From an uncultured Flavobacteriales bacterium (GTDB lineage Bacteria; Bacteroidota; Bacteroidia; Flavobacteriales_D; Crocinitomicaceae): a stretch of 46,381 nt of DNA. Positions 1-46,381 of the stretch are shown here, in pieces (positions within the stretch are counted from its first letter, which is position 1; every line of letters starts with the position of its first letter). Below the pieces are notes generated by a model. The model did not search any database. It was not told the origin of the DNA and worked only from the letters and a program-made list of their open reading frames with translations. The translations under genes were made by a program, and so were the position numbers. The stretch lies in NCBI GenBank assembly GCA_903860985.1, contig CAIOSO010000059.1, forward strand, positions 1 through 46,381, read 5' to 3'.

Positions 1-92
1 CCAAGTAAAATGTTGTAGCGCACTTTCCATGCGTTGTACGCGAAGAATCCTAGTCCAGCGCTGAATAGAATGGCAAATAATATGATTTCCAT
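1..92 (-). CDS. N-terminal fragment of probable membrane-associated (Fe-S)-binding protein
   Basis: Only the first 30 codons are inside the window; the gene runs off the left edge. The start ATG is at 90-92 on the minus strand, 12 bases after the stop of the MCE gene. The visible peptide is a hydrophobic membrane segment (roughly residues 2-20) followed by a W-K-V-R-Y-N-I-L-L stretch. This pattern, and the position directly after an amidase and an MCE gene, resembles the N terminus of the heterodisulfide-reductase-like (Fe-S)-binding proteins that follow mlaD in many Flavobacteria. No cysteine cluster is in view, so the assignment rests on context and the short N terminus. Confidence 0.5.
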   Translation of the reverse strand, partial: MEIILFAILFSAGLGFFAYNAWKVRYNILL

Positions 93-104
93 GAATGTAT
101 TATT

Positions 105-1142
105 TTAGTCAGGGATCGTGTCTAACCACTTTTTGAATCTCACTTCCTCTTGTTCACTTAGCATCAATCCTTCTGATTTTTTACCAAACACAGAGAAATG
201 AATGTACCTGTTTGGATTTGCTTGAAGGTCTGTCACAAGATTTTGAAGATCCTTATTGGTAACAACTAATTCGTTGTAAAGTTTTTCATCGTGAATAAGT
301 TTCCCAAGTGTCCCATGTCCATTTTCGACATCTTCCAAGACGAGGTTCAATTTTTTCACGGTGGTTTGCGCATCCAATAGAATGGATTTAAAATCTGCAC
401 TAACGAAGTCATCGGTTATTTTCCGTGTGTTCCCGATGATTTTTGTCAATTCATCGTTGCTTCGGCGAATATTCAAGGTAATGGACTCCACGTTCGTCAT
501 GATTTTACTGAATTGAGCGCGCTCTGCTGCAACAAATCCTTCGATTTCATTGGCTACTCTCCCTAATCGCTTAATGGTAATCTTCACTTCTTTTAAGCTC
601 CCCTCAATCTCTGATGTTGCCGTTGTGTCCCAAAATGAAGACAAGGATATCACCATGCGATCGATGGAACTCATCATTTTCTGAAGGCGCTGAGAAATGG
701 GATCAGCGTATGCTTTTACCTGCGTAACCATGTCAATGGAAACTTTTCCAGGGATCACACTTTTCGCTTTATAGTATCCTTTCGAAATATCTTCAGGTGT
801 GTGAATTATTAAACATTTATTTATAAAATCTAGGGAACCAATTTCCACAAAGGATCCTTTCGGTAGTCGAATTTCTTTTTCTTGAATGTTAAAAGTCATC
901 TGCACTTTTTTGTTCTCGGAACCGTTTGGCATTGATTTTATACCTGTTACTTTTCCAACAGTTACACCATTTAAAGTGACATTACTAGAGACCATAATCG
1001 AACCAGTATTAGGGAAATAGGAGGTGTATTCAGTGTCCCCACCAAAAAAACTATTTCCTTTGAGAAAGTTGATTCCAGCATACAAGATAGCAATTGATGC
1101 TATAGCAATAAGGGCGGCTTTGATTTCTTTTGTGAACTTCAA
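105..1142 (-). CDS. MlaD family (MCE domain) protein
   Basis: A 345-residue protein with one N-terminal membrane segment (about residues 9-27) and then an MCE domain (about 36-115) that includes the typical G-V-x-V-G-K-V pattern after a substrate-entry strand. The rest is a long helical, probably coiled-coil region. MCE proteins of this type are membrane-anchored subunits of lipid-transport systems that move phospholipids between the inner and outer membranes. The ABC ATPase and permease partners are not visible here. It starts one base after the amidase stop, so the two are almost certainly cotranscribed, with the probable Fe-S protein downstream. The family call is firm; the lipid cargo is unknown. 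Confidence 0.88.
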   Translation of the reverse strand: MKFTKEIKAALIAIASIAILYAGINFLKGNSFFGGDTEYTSYFPNTGSIMVSSNVTLNGVTVGKVTGIKSMPNGSENKKVQMTFNIQEKEIRLPKGSFVEIGSLDFINKCLIIHTPEDISKGYYKAKSVIPGKVSIDMVTQVKAYADPISQRLQKMMSSIDRMVISLSSFWDTTATSEIEGSLKEVKITIKRLGRVANEIEGFVAAERAQFSKIMTNVESITLNIRRSNDELTKIIGNTRKITDDFVSADFKSILLDAQTTVKKLNLVLEDVENGHGTLGKLIHDEKLYNELVVTNKDLQNLVTDLQANPNRYIHFSVFGKKSEGLMLSEQEEVRFKKWLDTIPD

Positions 1143-1143
1143 A

Positions 1144-2316
1144 CTACTTTTTTTCTGCTAATTTAATAGCTTTTTCGATACTAATTCGCTCTCCGTTTAG
1201 GAATGCAGCTACGAATGCATGATTAAATCCTTTTTCTATGAGTTCATTTTTGTAGTTTTTGGCTCCTCCCAAGTCATTTTTGAAGGTTCCAGTACAATAT
1301 TTAAAGATATTATTTTCCTCGTATTCGAAGATGTCAAGTCCTTGGAATCGAGATGAATTTACGGCGATTTTGCGATCGGAAGTTTCTATTTGCACTCGGA
1401 ATACTAGTCCAGATGAGTCTGCTCGTTCCACACGCGAATCCGGCGTTTTTGGCTCCAGTGTTTTTTCAACGATTTCTACTGGCACAGCTACGAATGGTTT
1501 TCCTTCCATTTGATTCTTGTAATTCTCAAAAGCCCGGAACATGGCGCTCGACATTTTTTCTTGTCCTTCTGATGAGCCGATAAATTTCTCTTCAGTTGGA
1601 TTAGGCAAAAATCCAGTTTCAATCAACACACTTGGCATGGTTGTTTTATACAGTACTAAAAATCCCGCTTGTTTGACTCCACGATCGTACCGTCCAATTT
1701 TCTTAAATTCCTTTTGTAAATATTCCGCAAATTCAATGGAGTGATTTAAATAAACCGCACCTTGAAGTTGTAATTGTATAATGGCATCTGGGGATAAGTC
1801 AAAGTCCTTGTATTTCGCACCTTTATCATCCTCCAATGCAATGATCGAGTTTTCTCTTTCCATTACTCTTTGCTGAGCCTCCGTTCGATGCAAACCAAGC
1901 ACATACGTTTCTGTCCCATAAGCAGCGCTGCTTCCTGCGTTGGCATGTATGCAAATAAATAAATCCGCATTTGCTTTGTTTGCGATGTTCGCACGGTCAA
2001 TCAATTCTACAAAAACATCGGTTGTCCGTGTATAAATGACATTGATTTCTGGATATTTTGCTTTAATTTTTGCGCCAAGTTTTAAAGCCATTTCTAAACA
2101 AACAATCTTCTCATGAGCAAATCCACCGTGGCAACCAGGATCTTTTCCTCCGTGACCAGCATCGATTACCACTGTTTTTATCCCTTGTTTTGCAGAATGT
2201 TGCCCAAATATCGATTGAGAAATGAAAAAGATGCAGACCAAGCCCAATAAATGGAGTTTACATCCGTTTTTCTCAAACAACTTGAATTTTGGTAGCTTTG
2301 TACGTTTAAGGCGCAT
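1144..2316 (-). CDS. N-acetylmuramoyl-L-alanine amidase (AmiC-type, Amidase_3) with C-terminal SPOR-like region
   Basis: This is an exported zinc amidase that cleaves the bond between N-acetylmuramic acid and L-alanine in peptidoglycan, used in cell separation and wall turnover. Residues about 21-39 form the hydrophobic signal segment. The catalytic domain (about 47-265) shows the zinc ligands H55 (in DAGHGG), E69 and H124 (in CIHANA), and the catalytic glutamate E232 in the LIETGF motif. Residues about 305-385 look like a SPOR peptidoglycan-binding domain. The gene is first in a unit with the MCE gene (one base gap). Its start is unusually close to a -7 element (see the promoter entry). The first 20 residues are longer and more basic than a typical signal n-region, so a slightly later start is possible. 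Confidence 0.93.
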   Translation of the reverse strand: MRLKRTKLPKFKLFEKNGCKLHLLGLVCIFFISQSIFGQHSAKQGIKTVVIDAGHGGKDPGCHGGFAHEKIVCLEMALKLGAKIKAKYPEINVIYTRTTDVFVELIDRANIANKANADLFICIHANAGSSAAYGTETYVLGLHRTEAQQRVMERENSIIALEDDKGAKYKDFDLSPDAIIQLQLQGAVYLNHSIEFAEYLQKEFKKIGRYDRGVKQAGFLVLYKTTMPSVLIETGFLPNPTEEKFIGSSEGQEKMSSAMFRAFENYKNQMEGKPFVAVPVEIVEKTLEPKTPDSRVERADSSGLVFRVQIETSDRKIAVNSSRFQGLDIFEYEENNIFKYCTGTFKNDLGGAKNYKNELIEKGFNHAFVAAFLNGERISIEKAIKLAEKK

Positions 2317-2320
2317 ACAA

Positions 2321-2328
2321 CAAAATTA
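2321..2328 (-). promoter_or_regulatory. -7 element TAATTTTG, 4 bases before the amidase ATG
   Basis: On the minus strand an exact TAnnTTTG octamer is followed by TTGT and then the amidase start codon at 2316. No convincing -33 TTG lies at the usual 17-23 base distance. In Bacteroidota transcription starts a few bases after this element, so the mRNA would have essentially no leader. It sits in the 22-base gap between the divergent amidase and LptD genes. Confidence 0.5.
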
Positions 2329-2338
2329 AGAGCCAACT

Positions 2339-4864
2339 TTGACTTTAAGAACATATATACAACAACTTTTCTTCGTCACATTGTTAATAATGTGCAATTT
2401 GTCTGTGGTTACGGCTCAGGACACGCTCTTTGTGAATGATTCAAGTATGCAGAATATCATTAGCTACTCTGCTGATGAACGCATTTTGAATGATATCGAC
2501 AAAAAACAAGTCCACTTATATGGGAATGCCAAGGTGGAAATGGATGGATTACTCATCACTGCAGGATATATTTTATTGGATTTAAACGCGAATGAAATTT
2601 GGGCTAAATATCGGTACGATAAAGACAGCAATAAAGTGGAATTTCCCGTTTTTACAGATGGAGGCGAAACGGTTACCTGTCACACGCTAAAATACAACAC
2701 CAAAACACAAAAGGGATTCTTAGAAGAATTGTCCATCAAACAGGACGAGTTCTATTTCCATATGGAAACAGCAAAAAGACATCCGAACGATGAAATTCAT
2801 TTGCTTAAAGGACGTTTGACCACTTGTGATTTGGAGGATCCACATTACCATTTTCAATTGAGTAAAGGGGTGATTGTACCAAATGAACGCATTGTAACCG
2901 GACCGATGAATTTATGGGTGAATGGAATTCCAACACCGCTCGGATTGCCCTTCGCGTTTATTCCAACAAAAGAACAAAAAACGAATGGACTGCTCTTCCC
3001 GGAGTTTGTTCCTTTGTCAAATTATGGATTTGGCGTCCAAAATTTAGGATATTACATTCCGATAAATGACAACCTTCAAACGGCCGTTTACGCAAACTTG
3101 TATAGTCGAGGATCGTGGGGTTTACGGAACGACCTAGATTACTCGAAACGTTATGGGTTCTCCGGTCGCCTTTCCGTTGGATTCCAGCAATTTAATTTAG
3201 GATTCCCAACGAAGGACAAAAACAATAAATTAAGCATTCAATGGTCCCACCGAAAAGCACCGAAGTCGAATCCATTTTGGAGTTTTTCCTCGAGCGTGAA
3301 CTTCATTTCGGATAACACAGCAAAAAATAATTTAGATCCAATTAATCCGCAATATTTTACCAATTCCTTTAATTCGGATATCAATATTAATCGAGCATTC
3401 CCAGGTAAGCCTTTAAATATGGGAATGAAACTTTCGATGCGCCAAAATGCGATCGCCAAAAACATTGCCTTGGTTAGTCCGATTGTTAATGCCAATTTAA
3501 CCCGCGTTTTCCCATTCAAAAACACCTTTAAAACAAATGATAAGAACTGGAAAAAAACAATTGAGCGCATTGGAATCACCTATAATTTAGAAGGACAAAA
3601 CCGTTCAAACTTCTCGGATCAACTCCTTTCACAAGGAAATTTATCCGGCATTTCTCAACAATTCATGAATGGGATTTCTCAGTCCATGACCATTCAAACA
3701 ACCTCTGGCCTTTTTGGAAATGCGATAAAGATTAATCCAACCATGAACTATGGAAATAAAATCAATTTCCAACAGATTCAAAAATTTTATGACCCCATTG
3801 CCAACAAATCCAAAAATGACACCTTACAACAATTTGGAATGGCGCATGAAATGAATTTTAGTGTGAACCTGACAAGTGTCATATACTCTTACTACCAATT
3901 TGTTGGGAAGAATAAACCGAAGTTACGCCACTTAATTACCCCTTCCGTCGGATTTCGATATGTCCCACAATTAAATGAGTTGATTCAAGCAAATGTAGGT
4001 GCCAATCAAACAAGTATTAAATATTCTCCATTCGAAAGTTCTGTTTATGCTGTGGGCAACACTCGAAAAGCATCTTTGTTGAATTTTGGGATCAATAATA
4101 CCATGGAATTAAAAGTAAAGTCCGACAAAGACACCTTAACTGGATTTCGAAAAATCCGTTTGGTCGATCAATTATCCATAAATGGAAATTATGATTTCAT
4201 GAAGGATTCGATGCGTTTATCTAATCTTGGATTGAACTTGAGAATTAGCCCTGCGGACTGGGTCAATTTTGTCTCAGGGGCATCTTTTAGTCCATATGCA
4301 TGGGATACATCCACGGGAAAGACAATGAAATCTTATGCTGCATCAAATCAACAAGGTTTGGGACGTTTCTTATCGACGAATCTCACCACAACCATCACCA
4401 TTGCGCCAAAAAAATCCAGGGAAAAAGTGGCTGATAATACGATGGTGGTGAATGAACAAAACTGGAATGCTGACTTTAATTATTATGCCTTGCACCCAGA
4501 GCGTGCCGTTTACTTTGATATTCCTTGGAAATTAAACGTGTCGCATGTGTATACGATTAACACGAATCAATCGATTTCAAGCAGCAATACATCCAAAAAT
4601 ATATTCGCGCAAACTTTGGTTTTGGGTGGAGATGTAAGCATGACAAAGCGTTGGAATTTATCCGGCAATTTGAATTTTAATTTACAGGAATTCCGCTTGA
4701 CAAATGCTTTTTTCTCCCTTAATCGCAACTTGCACTGCTGGGCTTTGTCCTTCTACTATCTGCCAGTTGGGGGAAATAAGAGTTTTCTGTTTAGTATTCG
4801 TAACACGTCGTCGATATTCAAAGACGCGAAGATTGAAATCAGAAAACCACCTGCCTTGTTGTAG
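2339..4864 (+). CDS. LptD-like outer-membrane LPS assembly protein
   Basis: An 841-residue outer-membrane protein. A signal peptide ends near residue 27 (V-T-A-Q), an OstA/LptA-like beta domain covers about 40-200, and the long remainder is a predicted beta barrel. It matches Bacteroidota 'putative LPS assembly protein LptD', which inserts LPS into the outer leaflet. Only three mature cysteines are seen (C114, C163, C800), unlike the four-Cys disulfide pattern of E. coli LptD. The start is TTG: an in-frame stop lies at 2327-2329 and the first ATG (codon 18) would remove most of the signal peptide. The gene is divergent from the amidase by 22 bases, and its stop is 4 bases from the convergent YihY gene. 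Confidence 0.85.
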   Translation: MTLRTYIQQLFFVTLLIMCNLSVVTAQDTLFVNDSSMQNIISYSADERILNDIDKKQVHLYGNAKVEMDGLLITAGYILLDLNANEIWAKYRYDKDSNKVEFPVFTDGGETVTCHTLKYNTKTQKGFLEELSIKQDEFYFHMETAKRHPNDEIHLLKGRLTTCDLEDPHYHFQLSKGVIVPNERIVTGPMNLWVNGIPTPLGLPFAFIPTKEQKTNGLLFPEFVPLSNYGFGVQNLGYYIPINDNLQTAVYANLYSRGSWGLRNDLDYSKRYGFSGRLSVGFQQFNLGFPTKDKNNKLSIQWSHRKAPKSNPFWSFSSSVNFISDNTAKNNLDPINPQYFTNSFNSDININRAFPGKPLNMGMKLSMRQNAIAKNIALVSPIVNANLTRVFPFKNTFKTNDKNWKKTIERIGITYNLEGQNRSNFSDQLLSQGNLSGISQQFMNGISQSMTIQTTSGLFGNAIKINPTMNYGNKINFQQIQKFYDPIANKSKNDTLQQFGMAHEMNFSVNLTSVIYSYYQFVGKNKPKLRHLITPSVGFRYVPQLNELIQANVGANQTSIKYSPFESSVYAVGNTRKASLLNFGINNTMELKVKSDKDTLTGFRKIRLVDQLSINGNYDFMKDSMRLSNLGLNLRISPADWVNFVSGASFSPYAWDTSTGKTMKSYAASNQQGLGRFLSTNLTTTITIAPKKSREKVADNTMVVNEQNWNADFNYYALHPERAVYFDIPWKLNVSHVYTINTNQSISSSNTSKNIFAQTLVLGGDVSMTKRWNLSGNLNFNLQEFRLTNAFFSLNRNLHCWALSFYYLPVGGNKSFLFSIRNTSSIFKDAKIEIRKPPALL

Positions 4865-4868
4865 GCAA

Positions 4869-5771
4869 CTACTTGATGCTTTGTCCAGTCATTTTTCCAA
4901 CCACATAGGTAAATTTCGCCCCTAAGAAGACAATTTGTGCAGAGTAATGTACCCAAGCCAAGGTGACAAACAAGGAATTGGCGATTCCGATTTTCCCAAG
5001 CACAAAATAGTTATGCAGATAGTAGTTGATGACAAACTGACTAAGGACAAGTAAAATGGAAGTGAAAATCGCTCCTTTAAATGCGACGTTCCATTGAACT
5101 TTCGCGTCAGGAATGAACTTAAATACCAAGGTAAAAATCATCAAATTACTTCCAATAGTGAGGATGTTTTGCAAGATGTTTAAGGAGAAGTCAATGATCC
5201 CGTTATGGTAATGATTCCAGTTTTGAATCGCTGAAAAAATAAATACCTGCGCAAAATAAAAAAGGATGATAATCAAGGCGAAAACAGCTAAAAGTCCCAT
5301 GGAAATAAAGCGAAATCCGATGATGTCCATGAATAAATTTTCTTCATGCCGATTTTTCTTCGTGACATTAAAAAATTCATTTAAACTGCGCTTTAACGAC
5401 ACGAAAAAAGCCGAGCAGCTATAAAGCAAGACAGCTACGCTAATCATTTCAAAGAAAAAACTGGGCTTGTGTAAGGACATGCCGTTCACGACATTCATGA
5501 TCGAAGAACTATCATCCATCCCCATTTGATTCTGGAGTAATTCTGACACCATTTCTTTGATGTTTTTCGGGCCAACGATGCGTCCAAAAATAGAACTGGT
5601 CAAATAAATAATCGGAATAAAGGCAAACAAAGTGTAATAGGCGAGTGCAGCACCATGGTAAAATGCACCGTCTTTGATATAGCTAATCAATGCCTCCTTG
5701 AAAGCAAGAAATCCCCAATACCATTTTAATTTACTGCGTTTTTTTAACGATTTCGATTCCTCTAGTGTCAT
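4869..5771 (-). CDS. YihY/virulence factor BrkB family membrane protein
   Basis: A 300-residue integral membrane protein with about six hydrophobic segments, a basic amphipathic N terminus, and the family pattern F-x-x-G-A-A-L-A-Y-Y-T-L-F-A near residue 40. YihY/BrkB proteins are inner-membrane proteins of uncertain function; older annotation as ribonuclease BN is wrong for the family. The start used overlaps the 3' end of the upstream ABC ATPase gene by 41 bases, which suggests translational coupling. No internal methionine gives a better N terminus. The stop lies 4 bases from the convergent LptD stop. Confidence 0.88.
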   Translation of the reverse strand: MTLEESKSLKKRSKLKWYWGFLAFKEALISYIKDGAFYHGAALAYYTLFAFIPIIYLTSSIFGRIVGPKNIKEMVSELLQNQMGMDDSSSIMNVVNGMSLHKPSFFFEMISVAVLLYSCSAFFVSLKRSLNEFFNVTKKNRHEENLFMDIIGFRFISMGLLAVFALIIILFYFAQVFIFSAIQNWNHYHNGIIDFSLNILQNILTIGSNLMIFTLVFKFIPDAKVQWNVAFKGAIFTSILLVLSQFVINYYLHNYFVLGKIGIANSLFVTLAWVHYSAQIVFLGAKFTYVVGKMTGQSIK

Positions 5772-6660
5772 TTAAACGATGAAATTGATAAAGGACAATA
5801 TTGTCCCCATTGGATGTTTTAAAATAATTATGGTAAAGTCCGCCAACAAAAATACTTCTAGTGTATATTACCGGAATGGCATTTTTCGATGTAGACTCTT
5901 GGTATTCATCTGGACGGAAAAGAAGGGTGGTTTCTCCTATTTTAATACTATTTACAGGTCCGAAAAGACGCGCTTGCTGCACATTCGAATAGTGATAGTA
6001 CAAGTATTCTGGTTTGTATTTTTTGCTTAACAGGCCATTTTTTAACATGCAGATGGCATCACATAACCCCAATACATCTTGTCCTTCATGAGAAACCAAT
6101 ACAATGGTTGTATTTTCTTCTTCACGTAAATGGATCAAATGTTGTGTCAATCGAGCACGCAAATTAGCATCGAGATGCCCGAAAGGCTCGTCTAACAACA
6201 AAATATCTGGTTTATCTGCAATGGCTCGTGCGATGGCCAATCGTTGTTGTTCCCCTCCTGAAATTAAATGTGCTTTGGTTGCAGCGATGGATTTTATATC
6301 AAATAAACGCAGCAATTGTTGTATGCGTTTATCTCTTTTTGGACTAGGCAGGTGCAAAACAGCTTCGCGAAGATTCTCCTCAACGGTATGATAAACATCC
6401 AGTTTAAAATCTTGATTGACCATTGCCACGCGATGGAAACCAGGAATCAATAGCTGATGAACACGCGGTTGTTTTTTTTGAGCAAGGAACACATCGCCTT
6501 CATTCGGATCGATGATCCCAGCAATGATTTTTAATAAAGAAGACTTCCCAGCACCACTTTTACCCACGAGTCCAAGTATTTCACCTTTGGATACGTTTAA
6601 ATTTGCCCGTTTGATGATGGGTTTACTGTACGAAAGTTGTATGTTTTTCAATACAATCAT
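5731..6660 (-). CDS. ABC transporter ATP-binding protein with C-terminal TOBE-like region
   Basis: A 309-residue ATPase. Walker A is GKSGAGKS at 33-40, the Q-loop glutamine is Q83, the signature is ISGGEQQ at 133-139, Walker B ends in LLLDE at 154-158, and the switch histidine is H191. After the nucleotide-binding domain (to about 205) there is an extension of about 100 residues containing LFRPDEYQ, which resembles the regulatory/TOBE-like tail of importer ATPases. No permease or binding protein is encoded nearby, so its transporter is unknown. It overlaps the upstream 143-residue gene by 4 bases and the downstream YihY gene by 41 bases, so all are likely on one transcript. Confidence 0.88.
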   Translation of the reverse strand: MIVLKNIQLSYSKPIIKRANLNVSKGEILGLVGKSGAGKSSLLKIIAGIIDPNEGDVFLAQKKQPRVHQLLIPGFHRVAMVNQDFKLDVYHTVEENLREAVLHLPSPKRDKRIQQLLRLFDIKSIAATKAHLISGGEQQRLAIARAIADKPDILLLDEPFGHLDANLRARLTQHLIHLREEENTTIVLVSHEGQDVLGLCDAICMLKNGLLSKKYKPEYLYYHYSNVQQARLFGPVNSIKIGETTLLFRPDEYQESTSKNAIPVIYTRSIFVGGLYHNYFKTSNGDNIVLYQFHRLNDTRGIEIVKKTQ

Positions 6661-7088
6661 TTGCGAATCAACTCTTTTGGAAAGGATTTAGCAGCGATAA
6701 AAATGCCAGGGATTGGATTGGACATAGGTTCGTAATCCTTTAAAACGATTTCGATGGCATATCCATCTTCTGTTTTTTCATGTTTAGCTGATGAAACAAT
6801 ACTCTCAGATGCCCCTATATAGACATTTGGCGCGTCTGAAGAACTGATTTCAAAAAGGCGCATGTTTGGAATGTCAAATTGAAAAGATTCATTGTTTTCA
6901 TCCATTCCAGCTAGGGGATAAGGAACGTCGTTTAATTCCAGTACAGAATGCACATCGCTTGAAATAGCTAACTCATCTTCCCATTCGTATTTGATGTTAT
7001 CAATGGATGGATTTCCCTCATGATTTTCGTCAGCAAATGCTTGAGAATACAAATCGTTTAATAGGTAAATGTGGATTTTACACTTCAT
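6657..7088 (-). CDS. Conserved-looking hypothetical protein (143 aa)
   Basis: I do not recognise this protein. It is acidic, with no signal peptide or membrane segment, and seems to be a compact soluble domain of alternating strands. There is an N-terminal K-C-K-I-H-I-Y-L-L-N strand and a Pro-rich segment (P-M-S-N-P-I-P-G) near the end. The gene overlaps the LETM1-related gene upstream and the ABC ATPase downstream by 4 bases each, which is strong evidence that it is a real, cotranslated gene. A role connected to the ATPase is possible but is only inference from position. Confidence 0.65.
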   Translation of the reverse strand: MKCKIHIYLLNDLYSQAFADENHEGNPSIDNIKYEWEDELAISSDVHSVLELNDVPYPLAGMDENNESFQFDIPNMRLFEISSSDAPNVYIGASESIVSSAKHEKTEDGYAIEIVLKDYEPMSNPIPGIFIAAKSFPKELIRK

Positions 7089-8383
7089 TTTTTGTCGTTA
7101 TTTTTTTCAATTTCATTTACCTTAAAAGCGGAAGGCATTAATTCAGGGACAAGTTTAAGAATTAATGGGAGAAGTAGACTTCCTCCGGGTAAAAGAAATA
7201 AAGCTAAGGAGGGCATGGTTTTAATTAAATCTAGGAATTGTGTGCGAACTTGCTCCTTTTCTTCTGAACTTAATTCTTCCTTTGTCGATTTCTGAATCAA
7301 TGACATCAATTCCTTGCTTTCACGCATTTCTTGAATCAGCTTGTCTTTGTTCCTTCCGATTATTCGAATCCATCGTTTACTGAAAGCTTTGAAGACGTAA
7401 CTTGTTTCCGTCTCTGATTGAAAAACTAGTATTTCTGTATGATTCTGTAACATATATGCGCTACACATTTCTTTAGAATCTTGCATTTCTTTATCTGATA
7501 AACCCAGGGCATTCCCCAAGAATTTTAACTTTTTTAATTCAGCTTCAACTGGAACATGTGTCCCCTGAATCAGAAATAACCCTAGTTCAAAGGTGAATTT
7601 TGAAAGTAATTTATCTTTCACGCATTCTTTTTCAAGTAACTTCAAAGTAATTCCTGTCAGAATTCGGTTCTCAAAACTGGTTTTCATCGATTTATCTAAA
7701 TCTGTGGATGCTAAGAAGTGCCATAATACGCGCTGTTCCGTTTCCTCCGCATTATTATCGGTGTAAGCCGCATATATGACACCATTCATCAAGGAACTAG
7801 CATAGTCGCTGTAATGCCGTGAAAAGGACTGTATTTGACCTTCCAAAAATGTACGATACAGCACCACATCAAGAAAGACAAAGGCATTTGACAAGTGATT
7901 CAACCAATAATTTGCGCCAAAAAAGGTGCTCTTAACTTGAATACGTTGGGCTAAAATCTCCTCGATGTTTAAATTGACTTTGCCCGAAAAGACACGGTCA
8001 AACCAAGCAAAAACGCCAGCTTCTTTTGTGTCCCCGTAAAAAGCACTGAGGCTTTCTAGAAAGGCATCTTTATCAAATTCCCCTTGATTTTTTCGCAAAT
8101 AAGTGAATAACAAGGTTTCAAAAAGAAGCAATTTTAATTTTTCGTCATTCGTATACTTGGACGAATTTAATTGATTGGAAAACAACAGGTGTAAAGCGTT
8201 TCCGTAAACAAGTCCAGTGCGATGCGATACAAAATGAGTTAAGTCCGACTCAGTATTTTGAATCAGCTCTAAGTCTAAGGAAATAACTCCTTTTTCCAAG
8301 AGCTGAAAAAACTTGGGAATCCAATTTTTGGATCCGGGAGACAAAGTGTTTTTAAGGGAGGACATAACGCGCGGCAAGTCCAA
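7085..8383 (-). CDS. LETM1-related protein
   Basis: A 432-residue protein whose last about 80 residues (helical segment then P-S-L-A-L-F-L-L-P-G-G-S-L-L-L-P) match the LETM1-like motif of Flavobacteria 'LETM1-related biofilm-associated' proteins. The long N-terminal part is helical and lacks a signal peptide. In mitochondria LETM1 is a membrane protein linked to cation exchange and ribosome binding; the bacterial function is not established. The start at 8383 overlaps the upstream gene by 32 bases; methionine 7 (8365) would overlap by only 14 and is equally possible. It overlaps the next gene by 4 bases. Confidence 0.75.
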   Translation of the reverse strand: MDLPRVMSSLKNTLSPGSKNWIPKFFQLLEKGVISLDLELIQNTESDLTHFVSHRTGLVYGNALHLLFSNQLNSSKYTNDEKLKLLLFETLLFTYLRKNQGEFDKDAFLESLSAFYGDTKEAGVFAWFDRVFSGKVNLNIEEILAQRIQVKSTFFGANYWLNHLSNAFVFLDVVLYRTFLEGQIQSFSRHYSDYASSLMNGVIYAAYTDNNAEETEQRVLWHFLASTDLDKSMKTSFENRILTGITLKLLEKECVKDKLLSKFTFELGLFLIQGTHVPVEAELKKLKFLGNALGLSDKEMQDSKEMCSAYMLQNHTEILVFQSETETSYVFKAFSKRWIRIIGRNKDKLIQEMRESKELMSLIQKSTKEELSSEEKEQVRTQFLDLIKTMPSLALFLLPGGSLLLPLILKLVPELMPSAFKVNEIEKNNDKK

Positions 8384-8813
8384 AGTTCCAACCCAAGTTT
8401 AAACTTGGAATGATTTGTAAGTATGGTCCTGACTCGAAAGAGAAGGTAAACGGGTAGTCTGGAAGTGTATATTCCACACCGACAACACCATTCATCCCGA
8501 ACATAAATCGATCATTCGCTGAATTTTGCATAATGGGATTTCCGGATACAATGCCCAAACCGGGACCTGCACCAAAGTAATAATCAACATCGTTCACCAA
8601 TGGATGTTGCCACTCGTAATTCCCTTGCATCCAAACATAGTTTGAGCTACCACCTAAACTTATTTCGACTGCATTATTTGCATTCATAAAATGCTTCCCA
8701 TTGATCTGAGTATAGCCAATATTGGCAAATCTAAGTCCGACTGAATTGGAATAACGCTGACCGAATAGCGTCAAGAAAAAAAATAAGCTAAATGTGAGCA
8801 GTGAATATTTCAT
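8352..8813 (-). CDS. Small exported outer-membrane beta-barrel-like protein (153 aa)
   Basis: The protein starts with a clear signal peptide (M-K-Y-S-L-L-T-F then a run of F/L, cleavage near G-Q at 18-19). The rest alternates polar and aromatic residues and ends with a terminal strand finishing in R-Y-V-L-P, as in small eight-strand outer-membrane barrels. I cannot assign a specific family. It lies 15 bases after the lamin-tail gene and overlaps the LETM1-related gene, so it probably belongs to the same operon. Confidence 0.7.
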   Translation of the reverse strand: MKYSLLTFSLFFFLTLFGQRYSNSVGLRFANIGYTQINGKHFMNANNAVEISLGGSSNYVWMQGNYEWQHPLVNDVDYYFGAGPGLGIVSGNPIMQNSANDRFMFGMNGVVGVEYTLPDYPFTFSFESGPYLQIIPSLNLGWNFGLAARYVLP

Positions 8814-8828
8814 CTTTTTTTTACAAAG

Positions 8829-11423
8829 TTACAATTTGCCAGCTAGAGTGAACGGGATTTTTTTTGCTAAATTGACACTTCCATCAACGGAGAAAACTTC
8901 TAGGACCAATACGTAAATTCCAATAGGAGATTTTGCTTGATCTTTATTCACACCATCCCAAGTGAAAAATCCGGTTGTTCCTAGTAATTCATTGGAGAAT
9001 AATGTTTTCACTTCTCTTCCAAAATCATCAAAGATTCTTGCTTTAGCTAATAATCCACTTTCTGAAAAAGCATAGTTGACTAAAAGAATATCTTCAAATC
9101 CATCTTGATCGGGAGAAAATACATCTTTTTGTAAGCTGATGGATTCTGTTGTTCCAACAAATTGATATTGGGAGTTTACTCGTCCGGGTGTTGCAAAACC
9201 AATAGACTCTGCAGCGGAATGCCAATTTGATTTTTGGTTCGAAGAAGTATTCGGCGATATGCGCTCCAAACTTACGCCATCCGAATTGTCTAACAAGGAA
9301 AATTGCCAATCTTCGGAATAGGAAACACGATCGATTTGTTCGCTATTGTAAAATAAATAAACAGTACCTGAATCAATGTTGTAACTCGGCATATCCATTT
9401 GAATCAGTCTGCCAGAAACACTTGCTGGATAATTCTCTAAAAGAAAACTCGTGTCTTTACTTATTGCGACATACGAATTTGGCTCTAAAATAAAGTGATT
9501 CGAAATGGTCTTTAAATTGGAAATGGTATCGTTGTAATAATTCGCGATTTGCCAGTCCTTCAAGTCAATCACTTTGGTTGATCGGTTGTATAATTCAATA
9601 AAATCTTGTCCGCCGTTTAAGGGATTAGCTAGAATTTCATTGATCACAAGATCTCCAGGAAGTGCCTGCTCTGGCAAAGTGAAACTCCCGATTAACACGG
9701 TGTCATTCAGCCAACAATCACTAACTGGTCCGAGTTGAATTTGGTAAGTAGTGGATGGAAGCAAATTTTCATTGAATTGTAAAATAAGCTGTGGAACACC
9801 ATTTGGATTGTCATCAATCGCTTGAATAAAACTTTGCTGAATACTCAACGTTGGATTGAATGTATATGATGCATTCCAAAAACTACTGGAATCCATTCCC
9901 TCTGAAAATGAAAGTTCTAGGAAATTTGGACTTAAAGCAATGGCGGAAACTAAACTCGGATTGACTTGGTCCGGCGCAGCGCTAAAAACCGAATTTATTG
10001 TTCCTGGAGACCCTCCGCTAATGTCTGTAGATGCTTTCCAATTATCGTATGTTGAACAAGGGTCATTTAATTGAATGCGTTCTAGACTGTATCCACCATC
10101 TTGCTTATTCGGGTCTTGATACCATTCGTCGGTATACGTCAACTGATCTAAAATTAATCCGGCATCGTCCAACAGGATGAGTTGATCTCCAGCATTATTT
10201 AAACTGGGAAAACTCGTGACTCCGGCAACATTTGCAAATAGACCTAGGTTTGCATTGGCGGTTAAAACAATGTAGGAACCGGGCAATAACCAATAATCCC
10301 CAATCGTTCCGTTTGAGGACCCGTCTGTAATCTTCCAATCTTGAAGGTGAAAAACCTTGCCGCTTTTGTTGAAAATCTCGACATATTCTACTTCTGGCAA
10401 TCCAACGACTGGCGAAGGATCAGGAAAAAATTCGGAAATAATGACCTCTCCTTTGACAGCTGTGTCCGCTACCAAATAATCAAAGTTTACCGATTGATTA
10501 CTTGCTATATTTCCAGCTAAATCTGAGAGGTTAGCTGTCATTAAGGTATATGTATTGCCGTTTGTCAGCGGTAATGTCGTCGTCAAATGCACCAAGGCCG
10601 GATTCAAGTTATCTTGCTGAGCAGAAACGAAAGAGTTAAAAGGTAGAATGGCATAGTTTGCTACGTCATTTGCGGTTGCTGCGCTCAGAGCTTCATCAAA
10701 CAATGCATCCACTTGCGCGGAGGAAATTGCTGTGCCTTGAACGAGCATTGGCACCTGCGTATCTAAAATCGGCGCTCCAATGTAAAAATCGTCGTAATAG
10801 AATTTATTAGCGTTACTAGATGTATATGTACAGATAAACCCGGCGTGCGTTCCTGTAAGAATCGATGGGTCATTAGCGCTTCCTTGGAGGACAAAACCCG
10901 TTCCACCACTTAAATCAGCAAATAAATCCCAAGTTCCAGTAGTGGAAAGCACCACTTTAATCCGCGCTACAAAGCTAGCTGAAATTTGTCCGTCTATCCC
11001 TGCACAAAGTTGTGTCGAAATGCCATTTTCCAACTTGAATAAGCGAATGGCATCCAACGCATTTGCTTCGCCGAATAAGAGATAGTAGCCGTTTTGAGCG
11101 CTACCTAAATCAGCATTGTCTGCACTAAGGAAAACCTTACCAAAGTTACTGGAGGAGGAAGCAAAACTTTGTTTAACCCAACATTGCCATTCGTGATTTA
11201 ATAAATTGCTTAATCCATGAGCGGTGGAAAGATAAGATGTTCCAGAAACGGTATTGTTTAGTTGGACTTGATGATTAGCGTTTACGATAAATTGTGCGGA
11301 ACTTCCTGTCCATGAAGGATTGGCTGCGAAATCCCCATCCGTGAAGTCATCGCTTAGTTGCGCTCGAAGGAAGAACGAACTTAGCAGTGAAAAAAACAAT
11401 AAAATTCCTTGAATTGACTTCAT
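8829..11423 (-). CDS. Secreted lamin-tail-domain surface protein, probable T9SS cargo
   Basis: A large exported protein of 864 residues. The chosen ATG at 11423 gives a clean signal peptide (M-K-S-I-Q-G-I-L-L-F-F, cleavage near R-A-Q); a longer frame from a TTG at 11432 adds only three residues. Two lamin-tail domains begin near residues 324 (E-V-I-I-S-E-F-F-P-D-P) and 589 (D-L-V-I-N-E-I-L-A-N-P), with Ig-like/Big_5-type segments before and between them. The last about 90 residues (F-S-P-D-Q-D-G-F-E-D then a F-F-T-W-D-G motif) look like a FlgD/CHU_C-type C-terminal module, of the sort used for T9SS export and surface attachment. It heads the minus-strand operon. Confidence 0.82.
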   Translation of the reverse strand: MKSIQGILLFFSLLSSFFLRAQLSDDFTDGDFAANPSWTGSSAQFIVNANHQVQLNNTVSGTSYLSTAHGLSNLLNHEWQCWVKQSFASSSSNFGKVFLSADNADLGSAQNGYYLLFGEANALDAIRLFKLENGISTQLCAGIDGQISASFVARIKVVLSTTGTWDLFADLSGGTGFVLQGSANDPSILTGTHAGFICTYTSSNANKFYYDDFYIGAPILDTQVPMLVQGTAISSAQVDALFDEALSAATANDVANYAILPFNSFVSAQQDNLNPALVHLTTTLPLTNGNTYTLMTANLSDLAGNIASNQSVNFDYLVADTAVKGEVIISEFFPDPSPVVGLPEVEYVEIFNKSGKVFHLQDWKITDGSSNGTIGDYWLLPGSYIVLTANANLGLFANVAGVTSFPSLNNAGDQLILLDDAGLILDQLTYTDEWYQDPNKQDGGYSLERIQLNDPCSTYDNWKASTDISGGSPGTINSVFSAAPDQVNPSLVSAIALSPNFLELSFSEGMDSSSFWNASYTFNPTLSIQQSFIQAIDDNPNGVPQLILQFNENLLPSTTYQIQLGPVSDCWLNDTVLIGSFTLPEQALPGDLVINEILANPLNGGQDFIELYNRSTKVIDLKDWQIANYYNDTISNLKTISNHFILEPNSYVAISKDTSFLLENYPASVSGRLIQMDMPSYNIDSGTVYLFYNSEQIDRVSYSEDWQFSLLDNSDGVSLERISPNTSSNQKSNWHSAAESIGFATPGRVNSQYQFVGTTESISLQKDVFSPDQDGFEDILLVNYAFSESGLLAKARIFDDFGREVKTLFSNELLGTTGFFTWDGVNKDQAKSPIGIYVLVLEVFSVDGSVNLAKKIPFTLAGKL

Positions 11424-11429
11424 AGCAAT

Positions 11430-11437
11430 CAAATATA
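11430..11437 (-). promoter_or_regulatory. -7 element TATATTTG, 6 bases before the lamin-tail gene ATG
   Basis: An exact TAnnTTTG octamer on the minus strand lies 6 bases before the ATG at 11423. No good -33 TTG is present at the normal spacing. If used, the transcript would start at or within a few bases of the start codon. Confidence 0.45.
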
Positions 11438-11470
11438 TTAATTTTACAAACTTAAATAGTTTAATAACGA

Positions 11471-12451
11471 ATGAAAGTAGCAGTTATTGGAGCAACAGGC
11501 ATGGTTGGACGTGTCATGTTGCAAGTGTTAAAGGATCAGAATTTCCCAATTACGACCTTAATCCCTGTTGCATCAGAGAAATCTGTAGGGAATAAAATTG
11601 AATTTGGCGGATTGGAATTTGAAGTTGTTGGACTCCAAACGGCGGTGGACATGCGTCCAGATATTGCTATTTTTTCCGCAGGTGGAGAAACATCATTGAT
11701 TTGGGCTCCAAAATTTGCAGCAGTTGGAACAGTAGTCATCGATAATTCATCCGCTTGGCGAATGGATCCAACAAAAAAACTTGTTGTTCCAGAAATCAAT
11801 GGACACTTGTTGACGAAAGAGGATAAAATCATCGCAAATCCAAATTGCAGCACCATTCAATTGGTCATGGTATTAGCTCCTTTGCACAAGCGATTTGGCA
11901 TCAAACGCGTAGTCGTTTCAACGTATCAATCCATTACGGGAACCGGTGTAAAAGCAATGGAACAAATGGAGAATGAACGTGCTGGAATTTCCGGTGAAAT
12001 GGCATACAAGTATCCAATTGATAAAAATTGCATTCCTCAATGTGATGTATTCGAAGACAATGGATACACGAAAGAGGAAATGAAATTAACGAATGAGACC
12101 AAGAAAATTTTAGATCCGTCCATTCTTGTTACAGCTACCGCAGTGCGTGTGCCAGTTGTTGGCGGACATTCAGAGGCGGTGAATATCGAATTTGAAAAAG
12201 ACTTCAATTTAGATGAGGTGCGTAAAATTCTACATGAAACGTCCGGAATCACCTTACAAGACAATCAGGACACTTATACATACCCAATGCCGAAATACGC
12301 ACAAGGAAAAGACGATGTCTTTGTTGGACGTATACGTCGGGACGAAAGTCAAGTAAATTCCTTGAATTTATGGATCGTAGCTGACAACTTGAGAAAAGGC
12401 GCTGCGACAAATGCGGTTCAAATTGCAAAAATCGTAGAAGGATTAATTTAA
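11471..12451 (+). CDS. asd: Aspartate-semialdehyde dehydrogenase
   Basis: This enzyme catalyses the NADPH-dependent reductive dephosphorylation of aspartyl phosphate to aspartate semialdehyde, the branch point to lysine, diaminopimelate, threonine and methionine. The 326 residues match the family length. The nucleotide-binding motif GATGMVGR is at 7-14, the catalytic cysteine C126 lies in NPNCSTIQ, the Q-S-I-T-G-T-G segment is at 153-159, and the active-site histidine H233 is in VVGGHSEAV. It is divergent from the lamin-tail gene with less than 50 bases between starts and is followed by the TPP riboswitch region. Confidence 0.96.
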   Translation: MKVAVIGATGMVGRVMLQVLKDQNFPITTLIPVASEKSVGNKIEFGGLEFEVVGLQTAVDMRPDIAIFSAGGETSLIWAPKFAAVGTVVIDNSSAWRMDPTKKLVVPEINGHLLTKEDKIIANPNCSTIQLVMVLAPLHKRFGIKRVVVSTYQSITGTGVKAMEQMENERAGISGEMAYKYPIDKNCIPQCDVFEDNGYTKEEMKLTNETKKILDPSILVTATAVRVPVVGGHSEAVNIEFEKDFNLDEVRKILHETSGITLQDNQDTYTYPMPKYAQGKDDVFVGRIRRDESQVNSLNLWIVADNLRKGAATNAVQIAKIVEGLI

Positions 12452-12468
12452 TCAACACGTTCTACTTT

Positions 12469-12494
12469 TTGTTTCACTTTCTTCCTTAACTTTG
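12469..12494 (+). promoter_or_regulatory. Promoter of the TPP riboswitch transcript
   Basis: A -33-like TTG at 12469-12471 and an exact TAACTTTG (-7) at 12487-12494 are separated by 15 bases, slightly shorter than the usual 17-23. The expected start point is a few bases after 12494, which coincides with the first base of aptamer helix P1 (12499). That agreement supports the call. Confidence 0.6.
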
Positions 12495-12498
12495 CCCC

Positions 12499-12573
12499 GT
12501 CTCTAAGGGGTGCCGAAAGGCTGAGATTACACCCATTGAACCTGTAGGATAATGCCTGCGCAGGGAAGATGAC
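12499..12573 (+). ncRNA. TPP (thiamin pyrophosphate) riboswitch aptamer
   Basis: The conserved THI-element blocks are all present in order: GGGGTGCC (12507-12514), CTGAGAT (12521-12527), ACCC (12531-12534), GAACCTG (12538-12544), and the GGATAATGCC...GCAGGGA segment (12547-12566). P1 can be closed by pairing 12499-12504 with 12567-12573, with one bulged base. This aptamer binds thiamin pyrophosphate and normally lowers expression of the downstream gene when TPP is plentiful. It lies in the 5' leader of the TonB-dependent receptor gene at 12636. Confidence 0.96.
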
Positions 12574-12576
12574 CGA

Positions 12577-12648
12577 GCTAATTGTTATTTATTCACCAGG
12601 AATTAGCCCCTTGTTCTTGTTTAATTTTTTAGAAAATGAAAACAAGAA
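12577..12648 (+). promoter_or_regulatory. Putative riboswitch expression platform with start-codon hairpin
   Basis: Three complementarities can be read. GCTAATT (12577-12583) pairs with AATTAGC (12601-12607). CCCCTT (12607-12612) is complementary to AAGGGG (12505-12510) inside the aptamer. TTCTTGTTT (12614-12622) pairs perfectly over 9 bases with AAACAAGAA (12640-12648), leaving the start ATG (12636-12638) in the loop. There is no strong hairpin followed directly by a T run, so control at translation start seems more likely than termination. Which fold dominates with TPP bound is inference. Confidence 0.5.
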
Positions 12649-15104
12649 TTATTACCAGTATCCTATTTTTAAGTAGTTGTTATTTTGCTTTTTCGCAGCA
12701 AGCTATTCGCGGTGTAATTGAAGATCGAACCGGCACTTTTGTCCAAGCAGCACAAGTATCTGTTTTGAACACGAATGACCAAGTAAATTCAGATGCCCAA
12801 GGGAAATTTGAATTCACGCATTTACCGATTTCAGATTCTACCTATACCATTTTGGTGGAGAAACCGGGATTTTTACCACAATCAATGACGATTTCTTCCA
12901 CATCAAAAGAGGAGCTAAAGATTCTGCTTTTTACGAGTATGAAAACCTTGGAAGATGTGCAAGTTAGTACCACACGCTTATCAGATTATAACACGTCTGC
13001 TATTCTAATAAGAAAAATCAATCCGTTGGAGCGCAAGAACTTTGGACAAGACATACCCGTTCTTTTGGAGTCCACTCCTTCTTTGGTAACGACTTCCGAT
13101 GCAGGAACAGGCGTTGGTTATACGGGACTTCGCATTCGTGGTGTAGATGCTTCTCGCATCAATGTGACCATCAATGGAATTCCAGTAAATGATCCGGAAT
13201 CACACGATGTATATTGGGTAAATATGCCTGATTTAGCATCTTCGATAGAGAATATACAAATTCAACGTGGAGTTGGATCATCGACAAATGGTGCCGCAGC
13301 TTTTGGCGCAAGCGTGAACATTAAAACACAGGATATTTCGGAAAAACCATTTGGATCCATCGACCAAACGGTGGGTTCTTTTGGGACACATAAAACCACG
13401 GTTAAAGCAGGAACTGGTATCATCAATCAGCATTTTTCCCTAGAAACCAGAATGTCCAGCATTCAATCCAACGGTTACCTTGATCGTGCCACTTCAGATT
13501 TGAGATCGTATTTTCTTTCCGGCGCGTACATTGGAAAACAGTCTGTGTTAAAGGCCATCGTTTTTAGCGGGAAAGAAATGACCTACCAAGCGTGGTACGG
13601 AACACCAGAAAGTCGAGTGAAGGGCGATACAGCTGCCATGAATGCTTATGCTGATCGCAATGGATTGAGTTCTGAAGACCGTCAAAATCTATTGAATGCG
13701 GGAAGGACTTACAACTTTTACACCTACAAAAACGAAGTGGATAACTATCAACAAGATAACTATCAAATCCATTTCACCCATACCTTCAATGACAAATTGA
13801 TTTTGAACCTAGCCGCACACTATACCTACGGTCGTGGTTACTATGAACAATACCGCAAAGGCGAAAATCTAGCGGATTATGGGTTGAATTCGGTTGTTAT
13901 TGGATCTGATACCATCCAACAAACAGATTTGATTCGTCGCTTATGGCTGGACAATGATTTTGTTGGAGCCGTTTATGGACTTACCTATAAACCAACAGCT
14001 CATTTGGATTTTGTTTTGGGCGGATCCGCAAATACGTATTTTGGCGGACATTTTGGTGAATTGGTTTGGGCACAGTATGCATCAAACAGTGAAATTTACC
14101 AACGCTACTATAGCAACGATTCCAGAAAATCAGAAGTTAGTTCCTACCTAAAAGCAGTATACAAAAAAGACCGATTTGATGTTTATACCGATTTACAATT
14201 TAGACACGTGGATTACTCTTTTATTGGAAAAGAACTCGTGAATGGAATTCCAGTCGACGTGACTCAAGCAGTTCAATTTAATTTCTTGAATCCAAAGGTT
14301 GGTGGAAGCTTTAAAATCAACTCCAACCAAATGTTATTCTTGAACGGTGGAATCAGTCACCGTGAACCCGTTCGTGCAGATTTCATTGCTAGTACCGCTG
14401 AAAATCGTCCGACTTTTGAAACCTTGCAAGATGTGGAGTTTGGACATCAAATCAATACAAGCAGATTCAGTTTAACGACGAATCTTTACTATATGAATTA
14501 CCAAAATCAATTATTGTTAACTGGAGAGATCAGCGATGTGGGAACCTACATTCACACCAATGTGACCAAAAGTTACCGAATGGGTGTGGAGGTGTATGGA
14601 TCCTATCGTTTTGATAAAAAACTGAAATTGACAGGTGGAATTACCCTCAGTCAAAATAAAATTGCGCAATTCAATGAATACGTGGATACGTATTTAGATA
14701 CACTGCCTTATTATACGCAGCAAGCGATTACTCATACGAATGCAGACATGTCCTTTTCGCCAAATGTTATTGGAAATATTGGATTTGAATGGATGCCGAT
14801 TGACAATTTCAACATCGCTTGGATGACGAAATTAGTGGGACGACAGTACTTGGATAACACCGGAAACATCAGTCGAAGTATCGATCCGTTTAATTTCTCC
14901 AACGTGCAATTCAACTACTCCATTTTCGATAAATTCTGTAAGGAAATCCAATTTGGAGTGATGATCAACAATGTATTCAATCAAATGTATTCGAATAATG
15001 GTTACACGTTTTCATATGTCTCTGGTGGACAAACGACCACCGAGAATTTCTACTATCCTCAAGCTGGAAGAAATTTCATGGTTCGTGCGCTCTTAAAGTT
15101 TTAA
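12636..15104 (+). CDS. TonB-dependent outer-membrane receptor, probable thiamin (or thiamin precursor) uptake
   Basis: An 822-residue TonB-dependent receptor. There is a signal peptide (to about residue 21, A-F-S-Q), a carboxypeptidase-regulatory-like domain (about 23-105), a plug (about 120-235, with L-R-I-R-G-V-D-A-S-R and N-G-I-P-V-N-D-P-E) and a C-terminal barrel ending in aromatic-rich strands (final residues L-L-K-F). The leader carries a TPP riboswitch, so thiamin or a thiamin-related compound is the likely substrate; Bacteroidota outer-membrane thiamin receptors under THI elements are known. No inner-membrane thiamin transporter or thi biosynthesis gene is next to it. The following gene begins about 26 bases after the stop. 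Confidence 0.92.
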   Translation: MKTRIITSILFLSSCYFAFSQQAIRGVIEDRTGTFVQAAQVSVLNTNDQVNSDAQGKFEFTHLPISDSTYTILVEKPGFLPQSMTISSTSKEELKILLFTSMKTLEDVQVSTTRLSDYNTSAILIRKINPLERKNFGQDIPVLLESTPSLVTTSDAGTGVGYTGLRIRGVDASRINVTINGIPVNDPESHDVYWVNMPDLASSIENIQIQRGVGSSTNGAAAFGASVNIKTQDISEKPFGSIDQTVGSFGTHKTTVKAGTGIINQHFSLETRMSSIQSNGYLDRATSDLRSYFLSGAYIGKQSVLKAIVFSGKEMTYQAWYGTPESRVKGDTAAMNAYADRNGLSSEDRQNLLNAGRTYNFYTYKNEVDNYQQDNYQIHFTHTFNDKLILNLAAHYTYGRGYYEQYRKGENLADYGLNSVVIGSDTIQQTDLIRRLWLDNDFVGAVYGLTYKPTAHLDFVLGGSANTYFGGHFGELVWAQYASNSEIYQRYYSNDSRKSEVSSYLKAVYKKDRFDVYTDLQFRHVDYSFIGKELVNGIPVDVTQAVQFNFLNPKVGGSFKINSNQMLFLNGGISHREPVRADFIASTAENRPTFETLQDVEFGHQINTSRFSLTTNLYYMNYQNQLLLTGEISDVGTYIHTNVTKSYRMGVEVYGSYRFDKKLKLTGGITLSQNKIAQFNEYVDTYLDTLPYYTQQAITHTNADMSFSPNVIGNIGFEWMPIDNFNIAWMTKLVGRQYLDNTGNISRSIDPFNFSNVQFNYSIFDKFCKEIQFGVMINNVFNQMYSNNGYTFSYVSGGQTTTENFYYPQAGRNFMVRALLKF

Positions 15105-15130
15105 TTGTACTTTTGAGGAAACTTAGAACG

Positions 15131-16264
15131 ATGAAATTTCTACTTTCCTTAAGCTGTTTATTGAGTGTTTCCACGCTGTTTGCACAAGTGGATGTTATTG
15201 TTGGTGGCACGCCTGAACCAATGTTGTTGAGCATTGCTACACCAGATTCCTTAGTAAATTTCCCCGATACGGAAGCTCAATACCCAGGTGGACCAGATTC
15301 CTTGAATGAATTCATTTTTGTGAATTTTATCCTACCAGATGATACAATGGATATTGAATTCAACGATCAACACGTTTACCTCTCCTTTATCGTTGAGAAG
15401 GATGGTTCTTTGACGAACATCGTTGTAGAAAAAGGCGTGAATCAAGTGTACGATTCTATTTGTGTAGCAGTTGTTCAGCTTATGCCTAACTGGATTCCAG
15501 CTCAGAAAAATGGTCTTGCAGTTCGATCATTAATGCGCTTACCAATTAGCATTGATGACGCCATTATGGGAACGGATTTTGAAGATTTCTCGGAAGAAGA
15601 TTGGGAAGATGAAGAGGAGGAAGGACGAAAATTCGGTCAAGGACATTGGGCTGGGCTTGACATTTACATGTCTCAGTTTATGAATGACCAACGAGAAATG
15701 CAATTTAATAATCACCCATACTGGGAAAATAACGAAGTGAAATCCATCGGGGTGAATTACAACCTATTCGATTTGAAATTCCCAATTATTAAAGAACATT
15801 TAGGCATTACAACAGGACTAGGAATTGGCTATCAAAATTATAGTTTCCGAAATAATTATGTCCTTCAGCATACAGCAGATACGATTTTTGCTGTTAGTGA
15901 TACTATTTTCGATTTCAAATCCAATAAATTGAATGTAGGAACAATCTCAATCCCCTTACTGTTAGATTATTCATCGAACAAGAAGTTTGAGAAAAGCTAC
16001 TTTATGGCAGTAGGTGTCATTGGCACATATAATTATGGTACAAAACAACGAACAACGGGTACCTATGCGAACGGTGATTCATTCGATAATTCAACTATTT
16101 CTGCTTTTAACATGAATCGTTGGACTTTAGATGCCACAGTGCGCATCGGTTACGGTCACTTTGGTATGTTCGTGAGCTATCAATTAAATACAATGTTTAA
16201 AACGGGTCATACAGTTGCTGTTTATCCGTTCCGTATTGGATTTAATGTACTCTTCGGAATTTAG
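15131..16264 (+). CDS. Exported protein with TonB-C-like domain fused to an outer-membrane barrel-like domain
   Basis: I chose ATG 15131, which gives a good signal peptide (M-K-F-L-L-S-L-S-C-L-L-S, cleavage near F-A-Q); an upstream in-frame TTG at 15113 would only add an unneeded six residues. The 377-residue protein has a TonB C-terminal-like fold at about 50-145 (V-Y-L-S-F-I-V-E-K-D-G-S, then A-V-V-Q-L-M-P-N-W-I-P-A). Next comes an acidic linker (E-D-W-E-D-E-E-E-E-G), then about 200 residues resembling a PorT-type outer-membrane beta barrel. It has no N-terminal anchor other than the signal peptide, unlike true TonB. It follows the riboswitch-controlled receptor closely, so it may share its transcript. 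The fusion and its role are unclear. Confidence 0.7.
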   Translation: MKFLLSLSCLLSVSTLFAQVDVIVGGTPEPMLLSIATPDSLVNFPDTEAQYPGGPDSLNEFIFVNFILPDDTMDIEFNDQHVYLSFIVEKDGSLTNIVVEKGVNQVYDSICVAVVQLMPNWIPAQKNGLAVRSLMRLPISIDDAIMGTDFEDFSEEDWEDEEEEGRKFGQGHWAGLDIYMSQFMNDQREMQFNNHPYWENNEVKSIGVNYNLFDLKFPIIKEHLGITTGLGIGYQNYSFRNNYVLQHTADTIFAVSDTIFDFKSNKLNVGTISIPLLLDYSSNKKFEKSYFMAVGVIGTYNYGTKQRTTGTYANGDSFDNSTISAFNMNRWTLDATVRIGYGHFGMFVSYQLNTMFKTGHTVAVYPFRIGFNVLFGI

Positions 16265-18633
16265 TTTTTCACTAATTGAAAGAAACTCTGTAGGGTCTGA
16301 TCAAGCTCGAATATTTTTAATACATAGAAATAAGTCCCTTCCTCATACTGACTTCCATCCCAAGAATTGTCATAATTTTTGGCGGTATATAACAATTGTC
16401 CCCATCGGTTAAAAATGAATAGCTCGTTTTCCGGGTAAAACGACAAGTATTCAAAGGATAAACGATCGTTAATTCCATCTCCATCCGAAGTGATGACGTT
16501 GATGTTCGTGATTTCTGCAGGCACAACTGTGATGTTCGTGCATACACTATCGATACAGCCATGATTGTTTTCTATCGTTAGGCACAATGGATATTGTCCT
16601 GGTATTGCATAGGACCCGGAAAATGAGGTGCTCTGCGTAAAGGAACTATCCGCTAAAGTCCAATTCCAAAAAACGAGGTTTCCACCGGGTGAAAGCGATG
16701 CATCTTGGACAAGGAAAGGATTCGTGACCACAACAGGATTGGGATTAATAGTCACTTGTGCACTTGGATTCGGGTAAATTTGAATATTGATTTGTTGAGT
16801 ATCTGAAACACAACCATTGATTTCGGCATAAGCTTCGTAATGAACCTGCAGGGCTGAATCAGTTGTATTCGAAATGAATTGCTGGATGTTACCGTCACCG
16901 CTGGCATCTCCAAAATAGTGACTTATTCCTCCGAAGAGGCATGAACTATTCTGTACGTTGATCGACTCACCTTGACACAATACAGAATCGTAGATAAGTT
17001 CAGGTTCTGTAGCTGGAATAATCGGTTTTGCTCCCGGAGTAATGTTTAATATTTGGGTCCCACATGCGTCTATGATGATAGGTGGCGGAACAACCAAACT
17101 CGTAAATAAACTGTCGCAATACACCGGACAATTTGGATTCGTTAAGGTAAAGACGTGATTGGTGGAACCATTCGCACAGCCAATGTTTTGCCCTACTGTA
17201 ACAACCTCTGTTGACCAAGGATGAGTAAAAGTGTACGGTGCGACCCCATAACGCGCATAGGCTGTTGCGTTGAAAGTGCAGGTATTCGAACAAATAGGTG
17301 TTTGATTGACAAACCATTCGTTGCCGTATGTCTCCGGTGTTTTACCATAAACAATTACTTCGAATGGATAGATGGATGCGAAAGGGTCGTATCGAATATA
17401 GTTGATGTTACATCCTGAACCTAAGGCATTTCTACCAATGTGCATGCGTACCCAAAACGAAACTGGTGAACATGATTCCCCTATGCAACAACTGAGTGGA
17501 TTCATCAGATTAAAACTATCCAAATAAGCGGTACCAGGTAATGTCGCCGTGGCGCCGGTAACCGTGAAAATTTGAGAACTTCCGCAGCTTGAACTGTAAT
17601 ACATTGCACCTTGACTCATTGTGGCAAATGTAAACGGATCAGCATAAAAACTCCCTGAAACGTAAACACCTGTCGCGGTAATGCCTGCGGGAATCGTAAC
17701 TTGGATGCTGTCCTTATTGTAAACTGGCATGAAACAGGAAGGCATGTATCCGCCGGACCAAGTACTCATTGGTCCCGCAATTACCGGGTCAATGTAAATG
17801 GGATATGCTCTTTCGCTTTCAGTTAACCAATTAGTTGATATGAACATTTGTAGGTATTTTCCATCCTTTTTTTCAAGCACTTCGTAGCGTCCGATGTGTG
17901 TTTGTCCCAAGGCATCATAACAGATAATTGGCTCAAGTCGGGCAGCAATTATTCCTTTTTCATCGCGAATGGTTAAGCGATGACAAACAATCTGTTGCTC
18001 ATCCATTTCCTTTTCAATGCGGTACGAAGTCGGGAAAACTAGTTTTTCTTCAATCAATAATTCGGATGCTTCACTGGTGAGCTGTTCGTTCAGTCGATAC
18101 GTAAATTTAACGGCATTCTCTAAAAAGACGACTTGCTTGTCAACATGAGGAATGACATCTTCATAATATGCGATGTTATCGGATAGTTGAAAGCCATGAC
18201 CTGCTTCTACACCGTTTATTTTGCTTGATTCACCAAAAGTAAGTTTATTTAAGTCTGTTGAACTAAGTGAAAAACTTCCTTCTGACGAAAGATACGTAGG
18301 AAAAGGTTGTTGCCCGGCTGTCCATCCATCAAAGGACTTCTTCAGACCATAATCAATCTTTACAAGCTCTTTTTGGTTGTTGAGGTAATGAATCGGTTTC
18401 AGGCTGAAACGAGCTTTTATGTCTCCTTTCTTGTTTTGATAAAGTGATGAATGAAGGGTTCTTTTCTCTTGGACTTCAATCCAACTTTGGTCATAAGATA
18501 CAGGTGTCGAATTGTCGACTTGCTGAGGAGTTACGCATGCAGTTTGAAGCGTCCAAACGGCAGATTTATTCACTTGCGTATTGCCTTCATACACGATGAG
18601 CATGAAAAAAACGATAAAATAATAGTGTTTCAT
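16261..18633 (-). CDS. Large secreted protein with gliding-motility-type (T9SS type B) C-terminal domain
   Basis: A 790-residue exported protein. The signal peptide ends near residue 19 (G-N-T-Q). The middle contains a Cys-rich region (about 330-560) and a PKD-like segment (about 620-705). The last about 85 residues (V-I-T-S-D-G-D-G-I-N-D-R-L, then F-N-R-W-G and N-S-W-D-G) are a clear CHU_C/gliding-motility C-terminal domain, which directs proteins through the type IX secretion system to the cell surface. The function of the N-terminal two thirds is not recognised. Its stop overlaps the convergent gene's stop by 4 bases. Confidence 0.82.
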   Translation of the reverse strand: MKHYYFIVFFMLIVYEGNTQVNKSAVWTLQTACVTPQQVDNSTPVSYDQSWIEVQEKRTLHSSLYQNKKGDIKARFSLKPIHYLNNQKELVKIDYGLKKSFDGWTAGQQPFPTYLSSEGSFSLSSTDLNKLTFGESSKINGVEAGHGFQLSDNIAYYEDVIPHVDKQVVFLENAVKFTYRLNEQLTSEASELLIEEKLVFPTSYRIEKEMDEQQIVCHRLTIRDEKGIIAARLEPIICYDALGQTHIGRYEVLEKKDGKYLQMFISTNWLTESERAYPIYIDPVIAGPMSTWSGGYMPSCFMPVYNKDSIQVTIPAGITATGVYVSGSFYADPFTFATMSQGAMYYSSSCGSSQIFTVTGATATLPGTAYLDSFNLMNPLSCCIGESCSPVSFWVRMHIGRNALGSGCNINYIRYDPFASIYPFEVIVYGKTPETYGNEWFVNQTPICSNTCTFNATAYARYGVAPYTFTHPWSTEVVTVGQNIGCANGSTNHVFTLTNPNCPVYCDSLFTSLVVPPPIIIDACGTQILNITPGAKPIIPATEPELIYDSVLCQGESINVQNSSCLFGGISHYFGDASGDGNIQQFISNTTDSALQVHYEAYAEINGCVSDTQQINIQIYPNPSAQVTINPNPVVVTNPFLVQDASLSPGGNLVFWNWTLADSSFTQSTSFSGSYAIPGQYPLCLTIENNHGCIDSVCTNITVVPAEITNINVITSDGDGINDRLSFEYLSFYPENELFIFNRWGQLLYTAKNYDNSWDGSQYEEGTYFYVLKIFELDQTLQSFFQLVKN

Positions 18634-18696
18634 AGTAGCTGTTTCACTACTAAGATAGGATTTAAAATCAATAAAAAGAATTTAACTTACTAAATA

Positions 18697-19656
18697 TCAA
18701 GGATTAAATACGAGGTCTTTTAAGTCATTTCCAGCAAGGAAAGACTTGTAATCCATGCGTTTTTTTCCTTCCGCTTGAATTTCTTTGAGGAGAACAAAAC
18801 CAGACCCACTTGGAAATACAATTCCTTCTGAAATGGAAAAAGGACCGTTGTTTCGTGTGGCTTGTTCTATGGTTACTTCCGATGAATCAAAGAGTTTAAA
18901 GGTAATCCATGCGGATTTCTTTAAGGACCAAAGTTTGCACCACGCAGCAGGGTAGGGAGATAAGCCTCGGATGCGGTTGTGATTAAGTTCCGCTGATTGA
19001 CTCCAATCAATTTCACAATCTGCTTTGAATATTTTTGGAGCAAAGGGTACATTCGTATCCGATGGATCTTGTTCAATGGTTGAAACAGCACCCGAACAAA
19101 TTTGATCGGCTGTTTCGACGGTTAATTTTGCTCCGATGGATTTTAGTTCATCGTGTAATTCCCCTGCAGTTATGGATTGCGTTAATGAAATTGATTTTTG
19201 AGCGATAATGGCTCCTGTATCAATGTTTTCATTGATGAAAAACGTACTAACTCCCGTTTCCTTTTCACCATTCATGATGGCCCAATTAATTGGAGCTGCT
19301 CCTCGGTATTTTGGAAGGAGACTCGCATGTAGGTTTATCGTTCCGAATGCAGGCATTTTCCACACCACATCTGGAAGCATGCGAAAAGCGACAACGACAA
19401 ATAAATCTGCTTCTAAGGTGGCTAATTCATTCAGGAATAATTCGTCTCGCAATTTGTCTGGTTGTAAAACACGAAGTCCCTGGGAAATAGCATATTGTTT
19501 CACAGCACTTTGCTGAATTTGCTGCCCGCGTCCAGCAGGTTTATCTGCAACCGTAACAACTCCAACCACTTCATGTTTGGAGTGCACTAATGCATCTAAA
19601 ATTCCCACAGCAAATTCGGGGGTTCCCATAAAAACAATGCGTAATTTCTCTTTCAT
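18697..19656 (-). CDS. fmt: Methionyl-tRNA formyltransferase
   Basis: This enzyme formylates the amino group of initiator Met-tRNA using 10-formyl-tetrahydrofolate. I chose the ATG at 19656, giving 319 residues and the standard N terminus M-K-E-K-L-R-I-V-F-M-G-T-P-E-F; a longer frame from 19677 adds seven residues and overlaps the upstream gene. The catalytic residues N108, H110 and D146 are visible in NLHASLLPKYRGAAPINWA and in the IDTG motif. The ATG overlaps the MATE stop codon as TAATG, so translation is probably coupled. It is the last gene of the unit rlmI-like, MATE, fmt. Confidence 0.96.
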   Translation of the reverse strand: MKEKLRIVFMGTPEFAVGILDALVHSKHEVVGVVTVADKPAGRGQQIQQSAVKQYAISQGLRVLQPDKLRDELFLNELATLEADLFVVVAFRMLPDVVWKMPAFGTINLHASLLPKYRGAAPINWAIMNGEKETGVSTFFINENIDTGAIIAQKSISLTQSITAGELHDELKSIGAKLTVETADQICSGAVSTIEQDPSDTNVPFAPKIFKADCEIDWSQSAELNHNRIRGLSPYPAAWCKLWSLKKSAWITFKLFDSSEVTIEQATRNNGPFSISEGIVFPSGSGFVLLKEIQAEGKKRMDYKSFLAGNDLKDLVFNP

Positions 19657-20984
19657 TATACTATTTTCTTTTTCCAATCATACAAACGGAGGTAGCTGAT
19701 GGAAGCTAATCCCATTAAAATAAAATAGATGTACTCTACCGTCCAAATCCAATATACGTCCAAATTCCACACTTTGATGAAAAGGTAACAAAAAACGACA
19801 TAAACACTCACGATTCCAAATTCAATAAACATCGAATGAAGGGTGTTTCCAGAACCATGTATTGTTTGAAAATATACAGAGGAAAATCCATACAACATAA
19901 TGGATACGGAGATGAGTCGGAGGATTTGAGCACTCTTGTGTACATACAATTCCGCCGGATTAATCAGTCGGATTAATGCTTCTGGATAGAAAATGGCTCC
20001 ATGGAAGGTGACGCACAAGAACATAAGTGTCATAAGCTGTATACGTTTTTGAATCGTAGGAATCTCATCAAATTTCTTAGCGCCAATGTATTGAGAAATG
20101 TACGTCTTCGTAGTTCCGGCGAATCCCCAAATCGGTACAAAGGCAAGAAAATAAATGGCTCTAATATTCTGTGAAACGGTTAAATCAAATTGTCCCTTTT
20201 GCTCCAGCCAAGTGAAAAAGAGAGTCCAAGTGGCCAACGCAAAGAATCCCTGAAACATCAGCGGACTTCCCACTTTTAACAATTCTTTCATGGAGGCAAG
20301 CTCAAACTTGAAATGTGCAAAAAGTTGGTATTCCTTTCTTTCCTTGGAAAAAATCAAATAAATAATAAGAAAAGTCATACCCAGAGCATCTGCGATAGTA
20401 TTAGCTAACGCGGCTCCTTCGATACCCATTTCAGGTAAGCCATTTCTTCCGAAAATGAGGGAATTGGCAAGAAATACATTGCTAATAGCCGTTATTAAGG
20501 CGGCATACAACACAATCATCGTTTTTCCTTTTGCCAATAAAAAAGCCTGAATGGTAATGGTTATCATCGCAAAAAACAAGGCGAAACTTCGGATACGTAA
20601 AAAGTCACCTTGAAGCAAGGCAATTTCTTGATGTTTGGAGTATCCAAGAATAGCAGAAGGCAAGAACCAATATAGTACTCCAAAGAAACTGATGGCCAGA
20701 ATGAAATTCGTTAAAAAAGACGTTCCAAACACTCGTCCAATAGCGGAAACACGTCCCTCACCAATTCTGCGGGCTATGATGATTTGCGAACCATCACCCA
20801 TACCTGCTAGGCACACGTATATCGTAACGTATAAAAGTCCAGCGTTACCAACAGCATCAAATGCTTCTGTAGAATACCTGCTGATAAACGATGCGTCTGT
20901 AATCAAGACAATAGACTGAACGAAACCGGAGACCATCATCGGAAGCGCCATTCCTAAAATCGACTTGTAATTTAACGACAGCAT
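19656..20984 (-). CDS. MATE family efflux transporter
   Basis: A 442-residue integral membrane protein with about 12 hydrophobic segments in two similar halves, as in multidrug and toxic compound extrusion (MATE/NorM) transporters. These export cationic compounds using an H+ or Na+ gradient; the substrate here is unknown. Family features include M-V-S-G-F-V-Q-S-I in helix 1 and G-x-G-D-G-S-Q-I-I-I-A-R-R-I-G-E-G after helix 2. It begins one base after the rlmI-like stop and its stop overlaps the fmt start. Confidence 0.92.
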   Translation of the reverse strand: MLSLNYKSILGMALPMMVSGFVQSIVLITDASFISRYSTEAFDAVGNAGLLYVTIYVCLAGMGDGSQIIIARRIGEGRVSAIGRVFGTSFLTNFILAISFFGVLYWFLPSAILGYSKHQEIALLQGDFLRIRSFALFFAMITITIQAFLLAKGKTMIVLYAALITAISNVFLANSLIFGRNGLPEMGIEGAALANTIADALGMTFLIIYLIFSKERKEYQLFAHFKFELASMKELLKVGSPLMFQGFFALATWTLFFTWLEQKGQFDLTVSQNIRAIYFLAFVPIWGFAGTTKTYISQYIGAKKFDEIPTIQKRIQLMTLMFLCVTFHGAIFYPEALIRLINPAELYVHKSAQILRLISVSIMLYGFSSVYFQTIHGSGNTLHSMFIEFGIVSVYVVFCYLFIKVWNLDVYWIWTVEYIYFILMGLASISYLRLYDWKKKIV

Positions 20985-20985
20985 C

Positions 20986-22161
20986 CTAATCCACTTGAAT
21001 GATTAATCCTTTCAAATATTCACCTTCTGGATGAAAGGCATGAATAGGGTGATCTGCTGGTTGATGAATTTGTTCCAAAATGCGCACATTTCTTCCAGAT
21101 TCAATTGCCGCTGCAATGATGGTATTTGTAAACAATGCTTTATCGATGACTTGTGAACAAGAAAAGGTAAAGATGATTCCTCCTGGTTTAATTTGACGAA
21201 TGGCATGCGCGTTCAAACGTTTATAACCTTGAACGGCTTGGTGCCGTTTTTCGCGGTGTTTCGCAAATGCAGGTGGATCCAACACGATAATGTCGTAATC
21301 TTCTTCCAAGTCCTTCATGTAATCCATCGCATCCGCACAAATTGACATATGTTTTTCGGAATAGTTGTTCAAGATAATGTTATCGTCTGTTAAGGCAATT
21401 GCTTTTTTCGAGCTATCTAATGAGTGCACCAATGTTGCACCATGGTTTAGTGCTTGAAGCGAAAATCCTCCGGAATAACAAAAGGTATTGAGTACTTTTT
21501 TTCCTTTAGAATATTCTCCCAAAATGCGTCGATTCACACGTTGATCAATAAAGAATCCTGTTTTTTGTCCAGTAATCCAATCGATGTTGTACTTCACGCC
21601 ATTTTCCAGCGCAACATGCGGTGTTTCGCAACTTCCATACAAATACGCATCGTTTATATCCGTTCGTTTTGGCAAGGTGTCTGTTGACTTCGAGTAAACA
21701 GCCGTTAATTTCTTACCGAATGCATTTTTTAAGGCATTAGCGATCAATTCTACGGAAAAGTACATGCCAATTGAATGACATTGAATCACTGCTACTCCAT
21801 TGTAAAAATCAATGACAAGTCCAGGTAATTCGTCTCCTTCACCATGACAAATTCTGAAAATATTATTTTGCTTCGATAATAAGCCAATGTTTAAACGGGA
21901 ATCAACTGCTTTTTTAATTTTTTTATCAAAAAATGCTTGATCAATAACTTCGTATTCAAAACTTAGGATTCGAACCGATATCGTCGCATGTTGGTAATGT
22001 CCAATTCCTAAAAATTGATCTTTTCGTGTCATTAAACAGACGATATCACCATCCTTTAAAGATTCAGTAGAAGACTCTATGGCTCCAGAAAAAACCCATG
22101 GATGACGTCGCATCAATGATTGTTCCTTGCCTTTACGGATATGTAATATGGGGTATGTCAT
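20986..22161 (-). CDS. Class I SAM-dependent rRNA methyltransferase, RlmI-like
   Basis: A 391-residue protein when started at ATG 22161 (M-T-Y-P-I-L-H-I-R-K-G-K); the frame is open a further 20 codons to 22221, but that extension does not fit the family. An N-terminal PUA domain (about 1-75, with R-H-P-W-V-F-S-G-A-I) is followed by a Rossmann methyltransferase domain. It has the family motifs V-L-D-P-P-A-F-A-K and, near the end, F-S-C-S with the probable catalytic cysteine. RlmI methylates C5 of a cytosine in 23S rRNA; the exact site in this organism is inferred. It is the first gene of the unit with MATE and fmt. Confidence 0.88.
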   Translation of the reverse strand: MTYPILHIRKGKEQSLMRRHPWVFSGAIESSTESLKDGDIVCLMTRKDQFLGIGHYQHATISVRILSFEYEVIDQAFFDKKIKKAVDSRLNIGLLSKQNNIFRICHGEGDELPGLVIDFYNGVAVIQCHSIGMYFSVELIANALKNAFGKKLTAVYSKSTDTLPKRTDINDAYLYGSCETPHVALENGVKYNIDWITGQKTGFFIDQRVNRRILGEYSKGKKVLNTFCYSGGFSLQALNHGATLVHSLDSSKKAIALTDDNIILNNYSEKHMSICADAMDYMKDLEEDYDIIVLDPPAFAKHREKRHQAVQGYKRLNAHAIRQIKPGGIIFTFSCSQVIDKALFTNTIIAAAIESGRNVRILEQIHQPADHPIHAFHPEGEYLKGLIIQVD

Positions 22162-22166
22162 AGCGA

Positions 22167-22174
22167 CAAAGTTA
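22167..22174 (-). promoter_or_regulatory. -7 element TAACTTTG, 5 bases before the rlmI-like ATG
   Basis: An exact TAnnTTTG octamer on the minus strand is followed by five bases and then ATG 22161. This supports the 22161 start over the longer frame, because the octamer would otherwise lie inside the coding sequence. A TTG lies about 13 bases upstream, which is too close for a normal -33. Confidence 0.5.
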
Positions 22175-22234
22175 CACAATCCGTTGTCAAACTTACAGAT
22201 GTATCCAAAGCATCTGCGCACAAAATGTTCAGTT

Positions 22235-22268
22235 TTGTAGTGTAAGTCCTATTTTCGACTTACTTTTG
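22235..22268 (+). promoter_or_regulatory. Promoter of the 86-residue gene and SLC13 permease
   Basis: TTG at 22235-22237 and TACTTTTG at 22261-22268 are separated by 23 bases, the upper limit of the usual Bacteroidota spacing. The ATG follows 19 bases after the octamer. Confidence 0.5.
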
Positions 22269-22287
22269 ACGGAAATAAAGATGAAAT

Positions 22288-22548
22288 ATGTCAAATAAAA
22301 GAATTCTTAAAAGAAACATCAACGAGATGGTCTTTGATGTGGTAGAAGAGTGTTTTCACCACCAAATGTTGGATGAGTCAAAAGCTCCAGCAACCGAAAA
22401 ATTGATTACAGAAGCAGCGAATTTTCAAGATGTCATTCTTGGACGCATGCACAAAGCAAAAGGAAAAGCTGAATTTCGTGCAATTGTAGCAGATGTTGAA
22501 GCAAAGGCCTTGACTTTTGTTGATGCGTTGAATGCTTTGAACAAATAA
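22288..22548 (+). CDS. Small conserved-looking hypothetical protein (86 aa)
   Basis: I cannot name a function. The protein is mostly helical and soluble, with no signal peptide. It begins M-S-N-K-R-I-L-K-R-N-I-N and contains C-F-H-H-Q. Proteins of this size and start pattern (N-K-R-x-L-K-x-x-I-N) occur in many Bacteroidota genomes. It is probably cotranscribed with the SLC13 permease, which begins 3 bases after its stop. Confidence 0.7.
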   Translation: MSNKRILKRNINEMVFDVVEECFHHQMLDESKAPATEKLITEAANFQDVILGRMHKAKGKAEFRAIVADVEAKALTFVDALNALNK

Positions 22549-22551
22549 TAC

Positions 22552-23928
22552 ATGCTTCAGTTAGATTGGAAGCGCATGCTCGCAGCATTTGGCGTCTTTT
22601 CTTTTCTAATGATACTCTTTTCTACTGGTGCAACTAATTCCTATTGGAATGCAGTTGCACTTGGTGGACTAATGATTTTCTTTTGGATATTTGAGGTGAT
22701 ATCCATATATGTCACAGCCTTACTTCCCTTCATTTTAGCCATTCCATTAGGATTATTAGATACAAACGACTTAGCGGCGAGCTATGGAAACAATAATGTC
22801 TATTTGTTTTTCGGTGGATTTGTTCTAGCTCTTGGCTTAGAAAAGTGGAAAGTTCACGAGCAAATCGCTCGACGCATCATTAACGTTGTTGGGGATTCAA
22901 AACCTAGGATTCTACTTGGATTTATTCTCAGTACGGGATTTCTCAGTATGTGGATTTCAAATACAGCAACGGCGCTGATGATGTTACCTATGGCGATTGC
23001 TATCATTCAAGCAATGCCTGTAGCTCATCAGAAATCAAAATTTTCTTTATTGCTGATGTTAAGCATCGCCTATGCATCAAGTATCGGTGGGGTAGGGACA
23101 TTAATCGGATCTCCTCCAAACACGCAAATGGCAGCCATTTTACAAAAGAACTTTCACATTACCGTGAGCTTTTTTGATTGGATGAAAATCGGAATGCCGC
23201 TAGCAATTACCATGCTTCTCGTAATGTATGGCGTTTTTTATATTGCTTTGGGAAAGGAAAGAAAGGAAATTCATGACGTGAATTTACCAAATGTACCTTG
23301 GACAAACGAGCAATTGAGAGCCTTAGCAATTTTCGGTTTAGTCATTATTTTGTGGTCCTTCAAGGAGCTGATTATGTATTTCACAGGATTGAATTATGGT
23401 GACGAAAGCGCGGCCATTTTTGGCGCCATTCTTCTGTTTATCGTCCCAAGTAAAAGGGAGAAAAAACCTTTGTTAGATTGGAAGGATACAGAGAAATTGC
23501 CTTGGGGAATCTTGTTGTTATTTGGTGGTGGACTCGCTTTGGCTCAAATCTTCGAGAAAAACGGAATTGTAGCTTCCTTAACAACCGTATTTCAGAACTA
23601 TCAACATATGTCTGTTCCCGCAATTGTACTCATTGTAGTGGTCATTTCTGTTTTTACTTCAGAAGTCATGTCCAATTTGGCACTTGTCACGATCTTTGTC
23701 CCGGTAATTGCCAGTTTCGCAAAGGAATCTGGATACGACATTTTTCAATTGTGTTTCACCCTCACGCTAGGTGCAAGCCTCGCATTCATGATGCCAGTGG
23801 GCACTCCGCCAAATGCGATTGTGTTCTCATCCGGCCATGTGAAAATCCATCAAATGGTCAAAATGGGCTTTGTTTTTAATGTGATTGGCATTGCATTGAT
23901 TTCATTGTTTTCTATCCTTTTTTTATAA
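22552..23928 (+). CDS. SLC13 (DASS) family sodium/anion symporter
   Basis: A 458-residue membrane protein with about 11-12 hydrophobic segments. Both halves carry the DASS ligand/sodium motif: S-N-T-A-T in the first half (near residue 140), and later T-S-E-V-M-S-N-L-A followed by M-P-V-G-T-P-P-N-A near residue 420. A related I-G-S-P-P-N-T loop lies near 190. Such transporters import di- or tricarboxylates, or sulfate, with Na+; the substrate cannot be told from sequence. It follows the 86-residue gene by 3 bases. Confidence 0.92.
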   Translation: MLQLDWKRMLAAFGVFSFLMILFSTGATNSYWNAVALGGLMIFFWIFEVISIYVTALLPFILAIPLGLLDTNDLAASYGNNNVYLFFGGFVLALGLEKWKVHEQIARRIINVVGDSKPRILLGFILSTGFLSMWISNTATALMMLPMAIAIIQAMPVAHQKSKFSLLLMLSIAYASSIGGVGTLIGSPPNTQMAAILQKNFHITVSFFDWMKIGMPLAITMLLVMYGVFYIALGKERKEIHDVNLPNVPWTNEQLRALAIFGLVIILWSFKELIMYFTGLNYGDESAAIFGAILLFIVPSKREKKPLLDWKDTEKLPWGILLLFGGGLALAQIFEKNGIVASLTTVFQNYQHMSVPAIVLIVVVISVFTSEVMSNLALVTIFVPVIASFAKESGYDIFQLCFTLTLGASLAFMMPVGTPPNAIVFSSGHVKIHQMVKMGFVFNVIGIALISLFSILFL

Positions 23929-23970
23929 TTCGATAATATTTCCTATTTTCGATAACCTTAAAACAAAACT

Positions 23971-25734
23971 ATGTTAACTGTTGATAAACTTTTCGAAGTC
24001 CCTGATCATCAATTGAAGAATTATCCGAATTCAGCCATGTTTGTGACAAAAACAGCTGGAATTTGGGTTCCAATTTCAACGAGTGACTTCATAGACCGCA
24101 CCATGAATGTTGCACGTGGATTAATTTCCATGGGAGTGCAACCAGGTGATCGCATTGCTGTGGCTAGTTCTAATCGGGTAGAATGGAATATTCTCGATAT
24201 CGCTGTTCAAAAAACAGGTGCCATACTTGTCCCGCTTTATCCAAATATTTCAGAAAGTGACTACCTATTTATTTTAAATGATTGTGCAGCGAAAATTTGC
24301 ATCGTTTCTAATCAAGAACTTGCCGATAAAATTTCCAATGTTCGTGGAAACGTTCCAAGTTTAAACCATTTATTTTCATTTGATAAGTTGGATTCTGTCC
24401 CTCATTGGTCTTTTATTGAAGAACAAAAAACACATACGGAAGAAGACCAGGTTCAAGAGCGCATGAAAATGGTGAAAAACGAGGATTTAGTGACCATTAT
24501 TTATACTTCCGGAACAACAGGAAACCCCAAAGGAGTTATGTTGTCTCATCAAAACTTATTATCTAATGTTTCTAGCTGTATTGAGCCAATTCCAGCCGAT
24601 AATAATTCACGCGTATTGACCTTCTTGCCGATTTGTCACGTGTATGAACGCATGCTTCATTATTTATATATGTATCTCGGATGTTCCATTTATTTCGCGG
24701 AATCCATGGATACGATCGGAGACAACATCAAGGAAGTTAAACCTGATCTCTTTTCGGCAGTCCCACGATTAATCGAAAAAGTGTTTGATAAAATCATGGC
24801 AAAAGGGGAGGAATTAAAGGGCATCAAAAGAGCAATGTTTTATTGGGCCTTGAACCTAGCGGAAAACTACGATAATGTGCATGCAAGCACATTTTTTAAG
24901 TTTAAATTGGGCATTGCACGGAAATTGATTTTCTCCAAATGGCAAGAAGCTTTAGGTGGAAATGTGAAAGCCATTGCATCGGGAAGTGCTGCGCTACAGC
25001 CTAGATTAGCTCGCATCTTTTTAGCGGCGGACATTCCCATATTAGAAGGATATGGATTAACAGAAACATCTCCAGTTGTGACGGTAAATAATTTTGTTAC
25101 CGGAATTAGAATTGGAACAGTAGGTGCGTTGATTGAAGGTGTGCAAGTAAAAATTGCTTCGGATGGTGAAATATTAGTTAAAGGTCCCAATGTAATGATG
25201 GGATACTATAATAATATAGAGGCTACAAATGAAGTGATGGACAACGAAGGATGGTTCCATACAGGAGATATCGGAGAATTTCAAGAGGGAAAATTCTTAA
25301 AAATCACGGATCGTAAAAAAGAAATATTTAAAACTTCTGGTGGGAAATACATTGTTCCTCAGGCAATGGAAAATCGATTTAAACAATCTCGCTTTATTGA
25401 ACAAATCATGGTAATAGGTGAAGGAGAAAAATTTCCTGCGGCTTTTGTTGTCCCAAATTTTGCCTTTGCGAAAGAATGGGCGCACCGACATGGATTGCAT
25501 TTTGAATCCAAGAGCAATGAAGAAATCATCAAAGAAAACGTTTTCATTGAGCGTATGAATGAGGAGATTGCTGAAATCAATCAGGGTTTTGGCAATTGGG
25601 AACAAGTAAAGAAAATTGCGCTACTCCCGGAAGAGTTCACCATAAATGGAGGAGAGTTAACTCCAACACTCAAATTAAAGAGAAAGAAAATTCTGGAGAA
25701 ATACCAAGAAGGGTATCAGAAAATATTCAGTTAA
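23971..25734 (+). CDS. Long-chain fatty acid--CoA ligase (AMP-forming)
   Basis: A 587-residue member of the acyl-adenylate family that activates fatty acids to acyl-CoA with ATP. The phosphate-binding motif I-I-Y-T-S-G-T-T-G-N-P-K-G is near residues 175-190, followed by G-Y-G-L-T-E-T-S-P near 360 and the hinge D-R-K-K-E-I-F-K-T-S-G-G-K near 450. The length and the F-K-T-S-G-G hinge fit bacterial FadD/long-chain ligases rather than acetyl-CoA synthetase. It lies about 40 bases after the permease gene and ends at a strong terminator. Confidence 0.93.
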   Translation: MLTVDKLFEVPDHQLKNYPNSAMFVTKTAGIWVPISTSDFIDRTMNVARGLISMGVQPGDRIAVASSNRVEWNILDIAVQKTGAILVPLYPNISESDYLFILNDCAAKICIVSNQELADKISNVRGNVPSLNHLFSFDKLDSVPHWSFIEEQKTHTEEDQVQERMKMVKNEDLVTIIYTSGTTGNPKGVMLSHQNLLSNVSSCIEPIPADNNSRVLTFLPICHVYERMLHYLYMYLGCSIYFAESMDTIGDNIKEVKPDLFSAVPRLIEKVFDKIMAKGEELKGIKRAMFYWALNLAENYDNVHASTFFKFKLGIARKLIFSKWQEALGGNVKAIASGSAALQPRLARIFLAADIPILEGYGLTETSPVVTVNNFVTGIRIGTVGALIEGVQVKIASDGEILVKGPNVMMGYYNNIEATNEVMDNEGWFHTGDIGEFQEGKFLKITDRKKEIFKTSGGKYIVPQAMENRFKQSRFIEQIMVIGEGEKFPAAFVVPNFAFAKEWAHRHGLHFESKSNEEIIKENVFIERMNEEIAEINQGFGNWEQVKKIALLPEEFTINGGELTPTLKLKRKKILEKYQEGYQKIFS

Positions 25735-25735
25735 T

Positions 25736-25765
25736 AAAAAAGGCCATCAATTGATGGCCTTTTTT
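25736..25765. terminator. Intrinsic terminator, likely bidirectional
   Basis: A perfect palindrome GGCCATCAATTGATGGCC (25742-25759) is flanked by A on the left and T on the right. Transcripts from the acyl-CoA ligase gene would end here, and those of the convergent small gene may also. Confidence 0.88.
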
Positions 25766-25784
25766 ATTCCTAATCAAATGTAGA

Positions 25785-25997
25785 TTAGTTTGCTTTTTTA
25801 GAACAACAAGAGGATTGTTGAGTTGTCGAACAAGATTTACCTTGCTGAGATGAACAACAAGCTCCTTTTTTCTTTTTCTTCTTTTTCTTATCGTCGTCTT
25901 TTTTCACTACTTCAGTACCAGTTACTGCAGCGTAAGTTGTTGTTGCCATTGATCCAACATATGTGAACAATGCAAGTGCTAAAAATACTTTTTTCAT
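25785..25997 (-). CDS. Small exported Lys- and Cys-rich protein (70 aa)
   Basis: I chose ATG 25997 because it gives a typical signal peptide (M-K-K-V-F-L-A-L-A-L-F-T, cleavage near T-Y-A); the frame upstream to 26045 adds an unlikely 16 residues. The mature part of about 47 residues is extreme: after V-V-K-K-D-D-D comes a run of lysines, then G-A-C-C, a Ser/Gln-rich linker, C, and a final C-C-S-K-K. Five cysteines and many lysines suggest metal binding or disulfides and attachment to an acidic partner, but no family is recognised. It lies after the psd gene on the same strand, and the terminator at 25736-25765 follows it. Confidence 0.65.
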   Translation of the reverse strand: MKKVFLALALFTYVGSMATTTYAAVTGTEVVKKDDDKKKKKKKKGACCSSQQGKSCSTTQQSSCCSKKAN

Positions 25998-26028
25998 AAT
26001 GGATGATTTTATACGGTAAATATACGAA

Positions 26029-26691
26029 TTAATTGATTTCTCCAATGCGTGTTAATTTTGCTTTAACCACATCGCCAATGGCTACATCAATTTTTGTGCC
26101 TAAGGGTAAAAATAGGTCAATTCTTGACCCAAATTTAATAAATCCAAATTCTTGTCCTACTTCGACGGACTGTCCTTCCGCTGGGTAATAACATATCCTC
26201 CGCGCTACAGCTCCAGCAACCTGACGAAATAACACTTCTTTTCCCGTTGGATGTTCTACCACAAATGTGCTTCGTTCATTGTCCGTGCTGCTTTTTGGAT
26301 GCCAAGCCACAAGAAATAAACCTGGATGATACTTGATGTATTTCACCAGCCCTTTTATTGGATGATAATTTGCATGAACATTTAATGGGGACATGAAAAT
26401 GGAAATTTGGATACGTCGGTCCTGAAAATACTCCGTTTCTGTAGTTTCTTCAATCACTACTACTTTTCCATCTGCTGGACACATAATGTCCGTTGAAGCG
26501 CCCAGACACGTTCGATTGGGAACTCGGAAAAATTGAACAACAAGTCCAAGTAAAACAAGTAATCCAACTTGTAATACCCAATAAATAATGGGACAACAGC
26601 AACCTAAAAAATAATATGCCAGTGCACTAAAAACTACGGTGAAGAACGCGCTCCACAACATAATATTTTTACCTTCTCTGTGTAATGTCAT
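26029..26691 (-). CDS. psd: Phosphatidylserine decarboxylase family protein
   Basis: A 220-residue enzyme of the short PSD type, which converts phosphatidylserine to phosphatidylethanolamine. An N-terminal membrane region (about 10-55) contains an unusual C-C-C at 31-33. The catalytic part has S-P-L-N-V-H-A-N-Y-H near 101-110 and the self-cleavage site F-G-S-R-I-D, where cleavage between G188 and S189 would create the pyruvoyl group. It follows cdsA by 3 bases, so lipid synthesis genes are linked. Phosphatidylserine synthase is not in the window. Confidence 0.92.
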   Translation of the reverse strand: MTLHREGKNIMLWSAFFTVVFSALAYYFLGCCCPIIYWVLQVGLLVLLGLVVQFFRVPNRTCLGASTDIMCPADGKVVVIEETTETEYFQDRRIQISIFMSPLNVHANYHPIKGLVKYIKYHPGLFLVAWHPKSSTDNERSTFVVEHPTGKEVLFRQVAGAVARRICYYPAEGQSVEVGQEFGFIKFGSRIDLFLPLGTKIDVAIGDVVKAKLTRIGEIN

Positions 26692-26694
26692 AGC

Positions 26695-27516
26695 TTACCA
26701 AAATAAATAAATCATCGACCAACAATAAAAAAACGGAATGGCAAATAATGCCGCGTCGAATCGGTCTAAAATGCCACCATGTCCGGGCAAAATACTTCCT
26801 GAATCTTTTATGTTTAAACTTCGTTTGAAAAGGGACTCCAATAAATCTCCAAAAATAGCACATGGGGCGATGATGATGGCTGACACAAGCCAAAACAAAG
26901 TCTCACCCTCATTAATGTAGGTTCCAATGATGTACCCCAATATCAAGGTAAATAGAACCCCACCAATCGTTCCTTCCCACGTTTTTTTTGGCGATATCCG
27001 TTCAAATAAGGTGTGTTTTCCGAATAGTCGACCGCTGAAATAGGCAAAGCTGTCATTGGTCCAAATTAATAGAAACATTCCAACAACATGAGGTAGATAG
27101 GACGTATTTCTTAAACTTAAGTCAATGCTTAAGTAAAAAGGGATTACCACATATACGATGCCAAAAACAAGCACAGAAATGTTGATTAATGGATGTTCTT
27201 TTTTTGCCCACAATTCATTCAGAATCAAAGTGAAAAATAGGGGGAAAAGGATCGTGATGACAATGATTGGAAGATTAGACAAACTCAATCCAATCAACAA
27301 GATGTAGATAAAACAACCGATGAATATACCTATTTCTGAACTAACCTCTACAATGGGATGATTCTTAAATAAGCGATAGAATTCAGCAAGTCCAAGGACC
27401 ATAAAAACTGAGAAAACTGCAATTTGAGCATACGGATGCCAAAGAATAGAACCAATGACAACAGTGCCAAAGATTGCTCCAGTAATGCTTCTTAATGCTA
27501 AATTACTTAAAGGCAT
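26695..27516 (-). CDS. cdsA: Phosphatidate cytidylyltransferase
   Basis: This enzyme makes CDP-diacylglycerol from phosphatidic acid and CTP. The 273-residue protein has about seven to eight membrane segments and the family signature at 224-254, including D-L-L-E-S-x-x-K-R, then K-D, P-G-H-G-G and D-R-F-D. An upstream S-P-K-K-T-W-E-G (175-182) is also typical. It overlaps the DUF2007 gene by 14 bases and is directly followed by psd, giving two consecutive steps of phospholipid synthesis. Confidence 0.96.
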   Translation of the reverse strand: MPLSNLALRSITGAIFGTVVIGSILWHPYAQIAVFSVFMVLGLAEFYRLFKNHPIVEVSSEIGIFIGCFIYILLIGLSLSNLPIIVITILFPLFFTLILNELWAKKEHPLINISVLVFGIVYVVIPFYLSIDLSLRNTSYLPHVVGMFLLIWTNDSFAYFSGRLFGKHTLFERISPKKTWEGTIGGVLFTLILGYIIGTYINEGETLFWLVSAIIIAPCAIFGDLLESLFKRSLNIKDSGSILPGHGGILDRFDAALFAIPFFYCWSMIYLFW

Positions 27517-27703
27517 CAGTTAATCGTTTTTTCGCGTCATTTTCGAACTCCGAAGTTACATATATTTCATAACTACCGAAATTGTTGAACATCGAATCCA
27601 TGGTATTCCTTTCCTGAAATGGAATGTCGTCGTCAGAAAGTATCAATTTCGCTTGAACGAATAAATACGGCTCACGTGTTTTGAAAACAAGTATTTTATC
27701 CAA
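27503..27703 (-). CDS. DUF2007 domain protein (66 aa)
   Basis: A small soluble protein with the DUF2007 pattern: a first strand (K-I-L-V-F), then a helix A-K-L-I-L, I-P-F-Q-E-R-N, and G-S-Y-E-I-Y-V near the end. The domain is also called a putative prokaryotic signal-transducing protein, related to PII-like folds, but its function is not established. It sits between ftsH (one base gap) and cdsA (14-base overlap). Confidence 0.78.
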   Translation of the reverse strand: MDKILVFKTREPYLFVQAKLILSDDDIPFQERNTMDSMFNNFGSYEIYVTSEFENDAKKRLTDAFK

Positions 27704-27704
27704 A

Positions 27705-29780
27705 CTATTTCGCTTCCGTTTCGTCGCTTGAGTCTCCTTTAGTCTCCTCCTTTGCTACGCTCTCAGTTGGATTCGTTTCCGTTGTATTTTCTGGTTCACT
27801 CAACACTTCAGCTACTTCGCTCACGTTCTCACTCTCACTCTGGCTCTCGCCCTTCACATCGATGTCTACCAGTTCATCACTTTCCCATTGACGCTTGCCA
27901 AATATTCGCTCTAAATCTTCTTTGAAGATTACTTCCTTTGTTAATAATTGCTCTGCGAGCTCCGTCAACTTATCCTGATTTTCAGCAAGTACTTGAAGTG
28001 CACGTTGATATTGACCTTCAACCAATTTAGAAACTTCTTCGTCAATAATGCGAGCGGTATCTTCTGAATACGGTTTTGTAAAGGAATCTCGACCTTGTGA
28101 ATCGTAAAAAGAAATATTTCCAATACGGTCATTCAATCCGTAGATGGAAACCATTGCATAGGCTTGTTTAGTTACTTTTTCTAAGTCGCTCAACGCGCCA
28201 GTGCTGATTTTCCCAAAAGTCAATTGCTCTGCCGCTCGTCCACCTAATGCGGAACACATTTGATCTAAAATTTGCTCTGTCGTTGTTATGCTGCGTTCCT
28301 CAGGTAAATACCAAGCTGCACCTAAGGATTGTCCACGAGGGACAATGGTCACCTTCACCAATGGGTGTGCGTATTGCAACATCCAAGAAATAGTTGCATG
28401 TCCAGCTTCATGGAAGGCAATCGATTTTTTCTCAACTTTAGTAATGATTTTATTCTTTTTCTCGAGTCCACCAACGATGCGGTCAACAGCGTCCAAGAAA
28501 TCCTGTTTTTCAACATGTTTCTTATTGTGACGTGCAGCAATCAACGCAGCCTCGTTGCATAAATTAGCGATATCGGCACCAGAGAAACCTGGCGTTTGTT
28601 TCGCCAAGAAATCAATGTCTAATCCTTCCACTAATTTCAAAGGCTTTAAGTGAACTTGGAAAATTTCTTTTCGCTCATTCAAGTCAGGCATGTCTACGTA
28701 AATCTGACGATCGAAGCGTCCTGCTCGCATCAAAGCCGCATCTAAAACATCCGCACGATTGGTTGCCGCTAATATAATCACCCCGGAATTCGTCCCGAAT
28801 CCATCCATTTCTGTCAATAATTGATTCAAGGTGTTTTCACGCTCGTCATTGGAATTAAATCCATTGTTCTTGCCTCGTGCACGTCCAATCGCATCAATCT
28901 CATCGATAAAGATAATCGACGGCGCTTTTTCTTTTGCTTGACGGAATAAATCACGTACCCTTGACGCACCAACACCAACGAACATTTCAACAAAGTCGGA
29001 ACCAGATAGGGAGAAAAATGGAACTTTTGCTTCTCCAGCAACTGCTTTAGCAAGAAGTGTTTTTCCTGTTCCTGGAGGACCAACCAACAAGGCTCCTTTC
29101 GGTATTTTAGCACCTAATTCGGTATATTTTTTTGGGTTTTTTAAAAACTCAACAATTTCCACGATTTCTTCTTTTGCACCTACTAGTCCGGCAACATCTT
29201 GAAAAGTAATATTCGTTGATTTTCCTTTGTCGTATACTTGAGCACGAGATTTTCCAATATTGAAGATCTGACCTCCGCCACCACCAACTCCGCCACCACC
29301 CGACATTCGACGCATCACAAACATCCAAATAATGATGATGATCACAAACGGCAACAAATAACCTAAAATATCACCTAGGTAATTTACTTCAGTCTCATTT
29401 TGATAGTCGTGGTAACCACGGTCGTCTAATGCTTTTTCAAAATTCGTTGGACTCCCAATGTTTTCAAGTTCAAAAGTGACCGTTGTGGGCTTTCCTTTAT
29501 TCGCTTTCAACATTTTTTTCATTATTGGAAAATCAAGTTTGTTCGTCTCATTGACATACTTCACTCCTTGATTTTTCAATTGAAATTCAGCCTTTGACTG
29601 ATTGATGATTTTTACATTCTTAATACCTTTGATATCTACTAATTCCATCAAAGTCTCTTTATACTTGATGGTAGCAGCCGGTGTTGAATTCATAAAAATA
29701 TTAAAGGAAATCAAAGCGATTCCTAAGCCCGCATAGATCCAATAAATGGAAAATGGACTTTTCTTTTTTTCTTCTGACAT
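27705..29780 (-). CDS. ftsH: ATP-dependent zinc metalloprotease FtsH
   Basis: A membrane-bound AAA+ protease of 691 residues that degrades misfolded or regulated membrane and cytosolic proteins. Transmembrane segments lie at about 12-30 and 139-156, around a periplasmic domain. A glycine-rich linker [10 protein letters not shown] (161-170) follows. Walker A is GPPGTGKT (234-241), Walker B is FIDEID (291-296), and the zinc motif HEAGH is at 457-461. The last about 50 residues are a Ser/Glu/Thr-rich acidic tail, longer than in E. coli. It begins 14 bases after rsfS and is followed by DUF2007, cdsA and psd. Confidence 0.97.
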
Positions 29781-29794
29781 ATTCTAGTTCCTAA

Positions 29795-30169
29795 TTATAA
29801 ATTTGGGATATCTGTACGAACAGCATCCGACCATAAATCCTCAATTTCAAAAAAGGATCTCGCGTCTTTGTAAAAAATGTGTCCAACAACATTAATGTAA
29901 TCTAATAAAACCCACTCACTATTCGTTTTTCCTTCAATGTGCCAAGGTTTTTCTTTTAACTCTTTTCTTGTAAAACGTGTCACGGCATTTGAAATACCAT
30001 CTACATGCGTGCTTGACTCACCACTACAAATCACAAAAAAGTCGCAAACGGCACCTGGTAACTGTCTCAAATCCAGCACCGAAATATCTCTCGCTTTGTT
30101 ATCTTGCATGCCTTCAACAATGGCTTGGCATAATTGTTCTGATTCTGTAATTCCGGTCTTTTTTCGCAT
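29795..30169 (-). CDS. rsfS: Ribosome silencing factor RsfS
   Basis: A 124-residue protein of the RsfS/YbeB/Iojap family, which binds ribosomal protein uL14 and blocks subunit joining in starvation. The family core is visible: I-S-V-L-D-L-R-Q-L-P-G-A-V-C-D-F-F-V-I-C-S-G near 39-59 and, after it, E-K-P-W-H-I-E-G. It leads the minus-strand unit with ftsH and is divergent from birA. A -7 element TAGTTTTG lies on its strand at 30185-30192. Confidence 0.93.
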   Translation of the reverse strand: MRKKTGITESEQLCQAIVEGMQDNKARDISVLDLRQLPGAVCDFFVICSGESSTHVDGISNAVTRFTRKELKEKPWHIEGKTNSEWVLLDYINVVGHIFYKDARSFFEIEDLWSDAVRTDIPNL

Positions 30170-30184
30170 TTTAAATATTTAATA

Positions 30185-30192
30185 CAAAACTA
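30185..30192 (-). promoter_or_regulatory. -7 element of the rsfS-ftsH unit
   Basis: An exact TAnnTTTG octamer (TAGTTTTG) lies on the minus strand 15 bases before the rsfS ATG. No clear -33 TTG was found at the expected distance. Confidence 0.4.
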
Positions 30193-30231
30193 CGTGATAA
30201 ATTTTAATTTTACTGCTCCTTAAACGCCGAG

Positions 30232-30966
30232 ATGACAACGATTGGAAAAGAAATATATCACCTTGATTGTGTAGACTCTACCAACAATTTTGCTGCCAAA
30301 TTAATTAACGACCATATTTGTCAAAATGGCTCGGTAATATTGGCAGATGAGCAATCTGCAGGTAAAGGACAAGTGGGAAATACTTGGGAATCTGCTCATT
30401 CTAGCAACATGCTTTGTTCGATTGTATGGAAGCCCGACAATCTGTCAGTCAGTGAACAAAGTAAAATAAGTTGGATGATTTGCTTGGCACTTCACAAACT
30501 CCTTTTGCGCTTTGGTATCGATTCCTCCATCAAATGGCCCAATGATGTCTTTGTTGGAACCCAGAAAATTGCTGGAATTCTTATTGAAAATCAATTGGAA
30601 GGAAAACAGATTTCTTGGGTGATTGCTGGGATCGGATTAAACGTGAATCAACTGCATTTTGAAAGTCCAAACGCTACTAGCATCCGACATCAACTTGGAA
30701 CAAGTATTCAAGTTAAAACCGTTTTGAACGAATTGATCGCTATTTTAAATGGGTATATTCAACAATGGGAAAGGCTAGAATCAACCCTAAAAACGACTTT
30801 CGAATCTCTTTTATTCTTGAAAGATGAGCTTGCTTTTTACAAGGATTCAATGGGCGAATTTGAAGGGGAAATACTTGGTGTGCAAGAAGATGGACGTCTT
30901 ATGATAGCAGTACAGGGAGAGAACAGAAGTTATGCTTTGAAGGAGCTTCAGTTTTTATCAAAATGA
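30232..30966 (+). CDS. birA: Biotin--[acetyl-CoA-carboxylase] ligase, monofunctional
   Basis: A 244-residue enzyme that attaches biotin to the carboxyl carrier protein. It lacks the N-terminal DNA-binding domain of E. coli BirA, so it is a ligase only. The ATP/biotin loop reads S-A-G-K-G-Q-V-G-N-T-W (residues 43-53, a Lys/Gln variant of the GRGRxG motif), and the catalytic segment S-I-K-W-P-N-D-V is near 100-107, followed by the conserved G-I-L-I-E. Its 3' end overlaps the convergent SRPBCC gene by 19 bases. Confidence 0.95.
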   Translation: MTTIGKEIYHLDCVDSTNNFAAKLINDHICQNGSVILADEQSAGKGQVGNTWESAHSSNMLCSIVWKPDNLSVSEQSKISWMICLALHKLLLRFGIDSSIKWPNDVFVGTQKIAGILIENQLEGKQISWVIAGIGLNVNQLHFESPNATSIRHQLGTSIQVKTVLNELIAILNGYIQQWERLESTLKTTFESLLFLKDELAFYKDSMGEFEGEILGVQEDGRLMIAVQGENRSYALKELQFLSK

Positions 30967-31349
30967 GCTTTCAACTGAAGACTCATTTGTTCGAACAATG
31001 ATTTTAACGGCTTTTCGACAAGTATTTTCATAAATCCTGAAATCTCACCATCAAATAGCACCTGTCCCTGACATTGACCCTCCTCCTCTCGAAGTTCGAT
31101 GCTCAGTGTAAATGGAAATGGGCTCCCTTCGCCAGATCGATAGCGAACACTTTGGACGTCTTGTTGGTCAAAAAGTAAACTAATTACTATCCCACCTTGC
31201 GCCTTGAAGCTACACTGTATTTCATCAGCACTAAAGTTTGACACTTTATCCTGTGGAAGTAAATAAGTTAAATTGCGTGGATCAGACAAGAATGCACGAA
31301 CATCTGATAACAATGCATCAATCTGTGTGGTAGCGCTTTGAATGATCAT
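30948..31349 (-). CDS. SRPBCC family protein
   Basis: A 133-residue protein with the START/SRPBCC pattern: I-x-x-S-A-T-x-I-D-A-L near the start, D-P-R-N-L-T-Y-L-L-P, then alternating strands and a final amphipathic helix. Such folds bind hydrophobic ligands; the ligand here is unknown. The gene follows pyrE by 7 bases, an arrangement common in Flavobacteria. Confidence 0.75.
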   Translation of the reverse strand: MIIQSATTQIDALLSDVRAFLSDPRNLTYLLPQDKVSNFSADEIQCSFKAQGGIVISLLFDQQDVQSVRYRSGEGSPFPFTLSIELREEEGQCQGQVLFDGEISGFMKILVEKPLKSLFEQMSLQLKAHFDKN

Positions 31350-31356
31350 AAACGAG

Positions 31357-31998
31357 TTATTGATTCCAAGTACTCGGATTCACCCTCCATTCATGCAATG
31401 TGCTTAAATCTCCGTCGTTGATGTAATTCGTTTTTACGGCTACATCTATGAGCGTTGCGTAATCGGTTATTGTTTCGAATGGACAACCTGCTTCTTGAAA
31501 TCCTTGATCAGCAATAGAAAATCCGTAAGTAAAGGTGGCAAGTAAGCCTTTTACGACAAGTCCACCTTGTCTTAATGCTTCAACAGCCTTCAAGCTACTT
31601 CCACCTGTTGAAATTAAATCTTCAATGACAATCACTTTTTGTCCAGCTTCGTATGCTCCCTCAATCAAATTTTCCATTCCATGACCTTTTGCAGCTGAAC
31701 GAACATAAATGAAAGGCAAACCCAATTCTTGCGCCACTAAAGCACCTTGAGCGATTCCTCCGGTCGCTACTCCAGCAATGACATCAGGTTTCCCATATAC
31801 ATCGAGGATCAATTGTGCGTATGCTTGACGAATGTGTGTGCGGACTTCCGGAAAACTTAATGTTACTCGGTTGTCACAGTAAATTGGAGACTTCCAGCCG
31901 GAAGCCCAAGTGAAAGGTTTATTCGGTTGTAAACGAACAGCCTTCGTTTTCAATAATAATTCTGCTACCTTTAGCGCTTGTTCTTGATTTGATGCCAT
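31357..31998 (-). CDS. pyrE: Orotate phosphoribosyltransferase
   Basis: This enzyme joins orotate and PRPP to make orotidine monophosphate in pyrimidine synthesis. I chose ATG 31998 (M-A-S-N-Q-E-Q-A), giving 213 residues; the frame is open 8 codons further, but those overlap the divergent Nudix start. The PRPP motif V-I-V-I-E-D-L-I-S-T-G-G-S is at 122-134, and K-S-P-I-Y-C-D-N-R lies near 36-44. A -7 element sits 4 bases upstream of the chosen start. Confidence 0.96.
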   Translation of the reverse strand: MASNQEQALKVAELLLKTKAVRLQPNKPFTWASGWKSPIYCDNRVTLSFPEVRTHIRQAYAQLILDVYGKPDVIAGVATGGIAQGALVAQELGLPFIYVRSAAKGHGMENLIEGAYEAGQKVIVIEDLISTGGSSLKAVEALRQGGLVVKGLLATFTYGFSIADQGFQEAGCPFETITDYATLIDVAVKTNYINDGDLSTLHEWRVNPSTWNQ

Positions 31999-32002
31999 GC
32001 CG

Positions 32003-32010
32003 CAAAAATA
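32003..32010 (-). promoter_or_regulatory. -7 element TATTTTTG, 4 bases before the pyrE ATG
   Basis: An exact TAnnTTTG octamer on the minus strand is followed by CGGC and the ATG at 31998. The 22-base gap between the pyrE and Nudix starts holds little else. No clear -33 TTG was found. Confidence 0.5.
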
Positions 32011-32020
32011 TAAAGTTTTC

Positions 32021-32599
32021 ATGGATAAGCACGTAATTCATTTTACTTCTGTCCCAATTCCTGATGTTGAAATCGTTGAAAATGCGATACCATTGAACAT
32101 TTCATCCTTATTGGGTATGTTTAAAAATCATGAAATTCAAGCGGTAAATCCTCACCCTAAGTCTGAATTAAAAACCTTTTTTAAACAATTTAACAAGATT
32201 AAAACAGCTGGTGGACTCGTATTTCACCCAGAGAGCGAAACTTATTTGTGGATTAAAAGACTGGGGCTTTGGGATCTTCCAAAAGGAAAAATTGAACAAG
32301 GAGAAAGTTCAAAGGATGCCGCCATTCGGGAAATAACGGAGGAGTGTGGATTGACGGGTAAGCTCCAGTTGAAACATAGAATTTGCTCAACATACCATGC
32401 GTATGAGTTTAAAAATAAATCCATTTTGAAGAAAAACAATTGGTACTTCTTAGAATACCAAGGGGATTTAAATACAAAGCCTCAATTGGAGGAAAACATT
32501 ACAGAAGCACGCTGGATGAAAAAAAACGACTTTGATAATTGCTTAAAACAAACCTATCCCTCCATAGAAGAAGTTATTTTTCATGCTTTTGAATCCTAA
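32021..32599 (+). CDS. Nudix hydrolase
   Basis: A 192-residue protein from ATG 32021 (M-D-K-H-V-I-H-F). An upstream ATG in frame at 31997 would overlap the pyrE start region and gives a poorer N terminus. The Nudix box at 89-111 is complete: G89, E95, R103, E104, E107, E108 and G110 fit GX5EX7REUXEEXGU. Nudix enzymes hydrolyse nucleoside diphosphates linked to another moiety; the substrate cannot be told. The N-terminal about 60 residues precede the core. Confidence 0.92.
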   Translation: MDKHVIHFTSVPIPDVEIVENAIPLNISSLLGMFKNHEIQAVNPHPKSELKTFFKQFNKIKTAGGLVFHPESETYLWIKRLGLWDLPKGKIEQGESSKDAAIREITEECGLTGKLQLKHRICSTYHAYEFKNKSILKKNNWYFLEYQGDLNTKPQLEENITEARWMKKNDFDNCLKQTYPSIEEVIFHAFES

Positions 32600-32616
32600 A
32601 TTTTATGTTAAATTTG
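32589..32616 (+). promoter_or_regulatory. Promoter of the DUF1573 gene
   Basis: TTG (32589-32591) and TAAATTTG (32609-32616) are 17 bases apart. The TTG lies in the last codons of the Nudix gene. The DUF1573 ATG follows at 32662. Confidence 0.5.
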
Positions 32617-32661
32617 ATTTTGAAATGAAAATTCAACTTACTATTGTAAAAAATTAAACTC

Positions 32662-33063
32662 ATGAAATACGCATTACTTACATTCGCATTCCTTTTCGTT
32701 GGATTTGCACAAGCTCAAAAAGAAACAAAACCAACTCTAGGTTTGAAATTCACCACCTTGGAGATTGTTCGTGAAAACATTCCATATGATTCTAAAGACA
32801 TGTTCGTTTTTGAATTTAAAAACGTTTCTAAAAAATCAATTACAGTAAGTAATGTTCAAACAAGTTGTGGTTGTACAGCAGCAGAAAAACCAACAGAACC
32901 AATCAAAAAAGGTAAAAAAGGCGCGATTAAAGTAACCTATGACACAAAAAGAGTTGGTGCTTTCACGAAAACAATAACTGTATTCTCTGATGGTGGTGAT
33001 CCAATTGTTTTGACAATCAAAGGATCTGTTCTTTCACCTTCCGATTCCCCAACGACAAACTAG
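32662..33063 (+). CDS. DUF1573 domain exported protein
   Basis: A 133-residue protein with a signal peptide (M-K-Y-A-L-L-T-F-A-F-L-F-V-G-F-A-Q-A, cleavage near residue 18). The mature part has the DUF1573 signature S-C-G-C-T-A-A-E-K-P followed by K-K-G-K-K-G-A-I-K-V-T-Y-D-T. This Ig-like domain is common in Bacteroidota periplasmic and surface proteins; function is unknown. It is a single-gene unit between Nudix and valS. Confidence 0.88.
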   Translation: MKYALLTFAFLFVGFAQAQKETKPTLGLKFTTLEIVRENIPYDSKDMFVFEFKNVSKKSITVSNVQTSCGCTAAEKPTEPIKKGKKGAIKVTYDTKRVGAFTKTITVFSDGGDPIVLTIKGSVLSPSDSPTTN

Positions 33064-33089
33064 TCGAGCTATTTCTCCACTTACGGAGA

Positions 33090-33118
33090 TTGTGCTGCTG
33101 AGATAATTGTTATCTTTG
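33090..33118 (+). promoter_or_regulatory. valS promoter
   Basis: TTG (33090-33092) and TATCTTTG (33111-33118) are separated by 18 bases, a close match to the Bacteroidota sigma-A consensus. The valS ATG follows 16 bases after the octamer. Confidence 0.7.
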
Positions 33119-33134
33119 CGGCAAAGATTGTGTC

Positions 33135-35765
33135 ATGGAATTAGGGAAAACATACGAGCCGCAAAAAGCGGAAGATAAATGGTATAAACATTGGTTGGAT
33201 AAAGGTTATTTTCATTCAGTCCCTGATCACCGTGAGCCTTATACCATCGTAATTCCTCCACCTAATGTGACAGGTGTCCTTCACATGGGGCACATGCTCA
33301 ATAATACCATTCAAGATGTCCTTGTTCGCAGAGCTCGAATGCTTGGAAAAAATGCATGTTGGGTTCCTGGAACCGATCATGCGTCTATTGCAACAGAAGC
33401 AAAAGTGGTTCAGAAACTTCGTCAAGAAGGCATTAAAAAATCTGATTTAACCAGAGACGAGTTTCTTGCACATGCTTTCGAATGGAAAGATAAACATGGT
33501 GGAATCATCCTTGAACAGTTAAAGAAACTTGGTGCATCTTGCGATTGGGAACGCACGCACTTCACCATGGATAAAGAGTATTCTGAGTCCGTAATCAATG
33601 TATTCATGGACCTGTACGCAAAAGGTAAAATTTACCGTGGCGTTCGCATGGTGAACTGGGATCCAGAGGCATTAACAGCGGTTTCCGACGAAGAAGTGAA
33701 TTACAAAGAAGTGAATTCTCGACTTTTCTATGTTCGATACAAAATCACAGACACAACAGATGAATGGGTAACTATCGCTACTACACGTCCAGAAACAATC
33801 CTGGGAGATACGGCGATTTGCGTGAATCCAGCTGATGAACGATATAAAAAGTTAATCGGAAAACATGCACTGGTTCCTATTATTAACCGTGAAATCCCCA
33901 TTATTGCAGATGATTACGTTGATAAAGATTTTGGCACGGGTTGCTTGAAAGTGACGCCGGCTCATGATACGAATGACTACGAATTAGGAAGAAAATACAA
34001 CTTGCCATCCATCGACTTGTTCAATGACAACGGAACACTGAACCAACACGGTGCGCATTATGCTGGTAAAGACCGATTTGATGTACGCAAGGAAATTGAA
34101 AGAGAACTTGACCAAAAAGGATATTTAGTAAAGACAGAGGACATCATTAATAAAGTGGGATTCTCTGAGCGTACAAATGCAGTAATTGAACCGAAATTAT
34201 CCATGCAATGGTTTGTTTCGATGAAAGAATTGGCTCAGCCTGCATTAGATAATGTCATGAATGGAAACATTCAATTCCATCCGGATAAATTCAAAAATAC
34301 CTACCGTCACTGGATGGAAAACGTGAAGGATTGGTGTATTTCTCGTCAACTTTGGTGGGGACACCGAATCCCAGCTTGGTATTTTGGCAATCGTCCGGAC
34401 GACTTCGTGGTCGCAAAAACGAAGGAAGAAGCATTGAGATTAGCCAGCGAAAAAGCGGGAAGAGAAATCCTCGAATCTGAGTTAAATCAAGACGAAGATG
34501 TACTGGATACATGGTTTTCCAGTTGGTTATGGCCAATTTCGGTGTTTAATGGTTTGACACAACCAGAAAATGAAGAAATCAAATATTATTACCCAACAAA
34601 TGATTTAGTTACAGCACCGGAAATCATGTTTTTCTGGGTAGCACGTATGGTGATTGCTGGATATGAATACCTGGGTGATTTACCGTTTAAAAATGTATAC
34701 TACACAGGAATCGTTCGAGATAAATTGGGACGAAAAATGTCGAAATCACTCGGTAATTCACCGGATCCAATCGAATTGATTGAGAAATTTGGAGCTGATG
34801 GTGTTCGTGTGGGAATTTTAATTTCTTCTCCAGCAGGAAATGACCTTCCATTTGATTCTTCTCAATGTGAACAAGGACGTAATTTCACAAATAAAGTATG
34901 GAATGCTTACCGTCTAGTTTCTTCATGGCAAGTCCGAGACATTGAGCAACCAATGTCTTCAAAGGTAGCCATCGATTGGTTTGAAAATCGCTTCCAAAAA
35001 GTATTGATAGAAATCAATGATCAATTTGATAAATTCCGTATTTCTGATGCGCTAATGGCCATTTACAAATTAGTATGGGATGATTTCTGTTCATGGTATT
35101 TAGAAATGATCAAACCGGGATATGAACAACCAATTGATCGTCGAACTTTGGAGAAAACAAAATACTTTTTCGAAGAATTATTGAAAGTCATGCATCCTTT
35201 TACGCCTTTTGTATCCGAAGAACTCTGGCATGCGCTAAACGAACGCAAAGATGGGGAGGATATTGTTATTGCTGAATGGCCGAAGGTGAGAGCAGTAGAT
35301 GAACAATTGCTTACAGGATTCGATAAAGCAGAGAAAATCATCTCTCAAATTCGTAACATCCGCAAGAATAATAACATCGCAAACAAAGTGAAGTTGGAAA
35401 TGTATGTAAGAGCCGATGCTGCTACTCAAACGAATTTTGATTCCATTATTGTAAAAATGGGTAATCTCTCCGTTTTTGAATATGTATCCGATAAAATTCA
35501 ACAAGCGAATTCATTTATTGTCGAAGGTGTAGAATACTTTGTGCCATTTGGAGATGTAGTTGATGTGGATGCAGAAATTAAGAAAATGGAAGAGGAGCTA
35601 GGTTACTCAAAAGGATTCTTGAAAAGTGTACAAGGAAAACTTTCTAACGAACGATTTGTTGCCGGAGCACCAGCACAAGTATTGGACTTAGAACGCAAAA
35701 AAGAGGCGGATGCACTTGGGAAAATTCAATTATTAGAAGAAAAACTGGCTTCGTTGAAAGGATAG
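33135..35765 (+). CDS. valS: Valyl-tRNA synthetase
   Basis: A class I synthetase of 876 residues that charges tRNA-Val. The HIGH-type motif is HMGH at 50-53, preceded by P-P-P-N-V-T-G-V-L. The KMSKS motif is exact at 534-538. Between them lie the editing domain with T-T-R-P-E-T, and [11 protein letters not shown], both typical of ValRS. The C-terminal about 70 residues form the coiled-coil arm (E-I-K-K-M-E-E-E-L, then K-L-S-N-E-R-F-V). The stop lies 2 bases from the convergent OmpA-like gene. Confidence 0.97.
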
Positions 35766-35767
35766 AT

Positions 35768-36619
35768 TTAGATAAATCGGAAATCAACACGTCGATTCTT
35801 TTGTTTCCCTAGGTTTGTATCGTTTCGGTCGATCGGTTCGTTTTCTCCTTTGAAATCAATTTCGACGCGGGACTTCTGAAGCCCATGCGCTTCGAAAAAA
35901 CGTTCCAAAGATGCTGCCCTGCGTTTCGATAAATTGATATTATAGGCCTCAGATCCGTCCGAGTCTGTATGACCAGTGATTAATATTCGAAGATCTGAAT
36001 GACTTTTTACCATTCGAACCATTTCGATGAGGTACGATTCGTATTGGGCTTGAATAATGTCCTTGTCGTATTCGAAATAAATAGGTTCAAATTTAAACGC
36101 ACGTAATTCTTCCAAGCGCTTTTCAGGAGAAGATAATCCATCCGCTAAGTCCTGTTGAAATTTTGCCAATTGGTTAATGGGTAAAATACTTGCTGTGTTT
36201 TCCGAAATGTTAAAAGCTGCTCGGTAAAGAGTTAAGGTAGATTTTCCATCCTTACTTTTACCGAATAGATAGGCTTTTTTTGGATCGTATTCAAAATCAA
36301 ATTGTTGTTTATCAGCTGGAACGGCATTTTTTGATTTAAGTCCTATCCTAGTTTCATTGATTTCTAGATGTCCGTTTTCGAGCACTTTGCCAACGATATC
36401 ATAAATGTAGTATTGTCCTTCTAGGCTATTTTCGTGCCTCATTTTCCCATCAATCATTCCTTTTACAATGGACATATCAAGGTAAATCCATGATGTAGAA
36501 ATAAGTATAGGGTTTGATGCGTCTGTTGTTGAACAAGCCCCTTGCCAAGTGCCTGATAACTTTTGTCCATGCGACGCAATGTTTATCAAAAGAAAAAGAA
36601 GTAAAAAAGGCGCTTTCAT
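35768..36619 (-). CDS. OmpA family peptidoglycan-binding protein
   Basis: A 283-residue exported protein. After a signal peptide (to about residue 18, A-S-H-G-Q) there is a region of about 140 residues with no recognised domain, beginning S-G-T-W-Q-G. The C-terminal third is an OmpA domain: I-L-I-T-G-H-T-D-S-D-G-S, then N-L-S-K-R-R-A-A-S and K-Q-K-N-R-R-V-D-F-R. Such domains anchor the outer membrane to peptidoglycan. It is divergent from the glutathione peroxidase gene with 84 bases between. Confidence 0.85.
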   Translation of the reverse strand: MKAPFLLLFLLINIASHGQKLSGTWQGACSTTDASNPILISTSWIYLDMSIVKGMIDGKMRHENSLEGQYYIYDIVGKVLENGHLEINETRIGLKSKNAVPADKQQFDFEYDPKKAYLFGKSKDGKSTLTLYRAAFNISENTASILPINQLAKFQQDLADGLSSPEKRLEELRAFKFEPIYFEYDKDIIQAQYESYLIEMVRMVKSHSDLRILITGHTDSDGSEAYNINLSKRRAASLERFFEAHGLQKSRVEIDFKGENEPIDRNDTNLGKQKNRRVDFRFI

Positions 36620-36703
36620 TCTGTATTTATTCGTAAAAAATCAAAAAATGTTCCACAAATTCGAACTATCTTTCCATTTATATGTTTCCTTAAAAAACTA
36701 CGT

Positions 36704-37237
36704 ATGAAAATTTTTATTGTACTAATCTCAATATTTGCAGTTATGAATAGCTCCGAGAAACAATCTATTTATCAATTCAAAGTGAAAGATATTAACGGTG
36801 AAACCTTCGATTTCTCTTCTTTGCAAGGGAAGAAAATCATGATTGTGAACACCGCTTCCAAATGTGGTTTAACACCGCAATACGAGAAATTACAGGCCTT
36901 ATATGAAAAATATAAAGGAAAAAACTTTGTAATTGTCGGATTCCCAGCGAATGACTTTATGTCACAAGAGCCAGGTTCCAATGAGGAAATTGAAAGTTTT
37001 TGCAAGATGAATTACGGTGTGACTTTTCCCATGATGTCTAAGATTTCTGTGAAAGGCAAGGGCATGCATCCAGTGTATCATTTTTTGACTGAAAAAAGCA
37101 AAAACGGACTGGAAGACAGCGAGGTGGGTTGGAATTTTCAGAAGTACCTAATTGATGAAAGTGGACACTTAGCAAAAGTGATTTCACCGAGAATTCAACC
37201 AGATGATGAGTCCATCACTTCCTGGATCGAAAAATAG
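36704..37237 (+). CDS. Glutathione peroxidase family protein (Cys type)
   Basis: A 177-residue peroxidase with the active cysteine C54 in N-T-A-S-K-C-G-L-T and the W141-N142 pair in G-W-N-F-Q-K-Y. The tetrad glutamine position reads F-P-A-N-D-F, so D82 replaces the usual Gln. A second cysteine C98 in S-F-C-K-M is placed as in thioredoxin-dependent members, suggesting it reduces peroxides using thioredoxin rather than glutathione. The first about 16 residues are hydrophobic and could be a signal peptide or anchor. Confidence 0.9.
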   Translation: MKIFIVLISIFAVMNSSEKQSIYQFKVKDINGETFDFSSLQGKKIMIVNTASKCGLTPQYEKLQALYEKYKGKNFVIVGFPANDFMSQEPGSNEEIESFCKMNYGVTFPMMSKISVKGKGMHPVYHFLTEKSKNGLEDSEVGWNFQKYLIDESGHLAKVISPRIQPDDESITSWIEK

Positions 37238-37267
37238 ATCAAATGGTTGAAATTGTGTTGATAAGTT

Positions 37268-37286
37268 AAGGCTTTCAAAGCCTTTT
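37268..37286 (+). terminator. Probable terminator after the glutathione peroxidase gene
   Basis: AAGGCTT (37268-37274) and AAGCCTT (37278-37284) form a 7-base stem with a TCA loop, followed by a short T tail. The stem is modest, so confidence is moderate. Confidence 0.5.
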
Positions 37287-37292
37287 AAACCC

Positions 37293-37322
37293 TTGTAAAA
37301 GCCTAGCTTTTTCTTATTTTTG
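37293..37322 (+). promoter_or_regulatory. gyrB promoter
   Basis: TTG (37293-37295) and TATTTTTG (37315-37322) are separated by exactly 19 bases, an ideal Bacteroidota promoter. A small hairpin AAAAGC/GCTTTT (37297-37302 with 37106-equivalent arm 37306-37311) lies between the two elements. The gyrB ATG follows 40 bases after the octamer. Confidence 0.72.
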
Positions 37323-37344
37323 TTTGACTTGTTAAAAGTGATAA

Positions 37345-39315
<1,971 letters not shown>

Positions 39316-39316
39316 G

Positions 39317-40093
39317 ATGCGATTTAAACACATTAAGCCAGTATCGACATTCATTCTGTTGGTACTGGTTTTTTTTGTGTCCTACGGGTTTTATTTTACC
39401 TTAAAAAAGACACCTCATCCTCCCTTGGAAACACCGAGACTTAAGGAGGGAGAATCTTATTTGCAACATGTTGCATATGGCTTTGTATACGATGAGGATC
39501 ATGAACAAGCAAAATGGATTGCCTATTGCTTGACCAAAAAAGAAGCATTAGGAACGCTGGAGCGATCGGATAACTTTGAAGAAGATCCACTGGTGACTTC
39601 AGGAACTGCCTCCGATCGGGATTATGCAAAAAGTGGTTATGACCGTGGACATTTAGCGCCTGCAGCAGATATGCGTTGGTCTGAAACGAGTATGAATGAG
39701 TCATTCTACTACAGTAATATGAGTCCCCAAATCCCTTCGTTTAACCGAGGGATTTGGAAAAAACTAGAGGAAAAAGTTCGGGACTGGGCGGTCGCATTAG
39801 ATTCTATATTAATCGTGACAGGACCGATTTTAAGGCCTAATTTGCCGCGAATTGGCTCAAATCAAGTGAGTATTCCACAATATTATTACAAAGCCATTGT
39901 AGATTTCAAAGGTTCACATTCCAAAGCTATTGCATTCGTACTGCCGAATGCAGGCTCGAAACGCCCTCTCATGGAGTTTGCTTTATCCATTAACGAATTA
40001 GAGAAGTTGACTAACATTGATTTTTTTTATCAAATGGACGATTCCTTAGAGAATTCATTGGAGTCTACTATCTGCAAAACTTGTTGGCCATAA
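39317..40093 (+). CDS. Membrane-anchored DNA/RNA non-specific endonuclease
   Basis: A 258-residue protein. ATG 39317 follows the gyrB stop by one base; a longer frame from 39251 inside gyrB is not credible. One membrane segment lies at about 11-28, so the catalytic part is probably outside the cytoplasm. The nuclease motif D-R-G-H-L-A-P-A-A-D-M is complete, with general base H112, and the metal-binding N143 in S-F-N-R-G-I-W follows the usual N-M-S-P-Q. Secreted nucleases of this family degrade nucleic acids for nutrition. It is followed by a strong terminator. Confidence 0.9.
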   Translation: MRFKHIKPVSTFILLVLVFFVSYGFYFTLKKTPHPPLETPRLKEGESYLQHVAYGFVYDEDHEQAKWIAYCLTKKEALGTLERSDNFEEDPLVTSGTASDRDYAKSGYDRGHLAPAADMRWSETSMNESFYYSNMSPQIPSFNRGIWKKLEEKVRDWAVALDSILIVTGPILRPNLPRIGSNQVSIPQYYYKAIVDFKGSHSKAIAFVLPNAGSKRPLMEFALSINELEKLTNIDFFYQMDDSLENSLESTICKTCWP

Positions 40094-40095
40094 AA

Positions 40096-40118
40096 AAAAC
40101 CGCCTTTTGAGCGGTTTT
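40096..40118. terminator. Bidirectional intrinsic terminator
   Basis: AAAACCGC (40096-40103) and GCGGTTTT (40111-40118) form an 8-base stem with a 7-base loop. A on the left and T on the right allow it to end both the endonuclease transcript and the convergent gcvH transcript. Confidence 0.85.
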
Positions 40119-40138
40119 CAATGTATTTAAGGACTTGA

Positions 40139-40516
40139 TTAATGAATCAATCCTTCATATGTTGCTGCATCTAACAATTGATCATACTGTGACGCATCTG
40201 TTAATTTCAATTTGATCATCCAACCTTCACCATAAGGATCGGAATTAACTAATTCCGGATTTCCTTCCAATGCCTCATTGAATTCAAGAATTTCACCACT
40301 CAATGGCATGAATAAATCAGAAACTGTTTTAACAGCCTCTACACTACCAAAAACCTCTTCTTGTTGAAGTGTTTCTCCGATTGTTTCGATTTCAACATAT
40401 ACGATATCACCCAATTCACTTTGAGCAAATTCTGTAATCCCTACAATGGCAACATCACCTTCGATTTTCACCCATTCGTGGTCTTTTGTGTACTTTAATT
40501 CTGATGGAATATTCAT
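40139..40516 (-). CDS. gcvH: Glycine cleavage system H protein
   Basis: A 125-residue lipoyl carrier protein that shuttles the methylamine group in glycine cleavage. I chose ATG 40516 ([16 protein letters not shown]), the standard start; the frame is open 16 codons further upstream but that extension is not family-like. The lipoylated lysine is K63 in [10 protein letters not shown], and the G-x-x-E-L-G-D and P-L-S-G-E motifs are present. P and T proteins are not in the window. Confidence 0.96.
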
Positions 40517-40533
40517 GTCAATTTTGATTTTTA

Positions 40534-40564
40534 CAAATGTAGCAATTTTGTTCATTTTTTTCAA
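40534..40564 (-). promoter_or_regulatory. gcvH promoter
   Basis: On the minus strand TTG (40562-40564) and TACATTTG (40534-40541) are separated by 20 bases. The ATG at 40516 follows 17 bases after the octamer, supporting that start over the longer frame. Confidence 0.65.
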
Positions 40565-40587
40565 GCCTTTAGGAAAGACTTTATAAT

Positions 40588-40595
40588 TACCTTTG
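40588..40595 (+). promoter_or_regulatory. -7 element TACCTTTG, 4 bases before the prfB ATG
   Basis: An exact TAnnTTTG octamer is followed by CACC and the prfB ATG at 40600. No TTG lies at the normal -33 position. The region shares 83 bases with the divergent gcvH promoter. Confidence 0.5.
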
Positions 40596-40599
40596 CACC

Positions 40600-41682
40600 A
40601 TGACTATTGATCAGTATAAAGACTTGTTGAAGCGCGTTGAAAGCATTCAAAATTACCTGAAAATCGAGGAGAAACGAATGCAAATGAGGGAAGAGGAGCT
40701 GAAAACACAGGATCCGTCGTTTTGGGATGACCCAAAGAAGGCGGAAATTCAGATGAAATCCATTCGTGGATTGAAGTTCTGGGTCGATACCTTTGATCGC
40801 TTGCAAACGGCTGTTTCTGATTTAGAAGTGGTGATGGAATTCGTAAAGGAAGGAATGTCCACGGAAGCAGAATTAGATCAACAGTTCCAGGTGATTTTAA
40901 CAGAAATCGAAGAATTAGAATTAAAAAATATGCTTTCTGGTGAGGAAGATGCCTTAAGTGCTGTTTTGCAAATCACTGCTGGAGCTGGAGGCACCGAAAG
41001 TTGTGACTGGGCATCTATGCTCATGCGCATGTATTTAATGTGGGGACAAAAGAAAGGGTATAAACTGACCGAATTGAATTTCCAAGAAGGGGATGTTGCA
41101 GGTGTGAAAACAGTGACGATAGAGTTAGATGGGGAATTTGCTTTTGGTTACCTCAAAGGAGAAAATGGTGTGCATCGATTGGTGCGTATTTCACCTTTTG
41201 ACTCCAATGCTAAACGCCACACGTCGTTTGTTTCTGTTTACGTCTATCCGCTAGTTGACGATAACATCGATATTCATATCAATCCAGCAGATGTATCGTT
41301 CGAAACGTTTCGTTCAGGAGGTGCTGGAGGACAAAACGTCAATAAAGTGGAAACGGCAGTACGATTGCGGCATGCACCGTCGGGAATCATTATCGAAAAC
41401 TCAGAGTCCCGTTCGCAATTGGCAAATAAAGAAAAAGCCATGCAATTATTGCGTTCGCAACTTTACGAACTAGAGTTGCGTGATCGCATGGAAAAACGTA
41501 GTGAAATCGAAGCGGGTAAAAAGAAAATAGAGTGGGGGAGTCAAATCCGTAACTATGTGATGCAACCTTATAAGTTGGTGAAAGATGTACGCACTGGAAC
41601 GGAAACGAGTGATGTCGAGGCGGTTATGGATGGTGGACTCGACCCGTTTTTGAAATCGTTTTTAATGATGTACGGTTCTTAG
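40600..41682 (+). CDS. prfB: Peptide chain release factor 2
   Basis: Terminates translation at UGA and UAA. The anticodon-like tripeptide S-P-F is at 198-200 (RF2, not RF1), and the catalytic G-G-Q is at 243-245 in [10 protein letters not shown]. The reading frame is continuous over 360 residues, including the N-terminal region where many RF2 genes need a +1 frameshift at an in-frame TGA; no such site is seen. Its stop overlaps the convergent murF stop by 4 bases. Confidence 0.96.
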
Positions 41683-42956
41683 AATAGGTCAATTAATTTT
41701 TCCAAGGCAATCCCTCTTGATCCTTTCAGTAAAATCATTTTTTGACGTATCTGCATAGTTGATGCCTGTGCACGAAATGATTCTTGGCTTTCAAATCCTT
41801 CGGCATTCAATTGTTTGAAAATAGGTCCAATCGTTATAAATGGAATCTTGTTTTCTTGACAATAAGTTAGAATAAGTTGATGTTCGCTCAAACTTTCACT
41901 ACCTAATTCCAACATATCCCCAAGAATCGCTAATTTTTCGACGCCTTGAATTTCATGGAAGGACTCTAAAGCCGATTTCATACTGGAAGGGTTTGCATTA
42001 TAACAATCGATGATTAATGTATTGTTCTCTGTTTTGGTAACTTGGCTTCGATTGTTTTGAGGAAGATAACCTTCTATGGCTTCATTTAATTGTTCAACAG
42101 GCACTTTGAAAATATTCCCAAATGCTACTGCTGCAAGGAAATTATTGAAATTATATTTCCCAACTAATTGCGTATGCAAAACGGGTGAGTGGTACGCGTG
42201 ATTATGCCAAGAAAAATGAACAAACGGGTCGAGATGGCTTAGTTCACCAACAATCAGTGCTTCGGGACTACTTCCATAGGTAATTAGCGGTAAAGGATAT
42301 TTTTTGCAAGCATCCATTAAAACTTCATCATCCATGGAAGCGAAAAGAATTCCGCCATTTTGTTGAATCGAAGCATACAATTCTGTTTTTGTTGCTAAAA
42401 CGCCTTTAAAATCTTTGAATCCTTCTAAATGTGCTTTGCCGATATTCGTAATAATCCCATGTGTTGGATCGGCAATCGCACAAAGTTCAGCGATATCACC
42501 TGGCTTGTTCGCACCCATTTCAATGATCGCTATTTCATGTTTTTCCGTTAGGCGAAGTAGGGTGAGGGGCACACCAATATGATTGTTTAAATTTCCAATC
42601 GTGCATAAAGAATGGTATTTCTTCGATAGAACAGCATGAATGAGTTCTTTTGAACTTGTCTTCCCGTTACTTCCCGTAATTCCGATAACTGGAATGGAGA
42701 ATTTTGAACGATGGTAATGTGCGAGTTGTTGAAGAAAGGACAAAGCATTTTCAACATAAAATATCGTTTGATTGTTTGCAAACGAACGTTCATCAACAAT
42801 TGCATATTTTGCTCCATTTTCAATCGCAGTTGCTGCAAATGTATTTCCATTGAAATGCTCTCCTTTTAACGCTACGAATAATGAATCTACGGGGATATTC
42901 CTTGTGTCCGTAGACACATTAATACATTCATAGAATAATTCGAATAAACTTTCCAT
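41679..42956 (-). CDS. murF: UDP-N-acetylmuramoyl-tripeptide--D-alanyl-D-alanine ligase
   Basis: Adds D-Ala-D-Ala to the peptidoglycan precursor. I chose ATG 42956 (M-E-S-L-F-E-L-F), giving 425 residues; the frame is open 44 codons upstream, but that part crosses the gldJ terminator. The ATP-binding motif [13 protein letters not shown] and the [14 protein letters not shown] start region are typical of MurF, as are [10 protein letters not shown] and [10 protein letters not shown]. It follows gldJ on the same strand, a conserved arrangement in Flavobacteria. Confidence 0.96.
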
Positions 42957-42960
42957 GTTG

Positions 42961-42968
42961 CAAAAATG
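42961..42968 (-). promoter_or_regulatory. -7-like element CATTTTTG, 4 bases before the murF ATG
   Basis: The octamer differs from TAnnTTTG only at its first base and is followed by CAAC and the ATG at 42956. It lies directly after the gldJ terminator, so a separate murF start is plausible, but the match is imperfect. Confidence 0.35.
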
Positions 42969-42973
42969 CAAAA

Positions 42974-42999
42974 AAAAAGCCCGATTGCTCGGGCTTTTT
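42974..42999 (-). terminator. Intrinsic terminator after gldJ
   Basis: GCCCGA (42979-42984) and TCGGGC (42989-42994) form the core of a stem with a TTGC loop, extended by A/T pairs at 42974-42978 and 42995-42999. On the minus strand the stem is followed by a long T run. It ends the gldJ transcript only a few bases after the gldJ stop. Confidence 0.88.
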
Positions 43000-43002
43000 A
43001 AA

Positions 43003-45378
43003 TTATTCTTTTGGACTTTTCGGTCGAGAACTTCCGACACGATCCATCGCGCAGCGGAAACCAATGGTTGCCATTGCTTTATCTTCATCTAAGAATCTTC
43101 TGTTTCCAGATGATAGCCAATATGCTCTATCAGCCCAAGACCCACCTTTATAAACTCTTGATTTATCGGAGATAAGTGTAGTTGGCCATCCTGAAGCTCC
43201 CGCATTAATCAAATCATTGTTCAAATTGAAGTTTTCATGTTGATTTTGGTACATCACTTGCTTAGAGTCCCGCAGACCATTATTGATATCATCTTTGCGT
43301 TTTGCATTATTATAGTAGATCGAAGACTCTAAGTCACCGTCCATGTAATCGATATAGTCATCTTTACGGTAGTTTAAACGTCCAGCATTCTCTTCTACAG
43401 TTACGTCTCTCCAACGTTGTTTTCCTTTGGTTTCTGTAATGAATTCTGTTAAACCGTTACGCAGTGTCATAATCCAAGTAGTAATTGTTGGATCAGTGCT
43501 GTATGAACGGAATTTACGCTCTAAATAATCTTTACTGAAAAGAGCAGTATCAATACCTAAAAATGCGTTAGGATCTGTACGTTCAAAAGCAATACTCATT
43601 AATTCAAGGATGTCTTGTTTTTTTGAACCATCTTGAATTTCCATTGGCAAGTCTTTATTGAATAATACTCTTTCGATAAAGGCGGATGCAGCAATCGTTC
43701 TACCTTGATTATACAAAGCAATGGCAGTATCCAACATAATATTTAAGGTATCCAAGAATTCGAACTGCAAACGTTCTTGAGACGTAAATTGCGAATTATT
43801 TGAAACGTAATAATTAGATGGAGAGTTAAACTGGTAACCTCTTGGATCTTGTTTCGAATAAATTCTTGAATTCATCGGATTGTTATTTACGCCATTTGGT
43901 TTCGGAGCGGCAGCAGCATTTGCAGCAGCACTCGTATCAACTGGTGCACCATTCGTGAAATTTGATTGGTAATTTGTCCCAGCCGTTTGACCATATTTCT
44001 TGTTAGCGTATGCCAAGTATTTTACACGAGCGAATTCATTCACAAATTCTTTCATTCCATGCACGTCGTATACGTTTTCGTTTGCTTTCACAGGACGATC
44101 GTAAAGTCCGTTAGGAACGAGTAATTGTGTTTGGTATTTATTACCACGGAAAGGCATGAATTCTTCTGAAACTTCACTCGTCATTGGACGATATACATCC
44201 ATAACCCATTCTGAAACGTTACCAGCCATGTTATAAAGACCGAAATCATTTGGCCAGTAATCATCTACACGAGCAGTAATGTCAGAACCATCATTTAAGT
44301 TTCCTGAAATACCCATCATATCGCCTTTCCCGCGAACAAAGTTAGCTTGAATTGCTCCAGCGAATTGCTCTTCTTCTTGACGAACGTAATGCCCATCCCA
44401 AGGATAAATACGACGGTCATTTATGTTTTCAGAACCTTCATCTAAGTTTCCGATAAGTCCAAGCGCAGCGAATTCCCATTCAGCTTCAGTAGGTAGGCGG
44501 TAGCTTGGCAATAAGATACCATCTTCCATTCGAACTGGGCGTGTACCTAATCTACCATTGTCCATATCCGCATAAACAGGATCGTAGTTTTCTAGTTGAT
44601 ATGGATCACGAGGAACCGAACGTTTTGTTTTTGCATCAACCTTTGCTTTTGGCTTATTGTCCTTATTCATGACATATCCACCTTCAGATTCAATGGTATA
44701 ATTACCATTTAAGTAATTTTCTGTGCTAAACATATTTTGTGGAACAGAAGCAAATCGTTTGTCATAGTTTGCATCATTTGCAGCTCCAACATCGGTACTT
44801 CCTTCATCCGCAAAATGCCATTTCAAGATACCTTCTCTCACTAAAATCGCTTCATTTACGCGATCTGTTCTCCATTTACAGAAGTCGTTAGCTTGTAACC
44901 AAGACACTCCAACTACAGGATAATCCGCATACGATGGGTGACGTAAGTAATAACTTACAAATTTTTCACGGTAACCCATTGCCGTTCTCCAAGACAAGGT
45001 GTCTGGTAAACATTTTTTGTAGACGTGCGGATAGGTTTTGTTGTATACACGCTTCATCCAGTACATGTATTCTAACCAATGTAGGTTTGTAACCTCGGTG
45101 CGATCCATATAAAAAGATGCAACAGTAACACGAGCTGCGCGTGCGTTCCAATCTTGCATCACATCTTGTTCTGTTCGACCCATGGTAAAAGTTCCACCTT
45201 CAATCATCACCAATCCTGGACCAGTTTCTTGATCTTGAGCATCGAATTTCTCAAATCCACCGTTTTTGTAGTTGTTGTATTCCCAACCGGTTGAAGTTGA
45301 TCTTTCTGGAGAACAAGAGGAAAGTATCAATAGTCCAACCATTGATACTCCTAAAAATCTATTCATCAATCGCTTCAT
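43003..45378 (-). CDS. gldJ: Gliding motility / T9SS lipoprotein, GldJ type
   Basis: A 791-residue lipoprotein. The lipobox L-I-L-S-S-C places the lipidated cysteine at residue 22. The rest is an FGE/SUMF1-like domain, with G-P-G-L-V-M-I-E-G-G-T-F-T-M-G near 53-67, D-R-T-E-V-T-N near 92-98, N-M-A-G-N-V-S-E-W-V near 380, and S-R-V-Y-K-G-G-S-W-A-D-R-A-Y-W near the end. GldJ and the related GldK are structural parts of the gliding/type IX secretion machinery. The start region T-G-W-E-Y-N and position directly before murF fit GldJ better than GldK (which is normally followed by gldL). A PorP-like gene lies just upstream. Confidence 0.82.
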   Translation of the reverse strand: MKRLMNRFLGVSMVGLLILSSCSPERSTSTGWEYNNYKNGGFEKFDAQDQETGPGLVMIEGGTFTMGRTEQDVMQDWNARAARVTVASFYMDRTEVTNLHWLEYMYWMKRVYNKTYPHVYKKCLPDTLSWRTAMGYREKFVSYYLRHPSYADYPVVGVSWLQANDFCKWRTDRVNEAILVREGILKWHFADEGSTDVGAANDANYDKRFASVPQNMFSTENYLNGNYTIESEGGYVMNKDNKPKAKVDAKTKRSVPRDPYQLENYDPVYADMDNGRLGTRPVRMEDGILLPSYRLPTEAEWEFAALGLIGNLDEGSENINDRRIYPWDGHYVRQEEEQFAGAIQANFVRGKGDMMGISGNLNDGSDITARVDDYWPNDFGLYNMAGNVSEWVMDVYRPMTSEVSEEFMPFRGNKYQTQLLVPNGLYDRPVKANENVYDVHGMKEFVNEFARVKYLAYANKKYGQTAGTNYQSNFTNGAPVDTSAAANAAAAPKPNGVNNNPMNSRIYSKQDPRGYQFNSPSNYYVSNNSQFTSQERLQFEFLDTLNIMLDTAIALYNQGRTIAASAFIERVLFNKDLPMEIQDGSKKQDILELMSIAFERTDPNAFLGIDTALFSKDYLERKFRSYSTDPTITTWIMTLRNGLTEFITETKGKQRWRDVTVEENAGRLNYRKDDYIDYMDGDLESSIYYNNAKRKDDINNGLRDSKQVMYQNQHENFNLNNDLINAGASGWPTTLISDKSRVYKGGSWADRAYWLSSGNRRFLDEDKAMATIGFRCAMDRVGSSRPKSPKE

Positions 45379-45434
45379 AGTCTACTTTGCGTTTTATTAA
45401 CGATAATAATCTTTATTAATTGTTTTAGTTACAC

Positions 45435-46381
45435 TTAAAATGATGGACAAGAAATTTTCCGGAAATTTTTCGGTTTTTTCTTACACTTCAAATTAATTCC
45501 CATGGAGATTTCATGAGATCCTCCTGAAACACCACCAAGATTGGAGACGGTTAAATCGTAACTGTATCCAATTCTAAATTTATCTGTACTTATACCAAGA
45601 CTGAGGATAAAAGCGTCTTTGTTTCTATACCAAGCACCAATGGTAAAACTTTCGTATCTTAAGTAAGCTCCGATATTAAATTCTTGAAAACCGTTTTGAT
45701 ATTGATAAATAATATTTGGCATTAACATCGTATTGCTTGAGTAACGTCCACGTTGACCAAGTTTAATGGTCGCTCCCATGTGACCTGTAATTCGTATAGG
45801 CAAACGAGAATCACCCAAAATCATTGATTCATCTGGTCGATTCAGGTGATGACCTGCAACACCGAAATAGAAATTTTTCGTAAATCCAACTAATCCAGCC
45901 GAAGCATCAAAGAATCCATGACGTCCATTTCCACGAATAACGTCTCCGGTTTGATAAATGAACCCTCTTCTTGGATCAATCATATCACCAAAGGTAAGTT
46001 TATCCCAATCTAAAAATTTCTGAAAGTACGCTGCTCTTGCACCAAACATCAAAGAAAATTTTCTATTTACCTTTAAATTGTAAGAATAAACCCCTCCAAT
46101 CATCGACGTTTGAATCGTTCCTTGTCCTTGTTGGTCATGCATAGCAATCAAGCCAATTCCACCAGAAACATTTTTAGCATACGTATCAAAAGCAGCACTA
46201 TAGGTAATGTAGTTCCCTGTAAGTTGAGGCCATTGGTTACGGTAGTTTAAAGCAATTCTTGGACAACCGCTAGCTCCTGCAAGTGCAGGGTTGAGATACA
46301 CTGGATTCGAATAGAATTGTGTAAAGGTTGGGTCCTGAGACCAAGCAGTATTTGACATTGAAACAACAAATATATTTGTTA
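45435..46381 (-). CDS. PorP/SprF family T9SS outer-membrane protein (5' end beyond the window)
   Basis: The motif P-T-F-T-Q-F-Y-S-N-P-V-Y-L-N-P-A-L-A-G-A and the predicted barrel after it identify the PorP/SprF family, which occurs with type IX secretion and gliding systems. An internal ATG at 46358 would begin M-S-N-T-A-W-S-Q and lose the signal peptide. The frame is open to the edge and the codons before it read T-N-I-F-V-V-S, which together form the hydrophobic core and cleavage region of a signal peptide. I therefore treat the true start as lying outside the window. It is followed by gldJ after 56 bases. Confidence 0.86.
   Translation of the reverse strand, partial: TNIFVVSMSNTAWSQDPTFTQFYSNPVYLNPALAGASGCPRIALNYRNQWPQLTGNYITYSAAFDTYAKNVSGGIGLIAMHDQQGQGTIQTSMIGGVYSYNLKVNRKFSLMFGARAAYFQKFLDWDKLTFGDMIDPRRGFIYQTGDVIRGNGRHGFFDASAGLVGFTKNFYFGVAGHHLNRPDESMILGDSRLPIRITGHMGATIKLGQRGRYSSNTMLMPNIIYQYQNGFQEFNIGAYLRYESFTIGAWYRNKDAFILSLGISTDKFRIGYSYDLTVSNLGGVSGGSHEISMGINLKCKKKPKNFRKISCPSF

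Follow-up and report, generated by a model that had tools for sequence, protein, structure and literature searches.

A predicted thiamin receptor under a TPP riboswitch, its genus-specific neighbour and a candidate thiamin kinase in a probable auxotroph of the Crocinitomicaceae

The window, a stretch of 46,381 nucleotides (positions 1 to 46,381 of contig CAIOSO010000059.1) from an uncultured Flavobacteriales bacterium (assembly GCA_903860985.1; family Crocinitomicaceae), carries a gene for a TonB-dependent receptor preceded by a TPP riboswitch and followed, 26 nt past its stop codon, by a gene for an exported fusion protein. All elements of the original prediction (promoter, THI element, receptor and fusion protein) proved to be real, as judged by motif, covariance-model and Pfam matches. 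The parts that were established by computation are the following:

12487..12494, forward strand: sigma-A -7 box TAACTTTG (pattern match; predicted +1 around 12499)
12496..12583, forward strand: TPP riboswitch aptamer (THI element), RF00059 (48.7 bits, E 6e-9 in a 221-base search)
12600..12650, forward strand: putative expression platform up to the start codon, GAATTAGCCCCTTGTTCTTG ... ATGAAAACAAG (leader alignment; CCCC could pair with the GGGG of the aptamer)
12636..15104, forward strand: TonB-dependent receptor, predicted thiamin receptor of the OMthi/Omr1 type, 822 aa (Pfam domains, upstream TPP switch)
15108..15115, forward strand: sigma-A -7 box TACTTTTG between the receptor stop and the second gene (pattern match; predicted +1 around 15120, 11-nt leader)
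15131..16264, forward strand: exported TonB_C-like and outer-membrane barrel fusion protein, 377 aa (profile matches; low-confidence structure model)
15371..15547, forward strand: TonB_C-like domain, aa 81-139 (profile match and aligned relatives)
15641..16180, forward strand: OMP_b-brl_2 barrel, aa 171-350 (profile match)

The riboswitch match spans the full length of the model, yet its 48.7 bits fall short of the curated Rfam cut-off for RF00059 (54.3 bits), which is why a default scan of the window lists no riboswitch. The element can be assigned to the family on the basis of its conserved core and its location in 5' leaders upstream of thiamin-type genes. Visual inspection showed the core motifs, a short P3 and a P1 that can form with one bulge. 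No other match at E<=10 occurs in the genome (2.44 Mb, 98.7% complete), and the cut-off is passed in 10 of the 18 genus genomes with a match and in 107 of the 150 genomes of the family. A scan with the sigma-70 consensus returned 11 sites against 11.9 expected and was hence not used as promoter evidence; the Bacteroidota sigma-A -7 consensus (TAHHTTTG at -12 to -5, as given in a passage of PMC6847099) was taken instead. Of 37 leaders, 33 have such a box ahead of the aptamer, and in 31 of these it lies 20-21 nt before the GGGGTG; the predicted +1 near 12499 is about where the aptamer starts. The -7 box is not rare as such (61 in the window against 53 expected), and the conservation concerns its position. 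A stricter promoter pattern (TTG, 17 bases, TANNTTTG) had no match at either the 12487 or the 15108 box.

The platform up to the start codon is nearly invariant in the 30 leaders that were aligned out of 37 (left out were the near copies L092 and L094, and L106, L108, L127, L128 and L131); the leaders of L106, L108, L128 and L131 depart from it. In the minimum free-energy fold of the leader AAGGGG is paired with CCCCUU, a fold no better than that of shuffled sequences (z 0.11), and the GGGG-CCCC pairing may have a role in the switch. Hairpins at the start codon contained on average 8.8 pairs in the 37 leaders versus 7.4 in shuffles, and the observed value was attained by a median fraction of 0.32 of the shuffles. 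Given this weak excess, the hairpins were rejected as proof of translational control, which they do not establish, and were retained as a hint. The switch would lower receptor output most likely at the translation step. Consistent with such control, the transcripts of the switch-linked transport operons of B. thetaiotaomicron showed no significant change with thiamine, according to passages of PMC5613172.

The receptor matches CarboxypepD_reg and Plug above the Pfam cut-offs (Plug E 2e-10) and OMP_b-brl_3 below its cut-off (E 6e-5), and a match to TonB_dep_Rec_b-barrel (E 6e-19) was obtained for its relative L193. With a plug and an outer-membrane barrel it qualifies as a TonB-dependent receptor, whose substrate is predicted from the riboswitch to be thiamin. 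Within the 150 genomes of the family a TPP switch was found just upstream of 88 of the 95 receptor matches, which supports the proposed riboswitch control and makes the receptor half of the locus an ordinary Bacteroidota thiamin-uptake gene. The OMthi/Omr1-PnuT-Tnr3 system for thiamin uptake in Bacteroidota, which is under TPP riboswitches (B. thetaiotaomicron BT2390, BT2396-BT2397; passages of PMC5613172), likewise has the switch directly before a TonB-dependent receptor, and a PnuC-family transporter is encoded in the genome of the window as well. Unlike in that system, the transporter gene lies outside the receptor operon, no TPK (Tnr3) was detected while a NadR-like AAA_28 kinase adjoins PnuC, and a genus-specific fusion gene stands downstream of the receptor.

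The fusion protein matches OMP_b-brl_2 (E 3e-9) and, below the cut-off, TonB_C (E 0.007). The TonB_C profile also recognises 13 of the 17 aligned relatives at E<=0.01, the best of them at 9e-15, so the TonB_C-like domain is probably real. Three genus members have the barrel but lack TonB_C. Structure prediction, suggested earlier as a check, returned OmpA and Ail as the best solved matches, with a model of such low confidence (pLDDT 59) that it was used for the order of elements alone; its one N-terminal helix (aa 2-16) is read here as a signal peptide, the alternative being an inner-membrane anchor that reaches ExbBD as in TonB energy transducers. Both domains are recognisably those of Bacteroidota proteins with a TonB C-terminal domain (PF03544) or an OMP_b-brl_2 domain (PF13568). 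Different from these proteins, the two domains are fused here behind an apparent signal peptide and the fusion adjoins this receptor, so far in this genus only among the loci compared. Inspection of the flanks of 17 barrel relatives outside the genus revealed that none adjoins a receptor gene and that about 10 adjoin S4-domain-like genes (by eye).

The gene pair is conserved within the genus, the fusion gene coming directly after the receptor in 17 of 19 genomes, and its conservation does not extend to the loci seen from other genera: 20 receptor loci were fetched from these, none with the fusion gene next, and it is likewise lacking there in all 71 named loci with an ORF after the receptor (L192-L195 excepted; some of the 71 are on the same contigs as other loci analysed). 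These counts speak against the fusion protein as a general partner in vitamin uptake. In two genus genomes (G148 and G127) the fusion gene lies away from the receptor, and in both the sole TPP match is found at the receptor and none near the fusion gene. A promoter between the two genes, combined with no co-regulation by thiamin, was earlier named as evidence against joint uptake; a candidate for such a promoter is the -7 box at 15108-15115, and no -33 box was seen before it in the window. A TAnnTTTG box starting 3-5 nt past the receptor stop occurs in 12 of the 19 non-redundant pairs (from 21, as two genomes occurred twice: L192 = L094, L193 = L101) and is missing in 7, as compared to 9 of 392 other tandem pairs, which may include loci counted twice, and 5 of 158 when the control is limited to gaps of 5-60 nt. 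This difference makes it likely that the second gene has its own promoter. The intergenic gap has no detected terminator, so that read-through is likely too, and the switch could still influence the second gene if it acts on transcription.

The retention of the pair in 17 of the 19 genus genomes argues for some functional link. The neighbourhood persists in members of the genus with receptors that share 48-60% identity with that of the window, while several flanking genes vary and only about half of those members retain the aspartate-semialdehyde dehydrogenase gene upstream. These observations speak against the possibility of a second gene that is stably located beside the receptor without any functional link to it; the presence of its own promoter box and the location of its extra-genus barrel relatives, away from receptor genes and often beside S4-domain-like ones, speak for it. 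We regard this possibility, which is compatible with the explanation preferred below, as a serious one that falls somewhat short of probable.

The original prediction stated that PnuT is absent, which is true of the locus alone. Elsewhere in the host genome (G000:C124:34328-34864) there is a gene for a PnuC-family transporter, as identified by PF04973 above the cut-off (E 4e-37); its NCBIfam name is PnuC, and from its context we predict it to be PnuT. A NadR-like AAA_28 kinase gene (G000:C124:33861-34310) adjoins it in the same orientation. The encoded protein has 161 aa and comprises the kinase part only, scoring 58 bits for NadR against a cut-off of 341, so it is no full-length NadR with an adenylyltransferase domain. 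ThiL is encoded on C110 (E 2.9e-97). In profile searches of the draft genomes ThiC was found in 0 of 41 genus genomes, that of the host included, and neither ThiE nor TPK was detected in the host genome. Considering these absences next to the presence of ThiL, the organism is a probable thiamin auxotroph.

How such cells, with no detectable TPK, convert thiamin to TPP is the question raised by this gene content. When only PnuC and AAA_28 matches above the cut-offs were counted (AAA_28 among the matches listed, the rest being weaker) and adjacency was limited to 600 nt, AAA_28 was adjacent to PnuC in 80 of the 83 PnuC-bearing family genomes without TPK and in 0 of the 10 with TPK (n=93). This contrast suggests an unrecognised thiamin kinase. 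The three exceptions are G021, which is 59% complete, G056, where AAA_28 stands beside a broken PnuC piece and the intact PnuC lies elsewhere, and G098, where one ORF separates the two genes beyond the 600-nt limit. Nine receptor genomes have neither TPK nor the pair (AAA_28 among the matches listed), and most of these are less than 90% complete. The Fisher p of 3.5e-11 for the pair versus TPK takes no account of kinship. TPK was seen to change state 4 times on the PnuC tree, which offers 3 independent pairs on supported branches (4 on all); nearly all pairings are opposite in direction, with a sign test p of 0.25 (L138 was left out, and L134 was entered as a pair though without AAA_28 within 1.5 kb). 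The opposition is for these reasons suggestive and not proven. A strict phylum-wide exclusion was rejected as false, as L227, L229, L230, L232, L236 and L240 (from 80 named loci) have TPK-like and AAA_28-like genes near the receptor. ThiL does not settle the matter either, because it is present also in the 11 TPK genomes. On balance we lean towards the view that the PnuT-paired AAA_28 protein is a NadR-related thiamin kinase, which would form TMP for conversion to TPP by ThiL and would replace TPK in auxotrophs of the family and perhaps of more Bacteroidota.

The main rival substrate is nicotinamide riboside, for whose uptake and phosphorylation PnuC and NadR are an established pair. The C124 arrangement resembles that pair in that a PnuC-family permease stands beside a P-loop protein related to the NadR kinase domain. 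If the C124 pair salvages nicotinamide riboside, thiamin would reach TPP by another route, for instance with a ThiK-type kinase or by import of phosphorylated thiamin. G157 (L134) and G166 (L138), two genomes of the genus that are not among the 150, moreover have PnuC with no AAA_28 within 1.5 kb and no TPK. Some AAA_28-paired genus PnuC proteins group with NadR-linked PnuC. In all, five genus PnuC proteins (L133-L137) and L282, the G056 PnuC near a TPP match, fall into this grouping, which weakens a clean split between PnuT and PnuC by sequence. Against this, the AAA_28 protein is a single-domain kinase on its own branch, full-length NadR kinases forming a separate long branch, and its presence in the family is opposite to that of TPK among the matches listed. 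In addition, PnuC is found within 2.5 kb upstream of the receptor in 34 of the 95 receptor matches, and NadR in L283, L284 and L149 stands with PnuC beside another TonB-receptor-like gene. Salvage of nicotinamide riboside thus appears possible, albeit rather doubtful.

A NadR-like thiamin kinase was not found among the matches listed in searches of open-access PMC text, nor is one mentioned in the passages concerned of PMC6593275, PMC5613172, PMC12442306 and PMC10881298; the B1 salvage enzymes named in the first of these are ThiK, ThiM and ThiN. If the PnuT-linked AAA_28 protein is a thiamin kinase, many seemingly incomplete genomes would possess a complete salvage route, and a family now known just for its kinship with NadR would have to be re-annotated. 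The abstract of PMC10881298 states that most bacterioplankton cannot make thiamin, and the B1 gene expression of Baltic Sea Bacteroidetes was dominated by omr1 and pnuC (a passage of PMC12442306). Less importance attaches to the receptor-fusion unit itself, in which a known receptor is accompanied by a neighbour specific to the lineage.

Overall, we consider it probable that 12487-15104 is a known type of Bacteroidota thiamin-uptake gene in a probable auxotroph of a Crocinitomicaceae-type genus, with the rest of the route encoded elsewhere in the genome and a second gene under its own promoter. A sigma-A promoter would fire into the TPP riboswitch, which at plentiful TPP would lower production of the TonB-dependent thiamin receptor, most likely at translation; further steps would be provided by the predicted PnuT and the co-oriented NadR-like kinase on C124 and by ThiL on C110. 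Substrate, level of control and the expression and role of the second gene are what we infer here. The latter would be a genus-specific tandem neighbour encoding a small outer-membrane barrel to which a periplasmic TonB_C-like domain is attached, probably transcribed from the promoter at 15108-15115 with possible read-through from the receptor, and its product would most likely work at the outer membrane regardless of the thiamin level. The single, obligatory riboswitch-controlled transcript of the original prediction, in which the TonB_C-like domain of the fusion would, from its place at the outer membrane, dock on the plug of the receptor and aid thiamin uptake, agrees with the 26-nt gap, the lack of a detected terminator and the constancy of the pair amid changing flanks, but is unlikely in view of the fusion genes that stand apart from the receptor in two genus genomes, the lack of a fusion gene beside the receptor in the loci seen from other genera, the three genus members with the barrel alone, and the conserved promoter box in the intergenic gap of 12 of the 19 pairs.

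The anatomy described in the original prediction, a switch, a receptor and a gene for a TonB_C-like/barrel protein 26 nt further on, was confirmed by a match to RF00059 and by domain matches:

12496-12583, + strand: TPP aptamer (RF00059; 48.7 bits, E 6e-9)
12636-15104, + strand: TonB-dependent receptor (CarboxypepD_reg, Plug, part of the OMP barrel profile)
15108-15115: -7 box TACTTTTG, start predicted near 15120, with the ATG 11 nt further on
15131-16264, + strand: second gene, 26 nt past the receptor (OMP_b-brl_2 match, weak TonB_C match)

A default scan of the window reports no TPP switch, because the score of 48.7 bits is below the Rfam cut-off (54.3). The three nearest relatives have a match at the same place, likewise of 48.7 bits, and a switch was recovered in 130 of the 150 family genomes at E<=0.01 (107 above the cut-off). 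Within the host genome (G000; 2.44 Mb, 191 contigs, 98.7% complete) the match is the sole one at E<=10. Of 37 leaders, 33 have a -7 box 5' of the aptamer, and the remaining four show TAATTTTA at that position. In the 30 of these 37 leaders that were aligned (window 12600-12650), GAATTAGCCCCTTGTTCTTG and the receptor's first codons, ATGAAAACAAG, are almost letter-invariant, and the conserved platform therefore extends into the receptor start; this stretch was kept although identity between the receptors has dropped to about one half. We prefer a reading in which the switch acts on translation, since, according to two reports, Bacteroidota lack Shine-Dalgarno signals and tune initiation through mRNA structure (PMC6847099), and switch-linked transport transcripts of B. 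thetaiotaomicron show no significant response to thiamine (PMC5613172). Start-codon hairpins in the leaders were only weakly above shuffles.

The receptor half is ordinary, a unit of a known kind. The closest named receptor (88% identity) belongs to a Crocinitomicaceae MAG (JAGOBK010000006), and 94 of the 150 family genomes contain a receptor at E<=1e-60. A switch is found within 700 nt upstream of 88 of the 95 receptor hits in the family, and at least five of the seven others are located at a contig end, as judged by coordinates. Genome searches of G000 gave no match for ThiC, ThiE or TPK, and a full-length ThiL was found; on this gene content the organism should depend on external thiamin. 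In Algibacter pectinivorans (L263:5962-8353), a TPP switch (8256-8353) and, by eye, thiamin-biosynthesis-like genes come after the receptor, an arrangement that ties the receptor family to thiamin.

Conservation of the gene pair, which the original prediction had proposed to check, holds within the genus but not in the loci examined beyond it. By coordinates, the second gene lies directly 3' of the receptor in 17 of the 19 genus genomes of the draw; 14 of these proteins align over the TonB_C-like part and three (G115, G136, G145) are barrel only. In G148 and G127 it is located away from the receptor; each genome's single detected switch lies at the receptor. It was never next to the receptor in 20 receptor loci from other genera, and among 80 named loci it was downstream in four (L192-L195, all genus-like), five of the other 76 being uninformative for want of an ORF after the receptor. 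We read the second gene as a neighbour specific to this lineage. Of 17 aligned relatives, 13 showed TonB_C and 15 the barrel at E<=0.01. In a low-confidence structure model (five sequences, mean pLDDT 59), the order of elements is consistent with a helix at the N terminus, followed by a TonB_C-like unit, a linker rich in acidic residues and finally a barrel; the small barrels OmpA and Ail are its best solved matches. A paralogue of the fusion gene that has the barrel but lacks the TonB_C part (L143:3076-4119, contig G000:C128) adjoins, by eye, ECF-sigma-like and anti-sigma-like genes.

The second gene probably has its own promoter. Of 21 receptor-fusion pairs, 13 carry TAnnTTTG in the 30 nt past the receptor stop (12/19 without two genomes seen twice), with the motif beginning 3-5 nt past the stop, as compared to 9 of 392 other tandem pairs of the same loci (5/158 for gaps of 5-60 nt). 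No terminator was found between the two genes in the window, so read-through into the second gene is still conceivable. The original prediction is thus partly supported: the switch-controlled receptor and the genus-conserved pair stand, but the predicted promoter argues against the reading as one unit, being of the kind that the original prediction would take as refuting it if the two genes were not co-regulated by thiamin.

The most interesting point lies outside the window, as a candidate thiamin kinase beside PnuT, a transporter that the original prediction had noted as absent from the locus:

G000:C124:34328-34864: PnuC-family gene (PF04973; protein E 4e-37)
L142:5329-6383 (G000:C124): PnuC and NadR-like AAA_28 kinase, candidate thiamin transporter and kinase, then a SCO1/SenC gene

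The AAA_28 protein (161 aa) is encoded directly 3' of PnuC on the same strand and is similar to NadR in its kinase portion (58 bits in NCBIfam versus 341 required; NadR chains matched by sequence). A relative (L198) gave a confident model (pLDDT 96) with NadR as nearest fold (8x7f, TM 0.90 over the query). PnuC is found upstream of 34 of the 95 receptor hits (same strand, <=2.5 kb), none of them in the genus, and AAA_28 usually sits between the two.

Within the family, 93 genomes contain PnuC, and AAA_28 lies within 600 nt downstream of it in 80 of the 83 that lack TPK versus none of the 10 that have it. In two TPK-bearing genomes, G018 and G126, PnuC still precedes switch and receptor, but AAA_28 is missing in between. 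In G056, AAA_28 adjoins a broken PnuC piece (L281, G056:C78); an intact PnuC (L282, G056:C23) lies ~95 nt past a weak TPP match, which at 38.9 bits does not reach the cut-off. TPK genomes are spread over several parts of the PnuC tree (four changes of state); nearly all of the few independent pairs point in the expected direction, but their number does not suffice for significance (sign test p 0.25). In a 76-row tree, all single-domain AAA_28 proteins retrieved from the family fall into one group (98/90), from which full-length NadR kinases are set apart on a separate branch. Together this is suggestive of a mutual replacement of TPK and the PnuC-adjacent AAA_28, which fits best with a candidate thiamin kinase that would make TMP for ThiL. 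Nicotinamide riboside stays a serious rival as substrate, because ThiL is also found in TPK genomes and a ThiK-type kinase is possible. Against the thiamin kinase reading, the exclusion is not strict outside the family, and within the genus another two genomes, G157 (L134) and G166 (L138), have PnuC with neither AAA_28 within 1.5 kb nor TPK; these may possess another kinase or an NAD-type PnuC.

At three loci (L283, G055:C226; L284, G027:C3; L149, G132:C119), with no TPP match among those listed for the family genomes, PnuC and a NadR of full length (328-336 aa) come directly after another TonB-receptor-like protein (662-676 aa; L149 by eye), possibly a cluster that takes up an NAD precursor across the outer membrane.
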